From positions 186,001 to 250,000 of the forward strand of contig NZ_FNZK01000003.1 in assembly GCF_900109225.1 (NCBI RefSeq): DNA of 64,000 nucleotides, written 5' to 3'. A program made the translations under genes and the position numbers. The stretch is from Propionispira arboris (GTDB lineage Bacteria > Bacillota > Negativicutes > Selenomonadales > Selenomonadaceae). The notes beneath the pieces were generated by a model. It made no database searches. It worked only from the letters and a program-made list of their open reading frames with translations, and was not told the DNA's origin. Below, one piece after another: positions 1-64,000 of this stretch (position 1 is the stretch's first letter; each line of letters opens with the position of its first letter).

Positions 1-73
1 CTATATTTAATTAGTATTATTACCACCTGCCCATCGTCCGTAGGTCATATAGAATACATTACTGTATTCTTCA

Positions 74-245
74 TAACGGTGTTGCTGAACAGGCAGGTCT
101 CCTGGCTAAAATCATTATGCTTCAAATCCTTCCCAAGGAAAATTCCTCAGTGGTATTTATCAAAGCACTCCTTAATACAGTGGCGGGACCGCACCAGTAT
201 CACACTGGATTTCCCTATTAAGTAAAAATACACCTGTTCCATTAT
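74..245 (-). promoter_or_regulatory. Cobalamin (B12) riboswitch
   Basis: Read on the minus strand, this segment carries the conserved cobalamin-aptamer blocks in order: a GGGAAATCC-like block with an adjoining small hairpin (about 203-216), the GGTGCGGTCCCGCCACTG core (about 178-196), and AGCCAGGAGACCTGCCTG (about 89-106), ending in CAGCAACACCG. These are the signature elements of the family. The element points left, so the gene it controls lies beyond base 1. The 1-313 stretch holds no gene of its own. Between the aptamer and the edge there is a perfect 8-bp hairpin (51-70) without a T-run, and a CC-rich segment at 25-32 that could pair with the aptamer core. Confidence 0.93.
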
Positions 246-313
246 TATTCAATATTTTTAAATTACGAACCCAATACTTATTTATTCCCTGTAAAGGACA
301 TAAATCCTGCTTT

Positions 314-1891
314 TTATTCAGGGTTTATCGTTGTTTCTTCTTTACTTTTCAAAATGATTTGATTGTTTATTGTTTTTAACAGAATAAATTGAGTTTTTAT
401 GGATTCTGGGATTTTTTTATAATCAATATCACGCAGCACAAAATATGCCTGAGGATCTTTTTGCAAAATCATATTGAAATCTGGAATAGATGTCGGTGAA
501 AAATATAATTCATTTCCATATACATTGCCATAAAAAGCAAAACCAGGTCTCAAAAATTTTGATATATATACGGGACTGTAAGAGTCATAAACCGGCATAA
601 ATTCTTTCACGGTTTCTGCGGATGAAAATTTCGGTGCAACCGCCGGAAAAACATAACCAAAAATGACAGCTGAAATACCAATCATACCTAAAATATGAAT
701 GCAAAAAGCATTTTTAATTTGATGATTCCATAAGAAATATGCCGTAAAGATCCCCATAAAACCAAGCACAAAACTAAGTAGAAACACTCCCATCGACAAT
801 TCTGGTAAGGTTTCCAAACCTTGGAATGCACCATATATGGCACCGGCTGTTAAGATAAAAATAATACTACCCCAAATATATTGGCGTTTTGCATAATAAT
901 ATCCATCCCAAATCTGATCAATATGCCAGGCAACTAATATAGCAATGGCAGGATACATTGGTAAAATATAAGAAACTAATTTGGTCTGTGCAATCGAAAA
1001 AAACAGAAATACAAAACCAGCCCATATATTTAAGAATATAATTTCTTGAGACTGTTTTGTAGCATCTACAATCGAATGATATACCGATTGTACAAGCAAC
1101 GCACTCCAAGGGAAAAATCCAACAAGTAGTACAGGAATATAATACCACCACCAAGTTTGGGTTGGATGTTCCGGCGAGGCAAAGCGCGTAAGATTATGGA
1201 AGCCGAAAAATGTGTCGATAAAATCAGTTCCATGCAAGTGGTACATTATACCATACCATGGTACACAAACAAGAAAAATTAGTAACAAACCAGAAAACAC
1301 TTTCATGTTACGTAAAGCCGATAAATTACGGGTAATAACCAGATATATCGCGGCAATGACCGCTGGCATAAAACCAATAGGACCTTTTGTTAAAATAGCG
1401 AGTCCCATGAAAAGGTAAAAGATATAATATCGCCTTGTCATAAAACTAAGCAGCGATACAGTCATACAAAGTGTCAATGTAATATCCGTTACAGCCGCTT
1501 TACTCAAATAAAAATATTCGATACTTGTAGCTAAAATAAGCGCACTCAGCATAGCGGTACGATTATTGAATAATTTTCGAACAAAAAGATAAACGGAACT
1601 TAAACATACAATTGACAGCAAGGCGGACGGTAAGCGTGCGGCAAATTCACCACTGCCAAATATATGTGAAGCCGCAGCTACCAGCCAATAATACATTGGT
1701 GGTTTATCATACCAAAATTCACCATAAATACGAGGTGAAATAAAGTCATGATTCAAAAACATTTCTTTCGCAGTTTCTGCATAAACAGGTTCATCTGGAT
1801 CTAATAAAGGAATGCCCCCCAGATTAAAAAAAACAATGATACTGGAAATTACAAGCAAAATAAAAAAGTCACAATATCCATTTTTAGTCAT
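314..1891 (-). CDS. ArnT/PMT-like GT39 membrane glycosyltransferase
   Basis: Integral-membrane GT-C glycosyltransferase, predicted to move a sugar from a polyprenyl-phosphate donor to an acceptor on the outer side of the inner membrane. The 525 residues contain about a dozen hydrophobic segments. The acidic DPDE motif at residues 31-34 lies in the first periplasmic loop, followed by a KPPxYYW block at about 63-69 and RLPSAL at about 87; these are hallmarks of the ArnT/PMT group, and the length is normal. The ATG has AGGAGG five bases upstream. It is the last gene of a run with the flippase-like gene (44-bp gap) and the YdjC deacetylase, which suggests a joint role in decorating an envelope lipid or glycan. 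Sugar and acceptor cannot be read from the sequence. Confidence 0.85.
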   Translation of the reverse strand: MTKNGYCDFFILLVISSIIVFFNLGGIPLLDPDEPVYAETAKEMFLNHDFISPRIYGEFWYDKPPMYYWLVAAASHIFGSGEFAARLPSALLSIVCLSSVYLFVRKLFNNRTAMLSALILATSIEYFYLSKAAVTDITLTLCMTVSLLSFMTRRYYIFYLFMGLAILTKGPIGFMPAVIAAIYLVITRNLSALRNMKVFSGLLLIFLVCVPWYGIMYHLHGTDFIDTFFGFHNLTRFASPEHPTQTWWWYYIPVLLVGFFPWSALLVQSVYHSIVDATKQSQEIIFLNIWAGFVFLFFSIAQTKLVSYILPMYPAIAILVAWHIDQIWDGYYYAKRQYIWGSIIFILTAGAIYGAFQGLETLPELSMGVFLLSFVLGFMGIFTAYFLWNHQIKNAFCIHILGMIGISAVIFGYVFPAVAPKFSSAETVKEFMPVYDSYSPVYISKFLRPGFAFYGNVYGNELYFSPTSIPDFNMILQKDPQAYFVLRDIDYKKIPESIKTQFILLKTINNQIILKSKEETTINPE

Positions 1892-1935
1892 TTTTTCCTC
1901 CTAAAACACGTAAAATGTTTAAATACTTCGCTTTC

Positions 1936-2937
1936 CTATCGTGTAAGTTTACTACTTAGAAAATCACGACCGAAAACTTTAATCATATAATAGAATCCGA
2001 TAACAAAAGGAATATATTCTGCTATGATCCTCCAGGAAACAGCAACAATACCAACCGTTCCAGACGGTACAAGATCGCCAAAGAGCAATATAAAACCACC
2101 TTCTGCAATACCAGATCCTCCAGGGGTAGGAGAAAAATACAACAGCAGATTAAGAAAAATCATGCGGCCCATTATAATGTACCAATTAGCTTCTACGCCA
2201 AGTCCCATAAGCAAAAAAGGAACTACGCTATAAATTGCCAGAAGACTAAGTCCAGATTCTAAAAAAATCCGACACATACTCAGTGGTGCCGATAACAGCA
2301 ATAAAACAGCTGCCTTTATATCATGATAAAAAGCAAATAGTTTTTTCCGACGACAACGGTTGATCCTTTTTGCTGTTTTTAAAACAATAAAATCCAAGAA
2401 ATTTGTTTTGATTGCCCAAACGATAAAAACAATACCGCTTATAATGCAAATTGACAAGACGATCAATCCACTATCTGATATCCATGGCAAAATATTTGGA
2501 TCATACCAGAAGATCACAGGCATACTAAGAAACAAAAATAAAATGGAAACCAATAATCTTACAACCACTAAAATTGTGGCTTTGCCACTAGGAACTCCCG
2601 CGTGCCGCAAAAATATGAACTGTGCGATAGAGCCACCGCTGCCGGCCGGAGTTAAAAGTGCCAAAAAATAGTTTCCAAATACAACCTGTACTGCCTGCGA
2701 CAAGGTAATATTCTCATTGGAAATCTTCACTAAATGCATTAAACGGGTACCATCTAATAGTAGTCCCACACCAACAGCAAAAATACCTAGCATAATGGAC
2801 CAAGGTTGAAAGGCATCCAAGTTACGCAAAGTGTGAATATCAACTGTAAAATAAATAACGCTGCCAGATATGAGCAATACGGTAACAAGCATGATAAGTA
2901 GTTTTTTGTAAAATTTATGTTGACGAACATTACTCAT
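1936..2937 (-). CDS. UPF0104/LPG_synthase_TM flippase-like membrane protein
   Basis: Polytopic membrane protein of 333 residues with about eight hydrophobic segments, resembling the lysylphosphatidylglycerol-synthetase TM region family (UPF0104, the N-terminal part of MprF, AglD-like). Visible family features are LTPAGSGGS near residue 96, followed by a Q-F-I-F-x-R stretch, and a second SPTPGGSGIAEGG block near 272. The cytoplasmic aminoacyl-transferase domain of MprF is absent, so it should not itself lysinylate lipids; related proteins are thought to flip or translocate lipid-linked molecules. Its ATG overlaps the stop of the upstream YdjC gene by 8 bp, so translation is probably coupled. 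I infer that it presents a lipid-linked sugar to the GT39 enzyme downstream. Confidence 0.8.
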   Translation of the reverse strand: MSNVRQHKFYKKLLIMLVTVLLISGSVIYFTVDIHTLRNLDAFQPWSIMLGIFAVGVGLLLDGTRLMHLVKISNENITLSQAVQVVFGNYFLALLTPAGSGGSIAQFIFLRHAGVPSGKATILVVVRLLVSILFLFLSMPVIFWYDPNILPWISDSGLIVLSICIISGIVFIVWAIKTNFLDFIVLKTAKRINRCRRKKLFAFYHDIKAAVLLLLSAPLSMCRIFLESGLSLLAIYSVVPFLLMGLGVEANWYIIMGRMIFLNLLLYFSPTPGGSGIAEGGFILLFGDLVPSGTVGIVAVSWRIIAEYIPFVIGFYYMIKVFGRDFLSSKLTR

Positions 2938-3784
2938 GTAATAACTCCTTAAATGAAATCAAATTTACATGATTGTCTTTAATAGATTGTAAGACTACTG
3001 GCGATACAAGTGCTTGATATTCATCAGTCCAATGATACTGCCACCCATATTGCAGATCTAAAAGCTTAGAATTAAGACCTGGATGCATCATGATTTCGGA
3101 TGTTCCTTCGGGCAGTGCTTTTAGGATACGCAGCACATATGCTTCAGACATATGCCCGCCTGCCAGCATGCCAAAAAAATGATCCGGACCATTCAGATCA
3201 TTTTTACGTATTTTTTGCCGTGCCAAAGAAGCTAAAAAAGTTAATCCGCATTTACCAAGGATTCTTTTATAATCCGTTTGGTAACCACCAGAAAAAAAGT
3301 AAGCTTCTTCAGGAATACGCATTTTTTTTATATGATATTGTTTGGCAAGCGCTAGACAAATATTCGTTATTTTAGGTAAAACATGTAAATGCTGATGACT
3401 ATCTAAATGGGTAATGACAATTCCAGTCGAACGGATATGCTCAATTTGAGCTGTGAATTCTGCAGCTACTTCATCTAAATCAATAGCTCCCATGACATAT
3501 TTTTTTATGAAAACCGTATAATCTTTAAAGAAAAAACCATCTTTATCCACAAGTGATTTAACCTTCGCTGGATTAAGCAGGGGTTTTTCTGCAACTAAAG
3601 TCAAATGCACCCCGATACCAAGCGATGGATTTTTCAGACTTAAATCGACGGCTTCCGTAAATGCATTTCCTGTTGGCATCAAAGAAGTACTCGTTAAGCA
3701 TCCTTTCTGATGCGCTTGGACAATGGCTTGATTGATATTCGTATGCAAGCCAAAATCATCTGCATTGATAATTAAATTTCTCAT
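2930..3784 (-). CDS. YdjC/ChbG/HpnK-family carbohydrate deacetylase
   Basis: Metal-dependent deacetylase of the YdjC family (ChbG acts on chitooligosaccharides; HpnK is the hopanoid-linked branch), 284 residues, the usual length. Metal and catalytic signatures are visible: NADDFG at 7-12, the GVHLTL block with H60, and THLDSHQHLH at 125-134. No signal peptide, so it should act in the cytosol on a soluble or lipid-linked amino sugar. Followed directly by the flippase-like gene (8-bp overlap) and GT39 transferase, which is why a role in preparing a lipid-linked sugar for export is attractive. It lies 14 bp after folE2 with no terminator in between, so it may share a transcript with unrelated genes. 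Substrate unknown. Confidence 0.87.
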   Translation of the reverse strand: MRNLIINADDFGLHTNINQAIVQAHQKGCLTSTSLMPTGNAFTEAVDLSLKNPSLGIGVHLTLVAEKPLLNPAKVKSLVDKDGFFFKDYTVFIKKYVMGAIDLDEVAAEFTAQIEHIRSTGIVITHLDSHQHLHVLPKITNICLALAKQYHIKKMRIPEEAYFFSGGYQTDYKRILGKCGLTFLASLARQKIRKNDLNGPDHFFGMLAGGHMSEAYVLRILKALPEGTSEIMMHPGLNSKLLDLQYGWQYHWTDEYQALVSPVVLQSIKDNHVNLISFKELLHE

Positions 3785-3798
3785 AAAATTTCCCAGCC

Positions 3799-4590
3799 TT
3801 ATTGTTCAACAAATTCGACATGACTTGCATAGGCACTGTGATTATGGATCGACTCATAATTTTCACATTCAATCGAAAACCAGGATACACCTTTAATCTG
3901 CCTTAATGCAATGACTAAGTCTCGCAAAATATCTTCGACAAATTTTGGATTTTCATAGGCAGTTTCTGTCACGTATTTTTCATCTTCTCTTTTAAGTAAT
4001 GGATAAATTGGGCAAGAAGCCTGCTGTTCCATAATCGCTGCTAAATCTTCAATGGATATTGACTGCTGATCGTTGCCAAATTTTACTTTCACACGCATTA
4101 ACCCCCGTTGGTTATGCGCTCCATACTTTGAAATTTCTTTACTGCAGGGACATAATGACGTAAAGGGAACATTTACAGCCATCGTAAACTCAATATGATC
4201 ACCTTGAATTTTATTAGCAATAAACGAACAATCTAAATCCAAAACGGATTGACGTTTGCTGACAGGAGCTATTTTATCAATAAAATATTTGAAGTTAATT
4301 TTCAAATAAGCTGACTGTGCATCTAATTTTGCTAATGCTTCATCTAGTATTTGATTCATCTCTTGACTGCCAATCGGTTTCTTGCTCCATTCACTGAGAA
4401 TTTCTAAGAAACGACTCATATGAGTGCCTTTATATTCCATCGGTAAGTCAACCGTAAATTTTATTTTAGCCAATACCGATTGAAATGACGAATCTTTTGT
4501 TTTTATAAAAAAAGGCAAATGAACATCATTGATACCAACTTTTTGAATTGCTATGCCTCGTTCATCGAAACGGCTTTGTACATCCTTCAA
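3799..4590 (-). CDS. folE2: GTP cyclohydrolase FolE2 (type IB)
   Basis: Converts GTP to 7,8-dihydroneopterin triphosphate, the first step towards queuosine (and folate). About 263 residues, matching the type IB family, which replaces the unrelated FolE. Recognisable are the N-terminal KDVQ..D.RG..I.KVGI block, KGTHMSRF near residue 55, the LCPCSKEIS metal/active-site block near 145 and the H-N-Q-R-G segment after it. I chose the TTG at 4590 because it gives the family's conserved MKDVQ start, ten bases after AGGAG; a GTG three codons upstream is only one base from that site. Fifteen bases after queC, so FolE2 probably serves the queuosine pathway here. Confidence 0.94.
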   Translation of the reverse strand: MKDVQSRFDERGIAIQKVGINDVHLPFFIKTKDSSFQSVLAKIKFTVDLPMEYKGTHMSRFLEILSEWSKKPIGSQEMNQILDEALAKLDAQSAYLKINFKYFIDKIAPVSKRQSVLDLDCSFIANKIQGDHIEFTMAVNVPFTSLCPCSKEISKYGAHNQRGLMRVKVKFGNDQQSISIEDLAAIMEQQASCPIYPLLKREDEKYVTETAYENPKFVEDILRDLVIALRQIKGVSWFSIECENYESIHNHSAYASHVEFVEQ

Positions 4591-4605
4591 AATCTTCACT
4601 CCTAA

Positions 4606-5274
4606 TTAGAGATAGGTCACAGGATCTTTGATTCCAGCCTCTTCAAAGCCTCTCAAACGGAGCTTACAGCTATCACAAATCCCACACGCATTTTCCCCCT
4701 CATTATAACAGCTGCGTGTCAAATGTAAAGGCGCCTGTAGTTTATTACCCAATAAAACAATATCTTTTTTGGATAAATCCAGTAAAGGTGTCTCTATTTT
4801 TATTTTTTTATGATCGGCGGCAGTAGCTTTTGTAGCATAATCCGATAAATCCTGAAATTTTTGAATGAATTCGGGGCGGCAATCTGGATAACCGGAATAA
4901 TCGACTGCATTAACACCAATATAAATATAAGGTGCATCAAGTACCTCAGCATAGCCCAGCGCATAACTTAGAAAAATCAAATTTCTAGCCGGTACATAGG
5001 TTACAGGAATGTCCGTGCGAGTCACATCTCCATTCGGAATATCAATTGTTTTATCGGTTAATGCACTGCCACCAATTTGATTCATGTTCGTATCGATAAT
5101 CAAATGTTTTTTGACAGCAAAAAAATCGGCAACTTTTTTTGCACTTTCCAATTCAATACGATGTCTCTGATGATAATCAAAACTAATTGGATATACATCC
5201 AATCCTTTATTTTTTGCAACAGCCATACAGACCGTTGAATCTAACCCGCCTGAAAGTAAAACAACAGCTTTCAT
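4606..5274 (-). CDS. queC: 7-cyano-7-deazaguanine (preQ0) synthase QueC
   Basis: ATP-dependent conversion of 7-carboxy-7-deazaguanine to preQ0, the last step before reduction to preQ1 in queuosine synthesis. 222 residues, normal length. The PP-loop SGGLDS is at residues 8-13, the YVPARN signature is near 92, and the C-terminal zinc site reads C-Y-N-E-G-E-N-A-C-G-I-C-D-S-C. The ATG is preceded by a GGGGGA run about ten bases upstream. It sits upstream of folE2 (15-bp gap) and 35 bp behind rpe. queE and queD, the missing middle steps, are far away at 51.8-52.9 kb; queF and tgt are not in the window. Confidence 0.97.
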   Translation of the reverse strand: MKAVVLLSGGLDSTVCMAVAKNKGLDVYPISFDYHQRHRIELESAKKVADFFAVKKHLIIDTNMNQIGGSALTDKTIDIPNGDVTRTDIPVTYVPARNLIFLSYALGYAEVLDAPYIYIGVNAVDYSGYPDCRPEFIQKFQDLSDYATKATAADHKKIKIETPLLDLSKKDIVLLGNKLQAPLHLTRSCYNEGENACGICDSCKLRLRGFEEAGIKDPVTYL

Positions 5275-5309
5275 TGATCTTATTCCCCCTAGTGATTATC
5301 CTATCATGT

Positions 5310-5957
5310 TTATTTTTGTTTTAAGTCTGAAATCATTTGTTTCATATCGTCAGCATTGTAAATTGCTGAACCAGCAACTAAAATATTAGCACCAGCTTCA
5401 ATAACTTGTTTTGCCGTGATCAGATTGATACCACCATCTACTTCGATATCAATATTAAATTCATTCGTATCGATAATGTCACGCAGGCGTTCAATTTTAT
5501 CTAAAACGGACGGAATGAATTTCTGTCCACCAAAGCCTGGATTTACCGTCATCAATAAAACCATATCTAAATCCGGTAAAACTTCTTCAATAAAAGCGAG
5601 TGATGTGCCAGGATTCAAAGCAATAGCAGCTTTTATATTGTGTTCTTTAATTCTTTGAACAATTCGATGCATATGTTTTGCTGCTTCCACGTGAAATGTA
5701 ATGATATCAGCCCCTGCCTTAGCAAATGCATCAATTTGGTTTTCTGGATTTTCGACCATAAGATGTACATCAAATGGTGCTTTTGTGGTTTTACGCAAAG
5801 CTGCGACCACTGGCGAACCTAATGTAATATTAGGTACAAATTGACCATCCATAACATCTATATGAACAAGATCGGCTCCTGCAGTAACTACGGTATTGAT
5901 TTCCTCCCCCAATTTGGAAAAATCGGCGGAAAGAATCGAAGGTGCAATTTTTATCAT
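5310..5957 (-). CDS. rpe: Ribulose-phosphate 3-epimerase
   Basis: Interconverts D-ribulose 5-phosphate and D-xylulose 5-phosphate in the pentose phosphate pathway, cytosolic TIM barrel. 215 residues, typical. Visible family blocks: APSILSADF near the N-terminus, [12 protein letters not shown] (metal His/Asp) at about 33-44, HLMVENP near 66, [12 protein letters not shown] near 136-147 and EVDGGIN near 172. It follows rsgA with only two bases between stop and ATG; rsgA-rpe behind a PASTA kinase is the classic Firmicutes order. AAAGGG lies eight bases upstream of the ATG. Confidence 0.97.
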
Positions 5958-5959
5958 AT

Positions 5960-6838
5960 TTAAAACCCTTTCTTTTTGCTTTGTATTTCATGCAATATAT
6001 TGAGATAAGCATCATAACGTACTTGAGATATTTTTTTGTCAAGGACAGCCTGTTTAACCGAACATGCTGGTTCAACATCGTGGATACAGGTATTATATTT
6101 GCAAGTATCCATGTAGGGCCGAAATTCAACAAAATAATCTTCTAAATCTGTTTTTTGAATGTAATCAAATTCCGTTGAACTAAATCCTGGTGTATCAACC
6201 ACAAAACCGCCTTGTGCAAGCGGCAATAATTCAGCAACGCGTGTGGTGTGCTTACCGCGTTTTATTTTCGTACTAATTACACCCGTTGCTAAATTTAATC
6301 CCGGTTCAATTGCATTTAAGAGAGTAGATTTACCGACCCCGGATGGACCGGCAAATACAGAAATCTTATCCTTAAGATGATTTTTTAACTCCAGCATGCC
6401 AATATTTTCCTTGGCGGATACTTTTATGATTTTATAGCCTATTTCATAATAAGGCTGCAAGGTTTTTTCTAATAACACCAAATCAGCTAATTCAATTTTA
6501 TTAATGCAAATCAGGATATTTTTTAACTTTGAGTATTCAGCTAACACTAAAAAACGATCTAAAAGTAACGGATGTAAATTGGGACTTGCTGCAGCAAAGG
6601 TTAAAATAACTTGATCGACATTTGCGACCAATGGCCGCTTTAACACAGATTGCCTTGGCAGAATTTTTTCGATAATACCCGTTTCATCATCTAAAAGATC
6701 GTATTCAACACGATCTCCAACGGCTAAAGAATAACGTTCTTGTTTAAAACGCCCTCTCAACTTACAAACGGTTACACCTTGTTCCTGTTTTATATAGTAA
6801 AAACTGTTAAATGCTTTGAGTACAACTCCAGTCAGCAT
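5960..6838 (-). CDS. rsgA: Ribosome small-subunit GTPase RsgA
   Basis: Circularly permuted GTPase that checks late 30S ribosome assembly. 292 residues. Domain order fits RsgA: N-terminal OB fold (1-70), then G4 NKIE at 113-116, G1 P-loop GPSGVGKS at 164-171, G3 DTPG at 215-218, and a C-terminal zinc knuckle using C246, C251, H253 and C259. It lies 38 bp downstream of pknB and 2 bp upstream of rpe. In other Firmicutes RsgA is a substrate of the adjacent PASTA kinase, and the gene order here fits the same link; that is inference. Confidence 0.97.
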
Positions 6839-6876
6839 TCATAAATTCCTCCTGATCTATAATCCATTCTACTGGT

Positions 6877-8652
6877 CTATTTTGTATCTTTAGGGGCATC
6901 AGCTGGTTTGCTATTTTTAGCGGTATCTTTATTCGTATCTTTACTGGCATCTTTGCCAGAATTTTTATTCGTGTTTTTATCGGTTGCTTTTTCAGTTTTT
7001 GCTATCGAAAAATCAACGCTGCTGCCTTCCGCAATATCAGTACCAGCAGCCGGTGTCTGATCTAAAATTGTTCCGGCAGGTTTACTGCTCGTTACCTCGG
7101 TAACGGTACCAGCTTTCAAATTCAGACTTTTTAGTTGTGTTTCAATTGAATTTAAGGTACTTCCCGAAAAATCAGGCAGTGTCACCTTTCGCGATTTCGG
7201 TCCTTTACTGATAACCAGATCTACAGCAGATCCTTTTGTTATTTTTGTTCCAGATCGTGGCGTTTGATTTAAAACCGTTCCGGCAGCCTCATTTGAATAT
7301 TCTTCTTCAACTTTTCCCAGCTTTAATCCCATATTTTTCAGTTTGGTCTCGGCAGCCACTTTCGTTAATCCATGCACATCAGGCATTTCGAGTGCTTCAC
7401 CGCCTTTGCTGATATAAACCGTGACCAGACGCTGTTCTTTAACGGTTGTGCCAGCAGCTGGATATTGCGATACAACTTCCCCGGCTGGAACATCCGCATC
7501 ATACGTTTCGGCAATATTAACCCGCAAATTCTTAGTCTCGAGCATTTGCTTGGCAATCGTCATCTGTTTACCTACAACATCAGGTACAATAACTTCTGCA
7601 TTGCTCCAAAATTTACCATACGAAAGAAATGCTCCGGCAAAAAAGCCAAGAATCAAAATACAGACCAAACCCCATAAAAATTTTTTAGACTTAAGTAGAT
7701 TCGTTTGTGGGATTTTTTCATCAGGTGCTAAATTGCTTTTTCGCGATGGTAGTGAATCGGAAACGCGCGGCAAAATCTGAGTTGCAAAAGGGTCTTGATT
7801 GGAAATGGCATTATTTTGCCTATCGCCATGTAAAAGTCCGGATTCTGCACGTTTGATATCACGAATCATTTCAGTACTATTAGCAAAACGATTATTAGGG
7901 TCTTTTTCCATAGCTTTCAATACGATAGCTTCCACAATAAGCGGTATGGTCGGATTAAGTTTCCGCACAGAAACAGGTTCTTCTTGTAAATGCTTTAAAG
8001 CAATACTGATTGGTGTTTCTCCTGTAAATGGTAACTGTCCCGTCAACATTTCATATAAAACAACGCCAAGTGAATAAATATCTGATTTTGCACTGATGGC
8101 ACCGCCCTTAGCCTGCTCAGGTGAAAAATAATGAACAGAACCAACAATTGTACCACTATAGGTCATCGTGGAAGATGTCACGGCACGAGCAATCCCGAAA
8201 TCAGTTACCTTAATTCGTCCAGTTGGTGTAACAAGAATATTGTGTGGTTTAATATCGCAATGCACTAAATTATTTGCATGGGCATGTTCCAATGCTTCCG
8301 CTATTTCAAGGGCAATTCGCAGTGATTCGCTTACGGATAGTTTACCAGCACTTTGAATCAAATCTTTCAATGTTTGACCAGCAACATACTCCATAATAAT
8401 ATAATGGTTATTATTTTCTTTACCAACATCGTATATATTTACAATATTGGGATGCGAAAGTTTAGCTGCACCTTGCGCTTCTCCACGAAACTTCTCAATG
8501 AATTCTTCATCATTGGAAAATTGTGAGTGTAAGATTTTGACCGCTACATAACGATCCAACAATTGATCATGGGCTCGATATACATCAGCCATTCCACCAC
8601 CGCCAATATGTTCTAAAAGTTCATAGCGATGATCTAATATATGATTAATCAT
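6877..8652 (-). CDS. pknB: PASTA-domain Ser/Thr protein kinase (PknB/PrkC)
   Basis: Membrane Ser/Thr kinase that senses peptidoglycan or lipid II outside and phosphorylates wall-growth and translation targets inside. 591 residues: kinase domain 10-270 with VAVK (K39), DFG at 151-153 and a normal P-loop; one TM segment at about 325-344; three extracellular PASTA repeats at about 353-417, 421-485 and 489-552; then a hydrophilic Lys/Asp/Asn/Thr-rich tail with repeated K-D-x-(N/S)-K units. The catalytic loop reads HCD (131-133), so the usual Arg of HRD is a Cys. Its ATG overlaps the TGA of the upstream PBP gene (ATGA). Partner phosphatase, two FHA proteins, FtsW/RodA and PBP are all upstream in the same run. 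Confidence 0.96.
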   Translation of the reverse strand: MINHILDHRYELLEHIGGGGMADVYRAHDQLLDRYVAVKILHSQFSNDEEFIEKFRGEAQGAAKLSHPNIVNIYDVGKENNNHYIIMEYVAGQTLKDLIQSAGKLSVSESLRIALEIAEALEHAHANNLVHCDIKPHNILVTPTGRIKVTDFGIARAVTSSTMTYSGTIVGSVHYFSPEQAKGGAISAKSDIYSLGVVLYEMLTGQLPFTGETPISIALKHLQEEPVSVRKLNPTIPLIVEAIVLKAMEKDPNNRFANSTEMIRDIKRAESGLLHGDRQNNAISNQDPFATQILPRVSDSLPSRKSNLAPDEKIPQTNLLKSKKFLWGLVCILILGFFAGAFLSYGKFWSNAEVIVPDVVGKQMTIAKQMLETKNLRVNIAETYDADVPAGEVVSQYPAAGTTVKEQRLVTVYISKGGEALEMPDVHGLTKVAAETKLKNMGLKLGKVEEEYSNEAAGTVLNQTPRSGTKITKGSAVDLVISKGPKSRKVTLPDFSGSTLNSIETQLKSLNLKAGTVTEVTSSKPAGTILDQTPAAGTDIAEGSSVDFSIAKTEKATDKNTNKNSGKDASKDTNKDTAKNSKPADAPKDTK

Positions 8653-10076
8653 TGAGTCACCTCCTCAGTATGTACAATATTTGTAATAATACGTTTCGCA
8701 ATGGGGGCAGCAGCAAGACCACCAAAATCCCCATTTTCTACAATAATGGCAAAAGCAATATCTTGTGATGGTAAAGTTGCTGATCCAATAAACCAGGCAT
8801 GTGAATCTCCGCTGGAATTTTCAGCAGTCCCTGTTTTTCCTGCGACATCAATTCCTGATACGGCTGCTCTGGTAGCTGTACCTTGTTTTACAACAGATTT
8901 CATAAAAGATTCTATTGTATCTGCACTTTGTGCAGTTGTTGCTTCCAGCCATTTTTCAGTTACAGTTTTTTTCAAGACAAATCCATCTGGTGATAATATT
9001 TCATCAATAAGATACGGTTTCATGATGGTTCCATGATTTATAAAAGCACTCGCGAGTAAGGCCATCCGCAATGGTGTAACCAGCACTGTACTTTGACCGA
9101 TTCCAACTTGGGCAATTTCACCATCACTTAATTTTTTGAATTCGGGCAATGGTATTTGGGGTTCATCAATTTCATTATCAAATGTCTTCCTGAACCCAAA
9201 TCGATCAAATGTATCCGCCAATTTGGCCTCGCCAAGCCGCAAGGCTAATGTAGCAAACGTCACATTACAAGACTCATTTAAAGCCTCTTGTAAATTAATT
9301 TTTCCATGTACTTCATTATCACTTTCATATAAAGTATAGGTATCATCAATCTTTAAAAACCCCGGACAATAAAATATTTCTTTTGTTGTCGTCACATTTT
9401 CTTTTAAGGCAGCATCGGCAATCATTGTTTTTAAAATAGAACCGGGGGGATATAAACCTTGTGAAGCACGATTGAGCAACGGACTGCTTGAATCACTGCG
9501 AAGCTGATCCCAATGTTGATCAATTGTATTTGGATCAAACGACGGTTTACTAACCATCGCTAAAACAGCTCCTGTTTTAGCATTTAAGATTACAATAGCA
9601 CCTTTTTGATTACCAAGTGCATCATAAGCCACTTTTTGAATGTTCGTATCTATGGTCAGCTTTACATTATTCCCCCTATCTTTGTTAAATAATTGTTTAA
9701 GAGGACCAAATCTTGCCAGCGGGCTGTTCATTCCGACAAGATCGGTATTCGCGTAGCCTTCAATACCTACGTTGCCAATTTTTTCTCCTACATAACCGCT
9801 TATTGAAGCCGTTATATCCCTTAACGGATAAATACGAGAAAAAGTACCTTGTTCATTTTTTTTACTATAAGCAATTTTTTCACCATTGCAGTCTAAAATC
9901 ATACCACGCTGTATATGTTTTTCCATTTCCATAGCCCGCCTATTTAATGGATTGTTCGCCAAATTAGGACTTTCAAAAGATTGTAAATACGTTATATAAC
10001 CAATTAAAATAAGAAACAAAGAAAACAGTAACACAGTTACATTATAGATATATTTTTTCATTTTTCGATCATGCAT
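8649..10076 (-). CDS. Class B penicillin-binding protein (PbpA-like transpeptidase)
   Basis: Periplasmic D,D-transpeptidase that crosslinks peptidoglycan, anchored by an N-terminal TM helix (about 10-33). The three active-site motifs are present: SxxK as SILK with nucleophile S213, SCN with S269, and KTG at 414-416, followed by TAE (numbered from the chosen start). About 475 residues, like mycobacterial PbpA, shorter than classic PBP2 or FtsI because the N-terminal pedestal is small. Start set at the ATG at 10076, seven bases after AAAGGAG; a longer reading would use a TTG. Its start overlaps the end of the FtsW/RodA gene by 8 bp, pairing a glycan polymerase with its transpeptidase. Confidence 0.93.
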   Translation of the reverse strand: MHDRKMKKYIYNVTVLLFSLFLILIGYITYLQSFESPNLANNPLNRRAMEMEKHIQRGMILDCNGEKIAYSKKNEQGTFSRIYPLRDITASISGYVGEKIGNVGIEGYANTDLVGMNSPLARFGPLKQLFNKDRGNNVKLTIDTNIQKVAYDALGNQKGAIVILNAKTGAVLAMVSKPSFDPNTIDQHWDQLRSDSSSPLLNRASQGLYPPGSILKTMIADAALKENVTTTKEIFYCPGFLKIDDTYTLYESDNEVHGKINLQEALNESCNVTFATLALRLGEAKLADTFDRFGFRKTFDNEIDEPQIPLPEFKKLSDGEIAQVGIGQSTVLVTPLRMALLASAFINHGTIMKPYLIDEILSPDGFVLKKTVTEKWLEATTAQSADTIESFMKSVVKQGTATRAAVSGIDVAGKTGTAENSSGDSHAWFIGSATLPSQDIAFAIIVENGDFGGLAAAPIAKRIITNIVHTEEVTQ

Positions 10077-11316
10077 TGTTATTCTCCTTTGTTGATAAAG
10101 CAAATAACAAGCCGATTATAATAAAACTTGATACCATGGAACTGCCACCATAACTAATAAATGGCAGCGTAATTCCCGTTAATGGCAAAAGCTTTGTTAC
10201 ACCTGCTAAGATAATAAAAACCTGCAATGCTAAACTCGCTGCCAAACCTGATGCTAACAGCATATTCATTTCATTTTTGCAATGCAAAGCTATATTAATA
10301 CCTCGATAAAATAACGTTAAATAACCTAATATAAGAAAAATCGAGCCAACTAAACCAAATTCCTCAGCAATAGCAGAAAAAATAAAATCCGTATGCACTT
10401 CAGGAATCAAGAAAGGATAGCCACTCGAAAATCCACTACCAAGTATACCGCCTGAGCCAAAAGCAAACAAAGACTGGACAATCTGATAAGCCTGCCCTGT
10501 TGGATCTGTCCATGGATGAAGCCAAATAGCAATTCTTACACGGACATGAGAAAATAAAAAATAACTAATGGTTGAAGAAAGTCCAAAAAAAATCAACGCT
10601 AGAAATACGTAGGATTTATTGCCAGTTGCCATATATGTCATTAAAATGGCAATTCCAAAAAAAAGCAATGCTGAGCCCAAATCATGTTGAATAACAAACA
10701 TCAAAACAGCCATGCCCCAAATCACAACGAGTGGTGCAATAAAGCGCAGCGGCGGAAGCCGCAGCAATAAAAACTTATTACTTGGCAAAGCCAAAACATT
10801 TTTATGATCTGTTAAATAAGCCGCCAAAAAAATTATAATCATTATTTTGGCAAACTCGGAGGGCTGTACACTAAATGGTCCAAGCAAAATCCAATTGCGG
10901 TTTCCGCCTATATCTGTACCGAAGAACAACGTTGAACACAAACAGAGCAAACTACATAGACCAATGATATACTGATAATTTTTTAGAAGAGCAATTTGTT
11001 TTGCCAAATAAAGAACAGCCATAAATGTAGCCATCCCGCATAATGCCCATCTTAATTGGGGAATAAACAAACTCGGTTTTAAACGATCGATCATAATAAG
11101 CCCGATACTTAAAAAAAACATGACAAGCGGAAATAAATACAAGTCTGCCGAGCTCCTATATTTTCTGAGTAAATTATCAATAACAAAAGATAAAAAAATA
11201 ACAGCACCAATCCATGGCAGCGATGTAAAATCAAACACCGGATATTTTTTTAACTCCAGAATAATAGTTCCAAATAAAAGTATTAAATTTGGAATTAAAA
11301 TAAGTTTTTGCCGCAT
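10069..11316 (-). CDS. FtsW/RodA/SpoVE-family peptidoglycan polymerase (SEDS)
   Basis: SEDS-family glycosyltransferase that polymerises lipid II into glycan strands, working with a class B PBP. About ten TM helices; conserved loop PEVHTDFIFSAIAEEFG in the second half and the C-terminal LPLTGITLPFISYGGSS signature. About 415 residues. The reading frame is open up to 11373, which would overlap the phosphatase gene by 56 bp; I prefer the ATG at 11316 just after the phosphatase stop, though its ribosome site is weak and coupling is likely. Whether it acts in elongation or division cannot be told from the sequence; its PBP and kinase neighbours resemble the mycobacterial rodA-pbpA-pknB set. Confidence 0.92.
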   Translation of the reverse strand: MRQKLILIPNLILLFGTIILELKKYPVFDFTSLPWIGAVIFLSFVIDNLLRKYRSSADLYLFPLVMFFLSIGLIMIDRLKPSLFIPQLRWALCGMATFMAVLYLAKQIALLKNYQYIIGLCSLLCLCSTLFFGTDIGGNRNWILLGPFSVQPSEFAKIMIIIFLAAYLTDHKNVLALPSNKFLLLRLPPLRFIAPLVVIWGMAVLMFVIQHDLGSALLFFGIAILMTYMATGNKSYVFLALIFFGLSSTISYFLFSHVRVRIAIWLHPWTDPTGQAYQIVQSLFAFGSGGILGSGFSSGYPFLIPEVHTDFIFSAIAEEFGLVGSIFLILGYLTLFYRGINIALHCKNEMNMLLASGLAASLALQVFIILAGVTKLLPLTGITLPFISYGGSSMVSSFIIIGLLFALSTKENNNA

Positions 11317-11317
11317 G

Positions 11318-12034
11318 CTAATCATCATTATTTTCAAGAATAATGGCTGTGATATTATCCACACCACCTGCACGAAGTGCCTGATCTATTAATGCAGCGG
11401 CTTTATCGTCAATCGTTTCCGATTCTATAATCTTTTTCACTTCTGTCTCATTCACCATATTTGTAAGACCATCGGTGCAAAGTAAAAATTTATCATTTTT
11501 TTCTAAAGCAAAAGATCCTTTATCGACTTTGACATCGGCATCAATACCAACAGCCCTCGTGAGCATATTACGTTGTGGATGAACTAAGGCTTCTTCCTGT
11601 GTAAGTGTACCATTTAACACAAGATCCCAGACCAGTGAATGATCTTGTGTAATTTGAGCCAGCTTATTGTTCCGTAATAAATAAATACGACTATCACCTA
11701 TATGTGCCCAAAAACAAGTATCGGCTTCAATATGTAATAAACTGGCCGTTGTTCCCATGCCAGCATATTCAGTATGGTTTTTAGCTTTTTCTAAAATACG
11801 CTCATTCGCTTTTAAAATGATTTTTTCTAATACATCTTGATCAATTGTTATAAGAAATTTCTCGGAAAAAAAGTCTTCAATCGTATTTATCAACAAATTA
11901 CTGGCAATTTCTCCGGCTGCATGCCCCCCCATACCATCTGCTACCGCATAGGTTTTTGGATTTATGCATACATAACTATCTTCATTTGTTTGTCGAATTA
12001 AACCAATATTCGTTGACGCTGTTATTTTAAGCAT
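11318..12034 (-). CDS. PP2C-type Ser/Thr phosphatase (Stp/PrpC)
   Basis: Metal-dependent phosphatase that reverses the PASTA kinase. About 238 residues, a catalytic domain only, typical of bacterial Stp. PP2C motifs in order: RQTNEDS near 15-21, ADGMGGHAAGE near 33-43 (metal Asp/Gly), TQDHS near 125, CTDGLT near 186 and GGVDNITAI near the end. I chose the ATG at 12034, eight bases after AGAGG; the GTG three codons upstream is poorly spaced. The preceding FHA gene ends inside this ribosome site, so the two are probably translated together. No membrane anchor, so cytosolic. Confidence 0.95.
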   Translation of the reverse strand: MLKITASTNIGLIRQTNEDSYVCINPKTYAVADGMGGHAAGEIASNLLINTIEDFFSEKFLITIDQDVLEKIILKANERILEKAKNHTEYAGMGTTASLLHIEADTCFWAHIGDSRIYLLRNNKLAQITQDHSLVWDLVLNGTLTQEEALVHPQRNMLTRAVGIDADVKVDKGSFALEKNDKFLLCTDGLTNMVNETEVKKIIESETIDDKAAALIDQALRAGGVDNITAIILENNDD

Positions 12035-12039
12035 TATTG

Positions 12040-12480
12040 TCACCTCTCAAATTTAAAAGTAACCAAGCCAATTTTAATTATATCACCGGATTGCAGGTAC
12101 GTTTTTTTCGCTAGCAGCTTACCGTTCAGATATGTATGATTTACACTATTTAAATCTTCAATGACATACAAATTATTTATTCGGTTAATAATTGCATGAT
12201 GATGGGATATATAGGTATCATCAATAACAATATCATTTTCTTTGCCTCGGCCAATCGAAAGTTCAGCATCAATAGCAAACTTATTTTGTCTAAGGCTGCT
12301 GTTTGAATCCAAAACAAATAAGTTTGCTGTTGTGGATTCGGGCTGTTTTTTTTCTAAAGCTGGATGCAAATCATGATAGATTAATTTTAGCAGTAAATAT
12401 ATAAAATAATAAATAAAGAAAATCAATCCATATTGCAGAATCACTGAAAATAGATTCATAAAAAAAGCTATATCGGGCAA
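12040..12480 (-). CDS. Membrane-anchored FHA-domain protein (FhaB-like)
   Basis: 146 residues: an N-terminal TM helix (about 9-31) and a C-terminal forkhead-associated domain (about 70-146) that should bind phosphothreonine peptides. The binding residues look intact: SIGRG, then SHHHAII, then LNSVNHTYLNG. The start is a TTG at 12480, seven bases after GAGGTG, which I prefer to a later ATG because of the spacing. It sits between the DUF3662-FHA gene and the phosphatase. By analogy with mycobacterial FhaB it may recruit phosphorylated wall-synthesis proteins to the membrane; that role is inferred. Confidence 0.88.
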   Translation of the reverse strand: MPDIAFFMNLFSVILQYGLIFFIYYFIYLLLKLIYHDLHPALEKKQPESTTANLFVLDSNSSLRQNKFAIDAELSIGRGKENDIVIDDTYISHHHAIINRINNLYVIEDLNSVNHTYLNGKLLAKKTYLQSGDIIKIGLVTFKFER

Positions 12481-12481
12481 G

Positions 12482-13228
12482 TTAAATCACCTCATACAGA
12501 AGCACTGTGTTTCCAATTTTTATTTCATCCCCAAAACATAATCGTTGACAAGTGACTTTCTGATCATTTACATAAGTTCCATTTAAACTGCCAGCATCGT
12601 AAAGAATATGACGATACTTTTCAAAAGAAATGTAAGCATGAAGCCTTGATGAATTAACATCCATAAGTAAAAATTCATTTTCTTCACGTCGTCCAATATG
12701 AATTCGTTTTTCGCCTATCTCCAAATAAGAATTGATATCCGGACCCTGTTCAACTGTTAAAGCAGCAAATTTATGCTCTATTGGCAAATCCATAGAATCT
12801 TTAAAATTCGATCGTTCTAAAACAAGGGTGTGTGGTTCTTCGCTTGTTTTAGACTCTGCATCAACACACTCACTCGTATAACAAGATTGTATATGGCAAC
12901 TGCCTTTTTTTAAGGTAGTATCTTTTTTTAGCACCATAGATAGCTTACCATCTATCATAAAGTTTTGTTCAATCACAGCAATAACAGCTGCTTCGTATAA
13001 CTGATTTTGTGTTTTTTGTGAACAAATCCTTTGGTAATCCACCTCACTGGCATAAATAGAATATACATTTGGTGCATAAATATCGCCCTGTAGTTTTTTC
13101 TTTTTGAGCAAAATTTCACGTCGTAATGCTTTCTCAATTTCTACCACTTGAAGATCGCTTGCAAATTTTTTATTAAAAAAGCCTTCGATTTTTGTTTCTA
13201 AAAAAGATTCCCATTTTAGAATTGACAT
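12482..13228 (-). CDS. DUF3662-FHA domain protein (FhaA-like)
   Basis: 248 residues with the two-part layout of FhaA: an N-terminal DUF3662-type domain (about 1-115; starts with W-E-S-F-L-E and includes VEIEKALRREI) and a C-terminal FHA domain (about 165-248) with IGRREEN, SSRLHAYI and GSLNGTYVN. FhaA in actinobacteria binds phosphorylated wall enzymes and the MurJ-linked pseudokinase. The middle region is Ser/Thr/Cys-rich and probably disordered. ATG preceded by AGAGGTG. One base separates it from the next FHA gene. It starts the signalling and wall module, which otherwise follows rlmN. Confidence 0.88.
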   Translation of the reverse strand: MSILKWESFLETKIEGFFNKKFASDLQVVEIEKALRREILLKKKKLQGDIYAPNVYSIYASEVDYQRICSQKTQNQLYEAAVIAVIEQNFMIDGKLSMVLKKDTTLKKGSCHIQSCYTSECVDAESKTSEEPHTLVLERSNFKDSMDLPIEHKFAALTVEQGPDINSYLEIGEKRIHIGRREENEFLLMDVNSSRLHAYISFEKYRHILYDAGSLNGTYVNDQKVTCQRLCFGDEIKIGNTVLLYEVI

Positions 13229-13282
13229 ATACTATACACCTCTAAATAACATAACTCATTATATTCCCAAACATTCATCAAG

Positions 13283-14332
13283 TCAAAGCTGATTTTCCGC
13301 CGCGTGCTTGTTTCTTAACTGTCCACAAGCTGCTTGAATGTCATTGCCCATTTCACGGCGAACCGTCACAGCAATATGATTGTTGTTTAAAATTTCCTCA
13401 AAAACTTTGATTTGATTTAATGAAGGACGTTTTAAACCGCGTTCAACAACTGGATTAATTGGAATCAAATTCACATTGGCCATCTGCCCTCTTAATAAAC
13501 GACTTAGTTCTTCAGCATGTTCCGCTTGGTCATTTTCACCAGCGATCAAAATATATTCATACGTTACACGTCGTTTTGTGATGTTTGCATAATGTTTACC
13601 CGCTGCTACAACCGCGTGGATGTCAAATTTATCATTGATTGGCATCAATTTTGAACGTATTACATTATTCGGTGCATGCAAAGAAATCGATAAGGTAATC
13701 GGTAAATCTTCCTTTGCGAGTTCCTGAATCATCGGTACAATGCCAGCTGTTGATACAGCAATATGACGATAACCTAAATTCATCGTATACGTTTCATGGC
13801 ATAAACGGATAAAGTTTAGAACATTATCGTAATTTGCCAGTGGCTCACCAGATCCCATAATCACAATAGTATTGATCGATTGTTCTTCTTTATTTAATAC
13901 TTCATTGATAAAAAGCGCCTGTGCTAAAATCTCACCTTGTGTTAAATTTCGCACCATACCATGTAGCGTAGAAGCGCAAAAAGTGCAGCCCATATTACAG
14001 CCAGCCTGCGTAGACAAACAAACACTATTGCCATAAGATTGCCGCATTAAAACGGATTCGACAGCAATCCCATCGACAAGTTCCAGTAAAAACTTACTGG
14101 TTTTTCCATCGCGAGAATCCTGTTGTTCCAAAAGTTTTACGCGAAAAATATCAAGATTATCAGTTAATGATGTTCGCAATGCAATTGGTAAATTCGTCAT
14201 TTGCTGAAAATCCAAGACATGTTTTTGATACATCCACTCAACGATTTGCTTAGCACGATATGCCGGAAGCTTAAACTCTTTCAAGCAACCCTGTAATTGG
14301 GGTAAAGACATACCAAAAATATTTTGTTTCAA
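13283..14332 (-). CDS. rlmN: Dual-specificity RNA methyltransferase RlmN
   Basis: Radical-SAM enzyme that methylates C2 of A2503 in 23S rRNA and A37 of some tRNAs. 349 residues. The CX3CX2C cluster site is visible as C-N-M-G-C-T-F-C near 114-121, with the SAM-binding GSGEPL near 159-165 and the C-terminal A-C-G-Q-L carrying the methyl-carrying cysteine. Start is a TTG at 14332, eight bases after AAAGGTG. It lies 13 bp after rsmB and 54 bp before the FHA genes. One of five radical-SAM genes in the window. Confidence 0.97.
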   Translation of the reverse strand: MKQNIFGMSLPQLQGCLKEFKLPAYRAKQIVEWMYQKHVLDFQQMTNLPIALRTSLTDNLDIFRVKLLEQQDSRDGKTSKFLLELVDGIAVESVLMRQSYGNSVCLSTQAGCNMGCTFCASTLHGMVRNLTQGEILAQALFINEVLNKEEQSINTIVIMGSGEPLANYDNVLNFIRLCHETYTMNLGYRHIAVSTAGIVPMIQELAKEDLPITLSISLHAPNNVIRSKLMPINDKFDIHAVVAAGKHYANITKRRVTYEYILIAGENDQAEHAEELSRLLRGQMANVNLIPINPVVERGLKRPSLNQIKVFEEILNNNHIAVTVRREMGNDIQAACGQLRNKHAAENQL

Positions 14333-14345
14333 AATGTAAACACCT

Positions 14346-15674
14346 TTACTTTCGTTTCATTCGGGCAATAAAAAAGCCATCGGTACCAGCAATATGCGGC
14401 AGAAGCTGCACCATTGTGGTTTTTTGTTTGGCATATGGTAAAAATTGCCCCGTTTGTTCAAGTTCGAATTCCGGATGGTCGGCTAGAAATAAGTTCACGA
14501 CGGTCTGATTTTCTTCTTTGGCAATCGTACACGTACTATAGACCAAAACCCCACCGGGTTTCACTGCTTTCGCAGCACTCTTTAATATTTCAATCTGCAA
14601 TTTTGGCAGTTCAACTAACAAAGCCGGCGATTTTTTCCAACGAGCATCTGGTTTGCGGCGTAGTACACCAAGTCCTGAACAAGGTGCATCTACAAGTACA
14701 CGATCCGCTTGTTGTTCATAGACATCACCAATTTGCGTTGCATCCAATAATTCTGTTTGAATGATTTGAATACCCAATCGTTCGGCATTTTCATTGACTC
14801 GTTTCAGCTTATGTTCATAAATATCAGTGGCGAGTACACGTCCTTTGTTTTGCATCAAAGCAGCAATATGCGTTGTTTTGCCGCCAGGAGCACTACACGT
14901 ATCAATAATGAATTCGCCTGGCTGAGGGTCCAAAACATGTGCTACCAGCATGGAACTTTCATCCTGAACTTGAAACAGACCTTCTGTTAATGATTTGATC
15001 TGATCCATTGCGGGATGACTTTGACAGACAAGACCTTCCGGGGTCCATTCGGATTCGTAACACACCACTTGCTCTGCTGACAAAATATTCATTAAATCAG
15101 AACGGTTTGTTTTTAGGGTGTTCGTACGAATCGATAATGCTGCATTCGTATTATTAAATTCACATAGCTTAACAGCCATGTCATACCCGAATTCTTTAAT
15201 CCAGCGTTTAACAAGCCATTCTGGGTGATTATAGGCTAGCGCCGCATATTTGGTCGCCTGTCCTTTTCCATTTGGATATACTGCTTTTTCAGGCTGTCGT
15301 ACTGCATTTCGCAGCACGGCATTAACAAATTTCACGGTTCCGATATGTCCATATTTTTTTGCCAGTTCAACGGATTGGTTACAAGCTGCTGATTCAGGCA
15401 CTTTATCCATGAAAAAAATCTGATAAATTCCCAAACGCAATACATCTTGAATAATGGGAGCTATTTTTTTTATGGGACGATTAATATATTGGCTCAAAAT
15501 CCAATCTAAGCTATCGCCAGCTTTAACACATCCATATACCAGTTCCGTCACAAAACGGCGGTCTTGATCCGATACCTCATGTTTACGCAATTCACGGGTC
15601 AACGATACATTTGCATAGGCATCATTGGTATGAACATCATTGATTATTTTCAGTGCAATCTCACGAGCATTCAT
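14346..15674 (-). CDS. rsmB: 16S rRNA m5C967 methyltransferase RsmB
   Basis: SAM-dependent methylation of C967 in 16S rRNA. 442 residues: an N-terminal NusB-like RNA-binding domain (1-140), then the Rossmann methyltransferase domain with DTCSAPGGKTTHIA near 258, VDAPCSGLG near 330 (catalytic Cys) and YSTCTI near 382 (second Cys, turnover). Full-length. The stop of the DUF116 gene abuts its ATG, and rlmN follows 13 bp later; the priA-def-fmt-rsmB-rlmN order is standard in Firmicutes. Confidence 0.97.
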   Translation of the reverse strand: MNAREIALKIINDVHTNDAYANVSLTRELRKHEVSDQDRRFVTELVYGCVKAGDSLDWILSQYINRPIKKIAPIIQDVLRLGIYQIFFMDKVPESAACNQSVELAKKYGHIGTVKFVNAVLRNAVRQPEKAVYPNGKGQATKYAALAYNHPEWLVKRWIKEFGYDMAVKLCEFNNTNAALSIRTNTLKTNRSDLMNILSAEQVVCYESEWTPEGLVCQSHPAMDQIKSLTEGLFQVQDESSMLVAHVLDPQPGEFIIDTCSAPGGKTTHIAALMQNKGRVLATDIYEHKLKRVNENAERLGIQIIQTELLDATQIGDVYEQQADRVLVDAPCSGLGVLRRKPDARWKKSPALLVELPKLQIEILKSAAKAVKPGGVLVYSTCTIAKEENQTVVNLFLADHPEFELEQTGQFLPYAKQKTTMVQLLPHIAGTDGFFIARMKRK

Positions 15675-16448
15675 TTAATCATCCTTTTCAAGCAAAAAAC
15701 GACGTATCTCTTTTTCTACTTCTATAATATCTACTTTTGTATTATAACAAGGTCCATTCGGGCGAATGTTTAATACACCGACTGCAGGTAAAGGGTATAC
15801 ATCTTGTATCCCACTTGTTAAATCGCGTTCGCAGGCAATCGCCAAGACGGCTAATGGACGAATTTGTTTCACGGTTTGCCTAGCTAAAGTTCCGCCAGTT
15901 ACAACAAAAAAATGAAACCCAATTTTTTTTGATAATGTCACTAAGTCACCCACCGAACAGCCCCCACAGCACTGACAATTATTAGGGTCTCTCGTAATTT
16001 TATGCGGACAAGTCGCCAGTTGCAGACAATGTGGTGTAACCACGAGCAGCCGATCAGCGGGAACTTTAATTTGACGTTGATGAATAATCTGATTACTAAC
16101 CTCAATAAAGGAACGTTCTATCTTACGTCGATTGATACCAAAGATTTTACCCAGCATCAAAGCCGCTGGAAATAAAAAATTAATTGTTTTATAGGTTTGT
16201 TTTTGAAAAATATTAAGTGGCGGCAACCCTATAATAGATGCCACCATCCCTAAAATTCCTAAACCGGAAAATAAAAAAATCGAAGCAAAAAAGAAACCCA
16301 AAAGCAAAGGAAGATATTGATGTATCTGCATTAAGCCCAAAAAGCTGATTTTCCATATTGTATAGCTAATCAGTGCCATACATAACAGACTTAAACATAA
16401 TAAAGCGAGAAATAAACGCTTATGAGGCCGCTGTATCGTATATACCAT
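15675..16448 (-). CDS. DUF116 membrane protein
   Basis: 257 residues. The N-terminal third has two or three hydrophobic segments (about 15-75); the soluble part has a conserved Cys-rich block with C-P-H-K-I, then C-Q-C-C-G-G-C-S-V-G-D near 167-180, plus C-E-R-D-L-T-S-G-I-Q-D near 216, as in the DUF116 family. The cysteines suggest a metal or Fe-S site. Biochemical role unknown to me. In Firmicutes DUF116 genes commonly sit between fmt and rsmB, as here (14 bp after fmt, directly abutting rsmB), which hints at a housekeeping function connected with translation or def/fmt chemistry. Confidence 0.85.
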   Translation of the reverse strand: MVYTIQRPHKRLFLALLCLSLLCMALISYTIWKISFLGLMQIHQYLPLLLGFFFASIFLFSGLGILGMVASIIGLPPLNIFQKQTYKTINFLFPAALMLGKIFGINRRKIERSFIEVSNQIIHQRQIKVPADRLLVVTPHCLQLATCPHKITRDPNNCQCCGGCSVGDLVTLSKKIGFHFFVVTGGTLARQTVKQIRPLAVLAIACERDLTSGIQDVYPLPAVGVLNIRPNGPCYNTKVDIIEVEKEIRRFLLEKDD

Positions 16449-16462
16449 AGATAAACACCCTC

Positions 16463-17401
16463 TTATTCAAATTGATCGCCCAGCTGCAGACCGTGTCCAC
16501 GTATATAATCTTTTGCAGCCATCTTTTTTTTATTTGGTGCCTGTAATTCAAGAATTTCTAAAAATCCAGAGCCAGTTGCCACACAAAAACCATTTTTAGT
16601 AAAACCAACAACCACTCCATAAGCAGCCTTCGAAAAATCTTGATCACTGACTGCTGTTTGCCAAATTTTAAAAGGCTTCATCTGAAAATTGCAATAGGCC
16701 CCCGGCCAAGAATTAAGCCCCCGTACCAAATTATGGATTTGCTGTGCCGAGTCTGACCAATCAATAGCTCCCGTAGTTTTCTTTAAAAGTGGTGCATAAT
16801 TTGAGTTAGCATCATCTTGGCGAATTCGCTTCGCAGTACCTGCTTCAACTTGTTTTACCGTTTCAATCAGTAAATTCGCCCCTGCATTCATTAATATATC
16901 ATGAAGTTCTTCCGTATTCATATTAGCTGAAATAGGTGTTTTTGTTTTTAATATCATATCGCCTGTATCAAGTCCTGCATCCATAAACATCGTTGTCACA
17001 CCGCTGACAGTCTCACCATTCACAATTGCCCAATGAATCGGAGCTGCACCACGATAACGCGGTAAGAGGGATGCATGAACATTAATACAGCCAAGTACTG
17101 GAATATCGAGGATTTTCTGCGACAAAATTTGGCCAAAAGCAACAACAACAATTAAATCCGGTTTTAATTCTGCCAGGATTTTTTCAAATTCCGGGGTCTT
17201 GATTTTTTCTGGCTGCAACACTGGTAAGCCAATCGATACAGCACACTCTTTTACTGGTGATGCCGTTAATTTTTGGCCACGGCCTTTTGGCCGATCCGGC
17301 TGGGTTATTACAGCAACGATATCACAGTGTTCATTCAGTTTTTCAAGGCATGGTACCGCAAAAACAGGTGTTCCCATAAAAATCGCTTTACTTCTTATCA
17401 T
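16463..17401 (-). CDS. fmt: Methionyl-tRNA formyltransferase
   Basis: Transfers a formyl group from 10-formyl-THF to initiator Met-tRNA. 312 residues, usual length. N-terminal formyltransferase domain with the INVHASLLPRYRGAAPI segment (about 106-120; catalytic Asn and His) and the downstream DTGDM; C-terminal OB-type tRNA-binding domain from about 205. Its ATG overlaps the def stop as ATGA, so formylation and deformylation enzymes are translationally coupled. Confidence 0.97.
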   Translation of the reverse strand: MIRSKAIFMGTPVFAVPCLEKLNEHCDIVAVITQPDRPKGRGQKLTASPVKECAVSIGLPVLQPEKIKTPEFEKILAELKPDLIVVVAFGQILSQKILDIPVLGCINVHASLLPRYRGAAPIHWAIVNGETVSGVTTMFMDAGLDTGDMILKTKTPISANMNTEELHDILMNAGANLLIETVKQVEAGTAKRIRQDDANSNYAPLLKKTTGAIDWSDSAQQIHNLVRGLNSWPGAYCNFQMKPFKIWQTAVSDQDFSKAAYGVVVGFTKNGFCVATGSGFLEILELQAPNKKKMAAKDYIRGHGLQLGDQFE

Positions 17402-17859
17402 TTGGACTCACCTCGTTGAATACTGAGCGCACGATCAATAAACAAAACACCATCCAAATGGTCAAGTTCATGTTGAAAACAACGTGCCAATAAACCTTCA
17501 CCAGTAATTTGCTGTTTTTTGTTGCGACGATTTGTAAATTCTACGGTCACTTTACTGGACCGTTCCACTTCACCGAAAATATCAGGAATACTTAAACAGC
17601 CTTCTGTATCGGTGTCTGTTCCTTCTCTTTCGACAATTACTGGATTGATCAGCTCTAATAGTCCATTGCCAACATCAATGACAACAACACGGATCGCTGT
17701 ACCGACTTGCGGCGCTGCAAGCCCTACACCATTTGCCTCATACATTGTTTCTGCCATATCATCAAGTAATCTTCTTATTTTATTGTCAATCTTCGCCACC
17801 GGTTGACAAATTTCTTTTAAAACAGTATCGCCTGCTTTTTTTATTTCTAATAAAGCCAT
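17398..17859 (-). CDS. def: Peptide deformylase
   Basis: Fe(II)-type metalloenzyme that removes the N-formyl group from nascent proteins. 153 residues. All three motifs are present: GVGLAAPQVG near 43-52, EGCLSIP near 87-93 (metal Cys) and QHELDHLDG near 129-137 (HExxH). First gene of the long def-to-rpe run, preceded by an extended -10 type promoter at 17904-17933. CCTCC on the plus strand just upstream of the ATG gives a strong ribosome site. Confidence 0.97.
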   Translation of the reverse strand: MALLEIKKAGDTVLKEICQPVAKIDNKIRRLLDDMAETMYEANGVGLAAPQVGTAIRVVVIDVGNGLLELINPVIVEREGTDTDTEGCLSIPDIFGEVERSSKVTVEFTNRRNKKQQITGEGLLARCFQHELDHLDGVLFIDRALSIQRGESK

Positions 17860-17903
17860 AGCCTATCTTCCTCCTAAAATCAAAACAACTATATATCCTT
17901 AAA

Positions 17904-17933
17904 ATTCTATCATACAAACAAATAAAAATCCAA
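17904..17933 (-). promoter_or_regulatory. Probable SigA promoter of the def operon
   Basis: Minus-strand TTGGAT (17928-17933), an 18-bp spacer ending in TGA, and TAGAAT (17904-17909): a housekeeping promoter with an extended -10. It lies in the 83-bp gap between priA and def, about 45 bp upstream of the def start. It would drive the long def-fmt-DUF116-rsmB-rlmN-FHA-stp-SEDS-PBP-pknB-rsgA-rpe run. Confidence 0.55.
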
Positions 17934-17942
17934 TGAAACATA

Positions 17943-20354
17943 TTACATTGTATTTAGGGGATTAATATCAAGCATGATATTATTTTTTATATGCAATTTT
18001 TGCTCCACCATAAATTTTTTGACAACAGCCGGTTGATTTGTTTTTATTAAAATATTGATTCGGTATAAACCTCGCAGATTGCTTATCATAGCTGGTGCCG
18101 GACCAATAATTTGGCTGCTATTTATGTCTTTAAAAGAACTGCGAAATAACGTTACAAATTCAGTTGCCTCTGCCAAAGCTTTTTGTTCATCGGCATTTTG
18201 TACAGTCATTTTAATTAAATTGCTATAAGGCGGATAAAACAATTGTTTACGAAACACAATTTCATTTTTATAAAAAGCAAGATAATCTTGCTGCATTCCA
18301 CAATGTACCGCATAATGCTCAGGGTTATACGTTTGAATAATTACTTTACCGGGTATATCACCCCGGCCAGCACGACCAGCTGTTTGTGTAATCAAAGCAA
18401 AACAGCGCTCAGCTGAACGAAAATCTGGAACGTTGAGGCTTGAATCAGCACTGATAATCCCAACGGCTGTTACATTGGGTATATCATGCCCTTTTGCTAC
18501 CATCTGCGTCCCCAATAAAATATCATATAAACCTTGTTTAAATTGAGTTAAAATCTCAGTATGGGCAAATTTCTTCGTTGTCGTATCACGATCCATTCGA
18601 ATAATTCGCGCTGTTGGAACAAGCGTTCTTAATTCATGTTCGAGTCTTTCTGTACCTGTTCCAAAATATTTAATATAGCGGCTTCCACATTTCGGGCAAA
18701 CATCTGGAACCACATCACTGCTATCGCAATGATGACATTGCAGCTTGCCATTTTGATGATAAACGAGCGGCAGTGTACAATCTTTACAGACAATTACATG
18801 CCCGCAAGAGCGGCACATTACAAAGGTTGAAAAACCACGCCGATTCAGCATGATAATTACTTGTTCTTTTTTTGCAATCGTCTCTTCAATTAGTTTTTTC
18901 AAATCACGTGAAATAATATTTCGATTACCCTGTTTTAATTCAGCGCGCATATCAACGGTAGTTACCTGTGGCAGTGGAATATTACCAATTCGTTTCGACA
19001 GAGTCAGCATCGTATACTCTTTATTTTGTGCACGGGCAAAGGTTTCAACCGATGGCGTAGCACTGCCTAATACTAAAATGGCTTTATGTATTCTTGCCAG
19101 AGCCTGCGCTACATCACGTGTATGGTAGCGTGGCGATTCATCTTGTTTATAAGAGGCATCTTGCTCTTCATCTAATATAATCAAGCCTATATGATCAATG
19201 GGCGTAAACAAAGCGGAGCGAGCTCCAATAACAATACCGATTTCATTTTGTTTAATCCTTCGAATGGCATCATTTCGTTCACTAATTGATAAACGGCTGT
19301 GTAAAACAATGATATCTTGTTTAAAATAATACTTAAATGAGCTGACTAGCTGCCCTGTTAAAGCAATTTCCGGCACAAGTACAATAACATGCTGTCCGGC
19401 TTGGCGAACTTTATTAGCAGCTTCAATATAAACTTGTGTTTTGCCGCTGCCAGTAATTCCATATAGTAAAAAGGTTTTATTTTCTTTTTGTTCGATCGAT
19501 TTTATCAATTCGTTTACAGCTGTTTCCTGTTCTTCTGTGAGTATGACATTTTTTTTCCCTTGAGAGGCGGTATGCTCATAACTGTCACGATATATCCGTC
19601 GTTCATTTATTCGAATCAGGTTTGCTTGTACTAATGCCTGAATTGTTGTCATTGTTATTTTTTCTGCTTTTAATTCAGAAATTGGAATTGATTTTCGATT
19701 TTGAAGCAATTGCAAAAGATTTTTCTGCGCAGGTTTGCGAGAAAAATTCGTTTCACAAAAAGTACTCTGGATCAGTTCAACAATTTTTTCATAACGATTT
19801 ACGGTATTCTTTTTTACAGAATAATCTTTTAAAATGAATTTATGCTGTAAAAATAGAGCAATTATAGCATCTATATCAAATTCAGGAAAATTTTTACGCA
19901 AATCATAAAGGCTCACCGGTTGATGCAGCATAATGAAATTATAAACTTCAACATAGAAATTAACCTGCAAAATCGTTGCGTCCGGTTTTTGATCACCAAT
20001 TAAATAAACAGGTTTTATTTGAAGACCTGTTTTACCAGGCATAAACAGGCGCATAGCTTCCGCAAAAGAACAAAGATAAAAATCAGCCATCCATTTAGCA
20101 ATTTTCAACATTTTGTCAGTAAACCATGGTTCCTCATCGACAATATCAATAATTTCTTTTAACTTTAACAAGTCAGTCGTCGCATCCGCCGCACTGATAT
20201 TTACAATAAAACCCTCCACTTTACGGTTGCCAAAAGGCACAAAAACACGCCAACCAGTCTGTAGAAAAGAAAATTTGTCTGGTATGGCATAAGAATAAGC
20301 TTTTGCGATACTTTTTACAGGAATATTTACAAATATATTTGCAACTTTAATCAT
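17943..20354 (-). CDS. priA: Primosomal helicase PriA
   Basis: Superfamily 2 helicase that reloads the replisome at stalled forks. 803 residues: N-terminal 3'-end-binding and winged-helix regions (1-270), Walker A GITGSGKTQVY near 299, Walker B LDEEQ near 393, a zinc-binding insert with eight cysteines (CRSCG..CKDC..CHHC..CPKCG, about 510-560) and the C-terminal helicase lobe with GTQMVAKGHD and QTAGRAGRG. The Walker B box ends in Gln where PriA usually has His (DEEH), a mild departure. Convergence with the usual def/fmt neighbours supports the call. Confidence 0.96.
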   Translation of the reverse strand: MIKVANIFVNIPVKSIAKAYSYAIPDKFSFLQTGWRVFVPFGNRKVEGFIVNISAADATTDLLKLKEIIDIVDEEPWFTDKMLKIAKWMADFYLCSFAEAMRLFMPGKTGLQIKPVYLIGDQKPDATILQVNFYVEVYNFIMLHQPVSLYDLRKNFPEFDIDAIIALFLQHKFILKDYSVKKNTVNRYEKIVELIQSTFCETNFSRKPAQKNLLQLLQNRKSIPISELKAEKITMTTIQALVQANLIRINERRIYRDSYEHTASQGKKNVILTEEQETAVNELIKSIEQKENKTFLLYGITGSGKTQVYIEAANKVRQAGQHVIVLVPEIALTGQLVSSFKYYFKQDIIVLHSRLSISERNDAIRRIKQNEIGIVIGARSALFTPIDHIGLIILDEEQDASYKQDESPRYHTRDVAQALARIHKAILVLGSATPSVETFARAQNKEYTMLTLSKRIGNIPLPQVTTVDMRAELKQGNRNIISRDLKKLIEETIAKKEQVIIMLNRRGFSTFVMCRSCGHVIVCKDCTLPLVYHQNGKLQCHHCDSSDVVPDVCPKCGSRYIKYFGTGTERLEHELRTLVPTARIIRMDRDTTTKKFAHTEILTQFKQGLYDILLGTQMVAKGHDIPNVTAVGIISADSSLNVPDFRSAERCFALITQTAGRAGRGDIPGKVIIQTYNPEHYAVHCGMQQDYLAFYKNEIVFRKQLFYPPYSNLIKMTVQNADEQKALAEATEFVTLFRSSFKDINSSQIIGPAPAMISNLRGLYRINILIKTNQPAVVKKFMVEQKLHIKNNIMLDINPLNTM

Positions 20355-20375
20355 AATTCATCACCAAACAATCAT

Positions 20376-20404
20376 AAATAAAAGGGGCTCTGACGAGTCC
20401 CTTC
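20376..20404 (-). terminator. Rho-independent terminator after metK
   Basis: On the minus strand AAGGGACTC, a four-base loop and GAGCCCCTT (20382-20403) form a stem followed by a T-rich TTTTATTT. It lies 23 bp beyond the metK stop and separates metK from priA. Confidence 0.8.
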
Positions 20405-20426
20405 TATTTAGAAAATTATTTTAAAA

Positions 20427-21620
20427 TTATAAGCCAGCTTGTTCTTTTAACGTCGCTGCTTTATCAATATGTTCCCAAGGTAAGTCAACATCTGTACGAC
20501 CAAAATGTCCATACGCAGCCGTTTGTGCATAGATAGGACGACGTAAATCCAATGTCTTAATGATACCTGCTGGTCGCAAATCAAAATTTTTCTGGATTAA
20601 TTCAACAATTAAAGACTCTTCTACTTTTGCCGTGCCGAATGTTTCAACCATGATTGATACCGGGCGTGCTACACCAATCGCATAAGCAAGCTGTATTTCA
20701 CATTTATCGGCAAGACCGGCTGCTACAACATTTTTTGCTACATACCGTGCGGCATAAGCTGCGGAACGATCAACTTTTGTTGGATCTTTACCGGAAAAAG
20801 CTCCGCCGCCATGACGTGCCATGCCGCCATATGTATCAACGATGATTTTACGTCCGGTAAGTCCGCAATCCCCTTGTGGTCCGCCAATAACAAAGTTACC
20901 TGTCGGATTGATGAAATATTTCGTTTCATTCGTCAGTAACTCAGCCGGTACAATCGGTTTAATTACTTTTTCAAAAATATCTTTTTCGATTTGAGCTAAT
21001 GTAACATCCGGGCTATGCTGGGTTGAAATAACAATGGTGTCAATCGAAACTGGTTTTCCATCTTCATATGCCACAGTCACTTGTGTTTTACCATCTGGAC
21101 GCAGATACGGCAATTCGCCATTTTTACGAACTTCTGATAAACGACGAGCCAATTTATGTGCAAGCGCAATCGTAAGCGGCATATATTCTGGCGTTTCGTT
21201 CGTAGCATACCCAAACATCATACCTTGGTCACCGGCACCGATCGCTTCAATTTCATCCATCATAGTGCCTTCTTTTGCTTCTAAAGCTTTATCAACGCCG
21301 AGAGCAATATCTGCTGACTGCTCATCAATTGAAATCAACACCCCGCATGTATCTGCATCAAAGCCATATTTTGCTCTGGTGTAGCCGATATTACGAATTG
21401 TATTTCTGACAATTTTCGGAATATCCACATAACAATTTGTCGAAATTTCTCCGGCAACATGAACTTGCCCCGTTGTAATCAATGTTTCGCAGGCAACCCG
21501 CCCCGTTGGATCTTTTGCCAAAATTCCATCTAAAATGTTATCGGAAATTTGATCCGCGATTTTATCCGGATGACCTTCTGTTACAGATTCTGATGTAAAT
21601 AATACACGTTTTTTAGTCAT
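20427..21620 (-). CDS. metK: S-adenosylmethionine synthetase
   Basis: Makes SAM from methionine and ATP. 397 residues, full-length. Family signatures visible: [19 protein letters not shown] near the N-terminus, [12 protein letters not shown] near 118-129, [14 protein letters not shown] near 253, [19 protein letters not shown] near 274. It has its own promoter, SAM-I riboswitch and terminator, so it is a single-gene unit under feedback by its product. SAM demand in this region is high: five radical-SAM enzymes and two methyltransferases are encoded in the window. Confidence 0.98.
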
Positions 21621-21643
21621 ATTATACCTCCTTGTGATTGAAT

Positions 21644-21674
21644 AAAATAAAAAAACTCTCTATAAAAGAGAGTT
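21644..21674 (-). terminator. Regulated terminator of the metK SAM riboswitch
   Basis: On the minus strand AACTCTCT, a five-base loop and AGAGAGTT (21654-21674) are followed by TTTTTTTATTTT. This is the expression-platform terminator directly after the SAM-I aptamer and before the metK ribosome site; the ACTCTC arm can alternatively pair with the 3' P1 strand (GATGAGAGTG) as an antiterminator. Confidence 0.9.
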
Positions 21675-21790
21675 CTGACACTCTCATCTTATAGGCTTCG
21701 CCTACAGGATTTGGCACCGTTTTGATAAAATCAAATGGTTGCCGCAGTTTCATCGGGCCATTCCCTCCACTACTCTTGATGAGTTCCATA
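21675..21790 (-). promoter_or_regulatory. SAM-I (S-box) riboswitch upstream of metK
   Basis: The minus strand reads the S-box consensus: CTCATCAAGAGTAGTGGAGGGA, then GGCCCGATGAAACTGCGGCAACC, GGTGCCAAATCC, and a closing AAGATGAG. The P1 helix pairs CTCATC (21778-21783) with GATGAG (21684-21690). SAM binding should stabilise P1, free the terminator and stop metK transcription. Confidence 0.97.
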
Positions 21791-21805
21791 TTCAGCTATG
21801 TTTTT

Positions 21806-21834
21806 ATAATAAAAGAACTGACTAGAAAAGTCAA
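21806..21834 (-). promoter_or_regulatory. SigA promoter of metK
   Basis: Minus-strand TTGACT (21829-21834), a 17-bp spacer and TATTAT (21806-21811). Transcription would start at about 21799, just before the SAM-I aptamer. The -35 box lies 2 bp from the coaBC stop codon. Confidence 0.8.
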
Positions 21835-21835
21835 C

Positions 21836-23035
21836 TTAAATTTTGGGTAATGTTGTAATCTTATCTAAGATAATTTTTGCCAATAAATCCTTGCGAAGAA
21901 GTGGGAAATCTTCGCAGACTCCATTACGGTCAATGATTTTTACTATATTTGTGTCCGTATTAAAACCAGCATTCGGTGCGGTCACATCATTGGCAATTAT
22001 ATAATCAAGATTTTTTTTATGGAGTTTTATTTTAGCAAATTCGAGCAAATTCTGCGTTTCCGCAGCAAAGCCAACTAAAATCTGATTTTTTTGCTTTATT
22101 TGGCCGAGCTCAAATAAAATATCTGGATTTTTTTCTAAAATCAAAGTCAAAGTAGAACTGTCTTTTTTTATTTTATTTTCAGCGATAGACGATGCCCTAT
22201 AATCAGCAACAGCTGCCGCCTTTATAGTGATATCGCTGTCGATAAATTCTTTTTTTACCGCCTCACGCATTTGCATTGCTGTTTCTATTTTGATTAGACG
22301 TATGCCATCACTGGCCTTTAAAACTGACGGTCCAGAAACGAGAACGACACTTGCCCCGCGTCTTGCAGCTTCTTCGGCAAGAGCATAGCCCATCTTACCA
22401 CTGGAACGATTCCCAATATAACGAACCGGATCAATCGGTTCTCTTGTCCCAGCAGCCGTTACCAGTACTTTTTTGCCACGCAGAGATACTGTATCGCTAA
22501 AATGTTCTGCTAATACAGCTACAATGGACTCTGGCGCAGGCAAACGTCCGATACCAGATGTGCCGCATGCCAATTGACCACTGTCAGGTTGAATTAAATG
22601 ATAGTGGGCATCTTGCAACTTTTTCAGATTGGCTTGCACAATTGGATTCAGATACATGTTTGTATTCATTGCTGGTGAAAAAAACACCGGTGCCTTCGTT
22701 GCCATAAGTGTCGTCAAAAGCATATCGTCGGCAATACCATTGGCAGCTTTACCAATAATATTAGCGGTGGCAGGAGCAATCAGCATGACATCAGCTAACA
22801 TTGCCAACGCAATATGTTCAACATTCCAATTGGTTGTTTCATTCCACATACTAACCACAACAGGATTTCCGCTCATCTCACGAAATGTAAGCGGCGTAAC
22901 AAACTTTGCGGCAGCTTCTGTCATGATAACATGAACGATCGCACCAGCTTTTTTTAGTCGACTGACTATTTCCACTGCTTTATAGACGGCAATGCCGCCG
23001 CTGACACCTAAAATAATATTTTTATCCTTTAACAT
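21836..23035 (-). CDS. coaBC: Bifunctional PPC decarboxylase / PPC synthetase
   Basis: Two consecutive steps of coenzyme A synthesis: ligation of 4'-phosphopantothenate with cysteine (C-terminal CoaB) and decarboxylation (N-terminal CoaC, flavoprotein). 399 residues. CoaC features: GGIAVYKA near 10-17, the active-site His in NVEHIA near 70, PAMNTNMY near 122 and the Cys lid in CGTSGIGRLP near 157. CoaB begins at about 188 with GKKVLVTAAGTREPIDPVRYIGN. Placed after rpoZ-gmk-remA-yicC, a common order in Firmicutes. Confidence 0.97.
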   Translation of the reverse strand: MLKDKNIILGVSGGIAVYKAVEIVSRLKKAGAIVHVIMTEAAAKFVTPLTFREMSGNPVVVSMWNETTNWNVEHIALAMLADVMLIAPATANIIGKAANGIADDMLLTTLMATKAPVFFSPAMNTNMYLNPIVQANLKKLQDAHYHLIQPDSGQLACGTSGIGRLPAPESIVAVLAEHFSDTVSLRGKKVLVTAAGTREPIDPVRYIGNRSSGKMGYALAEEAARRGASVVLVSGPSVLKASDGIRLIKIETAMQMREAVKKEFIDSDITIKAAAVADYRASSIAENKIKKDSSTLTLILEKNPDILFELGQIKQKNQILVGFAAETQNLLEFAKIKLHKKNLDYIIANDVTAPNAGFNTDTNIVKIIDRNGVCEDFPLLRKDLLAKIILDKITTLPKI

Positions 23036-23056
23036 AAATAAACCACCATTTATTTA

Positions 23057-23269
23057 TTATTTAACGACTTCTTTTGTCCGTTCATATTTAATACGGTCTT
23101 CAATAATTTCTTCTAAAGCATTTGTGACATTTTTTGTTGATTTCATCGTTACTTTAAGTTCCGCACCATCTAAAAGTTGACGGGCCCGTTTTGCTGCCAA
23201 AACAACTAATGTATATTTACTATCGACTTTTTTTAACAACTCATCCATTGTTGGGTTTACCATATCCAT
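23057..23269 (-). CDS. rpoZ: RNA polymerase omega subunit
   Basis: Small subunit that supports assembly of RNA polymerase. The start was set at the ATG at 23269 because AAAGGAG lies eight bases upstream; the open frame runs further to 23359 but that part lies inside gmk. The 70-residue product has the omega core: NPTMDELLKKVDSKYTLV, then AAKRARQL, and the following alpha-helical segment with NALEEI. gmk ends four bases upstream of the start, within the ribosome site, so the two are coupled. Confidence 0.95.
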   Translation of the reverse strand: MDMVNPTMDELLKKVDSKYTLVVLAAKRARQLLDGAELKVTMKSTKNVTNALEEIIEDRIKYERTKEVVK

Positions 23270-23273
23270 ATTT

Positions 23274-23891
23274 TCATTCTCCTTTATCTTCACAGATTTG
23301 ACGAAGCAAATCTGTATTACGCAGCACATTGCATTTTTCAGCCTCAACAATAGCGGCAATTTTGTTAGCAGCTACTGTGATTTCATCATTGACCACAACA
23401 TAATTATAGTATACACCCATTCGAATCTCATCGCACGCTGCTTTTAAGCGACGGGCAATGCTTTCATCTGAATCTGTGCCTCGTCCACGAATTCTTTTTT
23501 CCAATTCAGTCATTGACGGTGGGATAATATAAATAAAAACGCCTTGCGGAAATTTTTTTTTGACATTCATAGCGCCCTGTGGATCTATTTCCAAAATGAC
23601 ATCCTGCCCATTTTTCAATACTTCCTGAACTCTGGCTAATGGTGTACCATAATAGTTTCCATACACTTCAGCCCATTCGAGCAGTTCTTCTTGTTCAATC
23701 ATACGCTCGAATTCAATTTTATCCGTAAACCAGTAATTGATACCATGTGTTTCGCCCGTACGAGGCTGCCTGGTTGTCGCTGAAATAGAATACGTAAGGG
23801 TTTTATGTTCATCCAATAATTTTTTGCAAATTGTTCCTTTACCCGTACCGGACGGTCCAGAAATTACAATTAAATTGCCTGTAAAATCCAT
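23274..23891 (-). CDS. gmk: Guanylate kinase
   Basis: Phosphorylates GMP to GDP. 205 residues. P-loop GPSGTGKGT near 12-20; GMP-binding segments STTRQPRTGE (here ATTRQPRTGE) near 38-47 and the YGNYYGT block near 80; DPQGAMNVKKKFP near 101. Four bases separate it from remA upstream. The remA-gmk-rpoZ-coaBC order is conserved in Firmicutes and links nucleotide and transcription housekeeping. Confidence 0.98.
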   Translation of the reverse strand: MDFTGNLIVISGPSGTGKGTICKKLLDEHKTLTYSISATTRQPRTGETHGINYWFTDKIEFERMIEQEELLEWAEVYGNYYGTPLARVQEVLKNGQDVILEIDPQGAMNVKKKFPQGVFIYIIPPSMTELEKRIRGRGTDSDESIARRLKAACDEIRMGVYYNYVVVNDEITVAANKIAAIVEAEKCNVLRNTDLLRQICEDKGE

Positions 23892-23895
23892 CTTT

Positions 23896-24174
23896 TTAGT
23901 CTTCCTTTAATTTCAATTCCGTATCATCGCTGTCTTTCGTAATCAAACGATGTGCTACAGTTTCCGGTTGTACAGCCGATAAGATCACATGATCGCTATC
24001 CGCGATAATAACAGCCCTGGTTCGTCTTCCATATGTTGCATCAATCAGCATGCCCCGATCACGCGCTTCTTGAATAATGCGTTTAATTGGTGCAGACTCA
24101 GGACTAACAATTGAAATAATACGATTCGCTGATACAATATTACCAAATCCGATATTAATAAGTTTAATATCCAT
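23896..24174 (-). CDS. remA: RemA/DUF370 DNA-binding regulator
   Basis: DUF370 family; in Bacillus subtilis RemA is a ring-forming DNA-binding activator of matrix and osmoprotection genes. 92 residues from the ATG at 24174, seven bases after GAGGAG; the in-frame TTG two codons earlier is badly spaced. Visible: [13 protein letters not shown] near the start, the [19 protein letters not shown] block near 40-58 and [14 protein letters not shown]. Whether it acts as a transcription factor here is inferred; the gene is always near gmk and yicC. Confidence 0.93.
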
Positions 24175-24210
24175 AGTCAAACTCCTCTCGTTCCCTACCG
24201 TTTTTATAAT

Positions 24211-25092
24211 TTATTCTACATTTTGAATCTGTTCCCGGATTTTTTCAATCTCACTTTTCATTTCGACTACAAGTTTTGCAGTCTCCATATCATTCGCTTT
24301 TGAAGCAATCGTATTCGTTTCACGATTCATTTCTTGAACAATAAAATCCAGTTTGCGACCAACCGCTGCATTGCTATCCAAAATTGTAGCTCTAAATTGT
24401 TTAAAATGACTCTTCAGTCGCACAAGTTCTTCGGTAAAATTAATTTTCTCCGAAAACAATGCACATTCTTGAATCAAGCGAGCTTCATCAATTTGAGTTT
24501 CACTTAACACATCCTGCAGCTTTTTAAGAAGTTTCTCACGGTAACAAGTAAGGATCATCGGTACCTGCTGTTCTATTTTAGCTACATTCGCTTCTAAGTC
24601 ATTTAGTCGCATGATTAAATCATCTAATAAATGCTGTCCTTCCATTATACGCATCGAAACTAATTGGTCCAATGCCTTTTGGACAGTTTCTAAAATAACG
24701 GACTCTGCTGCATCCAGATCAAATGAATCTTCATCAAGCCGTAACACATCTTGATAATTTGCTATCTCATACACATTACCCGGTGCTGGTATTTTTAGCA
24801 GACTACTGATTTCGCTTAAGGCATTATAGTAAGCGATTGCCAAATCTTTGTCAACTTTTATTTGCTTATGATGTCCCATAGCTTGCTCAAAAGAAATAAA
24901 TATATCAATTTTCCCACGCGTAAGCGAGGCCATAATCAATTTTTTGATTTTATCTTCTAAAGGATTCAAAGCTTTTGGCAAATGAATCATTATATCATTA
25001 TATCGATAATTCACGGATTTAATTTCTACATGCAGTTTATATGTTTCATTATAATATTCACTCGAACCAAATCCCGTCATACTTTTTAACAA
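24211..25092 (-). CDS. YicC/YloC-family endoribonuclease
   Basis: YicC-family protein; members have been shown to act as endoribonucleases on RNA. About 293 residues: YicC N-terminal domain (1-155) and the C-terminal DUF1732 domain ending in EMNRETNTIASKA..D and a long helix. Start set at the TTG at 25092, nine bases after AAAGGGTG, which gives the family-typical MLKSMTGFG N-terminus; an ATG four codons later (25080) has no ribosome site of its own, and the open frame to 25209 is not supported. Upstream lies a truncated copy of the 150-bp repeat. Confidence 0.92.
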   Translation of the reverse strand: MLKSMTGFGSSEYYNETYKLHVEIKSVNYRYNDIMIHLPKALNPLEDKIKKLIMASLTRGKIDIFISFEQAMGHHKQIKVDKDLAIAYYNALSEISSLLKIPAPGNVYEIANYQDVLRLDEDSFDLDAAESVILETVQKALDQLVSMRIMEGQHLLDDLIMRLNDLEANVAKIEQQVPMILTCYREKLLKKLQDVLSETQIDEARLIQECALFSEKINFTEELVRLKSHFKQFRATILDSNAAVGRKLDFIVQEMNRETNTIASKANDMETAKLVVEMKSEIEKIREQIQNVE

Positions 25093-25220
25093 AAAAGAAA
25101 ACACCCTTTCTATAATGTAAACAAGCATATAAAGAATTATATTCATCATATAGAGATGAAATCCCTTTAATTTAGACAAATTTATCTGATTTAAAGGAAA
25201 AACAGCCAATTTTAGTCTTT

Positions 25221-25282
25221 ATATATAAGTTGCATTAAATATTCTATGTGGTACTCGTCAATAAGGGGGGATAGGCAATACA
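25221..25282 (-). repeat. Truncated copy C of the ~150-bp palindromic repeat
   Basis: Shares with copies A and B (41982 and 42784) the ordered blocks ATATAAGTTGC, TTAAATATT, a variable TATGTGGTA-type segment, CGTCA and GGGG-ATAGG, then stops at the dapF stop codon. Only the gene-proximal 60 bp are present. Read on the minus strand it contains TTGACG-N16-TTTAAT. It separates dapF (ends 25283) from yicC (starts 25092). Confidence 0.7.
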
Positions 25283-26125
25283 TTATACGGAATATATGCC
25301 AGAGAATACTTTTTCAGCAGGACCTGACATATACACGGTACCCGCTTGAGTCCATTCTACAAAAAGGAGCCCTCCATCGAGTTCAATTTCTACATTTCTA
25401 TCCGTTTTGTGATTGAGCACGGCTGCCACGATCGTAGCACAAGATCCCGTTCCACACGCTAATGTAATCGCTGCCCCACGTTCCCAAACACGCATTCGAA
25501 TATGTCCGCGATCTTTTACTTCAGCAAATTCTGTATTTATTTTTTTAGGAAAATGTTCATTGATTTCAAATAAAGGACCTACTTTTTCCAAATTAATTTG
25601 TGCAATATCGTCGACAAAAACCACACAATGTGGATTGCCCATCGAAACACAGGTCATTTTATATTCCTTATCTAATATTGTAATCGGTTGTGCAATAACC
25701 TGTTCACTGCCAAAACCAGCAACAGGAATCTTATCAGCTGCTAAAATCGGCTCTCCCATGTCAACACGAATTAAATCAACGGTATTTTCTGCAGTCAAAA
25801 TAATTTCCGGTTTTATAATACCAGCGCCCGTTTCAACGGTAAATAAAGTTTTTGTCGTAAGTTTTGCTTCATAAATATAACGAGCAAAACAACGAATTCC
25901 GTTGCCGCACATTTCAGCCTCACTGCCATCCGTATTAAAAATACGCATTTTAAAATCTGCATGATCCGAAGGCATCACTAAAATCAACCCATCCGCACCA
26001 ATTCCATAATGACGATCACAAACTGTAATTGCCAAATTCGAAAAATCATCGATCTGTTCTTTAAAACAATCTACAATAACAAAATCATTGCCGCAGCCTT
26101 GCCATTTGCTAAATTTGAAATTCAT
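25283..26125 (-). CDS. dapF: Diaminopimelate epimerase
   Basis: Interconverts LL- and meso-diaminopimelate for lysine and peptidoglycan. About 280 residues. Both catalytic cysteines are visible, in EMCGNGIRC near 71-79 and LACGTGSCAT near 220-229, along with GCGNDFV at the N-terminus and MGNPHCV near 150. The ATG at 26125 was chosen because GGAGG lies eight bases upstream; two earlier in-frame starts are too close to it. Single gene, with a divergent promoter region on its 5' side. Confidence 0.97.
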   Translation of the reverse strand: MNFKFSKWQGCGNDFVIVDCFKEQIDDFSNLAITVCDRHYGIGADGLILVMPSDHADFKMRIFNTDGSEAEMCGNGIRCFARYIYEAKLTTKTLFTVETGAGIIKPEIILTAENTVDLIRVDMGEPILAADKIPVAGFGSEQVIAQPITILDKEYKMTCVSMGNPHCVVFVDDIAQINLEKVGPLFEINEHFPKKINTEFAEVKDRGHIRMRVWERGAAITLACGTGSCATIVAAVLNHKTDRNVEIELDGGLLFVEWTQAGTVYMSGPAEKVFSGIYSV

Positions 26126-26282
26126 TTTCATTGCCTCCAATGGTATCTACTTAAATCCTGGCTACATTTTAACCATATGGTATCTATTTTACTTGTTCAG
26201 ACTCAAAGATGCAATGTCTTCCCCGAAATATTGCCCTTAAAATTGATATATAGCAACTGCAATAAATTATAAATGCTTGGAT

Positions 26283-26311
26283 TTGACCATTCAAAATTGA
26301 GATGCTATACT
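26283..26311 (+). promoter_or_regulatory. SigA promoter of rqcH
   Basis: TTGACC (26283-26288), a 17-bp spacer and TATACT (26306-26311), 32 bp upstream of the rqcH ATG; GGAG follows at 26332-26335. Clear plus-strand housekeeping promoter in the 218-bp divergent gap with dapF. The same gap has a direct repeat ATGGTATCTA at 26140-26149 and 26177-26186 near dapF, meaning unknown. Confidence 0.82.
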
Positions 26312-26343
26312 AATTTGACACTAGTTAGAATGGAGTTAATATT

Positions 26344-28113
26344 ATGAGTTTAGATGGTTTTTCGATGTATCCTTTGGTTACAGAATTAAATAAACAATTA
26401 GCTGGGGGACGAATTGATCGGATCTCTCAGCCGAATAAACATACAGTTTTACTCGCAGTACGGCAGCCAGGTCAAAATTTCTCTTTGCACATTTCCATCA
26501 ATCCACAAAATCCCGTAATCAATCTCATTACCCGCTCAGTTGAAAATCCAGCAGAACCACCCGTTTTCTGTATGGTATTGCGCAAACAGATAGAAGGTGG
26601 ACGAATTGCTGAAATCAAACAACATGTCCTTGATCGAATTGTTCTAATTGATATTGATACGTTAGGTGCCGGCGGTATTATTTTGACGAAAACACTCGTG
26701 ATTGAATTAATGGGGAAATACAGCAATATGATTCTTCTTCATGAAACAAAAATCATTGACTGCCTTCGTAAAGTTGGCACGACCAGCAGTCGCGTTCGTC
26801 TTGTTTTACCTGGTTATGAATATTCCCTTCCCCCGAATCAGGACAAATTAAATATCATGACGGATTCCATCGATCTTTTAATTGAAGATTTAAAAAAATA
26901 CCCTGAATTAAAACTAGTAAAGGCAATTGTCCAGACTGCAATTGGACTTGGTCCGGTAAGCGCCCGTGAATTTGTTTTTTCGGCGGGATTTTCAGCAAAT
27001 ATATTGGTTAGCGAACTAGATGAAGCAGATTTTACTTCTTTAAAAACCGCTATAACAGAAGTTCTTACCTTATTTCGCGAAAATCAAATTACACCGATGT
27101 TGTTTTTAGACGCAAATAATAAAATCGTCGCATCTGCCGGATTTCCTTTACATTATTTAGAAAATGTACTGCCAAAAACCTTTACTACAATGAGTGAACT
27201 AATTGATTTTTCAACAAAACTCACAGGAAATTATACACTACCAGACAAAGACCGTTTCCAAAAGCTTGTTCATGGCGAACTCACTAAATCGGCAAATAAA
27301 GCAACTGTTTTAGCAAAAGAATTGATTCAGGCACAAAATGCTGAGGACTACAAAATAAAAGGCGATATACTGATGACCTATCAGTATCAGTTATCGGATC
27401 ATTTGGGAGAAATCGTAGAATTACCCAATATTTATGAAGAAGACCCCGAAAAACATCTCCTAAAAATACCATTGGATAAACGATACTCCATTATTCAAAA
27501 TATGCAAACTTATTATCATAAATACGATAAATTAAAACGTGCTCAAAATCTCCTGCAAATTCAAATTGAACAATGTCAGCAGGATCTTAAATATTTGAGC
27601 AGTGTTGAAAGTTCTCTCGAATCGTCATCAACTTTAATTGAAATTGGTGAAATCAAAACGGAACTGATCGCCAGTGGTTATTTGCATGAACACATTAAGA
27701 AAAAAGCCAGTGAAAAACCATCCCAGCCATTTAAGTTCAAAGCCAGTGACGGAACCATCATTTTGGTGGGGAAAAATAACTATCAAAATGATAAACTTAC
27801 TTTCAAAACGGCACATCGTAAAGATATTTGGCTTCACACAAAGGATTTTCCTGGCTCGCATGTCGTGATTCGCTGCGAAAACGATGCTCCCGCACCCGAT
27901 ACATTGCTTTTAGCCGCCACTTTGGCAGCCTATTTCAGTAAAGCCAATCATTCTTCTAAAGTGCCCGTTGACTATACACCTTGCCGTTATGTAAAAAAAC
28001 CGACGGGCGCAAAACCAGGGTTTGTTATTTTCACAAACCAAAAAACGCTCTATGTTACACCAAATGAACAGGAAATGGCACTGTTAATTTTACAAGACTT
28101 AAATAAAAAATAA
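26344..28113 (+). CDS. rqcH: NFACT ribosome-quality-control protein RqcH (FbpA-like)
   Basis: NFACT-family protein; bacterial RqcH binds stalled 50S-peptidyl-tRNA and adds C-terminal alanine tails to the nascent chain. 589 residues: NFACT-N fold (about 1-180) with GGRIDRISQP near the start, a HhH-type middle (180-270), a long coiled coil (about 300-440) and the NFACT-R domain (about 460-570) with FKTAHRKDIWLHTKDFPGSHV. Older annotation calls such proteins fibronectin-binding; there is no signal peptide or anchor. The only plus-strand gene in the first 48 kb, with its own promoter and a shared bidirectional terminator. Confidence 0.93.
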   Translation: MSLDGFSMYPLVTELNKQLAGGRIDRISQPNKHTVLLAVRQPGQNFSLHISINPQNPVINLITRSVENPAEPPVFCMVLRKQIEGGRIAEIKQHVLDRIVLIDIDTLGAGGIILTKTLVIELMGKYSNMILLHETKIIDCLRKVGTTSSRVRLVLPGYEYSLPPNQDKLNIMTDSIDLLIEDLKKYPELKLVKAIVQTAIGLGPVSAREFVFSAGFSANILVSELDEADFTSLKTAITEVLTLFRENQITPMLFLDANNKIVASAGFPLHYLENVLPKTFTTMSELIDFSTKLTGNYTLPDKDRFQKLVHGELTKSANKATVLAKELIQAQNAEDYKIKGDILMTYQYQLSDHLGEIVELPNIYEEDPEKHLLKIPLDKRYSIIQNMQTYYHKYDKLKRAQNLLQIQIEQCQQDLKYLSSVESSLESSSTLIEIGEIKTELIASGYLHEHIKKKASEKPSQPFKFKASDGTIILVGKNNYQNDKLTFKTAHRKDIWLHTKDFPGSHVVIRCENDAPAPDTLLLAATLAAYFSKANHSSKVPVDYTPCRYVKKPTGAKPGFVIFTNQKTLYVTPNEQEMALLILQDLNKK

Positions 28114-28165
28114 ACAAAAACCCTCCTCACTAGTTTTTACGGCTAGTTTGGAGGGTTTTTGTTTA
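28112..28165. terminator. Bidirectional terminator between rqcH and pyrR
   Basis: Near-perfect inverted repeat: AAACAAAAACCCTCC (28112-28126) against GGAGGGTTTTTGTTT (28150-28164), with an inner ACTAG/CTAGT stem. T-runs exist on both strands, so it can end rqcH from the left and pyrR from the right. The left arm overlaps the rqcH stop. Confidence 0.92.
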
Positions 28166-28177
28166 TCTACTGCAGCT

Positions 28178-28735
<558 letters not shown>

Positions 28736-28758
28736 TCATCCCTTCAGAAAACACTAGA

Positions 28759-29688
28759 TTATTTATTTTTGGTTCTAGTACGTAGTTTTATTAATATTTT
28801 AGCCATATCGTCTGGTATGGGGGCAGAAAAAAATAGTTTTTCCTTAGTAATCGGGTGAATTAAAGACAAGTTTTCGGAATGCAAAGCTTGTCCGTTAATC
28901 TTAAATGGTGATTTCGTTGTACCATATTTCGGATCTCCAATCAACGGATGTCCAATATGTGTCATATGAACACGAATTTGATGTGTCCGGCCAGTCATTA
29001 AAGTACATTCTACTAAAGTGTAATCGCCATATCTTTCTAAAACTTTAAACTTAGTTGAAGCCGGTTTCCCGTTTGTAACAACAATTGCCATTTTTTTTCG
29101 ATCTTTAGGATCACGCCCAATATCACCATGAATGATACCAGATTCTTCCTTTATATTTCCTTTTACAATGGCTAAATATTGTCGATGAGCCGTTTTGCTT
29201 TTTATTTGTTCCGCTAAACTCGTATGGGAAAGATCATCTTTCGCTGCAATCATGACACCAGAAGTATCTTTATCCAGCCTATGCACAATCCCCGGACGAA
29301 TTTCCCCATTAATACCAGATAAATCCTTACAATGAGCCAAAAGTGCATTTACTAATGTTCCACTATAAATACCGGATGCTGGATGTACAACCATACCTCG
29401 CGCTTTGTTGATAACAATAATATGTTGGTCCTCATATAAAATATCAAGTGGCAGATCCTCCGCTTGAATTGAAATTGCTTGCGGCTCAGGAACGACCACT
29501 TCGACATGGTCTCCATTACATAATTTATAATTTGATTTTTGTATTTTCTGATTGACGGTAACATGACCATCCAAAACTAATTTTTGGACAAAAGATCTGG
29601 AGTGATCTGTTATTTGTTTGGCTAAAAAAACATCTAAGCGCTCTGGCGTTGTTGCAGTAAATTCATATTCATTCATTAATACGGTCAT
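28759..29688 (-). CDS. rluD: 23S rRNA pseudouridine synthase RluD-type
   Basis: RluA/RluD-family pseudouridine synthase, probably acting on 23S rRNA helix 69. 309 residues: S4 RNA-binding domain (about 15-75; SRSFVQKLVLDGHVTVN) followed by the catalytic domain with HRLDKDTSGVMI near 135-146 (catalytic Asp) and GRTHQIRVHM near 226. The ATG overlaps the lspA stop (ATGA-type) and has AAGGA eight bases upstream. lspA-rluD is the standard Firmicutes pair. Confidence 0.94.
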   Translation of the reverse strand: MTVLMNEYEFTATTPERLDVFLAKQITDHSRSFVQKLVLDGHVTVNQKIQKSNYKLCNGDHVEVVVPEPQAISIQAEDLPLDILYEDQHIIVINKARGMVVHPASGIYSGTLVNALLAHCKDLSGINGEIRPGIVHRLDKDTSGVMIAAKDDLSHTSLAEQIKSKTAHRQYLAIVKGNIKEESGIIHGDIGRDPKDRKKMAIVVTNGKPASTKFKVLERYGDYTLVECTLMTGRTHQIRVHMTHIGHPLIGDPKYGTTKSPFKINGQALHSENLSLIHPITKEKLFFSAPIPDDMAKILIKLRTRTKNK

Positions 29689-30125
29689 TGCATTCTTCCT
29701 TTAAAAAGTATTGTATATATAATCAGTCCAACTCCACAAACAATAGCAATATCGGCTATATTGAAAATTGGCCATATTCTAAAATCAAAAAAATCAACCA
29801 CATAGCCGGTTTGAATTCGATCGATTAAATTCCCGACAGCCCCGCCTAATAAAAGTGCTGACCCTGCTTTTAACGGAAATTTCTCCTGCCGTAGTCTTGG
29901 ATAAAAAAACATTGCCGCTAAAAGAATAAACACACCAATCAAAATAAAAAAGATGCGTTGGTTTTCCAATATTCCAAAAGCTGCTCCCGGATTTAAAATG
30001 TATGTAATATGAAAGACATGAGGGATTACCGGTATCGACATCCCCAGATTCATAATGGACTGAATATAAAATTTTGAAAATTGATCGACTAATATAATAA
30101 CCAGGCATAAGATTAATATTGGCAC
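29685..30125 (-). CDS. lspA: Lipoprotein signal peptidase (signal peptidase II)
   Basis: Inner-membrane aspartyl protease that cleaves prolipoprotein signal peptides. 146 residues, four TM helices. Conserved NPGAAFGI near 45-52, GGAVGNLIDR near 93-102 and VVDFFDF near 108-114 carry the catalytic Asp pair. Starts with GTG at 30125, seven bases after GAGGG. Has its own promoter at 30155-30183. Confidence 0.97.
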   Translation of the reverse strand: MPILILCLVIILVDQFSKFYIQSIMNLGMSIPVIPHVFHITYILNPGAAFGILENQRIFFILIGVFILLAAMFFYPRLRQEKFPLKAGSALLLGGAVGNLIDRIQTGYVVDFFDFRIWPIFNIADIAIVCGVGLIIYTILFKGRMQ

Positions 30126-30154
30126 GCAACAACCCTCGATTCTTTTTATAATAT

Positions 30155-30183
30155 ATTATAGCATAGCTTCACTAAAATATGAA
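30155..30183 (-). promoter_or_regulatory. Extended -10 promoter of lspA-rluD-pyrR
   Basis: Minus-strand TTCATA (30178-30183), 17-bp spacer and TATAAT (30155-30160) preceded by TGC, giving TATGCTATAAT. Start site expected near 30148, about 23 bp before the GTG of lspA. Lies between the divIVA terminator and lspA. Confidence 0.75.
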
Positions 30184-30220
30184 TTTGCCAGATGAAACTT
30201 CATATTTGTTCCATATCATT

Positions 30221-30256
30221 AAAATAACAACGAGCTAAAAGCCCGTTGTTATTTTT
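30221..30256 (-). terminator. Terminator after divIVA
   Basis: AAATAACAACG (30222-30232) pairs with CGTTGTTATTT (30244-30254); the minus strand continues with TTTTAATG after the stem. The distal arm overlaps the divIVA stop codon. Marks the end of the nrdR/pgeF-to-divIVA run. Confidence 0.85.
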
Positions 30257-30764
30257 AATCTAGAGGAATTTCATTGTTATGTAGACCAACTTCTTGCAAT
30301 GGCACATTCTCAGCAGTACTGCTTTGATCCGTTAAATCCAATAAATTAAGCTGTGTCACAAGCAATGTTTTCATTTTTGTCTGAAAGGAATCATATTGTC
30401 TTTGCATGTCTTGATATGAAAGGGTTTGTTGATGAACTTTTTCAGCCGCTTCTATCATCAATTTTTTTGCGTTAAGCTGCGCTTCCTGAATAATATTAGC
30501 CGCTTCTTTTTGCGCATTCGTTTTTACTTCTTCCGCTGTTTTTTGGGCAATAAGCAAAGTTTCATGTAGCGTTGCTTCCATTTGCTTAAAACGTCCTATA
30601 TCATCTTGCATCTGATTGGCTTTTTCTTTAAGTTGTACATTGTCTCTATATAACTGTTCATAGTCTTTGATAACTCGATCGAGAAATGTATCAATTTCAT
30701 CTTCATTATAACCACGAAAACTCCGTTTGAATTCTTGATTATGAATATCTAAAGGTGTAAGCAT
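30255..30764 (-). CDS. divIVA: DivIVA-family cell-division protein
   Basis: Coiled-coil scaffold that binds curved membrane at poles and septa. About 169 residues: N-terminal membrane-binding domain with LTPLDIHNQEFKRSFRGYNEDEIDTFLD, then a long coiled coil (about 30-135) and an acidic tail. Start set at the ATG at 30764, which gives the conserved family N-terminus; an ATG seven codons earlier has no ribosome site. Last gene of the sepF-proC-ylmH-divIVA division cluster and followed by a terminator. Confidence 0.94.
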   Translation of the reverse strand: MLTPLDIHNQEFKRSFRGYNEDEIDTFLDRVIKDYEQLYRDNVQLKEKANQMQDDIGRFKQMEATLHETLLIAQKTAEEVKTNAQKEAANIIQEAQLNAKKLMIEAAEKVHQQTLSYQDMQRQYDSFQTKMKTLLVTQLNLLDLTDQSSTAENVPLQEVGLHNNEIPLD

Positions 30765-30790
30765 AAGCTCCGCTTCCTCTACCATTTATT

Positions 30791-31579
30791 TTATATATAG
30801 CGTCTAAGTAAAATTCCAGTCCTGCCTTTTTTTGTCTGGCCACGGACTTCTGCGACCTCAATACGGCCTCTACCGCGCATTGATATGATATCGCCTTCTT
30901 TTACCATGTGGGACGAACTTTTTACAGATTGCCAGTTCAATTTTAATTTATCGGCTTCGATATCACTCACAATTTTACTGCGCGATGAACCAAAGCCTGC
31001 TGCTGCAATCGAATCCACTCGAAGCGAAGCAACCGTGGCTTTAATTTCTTTACAACGCTCTTCACGCACTTCAATATCAGAAAAGCTCCCCACTTCCGCC
31101 GTGATAGCTGACGAACCAATTTGCGTATAATTTTGCAAAATAAACTGACCCATCTTCACATCAGCTATGATCTTCACATGATCGGCTTTAATAAGCAAGT
31201 CCCCAATTTGCCCACGGTCAATTCCCAATCCAATGAGCGAACCTAAAATATCGCGGTGGGCAATATGATAAAATTGTGCATTCCATGATGCTTTAACAAC
31301 CGTCAAGTCAAAAGATGGTGTGCCAAGAAAGTCCTCATGAACAAAAGCCGCCTTTTGGCGTTCCGCACCTGGGTAACCACCGTCAAAAACAAGTTTCAAC
31401 GCTGGATAATTGGCAGCGATTGTTTCAGCAATTTCGCAACCATAAGGGTCTAAAAAAAACGATGTTTTAAATTTTCGGCTTTTGTTCACAGCTTCGGCAA
31501 GATCGACCAATTTAACAGCCGTTTCAGCCCCCTCTGTTCCTTTATAATACCGGATAATTTTTTCACGATCTGCTGCCAT
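30791..31579 (-). CDS. YlmH-like S4-domain RNA-binding protein
   Basis: Member of the YlmH family, an S4-domain protein of the Gram-positive division cluster; homologues bind ribosomal or tRNA-bearing particles. About 262 residues: an N-terminal RRM-like part (1-180) and a C-terminal S4 domain (about 185-250; VASLRVDSIAAAGFGSSRSKI..I and VKEGDIISMRGRGRIEV). Start set at the ATG at 31579, one base after the proC stop and nine bases after GGGGA; the frame upstream lies inside proC. Sits between proC and divIVA. Confidence 0.92.
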   Translation of the reverse strand: MAADREKIIRYYKGTEGAETAVKLVDLAEAVNKSRKFKTSFFLDPYGCEIAETIAANYPALKLVFDGGYPGAERQKAAFVHEDFLGTPSFDLTVVKASWNAQFYHIAHRDILGSLIGLGIDRGQIGDLLIKADHVKIIADVKMGQFILQNYTQIGSSAITAEVGSFSDIEVREERCKEIKATVASLRVDSIAAAGFGSSRSKIVSDIEADKLKLNWQSVKSSSHMVKEGDIISMRGRGRIEVAEVRGQTKKGRTGILLRRYI

Positions 31580-31580
31580 A

Positions 31581-32381
31581 TTACGATTTCCCCATTGCTT
31601 TCGATTTATTTGTTGCCGCTTCAACAGCATCAATCAGTGCTGCTCGAACTCCTTTTTGTTCTAAGACATGGATACCAGCAATCGTTGTCCCGCCCGGTGA
31701 AGTCACTTTGTCTCGAAGGACAGCCGGATGTTCACCTGTTTCCAGCACCATTTTGGCTGCACCCAAAAGTGTCTGTGCTGCCAGCATAATCGATGTTTGA
31801 CGAGGCAAACCTGCATTGACGCCTGCATCTGCTAAAGCATCAATCATAACAAAGACATACCCCGGACCACTACCGGACAGTCCCGTCACTGCGTCAATAG
31901 CGCTTTCTTGTAAAATCACAGCTTTGCCAACTGCATTGAATATAGATTCTACTGTTTTGCCATTTTGCTCTGACGCATTTTTTCCCAAAGCAATAGCGGA
32001 CATGCCCGCGCCTACGGCAACTGGTGTATTTGGCATTACACGCACAACTGGCTGCTGCACGAAATACGTTTCCAATGATTTCAAAGTAAGACCAGCAATC
32101 ACGGAAATAACGATCGTATCCGCATTTACTAGCTTTACAATCGACTCAATTGCTGCTTGAGCTGCCTGCGGTTTAATTGCCAGTACAACGATGTCCAGTT
32201 TTTCTAAAAACGTACTGGCATTAACCGCTGCCTGAGCACCATATAAAGTATGTAACTGTTCACATCTTTTGATTTTATGATCCGAAACATATACTTCGTC
32301 GGGCGTAAATAATTTATTTGCCAAAATTCCCCCGATCATTGCTTCAGCCATAGCTCCGCCACCAATAAATCCTATATTCAT
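31581..32381 (-). CDS. proC: Pyrroline-5-carboxylate reductase
   Basis: Final step of proline synthesis, NAD(P)H-dependent. 266 residues. Rossmann GFIGGGAMAEAMIGG at the N-terminus, RVMPNTPVAVGAGMS near 119, SGSGPGYVF near 171 and SPGGTTIAG near 229 match the family. Its place among sepF, ylmH and divIVA is a known conserved oddity of Firmicutes. Confidence 0.97.
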   Translation of the reverse strand: MNIGFIGGGAMAEAMIGGILANKLFTPDEVYVSDHKIKRCEQLHTLYGAQAAVNASTFLEKLDIVVLAIKPQAAQAAIESIVKLVNADTIVISVIAGLTLKSLETYFVQQPVVRVMPNTPVAVGAGMSAIALGKNASEQNGKTVESIFNAVGKAVILQESAIDAVTGLSGSGPGYVFVMIDALADAGVNAGLPRQTSIMLAAQTLLGAAKMVLETGEHPAVLRDKVTSPGGTTIAGIHVLEQKGVRAALIDAVEAATNKSKAMGKS

Positions 32382-32391
32382 GATATCACTC

Positions 32392-32886
32392 CTATTTTTT
32401 CAGCCAAGGCATATCTGTGTCTGAGGCTTTATTCTCTTGCTGTGTATACGTTACATCCACATTGCTTGGTGCACATAAAAATACATTATTCCCCACTTTT
32501 TTTATATCACCGGAAAGAGCATACGTCGTACCACTAATAAAATCAATAATCCGCTTTGCAACTTCACTATCTGTATTTTCAAAATTAACCACAACCGGCT
32601 TTTTGTTTTTCAAATAATCTGCTACCTGTTGTGCATCATCAAAAGATAAAGGTTCAATGACTATAACATTCATTTGTCTTGCCACCACATTCGTATTATT
32701 TGTACTACTCGTCGCATGGAAATTCACTACATTATTCTGCGCATAGGAGGATGTTTTTTTTGATTTGAATTCATTGGCTGCTGTTTGTTCTTCGGTCGAT
32801 TCCCCTTTTTGTTCTTGAATCTCCACTTCCTTATCGACAGAATCAATTAACCCTAGTTTACCACAAAATTTATCTATAAACGACAT
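32392..32886 (-). CDS. sepF: SepF cell-division protein
   Basis: FtsZ-binding ring-forming protein that anchors the Z-ring to the membrane. 164 residues: N-terminal amphipathic helix (MSFIDKFCGKLGL), a charged linker, and the SepF core (about 70-150) with VIEPLSFDDAQQVADYLKNKKPVVVNFE and RIIDFISGTTYAL. Ten bases precede proC. Confidence 0.95.
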   Translation of the reverse strand: MSFIDKFCGKLGLIDSVDKEVEIQEQKGESTEEQTAANEFKSKKTSSYAQNNVVNFHATSSTNNTNVVARQMNVIVIEPLSFDDAQQVADYLKNKKPVVVNFENTDSEVAKRIIDFISGTTYALSGDIKKVGNNVFLCAPSNVDVTYTQQENKASDTDMPWLKK

Positions 32887-32902
32887 GCTCTATTTCCTCC
32901 TA

Positions 32903-33595
32903 TTAATATTGACGCGGTCCGAAGATTGCTGTTCCAATTCGAACCATATTAGCACCTTCTTCAATGGCAGCCGTATAATCATGACTCATCCCCATAGACA
33001 ACCATTTTAGATCCGTCTTTTCAAACTTATGCTGTTTCATATCTGTATATAAATGAAACATATTTTTAAAAATAGGTCTGACTTCTTCTAAATTATCACA
33101 AATTGGTGCAATGGTCATCAGTCCACATACGTGAAGAGATTCCATTTGGTCAACATCACGCAGCAGATCCGGCAGGTCTTCTGCATAAATACCAAACTTG
33201 CTTTCTTCTTTTGCAATGTTGACTTGCAGCAAAACATCCTGAATTTTATTAATTTTCTTTGCTTCTTTATTAATTTCTACAGCAATTTTTTTACTATCAA
33301 CCGAATGAATCATATCAAATAAATGAACAGCCTGTTTCACTTTATTCGTCTGTAGATGTCCAAGCAAATGCCATTCAACTTCACGATCCAGTGTTGCCGC
33401 TTTGCTGATTGCTTCTTGAATGCGATTTTCACCAATGGATAAAACGCCTGCCTCAATTGCTTCTTGCATGTCAGCAACTTCATGATTTTTAGTTACAGCG
33501 ATAAGTTTTACAGAATTCGAATCGGCAGTCACCGTTCTTTTCAATAAAGAATATTCTATTTTATTTTGTATTTCATTTAAATTTTCTTTTATCAT
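32903..33595 (-). CDS. YggS/PLPBP-type PLP homeostasis protein
   Basis: Pyridoxal phosphate-binding protein of the YggS/YlmE family, needed for balanced vitamin B6 and amino-acid pools. About 230 residues. PLP-lysine block LIAVTKNH near 34-41, GENRIQEA near 56-63, EWHLLGHLQTNKVK near 78-91 and LSMGMSHDYTAAIEEGANMVRIG near the end. ATG at 33595 chosen for GGAGG seven bases upstream. Directly upstream of sepF, as in the ylm cluster of Bacillus. Confidence 0.95.
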   Translation of the reverse strand: MIKENLNEIQNKIEYSLLKRTVTADSNSVKLIAVTKNHEVADMQEAIEAGVLSIGENRIQEAISKAATLDREVEWHLLGHLQTNKVKQAVHLFDMIHSVDSKKIAVEINKEAKKINKIQDVLLQVNIAKEESKFGIYAEDLPDLLRDVDQMESLHVCGLMTIAPICDNLEEVRPIFKNMFHLYTDMKQHKFEKTDLKWLSMGMSHDYTAAIEEGANMVRIGTAIFGPRQY

Positions 33596-33670
33596 AAAAA
33601 CGCCTCCATACTTTAACAAATATTCGAGAATAAGTCTAAATATCCTCTAAATATGCAAAATATAGCGATT

Positions 33671-34486
33671 TTATTTTAAACAAAGCATCGCGGCAATTCG
33701 ACCTGTCTTTCCCTGATCAGCCCGATAAGAAAAAAATACATCCGAATTACAGGCTGTGCAAGTATCAGCCATATCAATATGTTCCGCTAGTATGCCAACT
33801 TCTTCTAATTGTATTCGATTGGCTGCCCAAAGATCAAGTTTCCATTTTTTCTGAAATGGTATAAGGATCGTGTTTGCATCCTTTGGAAAAGCCTTGCAAA
33901 ACTGAAGCTGTACATCGAGACCTACTTCATAACAACACGGTCCGATCGATGGGCCAATGCCAACTAAACACTTTTTGGGATCTGTTTGAAAGACTGCCTG
34001 CATTGCCTTCACTGTCTTTTGGGCTATTTTATGAACCGTTCCCTTCCAGCCTGCATGACTAATGCCAATCGCGTGGTGTTCAGGATCAAAAAACAGAACT
34101 GGCGTACAATCCGCAAAAAACAACATCAACGGTACATTTTTTACATTTGTAATGAAAGCATCCGTTTCTTTAATTGCATCTTCATAGGATGTTGCACCAC
34201 GACCAGCATCTGCTGCCGTAACTTGCCTAATATTGCTGCTATGTACCTGTTCACATGTACATAAATTAGCACTTGATAGAAAAAAAGCATTACAAAACCG
34301 GTGCCTGTTTTCCAATACGGATTTTTCATCATCCCCATTATGCATTGCTAAATTCATCTTATCAAAAGGTGATTTACTCACTCCACCAAAACGAGTTGAT
34401 ATTGCATGTTCCAGACCCTCTTGCGGAAAAATCGAAAATTGACCAACTTGTATAGTATCTTCTTTCTCCAGTAATGAAAAGCTCAT
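33671..34486 (-). CDS. pgeF: PgeF/YfiH-family laccase-domain protein
   Basis: YfiH/YlmD family (laccase domain, COG1496): zinc enzymes reported to act on purine nucleosides and on misincorporated residues in peptidoglycan precursors. 271 residues. Metal and active-site blocks: EQVHS near 79, ADCTPVLFFDP near 121-131, HAGWKGT near 139-145 and IGPSIGPCCYEVG near 168. AGGAG precedes the ATG by seven bases. First gene of the pgeF-yggS-sepF-proC-ylmH-divIVA run. Confidence 0.92.
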   Translation of the reverse strand: MSFSLLEKEDTIQVGQFSIFPQEGLEHAISTRFGGVSKSPFDKMNLAMHNGDDEKSVLENRHRFCNAFFLSSANLCTCEQVHSSNIRQVTAADAGRGATSYEDAIKETDAFITNVKNVPLMLFFADCTPVLFFDPEHHAIGISHAGWKGTVHKIAQKTVKAMQAVFQTDPKKCLVGIGPSIGPCCYEVGLDVQLQFCKAFPKDANTILIPFQKKWKLDLWAANRIQLEEVGILAEHIDMADTCTACNSDVFFSYRADQGKTGRIAAMLCLK

Positions 34487-34502
34487 ATTTCATCTCCTAA
34501 AT

Positions 34503-36230
34503 TTAATGGCAAACACCACAGCGTTTACAGCCATCAAAACACTGTACCGTATGTTTTCTCTGTTTTGCATTCTCTATTTCACGATATAAATATGACTTAT
34601 TAATCCCCAAATCCAATGTGTCCCAAGGGAAAACTTCATGTTCACTACGTTCACGATATAAATAAAAAGCACTGTCAAGGTTTGCTTCTTTCATTGCCTG
34701 TTTAAAACTTTTACTGCCACCCAATTGATGAGCTCGATACAAAACATGTGATAGTCTGCGATCACCACGAGCTAAAATCCCCTGTATATAGGCTTCTTTA
34801 GGTGATTCAATGATTACATCAATTTGTTTTGTATTTTTAAAAGAGGTTTTGATATATTTTAAATCATGATCACTTTGTTTGATATCCGCCATTGGCAGCC
34901 ATTGAAAAGGTGTGACTGGCTTTGGAATAAAAGGATTGATACTCAATGTCAATTTTCCATGACAACCTAAACTTTCCATGTAGGCTTTGACTTCCGTCGT
35001 CATCGTGAGAATAGCCTCAATATCATCACTCGTTTCAAATGGCAATCCAATCATAATATAAAGCCTAAAATTGGCAACACCCGCATTTGCGCCAAGTTCA
35101 ATGGCTTTAAATAAATGTTCTTTTTTTATTCCTTTATTAATGATCTCACGCATTTTATCACTGCCTGCTTCTGGCGCTAATGTTAATGTTTTTAAACCAC
35201 TGTGTACCAAAGAATCTACAAGGTCTTTGGTGACAGAATCCGCGCGAAAAGAAGCTACGGACATGGGCATACCTAAGTCTAATATTTTATGGCACAATGT
35301 GTTTATTTCAGGATAATCGGATATAGCCGCACCCATAAGTCCGACTTTTTTACCATATGTTTGCGCTTCGATAAGCATTTTTTCAATACTTTCTAAAGAC
35401 CTGTTGCGAGGTTTACGAAATGCATAACCAGCCATACAGAAACGACAATGCCTGCCACAGCCACGAGCAATTTCAATTAAATAAAGATTAAATTCCGTAT
35501 CATTGGTACGAATAACCGTGTGGGCATCATACGCATCTAAGTCTTGAACCCATTGACGATGAATTTGACTTGGTACTTTGTCATCGTGTGTAATCTTCGC
35601 AACGATACCATCGTCTAGATACTCGTGCGTATAATACCTAGGCACGTATACGCCAGGAACATTCGCCAATCGCAAAAGAATAGCTTCACGTGTGAGATTA
35701 TCTGCTTTTGCTTTATAATATGCATCTAAAAACAAATGGATCGTTTCTTCACCTTCACCAATAATAAAAGCATCAATAAAAAGACTCAACGGTTCAGGAT
35801 TAAAAGTTGAACAAGCCCCCCCGGCAATAACAATCGGATCATCATTCGTACGTTTTGCAGCTAAAAGTTCCACTTTACCCAATTCCAAAATCTTCAATAC
35901 ATTAAAATAATCCATTTCAAAAGATACCGCAAAACCAATTAGGGGAAATTCATATAAAGGTTCTTGATTTTCGATACTCATAAGTGGTGTATTCGTCCGA
36001 ATATATTCTTTTTCAATCAGTTTTTCCGGCAAAAAAAACCGTTCACAAGCCGTGTCTTTCCGATTGTTCATTTGTTGATACAAAATATGTATGCCTAAGT
36101 TCGACATCCCTACAAAGTAAGAATTCGGATACACTAAAGCAAATTTGCTGCGTATTCCAGCGGGGAACACACTCACGCCATCCTCATTATTTAATATTTT
36201 TTGTAAATTTGCTTTTAATTCCCAAGACAA
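34503..36230 (-). CDS. B12-binding-like radical SAM protein (TIGR03960-type)
   Basis: 575 residues, resembling the TIGR03960 group of radical SAM proteins with an N-terminal B12-binding-like region (about 20-210). The cluster site CX3CX2C is C-G-R-H-C-R-F-C at about 250-260, followed by the radical-SAM barrel (to about 470) and a short tail that ends in a second cysteine set, C-F-D-G-C-K-R-C-G-V-C. Function unknown; related genes often stand next to RNase G and a DUF2344 partner, and neither is here. Start is a TTG nine bases after GGAG. Sits between nrdR and pgeF. Confidence 0.85.
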   Translation of the reverse strand: MSWELKANLQKILNNEDGVSVFPAGIRSKFALVYPNSYFVGMSNLGIHILYQQMNNRKDTACERFFLPEKLIEKEYIRTNTPLMSIENQEPLYEFPLIGFAVSFEMDYFNVLKILELGKVELLAAKRTNDDPIVIAGGACSTFNPEPLSLFIDAFIIGEGEETIHLFLDAYYKAKADNLTREAILLRLANVPGVYVPRYYTHEYLDDGIVAKITHDDKVPSQIHRQWVQDLDAYDAHTVIRTNDTEFNLYLIEIARGCGRHCRFCMAGYAFRKPRNRSLESIEKMLIEAQTYGKKVGLMGAAISDYPEINTLCHKILDLGMPMSVASFRADSVTKDLVDSLVHSGLKTLTLAPEAGSDKMREIINKGIKKEHLFKAIELGANAGVANFRLYIMIGLPFETSDDIEAILTMTTEVKAYMESLGCHGKLTLSINPFIPKPVTPFQWLPMADIKQSDHDLKYIKTSFKNTKQIDVIIESPKEAYIQGILARGDRRLSHVLYRAHQLGGSKSFKQAMKEANLDSAFYLYRERSEHEVFPWDTLDLGINKSYLYREIENAKQRKHTVQCFDGCKRCGVCH

Positions 36231-36262
36231 ATTTTCTCACTCCAAACCAAATTAAATATGTT

Positions 36263-36290
36263 AAGAAAAACAGCCCACATAGTGTGAGCC
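36263..36290 (-). terminator. Terminator after nrdR
   Basis: Minus strand GCTCACA, three-base loop, TGTGGGC (36273-36289, one G-T pair), then TGTTTTT. Lies 22 bp past the nrdR stop and separates it from the radical-SAM gene. Confidence 0.7.
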
Positions 36291-36311
36291 GAATTTTTAT
36301 ATCTTACTATT

Positions 36312-36794
36312 CTAATTTTTTGATTTTGTCGAATCATTCTTTTTTGATTCGATCAATTCTTCTAATTCCTCTTTAAAATTACTGATATCTGTAAATTTTC
36401 GATAGACAGAGGCAAAACGAATATAGGCAACATCATCAAAAGCTTTAAGCTTTTCCATGACCAGTTGTCCAATTGCCACAGCCGAAACTTCACGATCCAT
36501 AGGATTGCGTAATTCCTTCTCAATCTCATCTGTCAAATTAATGATTTTCTCCATCGAAACAGTTCGTTTATCACAAGAACGAATCAATCCGTTCAATAAT
36601 TTATTTCGATCAAACAGCACTCTGCGCCCATCATTTTTTATAACCATTAAAGGAATTTTTTCAATGACTTCATAAGTTGTAAATCGTTTGCCACAACTCG
36701 TACATTCACGGCGGCGTCGAATCGTATTTCCATCATCTGCGGCGCGAGAATCAATTACACGGCTATCTGCCGTTTTACAAAACGGGCAACGCAT
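36312..36794 (-). CDS. nrdR: Transcriptional repressor NrdR
   Basis: Zinc- and nucleotide-dependent repressor of ribonucleotide reductase genes. 160 residues: N-terminal zinc ribbon (MRCPFC..D.RVIDSR and ECTSCGKRFTTYE, cysteines at about 3, 6, 31, 34) and an ATP-cone domain (about 48-138). Full-length. It has its own extended -10 promoter and a terminator. No nrd genes are in the window, so its targets are elsewhere. Confidence 0.96.
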   Translation of the reverse strand: MRCPFCKTADSRVIDSRAADDGNTIRRRRECTSCGKRFTTYEVIEKIPLMVIKNDGRRVLFDRNKLLNGLIRSCDKRTVSMEKIINLTDEIEKELRNPMDREVSAVAIGQLVMEKLKAFDDVAYIRFASVYRKFTDISNFKEELEELIESKKNDSTKSKN

Positions 36795-36832
36795 TTACGG
36801 CACCTTCTCTCCTTAAGATAAACACTTTTTCT

Positions 36833-36841
36833 ATTATAACA
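36833..36841 (-). promoter_or_regulatory. Extended -10 promoter of nrdR
   Basis: Minus-strand TGTTATAAT (-10 TATAAT at 36833-36838 preceded by TG-T), about 40 bp upstream of the nrdR ATG. No good -35 box, which is common for extended -10 promoters. Same TATGnTATAAT pattern as at lspA and mtnP. Confidence 0.6.
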
Positions 36842-36870
36842 TACTTTATTCCTAGAAATAGCAGGACCAT

Positions 36871-38736
36871 TTAATCATGTTTCCTGTCGCTTTTTCGATT
36901 TATTTTTTTTGAAACATCCGAATTTTTCAAATGCTTTTCAACTGAATGTTCCTGGGGGCGAATCAAACATTTGGGACCATAGCCTATTAGATCTTCCCGT
37001 TTTGCTTTGAGCAAAGCCTTATACACAATGAAGCGATTTTTGGGGTCACGATATTGCATCAAGGCTCGTTGCATTTGTTTTTCTACCGGATCTTTCGCAA
37101 CATACACGGTTTCGCCAGTTAGTGGGTTCATTCCCGTGTAATACATACAGGTTGACAACGTTCCTGGTGTTGGAATAAAATCCTGTACCTGTTCCGGACG
37201 ATAATTGAGATCACGAATAAATTCCGCTAGTTCCACGGCATCTTTTAAAGATGCCCCTGGATGACTCGACATAAAATATGGCACTAAATATTGCTTTTTA
37301 TTGATTTTTTGATTCATTTTTTTAAAAGCATCGGCAAAACGTACATAAACCGATTTATTAGATTTCCCCATTAGGTTTGTCACTTTTTCGGAAATATGCT
37401 CTGGTGCGACTTTTAATTGTCCACTAATATGATATCGGCATAATTCCTCTAAAAAATCATCTTTAACAGCCATAAGATAATCAAAACGAATACCTGAACG
37501 GATAAATACTTTTTTAACCTTTGGCAGAGCTCGTAAAGCTCGTAAAAGTTCTATATAGTCGGTATGACTTTTCGTAAGATTTTTACAAGGGGTTGGCGCT
37601 AAACATTGCTTTTCACGGCAAGTGCCGCGCTCGAGCTGAGACTTGCACGATGGTACATGAAAATTAGCAGTTGGCCCCCCAACATCATGTATATAACCTT
37701 TAAACTCTGGCAGCTTTGTTAAAATCTCAGCTTCCGCTACAATCGATTCTTGGCTTCTTGATTGAATGATTCGACCTTGGTGGGAAACAATCGCACAAAA
37801 ATGACAGCCACCAAAACAACCGCGGTGGCTGACTAAACTAAACTGCACTTCTTGTATTGCCGGAACACCGCCCATTGCTTCATAAATTGGATGATACGTT
37901 CGCTGATATGGCAAGGCATAAATTTCATCCATCTCTTCCACAGTTAAGGGAAGTGCTGGAACATTTTGAACCAGATATTGATTACCCGATGCTTGGACAA
38001 TGGTTTTTCCGCGAATCGCATCTTGCTCAAAATATTCGACTTTAAAAGCTTCACTAAAAGATTGCTTGTTTTTACTAACCAATTCGCAAGATGGCACTTC
38101 AATCGCATCCCAAACATAATCAAGATTGGATGTAACATAACAAGTTCCCTTTACGGTAGTAATTGCTGCAATTTCAATGCCCTGATGTAATTCCGCGGCA
38201 ATTTCTAAAATTTGTTTTTCGCCCATTCCATAAATTAATAAATCGGCTCGACTATCGAATAAAATAGACCGACGAATCGTATCCGACCAATAATCGTAAT
38301 GGGCAAAACGCCTTAAGCTAGCTTCAATGCCACCAATAATAATTGGCACTTTCCCAAAAATCTCACGCAATCGATTACAATAAACCACCACAGCGCGATC
38401 TGGTCTATGACCTGAGTGTCCGCCCGGTGAATAAGAATCCGTATGGCGAAATTTTTTTGATGCTGTAAATTTATTTAACATAGAATCAAGATTTCCACTC
38501 GAGACAAGAAATCCTAATTTGGGTTTACCTAATTTTTTAAAATCATCTATACTTTTCCAATCAGGCTGCGCAATAATACCAACTTTATACCCATGTTTTT
38601 CCAATATACGACAAATAATTGCTGGTCCAAAACTTGGATGATCAACATATGCATCACCTGAAATAAAAATAAAATCCAGTATATCCCAATTTCGGTTTTG
38701 CATATCCGCTTTACTAATCGGTAAAAAATCTTTCAT
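36871..38736 (-). CDS. YgiQ-family radical SAM protein
   Basis: Radical-SAM protein of the YgiQ/DUF3362 family, function unknown. 621 residues. N-terminal domain with [11 protein letters not shown] near 28-38 and [19 protein letters not shown] near 131; the CX3CX2C cluster site is C-F-G-G-C-H-F-C near 313-320; the C-terminal part carries [16 protein letters not shown]. It is somewhat shorter than the ~720-residue E. coli-type protein because the basic C-terminal tail is short. Thirteen bases downstream of rodZ, with nrdR on its other side. Confidence 0.92.
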
Positions 38737-38748
38737 GTTCGTCTCCTG

Positions 38749-39531
38749 TTATTCAACCGTTTCCTCTTTTTGATTCGTGAATTTTTTTGTGAGGACATCC
38801 CCGGTTTTCCCTATTTCACCCAAACTTTTACCATTATAGGTGACTTGAACTGCTCCGGCGTTACCAACTGTCATAATCATTTCTTTATCTGCTTTCCATG
38901 ACAAGGATTCACCATCTTTTGGTGTTCCTTCGTAAATGGTTTTATCATCAGCAATCACTTTTGTCCAGCATTTTCCGTTAAATTTTGCGGTTAGCTCAAC
39001 ACCTTCATATTTTTTCTCTGATGTTACCGCTTTTTCTTTAACTTTCGGCACTGCTACAGTAGCTGCCGGTGCCTTTGTTACGGTTTTTTCCGAGGAATCA
39101 CTGCTGAATCCCCAATAAAGTCCACCTACGACCAATCCTGCGATCACGACACCGATTAATACTTGTTGTGTTTTGCGAGATTTTTCCACACGTTCTTTAA
39201 AATCATTTTTATTTGAGACAGCCTCTACTTTTGTTGATGCAGGTGGTTTTAGAATCTGCGGTTTTACTGTTTCTGTCACAGGGATTTCTTCTTGTGGCAA
39301 TGCGGCATTTTTTTCTTCATAATATTTTTTTAACATTTCCGTGCCATCAAGATTTAAATAATTAGCGTATGTTTTTATAAAGCCCTTTAAGTAAACTTCT
39401 CCCGGTAAAACATCATAATCTGCTTTTTCAATCGATTCTATATATAAAGCACGAATGCTCGTATCACGCTCGATATCTTTAATCGTTAGATTCTGTTTTT
39501 CTCTTTCCTTTTGTAAAATCTCACCTAACAT
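38749..39531 (-). CDS. RodZ-like HTH/DUF4115 cell-shape protein
   Basis: 260 residues with the RodZ layout: N-terminal Xre-type helix-turn-helix (about 1-70; LGEILQKEREKQNLTIKDIERDTSI), Pro-rich linker, one TM helix (about 126-146) and a C-terminal DUF4115 beta domain outside the membrane (about 170-255). RodZ links MreB to the elongation machinery. ATG at 39531 chosen; a TTG two codons earlier is also possible, and GGAGG lies in reach of both. Lies between ftsK and the YgiQ gene. Confidence 0.88.
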   Translation of the reverse strand: MLGEILQKEREKQNLTIKDIERDTSIRALYIESIEKADYDVLPGEVYLKGFIKTYANYLNLDGTEMLKKYYEEKNAALPQEEIPVTETVKPQILKPPASTKVEAVSNKNDFKERVEKSRKTQQVLIGVVIAGLVVGGLYWGFSSDSSEKTVTKAPAATVAVPKVKEKAVTSEKKYEGVELTAKFNGKCWTKVIADDKTIYEGTPKDGESLSWKADKEMIMTVGNAGAVQVTYNGKSLGEIGKTGDVLTKKFTNQKEETVE

Positions 39532-39630
39532 ATACAATAGTTCCTCCCCTAATTTGATTCATAGTTAAAGTACCCACTATACAATTTACCTTTATACTAC
39601 ATTATACATGATGGTGCCAAAATTTACAGC

Positions 39631-41952
39631 TTATTTATTAAAATAAGCCGCTGTGACTTGATCACTCGTCATGAGAATGTCTCTGCCTTTACTGCCCGAA
39701 CTGGCACCCACGATATGCATTTCTTCCATCGTGTCAATTAATCTGGCAGCTCGAGTATAACCAATACGAAACCGTCTTTGCAGACTAGAAGACGAGGCCT
39801 GACCTGTCTCTAAAACAATATGAATCGCTTTTTCCAGTAATTCATCTTGCTGAACTTCTTGTTTTTTTTCAGTTTCATCTAAAACAGCACTTTCCGTAAA
39901 ACTGATAATTTCCTCATTTTCTTCAATTTCGGCTCCTTGCTGTCGAATAAAATCCAATAAAGATTCTACTTCCGTATCACTTACAAAAGCACCCTGGACA
40001 CGAACTGGTTTTGAAGCACCAATCGGATAATAAAGCATATCCCCTTTACCTAATAATTTTTCAGCTCCACCCATATCGAGTATTGTCCGTGAATCAATTT
40101 GTGAAGAAACTGAAAAAGAAATTCGCGATGGAATATTAGCCTTGATGATTCCAGTAATAACATCCACGGATGGCCTTTGTGTCGCTAAAATCAAATGAAT
40201 TCCTGCGGCTCTGGCTTTTTGCGCTAAACGGCAGATTGCATTTTCCACATCACCGGGAGCTACCATCATCAAATCCGCTAATTCATCAATAATGATGACG
40301 ACAGCTGGCATTTTATCGATTTCGACACTACGATTATAGCGTTCCATATCTCGAACACCATGGCTGGCAAATTTCGCATACCGTTTTTCCATTTCCTGTA
40401 CAGCCCAATTTAAAACCGAAGCCGCTTTTTTTGCATCGGTCACCACCGGAACCATTAGATGGGGAATGCCATTATAATTCGAAAGCTCAACCATTTTCGG
40501 ATCGATTAAAATAAATTTAACTTCATCCGGTTTCGCCTTAAAAAGTACACTGGTAATAATCGTATTGATGCAAACACTTTTCCCCGATCCGGTAGCCCCT
40601 GCAACGAGCAAATGTGGCATTTTCGCTAAATCGGCAAAAATAGCCTGTCCACCAATATCCATACCGAGTCCTACGGTCAGTTTTGATTTTGCAGTTAAAA
40701 ACAGTTCACTCTCCAAAACTTCTCGCAGCTGCACGCCCGACAATTCTTTATTTGGCACCTCAATACCAATTGCGGCTTTGCCTGGAATTGGCGCTTCGAT
40801 TCGTACGGAAGGCGCTGCCAATTTCAAAGAAATATCATCTGCTAAATTTACAATTTTACTTACTTTAACACCTGCAGCCGGTTCTAATTCATAACGCGTA
40901 ACGGCTGGACCGTGACAAGCATTTACAATAGTTGCTTTGACATTAAAACTTTGTAATGTCTCTTCAAGGATTTTTGCGTTAACAGCAATTTCTTTTTCTA
41001 GTTTAGAATTTTTCTGCTTGATTGCTTTACTTAAAATAAACCGAACATTCGGCAGCTGATATTCGCGAATGGCGCCAGTGACTGCAGTTGAATTTGGTTC
41101 ATCAGCTAGTGTGGTTTCGTTTTCAGATAATAGCTCAACGGGATTTTTTATTGGTGATACCCCTTCTAAAACAGTTTCTTTTTCTAAATCCAATTTTTTA
41201 TCTTCCATGTATTGAATCGAAAATTCTATCGGCTTTTCAATTGGTTCTGGTACAAATGTATCTGCATCTTCTGTCGGATTTACTTGTACTGGTGTTTCAA
41301 TCAATGGTTTCTCAAAATTTTTATCAGCTTCTTGATTATAAAACGAATTTTTAAATTTTTCTTCTACTTCAACAAATTTATCATAGGTAGACGAAACTGT
41401 TTTTTTAGCTGTTTTAATGCCCTGCGAAGCCTGCTGTTTTGTTTTAAGCAGACCCACCGCTAAAGACCACGTTGTCGAAAGCAAAATTGCCCCCATTACC
41501 AAAGCAAATAAAATAATAATGCCGCCATCAATTCCGAAAAATTTGCGCAATATTAATAAAATGCCGCCACCAATCAGACCACCGCCCATGGGCAGGCTTT
41601 CCGGCATAATTTCACTACCTGGTAAAATCGCAAAATGATGATACATTGCTAAAAGCGAAAAAAATAATGCCATAATCCCGAAAAATCGTGTTGAATAAAC
41701 CAGCGGGTGATGTTTATATATATATTGCAGACCAATCAACATAACAACTGCCGGAATAATATACGCTCCAATACCAAACATATATAATAAAATCTTGGCA
41801 AAAAAGCTGCCGACAAAGCCAACATTAAAGCCTAATAAACCGATTAAAGAAAACAATCCGATTGTAAAAAATGCAATTCCAAATAATTCATACTTTTTAT
41901 TAGAATTTGCCTTAGGCGCTACTGTATTTTTTTTAGTTGCAACTCGTTTCAA
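39631..41952 (-). CDS. ftsK: DNA translocase FtsK/SpoIIIE
   Basis: Septal DNA pump. About 773 residues: four N-terminal TM helices (about 20-165), a charged linker (about 175-310), and the motor with Walker [10 protein letters not shown] near 437 and Walker [13 protein letters not shown] near 548, ending in a winged-helix gamma domain (about 705-770; [20 protein letters not shown]) that reads KOPS-like sites. Start set at a TTG at 41952 with GTGGTG six bases upstream; the open frame runs another 21 codons to 42015, but that part is copy A of the repeat and encodes the same YKIF..A.YIV peptide as the RNase H frame, so it is unlikely to be coding. Confidence 0.93.
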
Positions 41953-41981
41953 ATTTATCACCACTTTTCTAAAATCATCAA

Positions 41982-42129
41982 CTATATAAGCTGCATTAAA
42001 TATTTTATATAGCAATCGTCAGGAATGGGGTATAGGGTCGTGGCATTGCGTAGAAAGCAAACGATGCCCTATATCCCATTTCTGGCAGCCTGACAGGCTA
42101 GATGCAATTTTTTTATGCATTCTATAAGA
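41982..42129 (-). repeat. Copy A of the ~150-bp palindromic repeat
   Basis: Near-identical in layout to copy B at 42784-42933 and in the same orientation. Plus strand: ATATAAGCTGC, TTAAATATTTTATAT, GCAATCGTCA, then a long imperfect hairpin (AGGAATGGGGTATAGGG at 42021-42037 against CCCTATATCCCATTTCTGG at 42067-42085, with the smaller GGGTCGT/ACGATGCCC inside), then AGCCTGACAGGCT and GATGCAATT..TTATGCAT. On the minus strand it holds CTGACG-N16-TTTAAT, 30-60 bp before the ftsK start. No ORF of its own. Confidence 0.85.
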
Positions 42130-42136
42130 AGCTCGA

Positions 42137-42748
42137 TCATGAACTTTCCAAAGCGGCTTTTGCTAATTTGTCTGCTAATTCATTACCTTCAATTCCGGTA
42201 TGACCACTGATTTTTCGAAATGTTACCCAGCCAAGATAATCTGCCATAAAAGCTGCATACTGTTTTGTAACATCATTATTCGTTTTCCAGCGTCTTTCAG
42301 CCCACTCCGAGATACCAATATAATCATGATAGATGACAATTGATTCTAATTTTTCTTTTTCTGCCCATAAAACAGCTTGTATACTCGCTTCGACTTCACC
42401 AGCAACGTTATGAAGTTTTGCAGCTGAGATAGAAGTTCCCAGCCCGTTTGCTGTATGAATCAACTGCCCCTGAAAAAAAACGGCAAATCCCCAACTATAA
42501 CGGTTATTACGATAAGACCCATCGACATAGATATGATGTTTTTCTTTAAGTTCATTCACAGTGACTTTAGACGGCGGAACAAGGGTTAATTTAGTACCCA
42601 TATAATTTTGCGCTTCATCCATTGTAGCAAAACCTTTATACAACGCACCAGAATAACTATGGATTTGCTCTTTACATTCTAGCCAAGATGAAAAAATTCC
42701 AGTTTTGCGACCATTTTTAACAGCATAATATTTTTTCTTTTCTGGCAT
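42137..42748 (-). CDS. Ribonuclease H with N-terminal hybrid-binding domain
   Basis: Cleaves the RNA strand of RNA-DNA hybrids. About 203 residues in two parts: a eukaryote-like hybrid-binding (Cauli_VI/viroplasmin) domain (1-48; YYAVKNGRKTGIFSSWLECKEQI...GFATMDEAQNYM) and an RNase H fold (about 65-200) with HIYVDGSYRNN (first Asp), EVEAS (Glu), YHDYIG (Asp) and the C-terminal HTGIEGNELAD. ATG at 42748 chosen for AGGAG eight bases upstream; the open frame reaches into repeat B. Flanked on both sides by direct copies of the repeat and transcribed alone. Confidence 0.92.
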   Translation of the reverse strand: MPEKKKYYAVKNGRKTGIFSSWLECKEQIHSYSGALYKGFATMDEAQNYMGTKLTLVPPSKVTVNELKEKHHIYVDGSYRNNRYSWGFAVFFQGQLIHTANGLGTSISAAKLHNVAGEVEASIQAVLWAEKEKLESIVIYHDYIGISEWAERRWKTNNDVTKQYAAFMADYLGWVTFRKISGHTGIEGNELADKLAKAALESS

Positions 42749-42783
42749 AGTATACACTCCTAACCGGAAAATCTTCCGACAAA

Positions 42784-42933
42784 CTATATAAGTTGCTTTA
42801 AATATTTTATATGGCAATCGTCAAAGTGGGGTATAGGGCTTCGTGGCGTTACGTAGGAAGCAAACGACCCTTATACCTACCCTATTCTTGGCAACCTAAT
42901 AGCTAGATGCAATTTCTTTTATGCAACTTATAT
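42784..42933 (-). repeat. Copy B of the ~150-bp palindromic repeat
   Basis: Best-preserved copy. Ends form a perfect 11-bp terminal inverted repeat: ATATAAGTTGC at 42786-42796 and GCAACTTATAT at 42923-42933. Interior hairpin GGGGTATAGGG.../...CCCTTATACC with GGGCTTCGTGG..AACGACCC, and GATGCAATTTCTTTTATGCAAC at the far end. Read on the minus strand it contains TTGACG-N16-TTTAAA about 35-70 bp before the RNase H ATG. No coding capacity or transposase. Confidence 0.85.
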
Positions 42934-42957
42934 GAATGCACTGCATTTATCGAATGA

Positions 42958-42990
42958 GACGAAGCCCCGCTTTTTAGCAGAGCTTCTTTA
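42958..42990 (-). terminator. Hairpin downstream of mtaD (weak terminator)
   Basis: GAAGCCCCGC (42961-42970) pairs with GCAGAGCTTC (42977-42986), eight of ten positions. On the minus strand no T-run follows, so it is not a classical terminator; a T-rich run exists only on the plus strand. It may still end the mtnP-mtaD transcript. Confidence 0.35.
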
Positions 42991-43001
42991 TTTTAAAGCT
43001 A

Positions 43002-44276
43002 TTATTTTAACAAATTCATAGCACAACGATTGGCCTCATACATTACACGTTCTTCATCCATCGTTACTAATATGCCTTTATCAAGTACAATTTTTCCATT
43101 AATCAATACCGTATCGACCGAACTTGAATTAGCCGAATATGCTAATAAAGATACAATGTCATGACGCGGACACCATTTTGTACCTGACATATCAAATAAT
43201 GTCAAATCAGCTTTATAACCTTTTTCAATTTTACCTACCTTTGGCAAACCAACTGCTTTGGCACCATATTCGGTTGCCAATTGAATGCCTTTTGCGGCTG
43301 GTATTGCCAAAGGATCGTACTGATTCACCTTATGCAGTAAGGTAGTCAACCGCAATTCTTCAAGCAAATCGAGATTATTATTACTCGATGCTCCATCTGT
43401 ACCAAGACCGACGCAAATCCCTGCATCGAGCATTTTGGTTATCGGTGCAATCCCACTGGCTAATTTCATATTGCTGCCAGGATTATGAGCAACACGAACA
43501 TCATGCTTTTTCATAATAAGAATATCCTCATCGGATACATGTACGCAATGCGCTGCTAGTACTCCGCAATCAAAAAGTCCTAATTCTTCCATTAAAGCAA
43601 TCGGTGATTTTTGATATTCTTTTACACAATTTTCAACTTCACCAATGGTTTCCGATAAATGCATATGAATCTCGGCCCCCAGTGATTGGGCTTCTTTTAC
43701 TACTTTTTTGATATAATCTGGTGGACAAGTATAAGGTGCATGCGGACCAAACATAACGGTAATACGCCCATCGGCACGATTATGATACGTCTGGAAAAGT
43801 TCTTTATTTTCTTCTAAAGCCTTATTTCCATTCGGGGCAGACCCAATTAAGCCACGCGATAAAACAGCTCGAATTCCAGTTTCTGCTACAGCTTCACCAA
43901 CTTTTTCCATGTCGGCATACATGTCGGCAAAAGTTGTTGTACCTGTTTTGATCATTTCGGCAATCGCCAGCATAGCGCCCCAATAAATATCATTTTTACG
44001 CATTTTAGCCTCAATTGGCCAAATTTTATTTTGCAGCCAATCCATAAGCTGCATATCATCTGCATAACTGCGCAGTAGTGTCATAGAAGCATGAGTATGG
44101 GTATTCACCAAGCCGGGTGTCACCAATTTATTTGTTGCATTAATTTCTCGGTCAATATGCCAATCTGGAGCAATCGTACCGACTTTAGCAATAAGATCAT
44201 CCTCAATAGCTATATCCGTTTCTTTGACGGTACCATCTGGTAATAAAACGGTTGCTTGTTTTATTAAAATATTCAA
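43002..44276 (-). CDS. mtaD: 5'-methylthioadenosine/S-adenosylhomocysteine deaminase
   Basis: Amidohydrolase that deaminates MTA to methylthioinosine and SAH to S-inosylhomocysteine; homologues also take 5'-deoxyadenosine. 424 residues. Metal residues in NTHTHASMTLLRS near 57-69, H-M-H-L-S-E near 208-213, AHCVHVSDEDI near 237 and GTDGASSNNNLDL near 288. Start is a TTG at 44276 with GAGGT eight bases upstream. Fourth gene of mtnP-mtnA-ahcY-mtaD; it offers a second way to remove SAH besides AhcY. Confidence 0.93.
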   Translation of the reverse strand: MNILIKQATVLLPDGTVKETDIAIEDDLIAKVGTIAPDWHIDREINATNKLVTPGLVNTHTHASMTLLRSYADDMQLMDWLQNKIWPIEAKMRKNDIYWGAMLAIAEMIKTGTTTFADMYADMEKVGEAVAETGIRAVLSRGLIGSAPNGNKALEENKELFQTYHNRADGRITVMFGPHAPYTCPPDYIKKVVKEAQSLGAEIHMHLSETIGEVENCVKEYQKSPIALMEELGLFDCGVLAAHCVHVSDEDILIMKKHDVRVAHNPGSNMKLASGIAPITKMLDAGICVGLGTDGASSNNNLDLLEELRLTTLLHKVNQYDPLAIPAAKGIQLATEYGAKAVGLPKVGKIEKGYKADLTLFDMSGTKWCPRHDIVSLLAYSANSSSVDTVLINGKIVLDKGILVTMDEERVMYEANRCAMNLLK

Positions 44277-44331
44277 CGGAGTTTACCTCACTTTCGTTAT
44301 TGATAAAAAAATCTGAAACAATTCATACTTT

Positions 44332-45573
44332 TTAGGACTGTGATAAGTAAGACGATTGTGCCACAGATAGTTCATCAATGGAAAGCCCTAAGGATGCCAA
44401 TTTGATTGCAGCAATTTTTTGGTTAATTTCATTTGGCATTAAGCAAACATGAGCTCCCATATTTTTATGATTGTTTAAAATATGAAGTGCTGAGAAAAAT
44501 TGGACAGCAAACGATAAATCCATAATTTCAGCTGGATGACCATCACCTGCAGCAAGATTAACCAAACGACCTTCTGCCAATAAATATAGTTTGCGATTAT
44601 CACTTTGAACAAATTCTTCTATGTTTTTTCTTACCGAACGAGTTGATATGGATACTTCATTTAATTCTACTTTATTGATTTCAACATCAAAATGACCAGC
44701 ATTCGCCATCATAGCACCATTTTTCATTACAGCAAAATGTTCCTTGCGAATAATATCGTTGCAGCCAGTCAAAGTCAGAAAAATATCACCAACCTTAGCA
44801 GCTTCTTGCATTGGCATCACACGAAAACCATCAAAAACAGCTTCAATCGCCTTAACCGGATCAATTTCCGTAATAATAACACTAGCACCGAGGCCCTTAG
44901 CACGCATAGCAGCACCTTTACCGCACCATCCATACCCTGCAATTACTACATTTTTTCCTGCAATTACCAGATTTGTGGTGCGCATAATACCATCCCAAGT
45001 CGACTGTCCCGTACCATAACGATTATCAAATAAATACTTGCAATACGCATCATTGGCAGCAATCATCGGGAATTTTAATTTACCTTCGGCTTCTAATGCT
45101 TTTAAGCGGATTACACCAGTAGTCGTTTCTTCAGAACCACCGATAATATTCGCAGCAAGTTCAGCTCGTTTACTATGTAAAAGGGAAACCAAATCACCGC
45201 CATCATCAACAATCATATCAGGTTTTGTATCTAAAGCTTTATTTAAAAAGACATCATATTCTTCGTTTGTGCAATCATACCAGGCGAACACAGTAACTCC
45301 GTCCTCTACGAGTGCTGCCGCAACATCATCTTGTGTTGATAATGGATTACTTCCCGTTACCACAACTTCCGCTCCGGCATTTTTAAATACCAGCCCTAAA
45401 TAAGCCGTTTTCGCTTCCAAATGCATCGTAATGACCATCTTTTTCCCAGCGAATGGTTTTGATTTGGAAAATTCTTCGTTGATCGTACCTAAAACTGGCA
45501 TGAAATTTTTCACCCAGTTGATTTTATCGTGACCTTGCGGTGCTAAAGAGATATCTCTTATCATTGATTTCAT
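44332..45573 (-). CDS. ahcY: Adenosylhomocysteinase
   Basis: NAD-dependent hydrolysis of SAH to homocysteine and adenosine. 413 residues, the shorter prokaryotic form without the ~40-residue insert. Substrate and NAD motifs: T-M-H-L-E-A-K-T-A near 50, NDAYCKYLFDNRYGTGQSTWDG near 178 (Lys/Asp and Cys area), VVIAGYGWCGKGAAMRAKGLGA near 213 (NAD Rossmann), GHFDVEI near 296 and the AAGDGHP block near 350. ATG overlaps the mtnA stop by one base (TAATG). Confidence 0.96.
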   Translation of the reverse strand: MKSMIRDISLAPQGHDKINWVKNFMPVLGTINEEFSKSKPFAGKKMVITMHLEAKTAYLGLVFKNAGAEVVVTGSNPLSTQDDVAAALVEDGVTVFAWYDCTNEEYDVFLNKALDTKPDMIVDDGGDLVSLLHSKRAELAANIIGGSEETTTGVIRLKALEAEGKLKFPMIAANDAYCKYLFDNRYGTGQSTWDGIMRTTNLVIAGKNVVIAGYGWCGKGAAMRAKGLGASVIITEIDPVKAIEAVFDGFRVMPMQEAAKVGDIFLTLTGCNDIIRKEHFAVMKNGAMMANAGHFDVEINKVELNEVSISTRSVRKNIEEFVQSDNRKLYLLAEGRLVNLAAGDGHPAEIMDLSFAVQFFSALHILNNHKNMGAHVCLMPNEINQKIAAIKLASLGLSIDELSVAQSSYLSQS

Positions 45574-46625
45574 TATCTATTTTCCTCCATTTTGTCTTTT
45601 AATTGTTTAATTTCTTCTTGATAATTCGGTTTTAATACACCATATTCGGTAATAATCCCCGTAATATATTGATTCGGTGTTACGTCAAAAGCTGGGTTAA
45701 ATACAGCAATGCCATCGGGTGCTGATTGTATGCCCTGAAAATGCGTTACTTCAAATTCACCACGTTCTTCAATGGGAATCTGTTCCCCTGTCGCCATTGA
45801 AAAATCAAATGTTGAAGCCGGAGCAGCTACATAAAAAGGAATCTGATGCATATGTGACAATAATGCAACACTATATGTACCAATTTTATTAGCAGTATCC
45901 CCATTGGCTGCAATACGATCCGCACCAACAATAACAGCATCTACCATTTTGTTTTTCATAACCCATCCGGCCATATTATCGGTAATTAGCGTAACTGGAA
46001 TATGATCTTGCTGTAATTCAAACGCCGTAAGTCGCGCTCCCTGTAAAAGCGGTCTGGTTTCATCCGCAAAAACACGTTTAATATTGCCTTCTGAAAAAGC
46101 TTGACGAATTACGCCTAATGCCGTTCCCCATTCCACAGTAGCTAATGCACCGGCATTGCAATGTGTCAAAATTGAAACAGGCTCTTTAAATAAAGCCGCA
46201 CCAAATTCAGCCATTGTATGATTGACACGTTTATCCTCCGCAGCAATAAAAAGGGCCTTCTGTTCTAATAAATTCAGTAAGTTGGGAAGCTCAATCCGAT
46301 CAGACTGTTCTTTTATAACGTTCATCATTTGATCCAAGGCCCAAAACAGATTAACAGCCGTTGGTCTGGTTGAACGTAAATAACCATCAACTGATTCAAT
46401 ATCTTTTAAAAACAGCAAACGGTCTGATTTTGCAGATTGTCTGGCTCCCAAAACAAAAGCAAATGCCGCAGCTGCACCAATCGCTGGTGCACCACGCACT
46501 TCAAGCTTCTTAATTGCTTCACCAATCCGTTCATAATCCGTGCATTTTAGATATTCAACTACAGCTGGCAATTTTGTTTGATTCAATAAGGATAAAGACT
46601 GTCCATCCCATAACATGCTTTGCAC
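45573..46625 (-). CDS. mtnA: Methylthioribose-1-phosphate isomerase
   Basis: Isomerises 5-methylthioribose-1-phosphate to methylthioribulose-1-phosphate. 350 residues, eIF2B-alpha-like fold. Signatures: RGAPAIGAAAAFAF near 45-58, RPTAVNL near 90, ILTHCNAGALAT near 157-168 (catalytic Cys), VIVGADRIAANGD near 237-249 (catalytic Asp), NKIGTY near 251. Start is a GTG at 46625, eight bases after GAGGTG. Follows mtnP in the salvage run; no mtnB/C/D/K genes are nearby, so the later fate of the product is not visible. Confidence 0.96.
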   Translation of the reverse strand: MQSMLWDGQSLSLLNQTKLPAVVEYLKCTDYERIGEAIKKLEVRGAPAIGAAAAFAFVLGARQSAKSDRLLFLKDIESVDGYLRSTRPTAVNLFWALDQMMNVIKEQSDRIELPNLLNLLEQKALFIAAEDKRVNHTMAEFGAALFKEPVSILTHCNAGALATVEWGTALGVIRQAFSEGNIKRVFADETRPLLQGARLTAFELQQDHIPVTLITDNMAGWVMKNKMVDAVIVGADRIAANGDTANKIGTYSVALLSHMHQIPFYVAAPASTFDFSMATGEQIPIEERGEFEVTHFQGIQSAPDGIAVFNPAFDVTPNQYITGIITEYGVLKPNYQEEIKQLKDKMEENR

Positions 46626-46655
46626 TACTAAATCACCTCGTTTATTTGCTTTGTA

Positions 46656-47453
46656 TTATAATGTAAAACCGCCAAATTCACTTAAGGTTTCCGCACAAGT
46701 GCAGTTTGATTCTTCTAAACTCATAAGTTCAATACTTTTCATAATTAAATTTTTTATAGTATCAACATTTGCCGCCATCGTTTCTAAAACTTCACCATGC
46801 GTCAAATTGTTTTTAGAAATACCAGCTGCATAATTTGTTACCATGGAAATAGTCGAATAACAAATTTCCGCTTCATGCGCTAAAACTACTTCTGGCACAT
46901 TCGTCATACCGACTAAATCACCGCCTAATATAGAAAACATTTTAATTTCAGCAGGTGATTCAAAACGCGGTCCTTCTGTACAAACATAAACACCTTGTTT
47001 ATGGATACTAATTCCTAAAGTATCCGCTGCCGTGTGAATTGTCTTACGTAAATCAGGACAATACGCCTCGGTAACATCTAAATGTACCACACCACGATCG
47101 CCGCCCTCATAGAACGAACTGATTCTATTTTTCGTGAAATCAAGAAATTGATCAATCAGAACAAAATCCCCCGGTTTCATCAACGGATTCAACGAGCCAA
47201 CTGCTGTTGTAGCAATGATTTTCCGTACGCCAATTTTTTTAATAGCCCAAATATTTGCCCGATAATTTATTTTGTGTGGTGGTATTGAATGATGTTTTCC
47301 ATGTCTCGGAATAAAAGCAATTTTTTTTCCTGCATAGTTACCAACCTTATATGTTACATCACCATAAGGCGTAATCAGGCTTTCTTCACTCACATTATTC
47401 AAAATTTTCGGGTCATATACACCCGTTCCACCAATAATAGCAATCTCTATCAT
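46656..47453 (-). CDS. MtnP-family phosphorylase, probably methylthioinosine-type
   Basis: Phosphorolysis of a 5'-methylthio-purine nucleoside to methylthioribose-1-phosphate and free base. 265 residues. IIGGTGVYD near 7-15 (phosphate loop), PRHGKHHSIPPHKINYRANI near 49-68, CTEGPRFES near 158 and MTNVPEVVLA near 183 mark the MtnP family. The base-recognition position that is Asp in MTA phosphorylases (ATDY in the human enzyme) is Asn here: V-T-N-Y-A-A-G, N207. That resembles 6-oxopurine enzymes such as methylthioinosine phosphorylase and fits the MtaD deaminase in the same run. First gene of the run, with its own promoter. Confidence 0.88.
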   Translation of the reverse strand: MIEIAIIGGTGVYDPKILNNVSEESLITPYGDVTYKVGNYAGKKIAFIPRHGKHHSIPPHKINYRANIWAIKKIGVRKIIATTAVGSLNPLMKPGDFVLIDQFLDFTKNRISSFYEGGDRGVVHLDVTEAYCPDLRKTIHTAADTLGISIHKQGVYVCTEGPRFESPAEIKMFSILGGDLVGMTNVPEVVLAHEAEICYSTISMVTNYAAGISKNNLTHGEVLETMAANVDTIKNLIMKSIELMSLEESNCTCAETLSEFGGFTL

Positions 47454-47482
47454 TTACATACCACCTTTTTTTCTATATGCCA

Positions 47483-47491
47483 ATTATAGCA
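47483..47491 (-). promoter_or_regulatory. Extended -10 promoter of the mtnP-mtaD run
   Basis: Minus-strand TGCTATAAT (TATAAT at 47483-47488), 30 bp upstream of the mtnP ATG. The sequence TATGCTATAAT is identical to that of the lspA promoter. -35 is weak (TTGGAA at 19 bp). Confidence 0.68.
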
Positions 47492-47555
47492 TAACTAGAT
47501 ATACATTTTCCAACTGACGATGTATTTCCATAAAATTAGGTATAAAGTACTATAG

Positions 47556-47571
47556 TGTTGCAGGTGCAACA
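47556..47571. other. 16-bp palindrome between surE and mtnP
   Basis: TGTTGCA-GG-TGCAACA, inside a weaker CTATA/TATAG frame. Located 36 bp past the surE stop and upstream of the mtnP -10. Could be an operator or part of a weak surE terminator; no T-run follows directly. Confidence 0.5.
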
Positions 47572-47606
47572 GCATGCTCTCTATAAGGATACTTCTTTTC
47601 GCTTTT

Positions 47607-48356
47607 TTAATCAGCCTCTAGTTTATCTTCTAATGTTTTATAACTGGTTAAATCCAATTGAAGCGGCGTAACTGAAATATAACCTTGTTTGACAGCAAAA
47701 ATATCCGTCACATCATCGTTTTCGCCATCTGAAATCTCACCGCCCATTTGATAGACTCGATGTTGTTCAACATCAAGTTCACAGTTAAACGCATTAATAT
47801 ACTTCCGTACACCAAGTTTCGTAAACACAAATGTACTCATATTCCCCTTCAAAACCTGAGGAAAGTTCACATTATATAAAAACGGATGCGCCTCTTCCTG
47901 AAACCAGGTAAAAATTTGATCTCTTATCAAGGCTGCCGCTTGTGAAAACTGAATGGTAGACTGCGCATCCAGTGAAACAGCAATTGCTGGTATATCATGT
48001 ATATACGCCTCCATGGCAGCACCAACTGTTCCTGAATACAAGATATCCGTACCTAAATTAGAGCCTTTGTTGATTCCAGAAACAATTAAATCCGGTTTTT
48101 CATCGAGCAGGGCCTCCACAGCCAATTTTACACAATCTGCCGGTGTTCCATAAATTTTCCATCCACTTAGCCCTTCCGGGCTCATTTTGTAATCATCTAC
48201 TCGAATTGTATCATGTACTGTAATAGCTTGAGCCATACCACTTTGTTCCATTGCCGGTGCTGCAACGATCACATCGCAGACTCCTTGTAAGACTTCATAT
48301 AAAGCTCGAATTCCTGGAGCAAAAATTCCATCATCGTTCACGAGTAAAATCCGCAT
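47607..48356 (-). CDS. surE: 5'/3'-nucleotidase SurE
   Basis: Metal-dependent nucleoside monophosphate phosphatase linked to stationary-phase survival. 249 residues. NDDGIFAPGI near 6-15 (metal Asp pair), APAMEQSG near 34-41, YGTPADCVKLA near 70-80, SGINKGSNLGTDILYSGTVGAAME near 93-116 fit the family. AGGTG precedes the ATG. Last of the conserved minus-strand block before the accessory-looking patch. Confidence 0.96.
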   Translation of the reverse strand: MRILLVNDDGIFAPGIRALYEVLQGVCDVIVAAPAMEQSGMAQAITVHDTIRVDDYKMSPEGLSGWKIYGTPADCVKLAVEALLDEKPDLIVSGINKGSNLGTDILYSGTVGAAMEAYIHDIPAIAVSLDAQSTIQFSQAAALIRDQIFTWFQEEAHPFLYNVNFPQVLKGNMSTFVFTKLGVRKYINAFNCELDVEQHRVYQMGGEISDGENDDVTDIFAVKQGYISVTPLQLDLTSYKTLEDKLEAD

Positions 48357-48646
48357 AAAAGCACCTGCCTAATTGTTTTATTTTATATGTATCAAATCAA
48401 TTTCTATCTAATAAAAATCTTTAAAGATCTGTTCCATTCTTTTTATGAAATATAAATCAATAAAGTGTTTTATATAAACATGTTCCTCTAATATTAGATG
48501 ATAATTTAAAATCAGTCAATATTGTATCAATAAAATTACAAAAACTGAAGCATTCCTTATGCATATCTAATAAAATTGTCTAGCACGAAATTTCCTATTA
48601 AATAAATGATCTATATACGCCCGTAGATTCCCAACAGAAAAATATC

Positions 48647-48678
48647 CTTTAATTCATTAAATTTACATGAATTAAAGG
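48647..48678 (+). other. Perfect 12-bp inverted repeat in the surE / GrlR-like gap
   Basis: CCTTTAATTCAT (48647-48658), eight-base loop, ATGAATTAAAGG (48667-48678), then TTTTT on the plus strand. It lies 60 bp upstream of the 108-residue gene, in the 381-bp divergent gap 48357-48737, where nothing else coding is seen. It may be a weak terminator/attenuator or an operator of the divergent pair. Confidence 0.6.
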
Positions 48679-48737
48679 TTTTTAAGATGTAAATCACGAA
48701 ATCTGTATAAATAGTATTTGGAAGGAGGTAATGATTT

Positions 48738-49064
48738 ATGGAAAAATCATTATGGTCTGTTGATTTTCATTCGCATGATCTATCGTTTGGCTCAGGAATT
48801 GTAGCTTTTATAGAAAACACAGTTGTTGGCGGAGATTTATCCTTTTATTACGTTGGTACCTATTCTGAAAAAAATGATGAATTGTCGGCCACTGTAACAA
48901 TAACGCAATTTTCACCAGGTATATCAGTTTTTGGTCAGTTAAAAGAATGTACAGTTATTATTACCGGGAAACGAGAAAATAGTAAAATTTCTTTTTCAGG
49001 TTATGTGGATCAACACCCTGAATTAGAAGTTGTAGCTTATATGGAAAAATTGACAAATATATAA
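48738..49064 (+). CDS. GrlR-like small regulatory protein
   Basis: 108 residues, no signal peptide or TM. The layout W-S-V-D-F..S...D-F-G-x-G-I-V-A-F..N..V-G-G-D-x-S-F-Y-Y-x-G-x-Y resembles the GrlR family (small beta-barrel proteins, first known as negative regulators of the enteropathogenic E. coli LEE type III system). The match is by eye; no partner GrlA-like gene or secretion genes lie nearby, so regulation of virulence is not implied. GGAGG lies nine bases upstream of the ATG. Followed 51 bp later by a secreted protein on the same strand. Confidence 0.7.
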   Translation: MEKSLWSVDFHSHDLSFGSGIVAFIENTVVGGDLSFYYVGTYSEKNDELSATVTITQFSPGISVFGQLKECTVIITGKRENSKISFSGYVDQHPELEVVAYMEKLTNI

Positions 49065-49115
49065 AAGCTGTCCAATTTTATAATGCAAAGACCTGATAAC
49101 AAGGAGTGTTAATAT

Positions 49116-49622
49116 ATGAAAAGGATTTCTATCTTAACCTTGGTATTACTATTTTTATTATCGTCTTCTGTGTTGGCGGCAATTCGCTGGCACTGGATTG
49201 GGTATAATGTTGGTAACACATTTTATTTCGATACAGCTACAATCCATTATTCTTATTTAGAGAATAATAACACCGTTCAAGATAAAAACATAATTTCTTA
49301 TTCACTTAAAACAGCCCTAACTGAACAAAGTCGTTTGAATCTTGCGAAATATATGAATAAAGATGAGAAAAATCCTACTATTCCTTGGGAAACTGTTGCG
49401 TATATGATTACACAACAAAATATTAATGTAGCCAATAAAACCATAACGAACAACTCGGTTCAATGTTTTGACAAGAATCATGTTCTTTTATTTTCATATA
49501 AATTCAAACCAGCTGATGTTCAATTTCAAGAAGTTATGCTAGATACGTTTAATGACCAAATCTATCATCATATTGTGCGTTACGCCGCTAAACACAATGG
49601 CGAATTAGAAAATCACATATGA
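49116..49622 (+). CDS. Secreted protein of unknown function
   Basis: 168 residues with a clear Sec signal peptide (MKRIS, hydrophobic 6-20, cleavage probably after VLA at about 21; no lipobox Cys). The mature part starts W-H-W-I-G-Y-N-V-G-N-T-F-Y-F-D-T-A-T-I, a layout reminiscent of surface-adhesin protein E-like domains, but that is only a resemblance. Single Cys at about residue 120. AGGAG eight bases or so upstream of the ATG. Probably periplasmic. Ends 68 bp before a strong bidirectional terminator. Confidence 0.75.
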   Translation: MKRISILTLVLLFLLSSSVLAAIRWHWIGYNVGNTFYFDTATIHYSYLENNNTVQDKNIISYSLKTALTEQSRLNLAKYMNKDEKNPTIPWETVAYMITQQNINVANKTITNNSVQCFDKNHVLLFSYKFKPADVQFQEVMLDTFNDQIYHHIVRYAAKHNGELENHI

Positions 49623-49689
49623 TAAAGAACCACTTGAATTATAACGATGAGCGTGTCTTTTTCCTTCATTCAATAATAAACATAATAAA

Positions 49690-49738
49690 AAAGCAGCCAA
49701 TATGAGTACATCATTGATGTACCTGTATTGGCTGCTTT
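49690..49738. terminator. Bidirectional terminator between convergent genes
   Basis: AAAGCAGCCAATA (49690-49702) against TATTGGCTGCTTT (49726-49738) with an inner GTACATCA/TGATGTAC stem. AT-rich flanks on both sides (TTTTTTATTATG on the minus strand). Serves the secreted-protein gene and the convergent orphan gene. Confidence 0.88.
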
Positions 49739-49837
49739 AAATCAACACACATTTTATGAATATTTATTGAATTCACTTATCTTCTGCGAAGAGTATTGAT
49801 AATTTGTTGTTTTTAGATAACAGTATTCTTGCAAAAT

Positions 49838-50587
49838 TTATTTATTATCTTTTATCCACTTAAAAAGTAATTCTGATGTAAGTGGTTGTACTTTATCAGC
49901 ATCCGTAGCTGTAACCGCAGAATTTGAAATATTTGTGTATGTCATTGATATGCTTGCATTCCCACCTGCAGACCCGTCTGCATTTGTTACAATTGCCAAA
50001 GTATCCGCAGTATAGATAAAACTATCAGTGAATACAATCGTATTATGCTGATCTACAGGTACTGGTCCACAACTATTAACCGTATCTCCTATCATTTTAT
50101 AAACACCTCTATTGGAAGGAGAAAAGAAAAATTTGACACATGATTCAGAACCGTCATTTAAATCTTCTATATTTACCATTTGCAAATAACCTTTTACTGA
50201 ACTTTCATAGGATAATCCAGCAACTAATTGAAGATAATAACTTTCATCAAGTACGTCAGGTTTACTTTTCTGTCCATTAAGCACATAATACATTTGATAC
50301 TCTTTTCCTGTATTTTCAATAATTTGAGTATATTCAAACGAAGGAGCACTGTAGCTTGTCGTTACCTTGACATTATTGGATTCACCAATTAATTGACCCG
50401 TAAAAATTATAGTGCTACCATATCCAGCGTTAATATCTGTTTCGATATTGCCGATTTTCACACCATTTAGAAAATAATTAGGTTGATATTCATTTTTTAT
50501 ATTACTGAGCATTTGATTATAGGCCTTTAATCCATCTGCAAATGATATTTCACTAAATTCTAACGAATTGAAAATTGTTTTACTCAT
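49838..50587 (-). CDS. Uncharacterised 249-residue protein
   Basis: I do not recognise this family. No signal peptide and no TM; sequence is rich in Ser, Thr, Asn, Tyr and Gly with alternating hydrophobic residues, suggesting an all-beta protein. Two cysteines near 147 and 169. A possible N-terminal helical part (EFSEISFADGLKAYNQMLSNIKNEY) precedes the beta-rich part. Good ribosome site: GAGGTG seven bases before the ATG. It stands alone between a strong terminator and a long gap. Composition differs from the neighbouring enzymes, so recent acquisition is possible. Confidence 0.7.
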   Translation of the reverse strand: MSKTIFNSLEFSEISFADGLKAYNQMLSNIKNEYQPNYFLNGVKIGNIETDINAGYGSTIIFTGQLIGESNNVKVTTSYSAPSFEYTQIIENTGKEYQMYYVLNGQKSKPDVLDESYYLQLVAGLSYESSVKGYLQMVNIEDLNDGSESCVKFFFSPSNRGVYKMIGDTVNSCGPVPVDQHNTIVFTDSFIYTADTLAIVTNADGSAGGNASISMTYTNISNSAVTATDADKVQPLTSELLFKWIKDNK

Positions 50588-51164
50588 TATTTATCACCTC
50601 ATATTATTATTTATGTGCATGATCTCCACATCAAATATTAGAACACACACATATTACACTCTTCTTATAAAACATTCACTGTTTGCAACGCATTGATAAA
50701 ATTCTTACAAGTGAAATCGCCTAAAGAAAAAGGTTTCCATGCATAAGATAAGATAGCACTTCATAGTTTCTATAAACATTTTTACCGCTTCAACCGAGTA
50801 ATGTCTTGAAGAATTCGTCTTGCTAATTATAGCATTTGTTACTTATATTCACTAAACAATAATACCCTAATATATATATTTATTTCCACTTATAACTATA
50901 ATTTTACATTGCTATTCCGCTGTCTATAAGCAATTGCCAGCTATAAAATAGAATAGGACTTTATGCCTTTCATAAAAAAATCTACCATGTAAAATGATAA
51001 AAAGCAATGGTCCTGTATCCACTGAAGCTCTTATTAGCGAAGAAGTATCCCTGATAAATCAAGTTCTATTAAAATTAAGTGTTGATCAGTCTATGATTTA
51101 TATAGTAAGCCACTCATTTTATTTTTTAGCAACTACTTTAGAAGCTTTTTTAGGGGGAAAGCAA
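50588..51164. other. 577-bp AT-rich gap
   Basis: No gene is convincing here. The frame of the HIT protein is open back to 50994, but that extension has no ribosome site and no family match. The region should hold the divergent promoters of the orphan gene and the HIT gene; several TATAAT-like stretches exist but none with a good -35 at 16-18 bp. I see no RNA fold that I can name. Confidence 0.5.
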
Positions 51165-51662
51165 ATGTGTTTAACCTGCAGAATCGTTAATGGAAAATTT
51201 TTCCCAGTTGGCGGAATAATTTATAAAGATAATTATGTTCTTTTGCACCATTGTATTGATTTGCAAATTCCGGGATATTTGATTCTTTCACCGTTACGGC
51301 ATATCGAGTCTTACAGTGATTTAAGTCAAAATGAGATGTTACATATTGGAATTGTTACAAAGGCAGTAGTAGCCGTTTTAAAACGTATAGATGGTATCGA
51401 AAAAGTGTATCTGGCAAGTTTTGGAGAAGAAACGACGCATTTTCATTTTCATATTTTTCCTCGATATAAATGGATGTTAAATCATTCTGCCGAGGAGATA
51501 CGTACAGATAATATGTTAGATGGAGCAAAACTACTAAGCTTTTGTCGAAAACAATACAAAGTACAACCAACGTTTATAAATAAAGAAGATATTCTTCCTG
51601 TAATTGAACAAGTTAAACAAGTATTCGCTAATCCAGATCTGTTAAATATATTTCCAGAATAA
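51165..51662 (+). CDS. HIT-family nucleotide hydrolase/transferase
   Basis: Histidine-triad protein, probably hydrolysing or transferring nucleotides of the Ap4A/AMP-conjugate kind. About 165 residues. C-L-T-C-R-I-V-N-G-K at the start is the usual HIT N-terminus (with the CxxC pair), LSPLRHIESYSDL follows, and the triad THFHFHIFPR lies near residue 97. I chose the ATG at 51165 because AGGGGG stands seven bases upstream; the in-frame ATG at 50994 lacks any ribosome site. The C-terminal ~50 residues extend past the triad. Convergent with queDE and separated by a terminator. Confidence 0.85.
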   Translation: MCLTCRIVNGKFFPVGGIIYKDNYVLLHHCIDLQIPGYLILSPLRHIESYSDLSQNEMLHIGIVTKAVVAVLKRIDGIEKVYLASFGEETTHFHFHIFPRYKWMLNHSAEEIRTDNMLDGAKLLSFCRKQYKVQPTFINKEDILPVIEQVKQVFANPDLLNIFPE

Positions 51663-51689
51663 AAAAGCCGCCTCCCATTAAGGAGGCGA
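51661..51689 (-). terminator. Terminator of the queD-queE transcript
   Basis: Minus strand CGCCTCC, six-base loop, GGAGGCG (51669-51688), then GCTTTTTT. Lies about 70 bp beyond the queE stop, next to the stop of the convergent HIT gene. Confidence 0.85.
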
Positions 51690-51757
51690 CAACAAAATGT
51701 CAACAAATTCACTTTTATATGGTCATAAACCCTTATAAATCAACGTTCTTGACAAAA

Positions 51758-52492
51758 TTACATTTGACCAATCATTTTATGTGTCTGAGGAATGACCCGG
51801 ACATCTTGCAAAACCTCTAATGCACATTTTTGATACTGCAGCACATCATCTGCCGAACAGGCATTACAGCCATTAACAGGAGTAACTGGTTGTATAATAA
51901 AAGGTATCGAAGAATCTATATCTTTTATCAAATCAATTGCTTTATGAAATTCTTCCCAAGTGGTCTCGGCTGAAACAACTAATTTAATATAAAGTTCTTT
52001 CTGCCTGGCAAGCATTAAAAAGTCCCGATGCTCATTCCATAGTTCTTTACCGGTAATACTAGGCAGCTTGATATCCATACTGATTATAGCAATATCATCA
52101 ATTACCTTAGCAAGCTCTCCCACTAATGTCCCATTTGTTTCTAAAAAAAGTTTGCAGTCTAAGTGTGCTGCTAATGCATGAATAAAATCGGCCCTATATA
52201 ACGGTTCTCCACCCGTAAAGCTTATCGAGTGATGCGGGGTAAGTAATAAATGGTTTATATGCTCCGCCAATAAAGCCACTGGCACCGGATTTTTAAGTTG
52301 AATAAATTGTCGCAGCCCCGCATCTTTTTCGGTCATACAATATTTATAAGGTGCGTGTGAAACCAAGGTATCGCAATATTTACATTTCAAATTGCATCCT
52401 GAAAAACGAACAAAGACTTGTCGATAACCGACATATTTGCCTTCGCCTTGAATTGATGAAAAAACTTCTACTATATTTGCTTGCACTATCAT
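51758..52492 (-). CDS. queE: 7-carboxy-7-deazaguanine synthase QueE
   Basis: Radical-SAM enzyme turning 6-carboxytetrahydropterin into 7-carboxy-7-deazaguanine. 244 residues. FSSIQGEGKYVGYRQVFVRFSGCNLKCKYCDT: cluster cysteines C33, C37, C40; SFTGGEPL near 93; ETNGT near 118. Longer than minimal QueE (~210). ATG overlaps the queD stop (ATGA). With QueD it provides the two middle steps between folE2 and queC, 47 kb away. Confidence 0.95.
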   Translation of the reverse strand: MIVQANIVEVFSSIQGEGKYVGYRQVFVRFSGCNLKCKYCDTLVSHAPYKYCMTEKDAGLRQFIQLKNPVPVALLAEHINHLLLTPHHSISFTGGEPLYRADFIHALAAHLDCKLFLETNGTLVGELAKVIDDIAIISMDIKLPSITGKELWNEHRDFLMLARQKELYIKLVVSAETTWEEFHKAIDLIKDIDSSIPFIIQPVTPVNGCNACSADDVLQYQKCALEVLQDVRVIPQTHKMIGQM

Positions 52493-52869
52493 TCACCCTT
52501 ACTATATGAAACTGCAGATTTTTGTGATTCCCAAACTTTTACAGTTTTTACTTTAGAATTTGCTTCAAACAATGGACTATTTTCCAATTCATTATAAATA
52601 TAAATTGCAATGTTTTCTGCTGTAGGATTATTATTTTCTTGAAATATCGGCAACTCATTTAGATATTGATGATCTAAGCGATCCATTATTTTATTAACTT
52701 CTTGCTTTAATTCTTTAAAATCAACTAACATCCCAAGTTCATTCAATTTATTTCCTACAACCGACACTTCAATACTCCAATTATGTCCATGAAGTCGATT
52801 GCATTTTCCAGGATAGCCAACAATACGATGTGCGGCTTCAAATTCAACAATGACTGTTAATTCAAACAT
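52489..52869 (-). CDS. queD: 6-carboxytetrahydropterin synthase QueD
   Basis: Converts dihydroneopterin triphosphate to 6-carboxytetrahydropterin. 126 residues. Zinc and active-site residues: FEAAHRI near 9-15, CNRLHGHNW near 23-31 (catalytic Cys and His pair), DFKELK near 49, LDHQYLN near 64-70, NPTAEN near 80. GGGGGA is nine bases from the ATG. No preQ1 riboswitch is visible in the short leader, which follows the terminator of the GT2 gene. Confidence 0.95.
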   Translation of the reverse strand: MFELTVIVEFEAAHRIVGYPGKCNRLHGHNWSIEVSVVGNKLNELGMLVDFKELKQEVNKIMDRLDHQYLNELPIFQENNNPTAENIAIYIYNELENSPLFEANSKVKTVKVWESQKSAVSYSKGE

Positions 52870-52901
52870 ACGATCATATCCCCCTTAAAATTTAATTTAG
52901 T

Positions 52902-52942
52902 AACAAAAAAAAGATGAGCGCATACACTCACCTTTTTTTGTC
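52902..52942 (-). terminator. Terminator after the GT2 glycosyltransferase gene
   Basis: ACAAAAAAAAGATGAG (52903-52918) pairs with CTCACCTTTTTTTGT (52927-52941, one wobble); the minus strand ends in a T-run. Seventeen bases past the stop of the GT2 gene. Confidence 0.85.
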
Positions 52943-52958
52943 AGCATTTTTATGCGAT

Positions 52959-54230
52959 TTATTTGCTTGTCTCGCGGTTTGCCAAAGAAGCCTCTTTGGT
53001 TGTCCCCATGAGTTCATCATAGCTTAAAGCACGCGTATGTTTCGTGTGACTCCATTCATGGTCATTTCGATGAAAGAAACCAATAAATACAATTGGTATC
53101 CAACTATAAATAAACAATGGATACAAAAGTAAATAAAACCACGCTTTCATTTTCACATGAATCTTGAGTAAAATAATAATTGGCAAGATATATTGTCCCA
53201 ACATAATAAATGTCATCAATTCCGATGGCATAAAATTATAAACATTCGTATAAAACGGTGGGAACAATAATTGCACATAACTAATAATGATAAAAAATGT
53301 CGACAAAATTAAAAAATGTGGTTGTAACAAATGAAGACAACCATCTAAAATACGAATATCACGTTTTTGTATTCCGGCTTTAATCATCTTAGGAATAAAT
53401 CTATGTGCCACATCAAATTGACCCTGTGCCCAACGTTTTCTTTGATTCCAAGACTGCATAAAGGTCAATGGTTTTTCATCATAAACAATGGCATCATGCG
53501 CCCATGTTGTCTTAATTCCTTCGGCTAGTGCCTTCATTGTAAATTCCATATCTTCAGTAAGACAAGTGGCACCCCAGCCATGCTTCTTCAAAACTTCTGT
53601 CGTTATACACATACCTGTTCCACCAAGAACCGATGATAAGCCTATATTCGTTTTTGCTAAATGCCAAATATGGTCGATAACCCAAAATGAAATAGCAAAT
53701 GTTCCTGATACCCATGTATCATATGGATTTTTTGCATCTAAATAGCCTTGTACTAATTTATCACCTTTACATAAACGATTATTCATCTCAAATAAAAATT
53801 TAGGGTGTACAAGATTATCTGCATCAAAAATCGCTACTGCATCATACTGACGTTCTAACGTGAATAATTTATGAAACATCCACTCAAGAGCAAACCCTTT
53901 ACCACGGTTTCCCTCACTTGAACGTTCACAAACAATAGCGCCATATTCTTTTGCAATCGAAGCAGTATGATCTTCACAATTATCGGCAATGACATAAATA
54001 TCATATAATTCTTTCGGATAATCCAATGTTTGCAAATTATCAATAAGCTGCCCAATAACTTGTTCTTCATTGTGTGCCGCTACAATAACTGCAAACGTTT
54101 TTTGTGGTGTAAGTATCTTAATTTCTTTTTTTCGCCACATTCCACAAAAACCAATCATAAAATAATACATCGTAAAGAGAAATATAATGATCTGTATTGG
54201 AACCATTATATAATCGAAAACATAATTCAT
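52959..54230 (-). CDS. Membrane GT2 glycosyltransferase (BcsA/PgaC-like)
   Basis: Family 2 processive-type glycosyltransferase. 423 residues: N-terminal TM (about 9-30), GT-A domain (about 40-275) with VIVAAHNEEQVIGQLIDNL, the D-x-D-type FDADN near 139, TEDMEF near 216 (acid base) and QRKRWAQGQ near 251 (QxxRW); then three or four TM helices (about 300-395). Resembles cellulose/PNAG-type synthases but lacks partner subunits nearby, so the product is unknown. AGGAG upstream of the ATG. Located between queDE and pssA. Confidence 0.88.
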   Translation of the reverse strand: MNYVFDYIMVPIQIIIFLFTMYYFMIGFCGMWRKKEIKILTPQKTFAVIVAAHNEEQVIGQLIDNLQTLDYPKELYDIYVIADNCEDHTASIAKEYGAIVCERSSEGNRGKGFALEWMFHKLFTLERQYDAVAIFDADNLVHPKFLFEMNNRLCKGDKLVQGYLDAKNPYDTWVSGTFAISFWVIDHIWHLAKTNIGLSSVLGGTGMCITTEVLKKHGWGATCLTEDMEFTMKALAEGIKTTWAHDAIVYDEKPLTFMQSWNQRKRWAQGQFDVAHRFIPKMIKAGIQKRDIRILDGCLHLLQPHFLILSTFFIIISYVQLLFPPFYTNVYNFMPSELMTFIMLGQYILPIIILLKIHVKMKAWFYLLLYPLFIYSWIPIVFIGFFHRNDHEWSHTKHTRALSYDELMGTTKEASLANRETSK

Positions 54231-54305
54231 GGATTTTTTTCTCCTTTAAAATCCTGATAAATCAGAAAAACTAATTTAGTCCACTCTGTTTAATAAGCAT
54301 ACGAA

Positions 54306-55025
54306 TTAAACATTGCTAGTTTCTTTTTCGCCTGCCATCAATGCAAAGGTTGTATTTAAAATACCAAATACAGCATAACTTAAAAATATGTCAAATAAAA
54401 CTGCATTCAAAATCGCATCTCTCGAAACAAAAAGCACAGCAAGTGCCAAAATAACGGATAAAGCAATTGGAATGCTATGCATTTTTTCCCCATGACCTTT
54501 AAAATCAGGATAATGAACTTTGCTAACCATTAAATAACCAACAATCATAATGGTTATAGGAAAAGCAATGCCAAAAGGTGCAGGTTGTATGCCTAAAACA
54601 AGACATAACATAATAAATGTTGCAACCAGACAACCGCCAGCTGGAATAGCCAGCCCCATAAAATAGCCATGAACATTATTCGTGTTAACATTAAACCTAG
54701 CCAAACGCAAGGCCCCACAGGTTGTAAACATAATAGCAGCGGCCCAGCCGAAATAACTAAATTGATGAAGATAAAATACATAGGACAGAAATGCTGGTGC
54801 TACACCAAAGGATACTAAATCACATAAAGAATCTAATTCCCTGCCAAAATCACCACTTACACCAAAAAATCTTGCAGCCCGTCCATCTAGTCCATCGGCT
54901 ATCAGTGCCAAAACAATAAAAATTGACCCTGCAAAAAGATTCCCCTGAAAAGTGGAAATAATCGAACACATACCTAATACCAAATTCGATGATGTCAATA
55001 TATTGGGGATTAAAGTTTTATACAT
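54306..55025 (-). CDS. pssA: CDP-diacylglycerol-serine O-phosphatidyltransferase
   Basis: Makes phosphatidylserine in the membrane. 239 residues, about seven TM helices. The CDP-alcohol phosphotransferase signature is intact: DGLDGRAARFFG then GRELDSLCDLVSFG (about 43-71; DGx2ARx8Gx3Dx3D). ATG overlaps the psd stop by one base (TAATG). Together with psd it makes phosphatidylethanolamine, a lipid typical of diderm Firmicutes. Confidence 0.96.
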   Translation of the reverse strand: MYKTLIPNILTSSNLVLGMCSIISTFQGNLFAGSIFIVLALIADGLDGRAARFFGVSGDFGRELDSLCDLVSFGVAPAFLSYVFYLHQFSYFGWAAAIMFTTCGALRLARFNVNTNNVHGYFMGLAIPAGGCLVATFIMLCLVLGIQPAPFGIAFPITIMIVGYLMVSKVHYPDFKGHGEKMHSIPIALSVILALAVLFVSRDAILNAVLFDIFLSYAVFGILNTTFALMAGEKETSNV

Positions 55026-55663
55026 TATTTTCTGATCCTCCCGATAATCGTTTCTCCGCCCACGACCTTATCACCTTTTTTAACTACTATTTCTACATTT
55101 TTTGGCATGACAAGTTCCGTACAAGAACCAAACTTAATCAACCCATAACGTTCCCCTTTTTTTAGAACATCATCCAATGTAACCCAAGACACAATACGTC
55201 TTGCTAAAATACCAGCAATTTGTGTAACGGTTACGCGTAAATTTTCGTTTTCCAAACCAATCATATGCCGTTCATTTTCAAAGCCAACAGTATCTTTATA
55301 GGCTGGTCTAAACCGTCCGCAAGTATATTGTTGACATTTGATTTCCCCTGCAATTGGACTACGATTAATATGAACATTAAACACTGACAAGAAAATAACA
55401 ACCTTATTACAAGGTTCATTTACAAAATCATCATTTTCCATTTCCAGAATATCCATTACCTTACCATCGGCAGGTGAAACAACTAAAGATGTATCTAAAG
55501 GTATGGATCTTTGGGGATTTCTAAAGAAAAACACAAAAAAAGCCGCAAATACACCTGGAACTATTGCCCAATACGGACTAATGGTAAAACCAATAATGAG
55601 TGCAATAAGAAGTGCTATTCCAATAAATCCATAGCCTTCTTTTATTACAGGAACTTTTACCAT
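55025..55663 (-). CDS. psd: Phosphatidylserine decarboxylase
   Basis: Decarboxylates phosphatidylserine to phosphatidylethanolamine. About 212 residues, the short (type II/archaeal-like) form. SPADGKV near 57-63, FLSVFNVHINRSPI near 90-103 and the C-terminal I-K-F-G-S-C-T-E block with the G-S self-cleavage site producing the pyruvoyl group near 182. One or two N-terminal TM segments. ATG at 55663 chosen for GGAGGTG six bases upstream; an earlier ATG overlaps that site. Upstream and coupled to pssA. Confidence 0.95.
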   Translation of the reverse strand: MVKVPVIKEGYGFIGIALLIALIIGFTISPYWAIVPGVFAAFFVFFFRNPQRSIPLDTSLVVSPADGKVMDILEMENDDFVNEPCNKVVIFLSVFNVHINRSPIAGEIKCQQYTCGRFRPAYKDTVGFENERHMIGLENENLRVTVTQIAGILARRIVSWVTLDDVLKKGERYGLIKFGSCTELVMPKNVEIVVKKGDKVVGGETIIGRIRK

Positions 55664-55795
55664 AACAGTCACCTCCATTTTAGTACCATGTATTTTATAT
55701 ACTGATTACTAATTTTAAAATCACAAATAATTATACGAATTATATAAGCCAGTTATTTCTCAAGTAATTATAATCCACGCCTTATGCTTTGTCTA

Positions 55796-56524
55796 CTACT
55801 TTTTCTGTGCATAAACTTTGATTACAAAACGTGGCAAAGCCATAAGCCGTCCCATTCGTTTCGGCTGTAAAAGGCCGCGAAACAGCCATTCTAATTTTGC
55901 CTTTTGCATCCAAAGCGGTGCTCTTTTCATGACTCCTGCCATAACATCTAAGGTTCCTCCAACACCAATGGATACTGGAACATTTAGTTCCTGTAAGTGT
56001 TCATACAGCCATTTTTCTTGTTTAGGTACTCCTAGTGCAGCTAAAAGTAAATCCGGGTGCGCATTTTTGATTTGATCAATAATTTCCTGTTCCTGTTCTT
56101 TTTTAAAATATCCATCTCGTACACCGACGATCTGTATACCCGGATATTCGGCTTCGGCTTTAATTTTAGCCTTATCTGCTACACCGGGAGCTGATCCAAA
56201 GAAAAAAACCCTTCTATTTGTTTGGGGTGCACGCGCTAATAAATGCTGAGTTAAATCATACCCAGCTACTCGTTCTGGCATCGCAACACCCAAATGACGA
56301 GCTGCCCAAACCGTACCGGCACCATCCGGGACAACCAAATCCGCATGATTTAAAATATACTTCAATGATTCGTCTTGATCAGCCATCATAATCATTTCCG
56401 CATTCGCTGTAGCAATGAATGCAGGTTTCTGCGCAGCCATCAAATTTTCCACAATATCAATAGCTTCGGTCATTTTTACAGAATCTACATTTATATCTAA
56501 TATAGCAACTTTCTTTTGTGACAC
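55796..56524 (-). CDS. WecG/TagA/CpsF-family glycosyltransferase
   Basis: GT26 transferase, typically adding N-acetylmannosamine to undecaprenyl-PP-GlcNAc at the start of teichoic-acid or enterobacterial-antigen synthesis. 242 residues. TANAEMIMMA near 39, DGAGTVWAAR near 86, RVFFFGSAPGVADKAK near 129, LGVPKQEKWL near 178 and GVGGTLDVMAGVMKRAP near 202-218 match. Starts with GTG at 56524, seven bases after GAGGAG. Not in a polysaccharide cluster; possibly for a wall or outer-surface glycan. Confidence 0.9.
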   Translation of the reverse strand: MSQKKVAILDINVDSVKMTEAIDIVENLMAAQKPAFIATANAEMIMMADQDESLKYILNHADLVVPDGAGTVWAARHLGVAMPERVAGYDLTQHLLARAPQTNRRVFFFGSAPGVADKAKIKAEAEYPGIQIVGVRDGYFKKEQEQEIIDQIKNAHPDLLLAALGVPKQEKWLYEHLQELNVPVSIGVGGTLDVMAGVMKRAPLWMQKAKLEWLFRGLLQPKRMGRLMALPRFVIKVYAQKK

Positions 56525-56629
56525 GATGATACTCCTCTACATAAGTTAATAACAAATTCTTTATCTACCCTACATTGTACCACAACATGACAAACTGAGC
56601 AATTCGCTGCATTGTTACCATATCAAGAA

Positions 56630-56673
56630 ATAAAACACAAGATATTCTTATAAAATCATATCTTGTGTTTTAT
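56630..56673. terminator. Terminator after aspS
   Basis: Perfect 16-bp stem: ATAAAACACAAGATAT (56630-56645) and ATATCTTGTGTTTTAT (56658-56673). T-rich on both strands; 18 bp beyond the aspS stop, ends the fur-hemZ-hisS-aspS run. Confidence 0.88.
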
Positions 56674-56690
56674 TCAATAATTATATCAAT

Positions 56691-58484
56691 TTACTTTTTT
56701 TTCGCAACAATTGCCGTACGAATGGAAAGTTCTTTTAATTGTTTTTGGTCAACTTCCGATGGTGCCTGCGTCATGACACAAGATGCACTCTGTGTTTTCG
56801 GAAAGGCAATGACATCACGAATAGAACTGCATTTTGCCATAATCATAAGTAAACGATCAAGTCCAAAAGCTAGACCACCATGTGGTGGTGTTCCGTATTC
56901 AAAAGCATCTAAGAGATAACCAAATTTTGATTTGGCTTCTTCTTCAGAAAGCCCAATTGCTTTAAAGACAATTTCTTGTAATTCAGCATTATAGATACGA
57001 AGGCTGCCGCCACCGATTTCAGTACCATTAAGAACCATGTCATATGCTTTTGCTTTTACTTTTCCTGGGTCCGTGAGCAAATATTGTACATCTTCATCAC
57101 GTGGAGCCGTAAACGGATGATGCATCGCCGTCCAGCGATTTTCATCTTCATTATATTCAAACATAGGGAAGTCAACAACCCATAAGAATGATAAAGCATC
57201 TGGATCAATCAGATTCATTCTGCGGCCCATTTCAAGTCTTAACTCACCTAGAGCTTGAGCAACCGTTGCTGGTTTATCTGCAATAATTAAAAGTAAATCA
57301 CCGGTTTCAGCTTTTGCAGCTGTTTGAATATTAGCCAATATTTCATCTGAGAAGAATTTTTTTATTGGTGATTTTAAGCCATCTTCTGTATAACAAATCC
57401 AAGCTAATCCTTTTGCACCATAATTGCTTACATAATCAACAAGACCATCCAGTTCGCGACGTGCGATACCAGCATGCCCTTTAACATTGATTGCTTTTAC
57501 CTGACCGCCATTTTGCAGTACAGATTCAAATACTTTAAAATCAGAGCCTTTTACAACATCTGATATATTAACCAATTGCATATCGAAACGAAGATCCGGT
57601 TTATCAGAACCATAACGATCCATTGCATCTTCCCACGTTAAACGTTTAAAAGATGGTGGTACTTTTGCCCCGATGGCACGATCAAATAATTCAATAACCA
57701 TACCTTCCATCATAGTCAAAATAGACTCTTGATCAATAAAGGACATTTCAATATCAAGCTGTGTAAATTCTGGTTGACGATCCGCCCGTAAATCTTCATC
57801 ACGGAAACAACGAACAATCTGGAAATATTTTTCATAACCAGCAACCATTAAAATTTGTTTAAACAGCTGTGGAGATTGTGGCAGAGCAAAAAACTTACCC
57901 GGATTTACACGACTTGGTACCAAATAATCACGCGCACCTTCTGGTGAACTTTTGGTTAGCATTGGTGTTTCAATTTCAAGGAAGTCATTGCGATCAAAAT
58001 AATCACGCATAATTTTTGTTACACGATGACGAAGTATAATATTTTTTTGCATTTCTGGTCTACGTAAATCAAGATAACGATATTTTAAACGAAGAGTTTC
58101 ATCTACTTCAATCCCATCTTGAATGTAAAACGGTGGTGTTTTAGCTTTATTTAAAATACGAAGTTCTACGCAATATACTTCAACTTCGCCTGTTTCCATA
58201 TGTGGATTGGTTGTTTCAGCGGATCTGGCACGAACTTGTCCACGCACAGCAACAACAAATTCAGAACGCAAAGCTTCTGCTTTCTTAAATGAATCCAAAC
58301 CCATTTCCTTTTCAGAAAATACAACTTGTACAAAACCTGAACGATCCCGTAAATCAACAAAAATCAATCCGCCATGATCACGACGTCTTGCTACCCAACC
58401 ACATAAAACTATTTCTTGCTTTACTTGCTCTTTACGTAAATCTCCACAATGATGTGATCTTTTTAATCCTTCTAATGTATCCAT
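56691..58484 (-). CDS. aspS: Aspartyl-tRNA synthetase
   Basis: Class II aminoacyl-tRNA synthetase, bacterial type with GAD insert. 597 residues. Anticodon OB-fold (about 15-105), motif 1 near 150, motif 2 FRDEDLRADRQPEFTQLDIEMSF near 220-242, GAD domain about 295-410, motif 3 GGLAFGLDRLLM near 535-546. Two bases after hisS; hisS-aspS is a common Firmicutes pair. No T-box leader is seen in the intergenic spaces. Whether it is discriminating or also charges tRNA-Asn cannot be told. Confidence 0.97.
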   Translation of the reverse strand: MDTLEGLKRSHHCGDLRKEQVKQEIVLCGWVARRRDHGGLIFVDLRDRSGFVQVVFSEKEMGLDSFKKAEALRSEFVVAVRGQVRARSAETTNPHMETGEVEVYCVELRILNKAKTPPFYIQDGIEVDETLRLKYRYLDLRRPEMQKNIILRHRVTKIMRDYFDRNDFLEIETPMLTKSSPEGARDYLVPSRVNPGKFFALPQSPQLFKQILMVAGYEKYFQIVRCFRDEDLRADRQPEFTQLDIEMSFIDQESILTMMEGMVIELFDRAIGAKVPPSFKRLTWEDAMDRYGSDKPDLRFDMQLVNISDVVKGSDFKVFESVLQNGGQVKAINVKGHAGIARRELDGLVDYVSNYGAKGLAWICYTEDGLKSPIKKFFSDEILANIQTAAKAETGDLLLIIADKPATVAQALGELRLEMGRRMNLIDPDALSFLWVVDFPMFEYNEDENRWTAMHHPFTAPRDEDVQYLLTDPGKVKAKAYDMVLNGTEIGGGSLRIYNAELQEIVFKAIGLSEEEAKSKFGYLLDAFEYGTPPHGGLAFGLDRLLMIMAKCSSIRDVIAFPKTQSASCVMTQAPSEVDQKQLKELSIRTAIVAKKK

Positions 58485-58486
58485 AT

Positions 58487-59752
58487 TTAATCCTTCACCT
58501 CAGCATATAGCTTATTTACTATTTCTTGTATTGCAATTTTTTCCTGATCACTTGTTATCATATCTTTTAAGATAACACATGAGTCATTTACTTCATTTTC
58601 ACCCAGCATTACTACATAACGAGCCATAGCTTTATTGGCTTGCTTCATTTGAGCTTTTAGGCTTCTGCCAGCAAAATCCATACTTGCTTTAATGGATTTT
58701 GCTCGTAAGTCACACAAAAGTTTAAAAGCTGGTTTTTGAGCAGTCACACCAAGCGCAACAACAAAAACATCCGTTGCTTGTGACACTCCAGGCAATAAAG
58801 CCTGTTTTTCCAGTGCCAGTAAAACACGTTCCAGACCAACGGCAAAACCAATCGCTGGTGTTGGACTCCCACCACATTCTTCAATAAGACCATCATAACG
58901 ACCACCGCCAGCTACTGCACTTTGTGCACCGAGTGGAGCATATTGAATTTCAAATGCTGTTTTCGTATAATAATCAAGCCCGCGCACGAGTCTTGGATCT
59001 AATTCAAACTCAATACCAGCTTCTGTCAAGAGTGATTTAACTTGTTCAAAATGATCTGTACACTCATCACAAAGACAGTCCGTAATATTTGGAGCCCCCA
59101 TGGATAATTCTTTACAATGTTCATTTTTACAATCTAAGATGCGCATTGGATTACGATCATAACGAGACTGGCAATCTGAGCATAATACTTCCAATTTATC
59201 ACGGAAAAATTCCTGTAAACGTTCTCTATATACAGGTCGACAGTTTGGACAGCCTACTGAATTCAGTGCCAATTTCAAGTCATTTAACCCCAAAGTTTTT
59301 AAAAACTGTACAGCGAGCATAATTATTTCAGCATCAATAGCAGGATTCAGTGTTCCAAGAGCCTCTACCCCAAATTGATGAAATTCACGATAACGCCCCG
59401 CTTGTGGGCGATCATAACGAAACATCGAACCAATATAAAACAACTTATTTACAGCTATATCAGCATATAATTTATGTTCCAAATAAGCACGAACCGTAGC
59501 TGCTGTATTTTCTGGGCGCAACGTAAGACTGCGCTTACCACGATCTATAAAAGTGTACATTTCTTTTTCTACAACATCGGTAGTTTCACCGATACCGCGT
59601 AAAAACAGTTCTGTATGCTCAAAAATTGGTGTGCGAATTTCCTTATATCCATATAACTCACAAATATCGCGCACTGTCTTTTCAACATATAGCCACTGTC
59701 CAATGGTGTCAGGTAAAATATCCTTTGTTCCGCGTGGACCGGTAGTCAACAT
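58487..59752 (-). CDS. hisS: Histidyl-tRNA synthetase
   Basis: Class II synthetase. 421 residues. Motif 1 PRGTKDILP near 5-13 and RTPIFE; motif 2 FRYDRPQAGRYREFHQFGVE near 110-129; histidine-A motif RGLDYYTKTAFEI near 260; motif 3 GGRYDGLIEECGG..PAIGFAVGLERVL near 287-314; C-terminal anticodon domain. Fifteen bases after hemZ. Confidence 0.97.
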   Translation of the reverse strand: MLTTGPRGTKDILPDTIGQWLYVEKTVRDICELYGYKEIRTPIFEHTELFLRGIGETTDVVEKEMYTFIDRGKRSLTLRPENTAATVRAYLEHKLYADIAVNKLFYIGSMFRYDRPQAGRYREFHQFGVEALGTLNPAIDAEIIMLAVQFLKTLGLNDLKLALNSVGCPNCRPVYRERLQEFFRDKLEVLCSDCQSRYDRNPMRILDCKNEHCKELSMGAPNITDCLCDECTDHFEQVKSLLTEAGIEFELDPRLVRGLDYYTKTAFEIQYAPLGAQSAVAGGGRYDGLIEECGGSPTPAIGFAVGLERVLLALEKQALLPGVSQATDVFVVALGVTAQKPAFKLLCDLRAKSIKASMDFAGRSLKAQMKQANKAMARYVVMLGENEVNDSCVILKDMITSDQEKIAIQEIVNKLYAEVKD

Positions 59753-59767
59753 AAAAAGAATTCCTCC

Positions 59768-61261
59768 CTAGTTACTAAACGCAGTATTCAATAAAATTGT
59801 GCGTTTTTCTATATATTTATCTACATGATTAAGATATGTAGTTAAATCCTTGGCGTTGAAGGATGTCTGCATCCTTTCGGTTATTGGATCGATAACTTTT
59901 GTAGTCGCGGCCGGACCGATACCAATAATTGTTTGATGTTCTTCCATAATTTGAATATTATAAAAACCTTCTGACCCACTCTTGCTGCAACCGACATTTT
60001 CCAAATTCCCACTCATATAACCTTGTCGATATAAATAATATGGCTCCATTTTTAGTTTTTCAACCGCATCCATAGCAATGGCGAACATAGCTTGCGCTGT
60101 TTCATCATCGGGTAGATCTTTACATCCGCCATTCATCTTTAGCTGAGAACCTTTTTTTAAGGCCAAAGCATGCAATGTAATGTCATCCGGATTCAGTGCA
60201 ACGATTTTTTGCATCGTATCCTTCATATCTTCACAGGTTTCACCTGGAAGACCAATAATCAAATCCATATTGATATGCTGCATTTTAGCCTTACGGAATT
60301 TATAAAACATTTCTATTATAGCCTCTGGAGTGTGGTTTCGTCCAATTCGTTTTAAAGTTTTTAGCTGCATAGTCTGCGGATTCACACTAACTCGATTGAC
60401 AGAATGATTCATCATCGCAGCAATTTTATGATCTGTAATCGTATCCGGCCGACCAGCTTCCACCGTAAATTCGACTGTTTCCACACCATAAAAAGAATCT
60501 TTCACTAAATTCAATAGCACCGTGAAGTCCTCATCGGGCAGACTCGTTGGTGTTCCACCACCGATATAGATACTTTGTACAGACAAGCCCTGTTGTATAA
60601 TCAAAGACTGTGCTGCGACAATATCCTGTTTTAGTTTTACCATAAATTGATCTAAAATTTCTTTCTTCGGTAAAACATAGGATGGAAACGAACAATATAA
60701 ACATCTCGACAAACAAAATGGGATTCCTATATATATACTGACTAGTTTAGGGTTTGATGTAGCAAGAAAAGAGCGCTGTTTAAACGCAAGTTTTGTTATA
60801 AGTTCGGCTTTTGCTGTGCTTACTTCATAATCGTTTTGCAAACGACTTATAATAGCAGGTTTCGTTAACCCCTGGTCAATATAATGATGAACTATTTTAG
60901 TTGGTCTGACACCATGTAAGATCCCCCATGGTGCAGTCTCAAATTGAAAATACTTGCGAAATAGATGATATAAATTGAGCTTAATCAAGCGCCGAGAAGA
61001 TGCAAGTTTACGCTCATCATGCTGCCCCTCAGCTTCTATACAAAAATCATGTTCAATCTTAGATGAGTCAACAAGCCGTATTTTCGTGTTAACTTTTACA
61101 ATATCATCCAGCATAACCTGGTTATCAATTGCTAAAGACTCATAGGCAAGCGGCTCATTGGTGGCCTCATCAAGATCAATCTTAAATAACGTTAAGATTT
61201 CCTTGACGATTTTCACAACAACTTCCTCTTGGCTATTTAGATAAAAATGTTTAATCTTCAC
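59768..61261 (-). CDS. hemZ: HemZ-type coproporphyrinogen dehydrogenase (radical SAM)
   Basis: HemN/HemZ-like radical-SAM protein; HemZ of Bacillus is an anaerobic coproporphyrinogen III oxidase-like enzyme. About 497 residues with a HemZ-specific N-terminal region (1-160), the cluster site C-L-S-R-C-L-Y-C near 193-200, IYIGGGTPTSLP near 235 and the HemN-type C-terminal half (LVIGLPGET near 345). I set the start at the GTG at 61261, where the frame overlaps the last codons of fur by 11 bp; the longer frame to 61291 would overlap more. Heme biosynthetic role is by family only; no other heme genes are nearby. Confidence 0.87.
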   Translation of the reverse strand: MKIKHFYLNSQEEVVVKIVKEILTLFKIDLDEATNEPLAYESLAIDNQVMLDDIVKVNTKIRLVDSSKIEHDFCIEAEGQHDERKLASSRRLIKLNLYHLFRKYFQFETAPWGILHGVRPTKIVHHYIDQGLTKPAIISRLQNDYEVSTAKAELITKLAFKQRSFLATSNPKLVSIYIGIPFCLSRCLYCSFPSYVLPKKEILDQFMVKLKQDIVAAQSLIIQQGLSVQSIYIGGGTPTSLPDEDFTVLLNLVKDSFYGVETVEFTVEAGRPDTITDHKIAAMMNHSVNRVSVNPQTMQLKTLKRIGRNHTPEAIIEMFYKFRKAKMQHINMDLIIGLPGETCEDMKDTMQKIVALNPDDITLHALALKKGSQLKMNGGCKDLPDDETAQAMFAIAMDAVEKLKMEPYYLYRQGYMSGNLENVGCSKSGSEGFYNIQIMEEHQTIIGIGPAATTKVIDPITERMQTSFNAKDLTTYLNHVDKYIEKRTILLNTAFSN

Positions 61262-61709
61262 GTTTTTTCTGGCACTCCTGACAATAGCCATAGAATTTTA
61301 CCTGATGATCAATAATCTGGAATTGGCTTTTTTCCGAAATATCCAGTTCTAAAGGTTCTAATAAATCATCCGCAAACTCTTTGACCGTTCCACACTTAAG
61401 ACAGATTAAATGATGATGCTGATGTTCTTTCGCATCTGTTTCGTTTAATTCATAACGGCTGCGTCCATCACCAAAGTCCATTTTTTGTAATATATTGATA
61501 TCACTCAATAACTCTAAACTACGATATACGGTAGCTAATCCAATTTCGGACTGATTTTGTCTTAGGATTCCATGTACATCTTCTGCACTTAAATGTTCAC
61601 CAGCACGCCCCAAAAAAATCTGCAAAACGGTCTGTCTTTGCGGTGTTAGCTTATATTGACGTTCTTGCAGCCTCTTTTTCAAGTCATCCATTGTAATTTT
61701 CTTAGCCAT
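61251..61709 (-). CDS. Fur-family metal-responsive repressor
   Basis: Fur/PerR/Zur family. About 152 residues: winged helix (about 10-85; LTPQRQTVLQIFL, GLATVYRSLELL), regulatory metal site with EHQHHHLICLKCG near 97-109 and a second CxxC (C-Q-E-C) near the end, so both structural-zinc cysteine pairs are present. Fur, PerR or Zur cannot be separated safely. ATG at 61709 chosen for GAGGGG nine bases upstream; an upstream ATG in the frame lacks a site. hemZ overlaps its 3' end, suggesting joint control of iron use and heme. Confidence 0.92.
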   Translation of the reverse strand: MAKKITMDDLKKRLQERQYKLTPQRQTVLQIFLGRAGEHLSAEDVHGILRQNQSEIGLATVYRSLELLSDINILQKMDFGDGRSRYELNETDAKEHQHHHLICLKCGTVKEFADDLLEPLELDISEKSQFQIIDHQVKFYGYCQECQKKRED

Positions 61710-61822
61710 TATATAATTCCCCTCTATTAATTTAAGATCACTCTTCAACACAAATCACTAGATTCATTGTCCAAATAAGTCTATTTTACCAAAAATATGC
61801 AAAAAACACAAAGAAAAAGATT

Positions 61823-62458
61823 TTATTGCCTGCTATCTTCAGAAAGGTATGGGTTATCTTTTCTTTCCCAGCCAATTTTTGTTCGTGGTCCATGACCCGG
61901 ATAAACGACTGTATCATCATCGAGTATCATCAATTTTGTCTTTATATTATATATCAAATCCGTCATAGATCCTCCTGGAAAATCACAACGTCCAACCGAT
62001 TCAGCAAACAATGAATCGCCGCTAAAGAGAATTTGACGCCCCGCCAAACAAATACCTCCCGGTGAATGTCCTGGTGTGTGTAAAACTATAAGTTTTTCTT
62101 CGCCAAAAGATATTTGATCCCCTTCATGTAAAAGCTGTGCCTTTGTATTTGATAAAACTGGCAGACCATGAAAAGCAGATAGGTTTTGTTTCGCATCACC
62201 CAGCATTGCCAAATCCCCTTCATGAATTTTAAGTACAGCTTGTGTCGCCTCGACAATTGCATCATTTGCACCGATATGATCCGCATGACCATGCGTATTC
62301 ACGACATATTTAATATTTAAATGTTCGTCTTCAATATATTGTAAAATACGATCCGGCTCATCACCTGGATCAATAACAATCGCTTCTTTTGTTTTTTCAC
62401 AAGCAACAATATAACAATTAACACCTAACTCTCCTACTATCAGAGAATGTACTTTCAT
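61823..62458 (-). CDS. Metallo-beta-lactamase-fold hydrolase (glyoxalase II-like)
   Basis: MBL-fold hydrolase of the YqgX/GloB-like group. About 211 residues. Metal motif THGHADHIG near 56-64, HTPGHSPGGICL near 129-140, SGDSLFAESVGRCDFPGG near 150 and a final YPGHGPRT near 190. Substrate unknown; YqgX has been called a hydroxyacylglutathione-hydrolase-like protein. ATG at 62458 was chosen for GAGGAG eight bases upstream; the ATG at 62464 overlaps the stop of relA and is too close. Directly downstream of relA/spoT. Confidence 0.9.
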   Translation of the reverse strand: MKVHSLIVGELGVNCYIVACEKTKEAIVIDPGDEPDRILQYIEDEHLNIKYVVNTHGHADHIGANDAIVEATQAVLKIHEGDLAMLGDAKQNLSAFHGLPVLSNTKAQLLHEGDQISFGEEKLIVLHTPGHSPGGICLAGRQILFSGDSLFAESVGRCDFPGGSMTDLIYNIKTKLMILDDDTVVYPGHGPRTKIGWERKDNPYLSEDSRQ

Positions 62459-62463
62459 CTGCA

Positions 62464-64000
62464 TCACTCCTCTTTATTCGACACTAATGTGCGGGATACA
62501 CTATATACATCTTTTAACCGTCTAAATTTGGTCATAATCTGCTCTACCTGTAATGAACTTTTAACTTCAAGTCCCATTGTTACGGTAGATGTCTTATTGT
62601 TTTTGTATGTCCGGGCATTAATTGAACTAATATTTATTTTAGATTCGGATGGAACCGACATAAGATTTGTCAAAACACCGGCTTTGTCATTGCAGGTTAT
62701 ATCAATCGTGACTGTATAGACTTTATCTAATCCAATATCCCAATTGACTTCAATCACACGAGCAAAATCGTTATTTTCATTGATCACATTTGGACAGTCG
62801 GATCTATGCACAGATACACCGCGCCCTCTTGTAATATAACCTGTGATCGGATCACCTGGGATTGGATTGCAGCACCTTGCTATACGAACAAGAACCCCCC
62901 CTTCGCCTTCCACTAAAATACCATGGCTTGATTTCTTCTTTTCGCCATGCGGTTTGAGCTTCTCCAGCATTTGCGAAATATCTGGAGGGGTGGCTTGTTG
63001 CAATTCTTTTTTATAAAGCTCAATCAATTTCCCTAAAATACCATTGATTGTGATTCCGCCATACCCCAAGGTCGCCAACAAATCGTCTTCCGTTAGAATA
63101 TTGAGCTTTTTGGCGACGTCTTTTAATCTGTCGTTTTTCAAGAGTTCTTTTGGTTCATAACCCAGACGCTTTGCCTCTTTATCAATCAGATCCGATCCGC
63201 GCTCAATATTTTCTTCACGTTTTGCTTTTTTAAACCACTGCCTGATTTTATTACGGGTTTCCGTTGACGCCACAATATTAAGCCAGTCACGACTTGGTCC
63301 ATTGTTTTGTTTATTCGTGATAATCGATAAAATATCACCATTTTTAAGCTTATATTCAAGTGGTACAATTTTTCCGTTTACTTTCGCGCCCACACAATGA
63401 TGCCCAACATCCGTATGGATTCGATAAGCAAAATCAAGTGGAATCGACCCCTTCGGCAAGTCAATGACATCACCTTTGGGTGTGAAAACAAAGACCTCAT
63501 CCGAAAACACATCCACTTTAAGTGCTTCCACATATTCACGTGGATCACTAAGTTCCTGCTGCAAATTAACAAGCTGCCTAAGCCATGACATTTTTTGGTC
63601 ATACTCTTTGCCAGCACCAACACTTTTGCCGCTTTCTTTATATTTCCAATGTGCTGCAACACCATATTCAGAAACCTTATGCATCAAAAAGGTTCGGATT
63701 TGAATTTCAAGTGGATAACCTTCAGTCCCAATAACCGTTGTATGAAGTGATTGATACCCATTTGATTTTGGCATAGCTATATAATCCTTAAAACGCCCCG
63801 GCAATGGTTTCCAAAGGGTATGAATGATACCTAATACTCCATAACAGTCTTTTACACTGCTGACTAAAACCCGAACAGCGGACAAATCATAAATTTCACT
63901 AATATCTTTATTATCACGCTTCATTTTTTTATAAATGCTATAAAAATGTTTGGCCCGGCCTTGGATTTCGGTTTCAATATCTGCTTTTTCCAAATAAATA
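62464..64000 (-). CDS. (p)ppGpp synthetase/hydrolase RelA/SpoT, 3' part
   Basis: Partial gene: the frame is open through the right edge. The visible ~510 residues hold the synthetase domain (RVLVSSVKDCYGVLGIIHTLWKP and RFKDYIAMPKSNGYQSLHTT), the TGS domain (VFTPKGDVIDLPKGSIPLDFAY), the helical region, a conserved-cysteine/zinc-finger-like block (RIARCCNPIPGDPITGYITRGRGVSVHRSDCPN, split here by family description) and a C-terminal ACT domain. The N-terminal HD hydrolase domain must lie outside the window, so whether it hydrolyses ppGpp cannot be judged. Followed with a 4-bp overlap or close spacing by the MBL hydrolase. Confidence 0.95.
   Translation of the reverse strand, partial: IYLEKADIETEIQGRAKHFYSIYKKMKRDNKDISEIYDLSAVRVLVSSVKDCYGVLGIIHTLWKPLPGRFKDYIAMPKSNGYQSLHTTVIGTEGYPLEIQIRTFLMHKVSEYGVAAHWKYKESGKSVGAGKEYDQKMSWLRQLVNLQQELSDPREYVEALKVDVFSDEVFVFTPKGDVIDLPKGSIPLDFAYRIHTDVGHHCVGAKVNGKIVPLEYKLKNGDILSIITNKQNNGPSRDWLNIVASTETRNKIRQWFKKAKREENIERGSDLIDKEAKRLGYEPKELLKNDRLKDVAKKLNILTEDDLLATLGYGGITINGILGKLIELYKKELQQATPPDISQMLEKLKPHGEKKKSSHGILVEGEGGVLVRIARCCNPIPGDPITGYITRGRGVSVHRSDCPNVINENNDFARVIEVNWDIGLDKVYTVTIDITCNDKAGVLTNLMSVPSESKINISSINARTYKNNKTSTVTMGLEVKSSLQVEQIMTKFRRLKDVYSVSRTLVSNKEE

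Follow-up and report, generated by a model that had tools for sequence, protein, structure and literature searches.

The window analysed, 64,000 nucleotides of the Propionispira arboris genome (C34:186001-250000; NZ_FNZK01000003.1), contains an RNase H gene, rnhA, placed between two palindromic repeats, here called copies A and B, which lie in direct orientation 802 bp apart (Table 1). This arrangement had been reported in a preliminary description, in which both the coordinates and the block order were right. The same description assigned two domains to the RNase H, one of them of eukaryote type. Two domains were indeed recovered with Pfam, Cauli_VI (8e-21) and RNase_H (1e-11), but the former is the standard N-terminal domain of RNase H1 and the protein is an ordinary RNase H1. 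The open reading frames of ftsK and rnhA had been given starts inside the repeats; these are probably mechanical artefacts, and rnhA probably starts at the ATG at 42748.

Table 1. Positions of the features in the window; the minus strand given for copies A and B follows the orientation of covariance model R1.
Feature	Position	Strand	Details
Cobalamin riboswitch	75..252	-	
SAM riboswitch	21681..21785	-	
Third copy	25222..25296	-	truncated, single terminal repeat
Copy A	41983..42128	-	left TA 41983-41984; body 41985-42126; right duplication position 42127-42128, now AG
Hairpin core of A	42018..42088 (bounds approximate)		GTCAGGAATGGGGTATAGGG ... CCCTATATCCCATTTCTGGC
rnhA	42137..42748	-	RNase H1: Cauli_VI + RNase_H; intact in both species
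Copy B	42785..42934	-	left TA 42785-42786; body 42787-42932; right duplication position 42933-42934, now TG
Hairpin core of B	42819..42894 (bounds approximate)		3' arm with a small rearrangement, giving a distorted stem

By blastn, A and B (~147-150 bp each) were 80% identical, with a longest common exact tract of 15 bp. Copy B has the terminal inverted repeats (TIRs) TATAAGTTGC/GCAACTTATA, in which the 11-bp match described earlier as perfect (ATATAAGTTGC/GCAACTTATAT) was exact and lies within a 17-nt arm of 88% complementarity; the ends of copy A are degenerate. The plus strand of copy A was predicted to fold as RNA at -55.6 kcal/mol (z -5.7). No open reading frame of at least 60 aa was confined to A or B, and the search of both copies for promoters and terminators gave nothing above shuffled sequences.

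Copies and ends of the element family

When copy B was compared with its own genome by blastn, as the preliminary description had proposed, 40 places were found at E <= 1e-21, revealing many further copies and a resemblance between A and B far beyond chance. A covariance model was derived from 26 copies; it gave 121 rows in the P. arboris genome (4.26 Mb), corresponding to ~105 distinct places once 16 reverse-strand duplicates had been removed, and ~95 places in P. raffinosivorans DSM 20765 (including contig NZ_KB905853.1). None of the 85 copies that could be placed against a codon-usage gene call lay inside a gene.

The element is ~147 bp long and its ends, in inverted orientation, consist of TATA, a variable stretch of 4-6 nt and GCATTAAA, with the consensus TATATA-NNNN-GCATTAAA and TIRs of ~18 bp; TATATANNNNGCATTAAA was present at both termini of many copies. 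The end pattern TATATA...GCATTAAA gave 155 matches versus 5 for the reversed control, and the isolated TIR matches examined were truncated halves, among the matches listed (the first 100 of 155). The consensus hairpin has an 18-bp stem (CAGGAATGGGGTATAGGG / CCCTATACCCCATTCCTG) and a conserved apex, ATCGTTTGCTTCCTACGTAACGCCAC.

Occupied and empty sites in the sister species

The rnhA region of P. raffinosivorans has flanks 98% identical to those of P. arboris, and both A and B are absent from it. At site B, the empty allele AAAAAC-TA-GATGCAC corresponds to the occupied allele CAAAC-TA-[TATAAGTTGC...GCAACTTATA]-TG-AATGCAC, and at site A, TTAAC-TA-AAATTTAGATCATG corresponds to TCAAC-TA-[TATAAG...TTCTATA]-AG-AAGCTCGATCATG, the empty-site junctions in P. 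raffinosivorans being AAC-TA-GATGCAC (B) and AAC-TA-AAATTT (A). These paired alleles show that the target is TA and that TA is duplicated, so both the target-site duplication and the empty sites that had been suggested as a check were found. The right-hand TA duplications of A and B decayed after insertion.

To these two sites were added others occupied in P. arboris, giving 20 sites compared in syntenic stretches and at the rnhA locus. The two genomes share the element at 14 of these positions; the remaining six, which comprise A, B and four more, lack it in P. raffinosivorans, and at two of the six the exact number of TA is ambiguous. No site occupied solely in P. raffinosivorans was found in the compared stretches. 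Besides these 20, the copy at C28:10379 and that at C16:10442 of P. raffinosivorans share the same site and flanks with the element in opposite orientations.

Being short (within the 70-300 bp usual for MITEs) and non-coding, with TIRs, a TA duplication with empty sites and dispersed copies, A, B and their kin have the features by which MITEs are recognised, which bears out the earlier remark that they resemble miniature transposable elements and encode no transposase. It is very probable that they belong to a ~147-bp non-autonomous MITE that inserts at TA in intergenic regions, is moved in trans and evolves via its palindrome. Such an element would insert at intergenic TA dinucleotides and duplicate the TA; the enzyme working on its terminal repeats in trans would be a DDE-type transposase, putatively Tc1/mariner-IS630-like. 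After insertion, changes in the stem would be compensated through the palindromic structure, the hairpin could be lost through deletions that join short direct repeats located at its foot, and some copies would be rewritten to perfect palindromes and one flipped in place, presumably by hairpin-driven replication slippage or template switching. At the rnhA locus the element would have no host function. Against this reading stands that no transposase with these ends was found among the families tried, including the IS630-type DDE_3 genes looked for in four carrier genomes; an autonomous relative with the same ends is common for MITEs, although it is not required for the name.

The age of the insertions is less straightforward. 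Divergence is 3.9% between orthologous copies and 2.3% between the sequences flanking them, and the nearest other copy in either genome is ~87% identical for A and ~85-87% for B. Among the six copies present only in P. arboris, five have no paralogue above ~89%, the exception being C22:27474 (95%). Since no pair of non-orthologous copies exceeded ~97% identity in the sampled set, nothing indicates that the element still moves. The divergence of A and B would place them before the separation of the two species, but the corresponding sites of P. raffinosivorans are clean. This could be explained by precise loss, by an allele without the copies having replaced the region, or by the donor copies having disappeared.

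Changes in the palindrome and a possible hairpin function

The stem changes in a paired manner. In 99 distinct copies, 86 cells with two-sided changes were counted, whereas shuffles gave 21 and slid controls no more than 29; a compensated stem was also seen between orthologues, where GAATGGGG...CCCCATTC at C23:142192 became GAATTGGG...CCCAATTC in P. raffinosivorans. At C28:26266, whose site is empty in the sister species, the right half repeats the left one in reverse complement, as in a fold-back rewrite. The hairpin is deleted from many derivatives, 65-115 bp long, in which both ends persist; several of these are joined at TGCC, a direct repeat present on each side of the hairpin. Such patterns are compatible with template switching and slipped-strand deletion at the hairpin, the putative mechanism of these changes.

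Five derivatives of ~74 bp share an identical TGCC junction; either the deletion recurred or the class is a sub-family with an independent spread.

With ~100 copies, and with sites that can be compared in the occupied, empty, flipped or eroded state, the two sister genomes constitute a natural experiment, and they can be used to study the decay, inversion and scarless disappearance of palindromic mobile elements.

Alternatively, the element could be chiefly a structured RNA or a protein-binding hairpin with a host function in mRNA processing or stability, a role that has been proposed for ERIC and Correia, its spread being secondary. The strong covariation of the stem would agree with this, but paired changes could also be produced by palindrome-templated repair, and the stem mismatches counted on the modelled strand were 68 A-C and 40 G-T, with no strand consistently favoured. 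As G-U-type mismatches favour neither strand, covariation alone does not prove an RNA. A weak orientation bias relative to flanking tandem genes was detected (33 same, 18 opposite, p = 0.049), as was a possible 5-bp pseudoknot (AUCGU/ACGAU), whose helix is conserved and shows one clear two-sided change between orthologues, from ATCGT/ACGAT at C22:45624 to ATCAT/ATGAT at C2:107282 of P. raffinosivorans; this helix, however, is backed by just three two-sided cells. The sister species is empty at six of the 20 sites, and Rfam at permissive thresholds returned nothing relevant to the element. A primary host function of this kind is unlikely.

The distribution outside Propionispira bears on the same question. 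A class-wide covariance search found matches in 10 of 300 genomes and four of 98 genera, with 1-8 matches per genome in other families, where several copies lie at apparently orthologous places between species, as judged by shared flanking sequence. In these low-copy loci, sequence is retained far better in the apex ATCGYTTGCTTCCTACGTAACGCC and in the 3' foot GACGATTGCC than at the termini, and the terminal repeats are mostly degenerate. Conservation across families that peaks at the apex rather than at the TIRs is unusual for a MITE and counts against that reading; the conserved apex is also the sole feature that could raise the interest of the element. One might speculate, with little confidence, that function resides in the apex and foot, as a structured RNA or as a hairpin bound by a nuclease or transposase, possibly pseudoknotted. 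This hairpin would predate the TIRs, having been captured between TA-targeting ends and amplified in Propionispira while a few fixed loci persisted elsewhere in the class. The core pattern was found only in its own genome in a sample of 398 genomes of the phylum, and was absent from viral contigs; plasmids and phages gave no match to the element, nor did blastn of the core against 5,426 complete genomes of E. coli, a species whose genomes carry ERIC.

Relation to known elements and to rnhA

Considered as a MITE, the element is most readily compared with three known families. Correia elements of Neisseria (CREE/NEMIS) are alike in length (105-155 bp), in their copy number (>100), mostly intergenic location and length classes, in having TIRs of ~24-26 bp with TA at the ends and a TA target, and in their presence or absence among strains, a reported inversion and a transposase that has not been identified (PMC2649163, PMC2229807, PMC10969869). 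Compared by description, they share no known sequence with the present element, which has a Negativicutes host, Propionispira, and a long central hairpin that covaries and whose apex is conserved, and which is not known to carry an IHF site or a promoter. The ERIC (IRU/RU-1) elements of enterobacteria are likewise intergenic palindromes, of 127 bp, with TA ends, a long stem-loop and no identified transposase (PMC2229807), but they belong to another host phylum, the TIRs in Propionispira are longer, and the core gave no blastn match in E. coli. RUP of Streptococcus pneumoniae (107 bp, ~108 copies, non-coding, TA target; PMC2229807) was likewise compared by description and differs in having a candidate helper, IS630-Spn1, whereas no IS630-type DDE_3 gene was found in the four carrier genomes here. 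Because its match to Correia, ERIC and RUP is one of features rather than of demonstrated sequence homology, and because literature searches returned no published account of such a family, the element is filed as a family of its own within a known kind; it seems to be hitherto undescribed and apparently adds a TA-targeting MITE family to the Negativicutes, for which the literature searched held no earlier report.

The hairpin also recalls the CGTC-tagged REPs, palindromes with CGTC at the foot and no associated transposase (PMC3733652), from which it differs in its much greater length, its TIRs and TA duplication, and its lack of head-to-head dimers. Membership of that class (a 20-40 bp palindrome with an 8-9 bp stem, a CGTC tag and a CCA-type tail) was considered and rejected, the present stem being of 18 bp within a 147-bp element with TIRs. 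A related proposal, that a REP-like palindrome with CGTC at its foot is mobilised by a Y1/RAYT transposase, could draw on the conservation of CAATCGTCAG at the hairpin foot and on the Y1 transposase genes present in both Propionispira genomes. However, a TA duplication and ~18-bp TIRs are foreign to REPs and the hairpin far exceeds the 8-9 bp stems of the CGTC REPs (PMC3733652). Moreover, among the Y1 loci scanned, only that at C14:50399 and its P. raffinosivorans orthologue lay near an element, which is truncated, single and confined to one side, making mobilisation of this sort highly improbable.

As for the MITE copies around rnhA, the preliminary description had supposed a special link with this gene, which recombination between A and B would delete. 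Neither an allele without rnhA nor a product of A-B recombination was found in the two Propionispira genomes compared, and an exact tract of at most 15 bp is short for RecA-dependent recombination. With ~105 copies in 4.26 Mb, about two pairs of neighbours within 802 bp are expected by chance (105 x 105 x 802 / 4.26e6) and three were observed, namely A-B, C27:149463/149954 and C28:107120/107617. Because the close relative has rnhA without either copy, the bracketing is due to chance and rnhA is a bystander; the supposed link is not supported. That A and B form a composite cassette bracketing this one gene for its movement or deletion, as their direct orientation and 802-bp spacing around a single gene might suggest, is scarcely credible, given that rnhA holds the same position in the sister species with both copies absent, that the copies are only 80% alike and that neither deletion nor movement of the gene was seen. 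Nothing unusual about the RNase H gene follows from the element copies around it. Elsewhere in the window, both riboswitches listed in Table 1 are ordinary.
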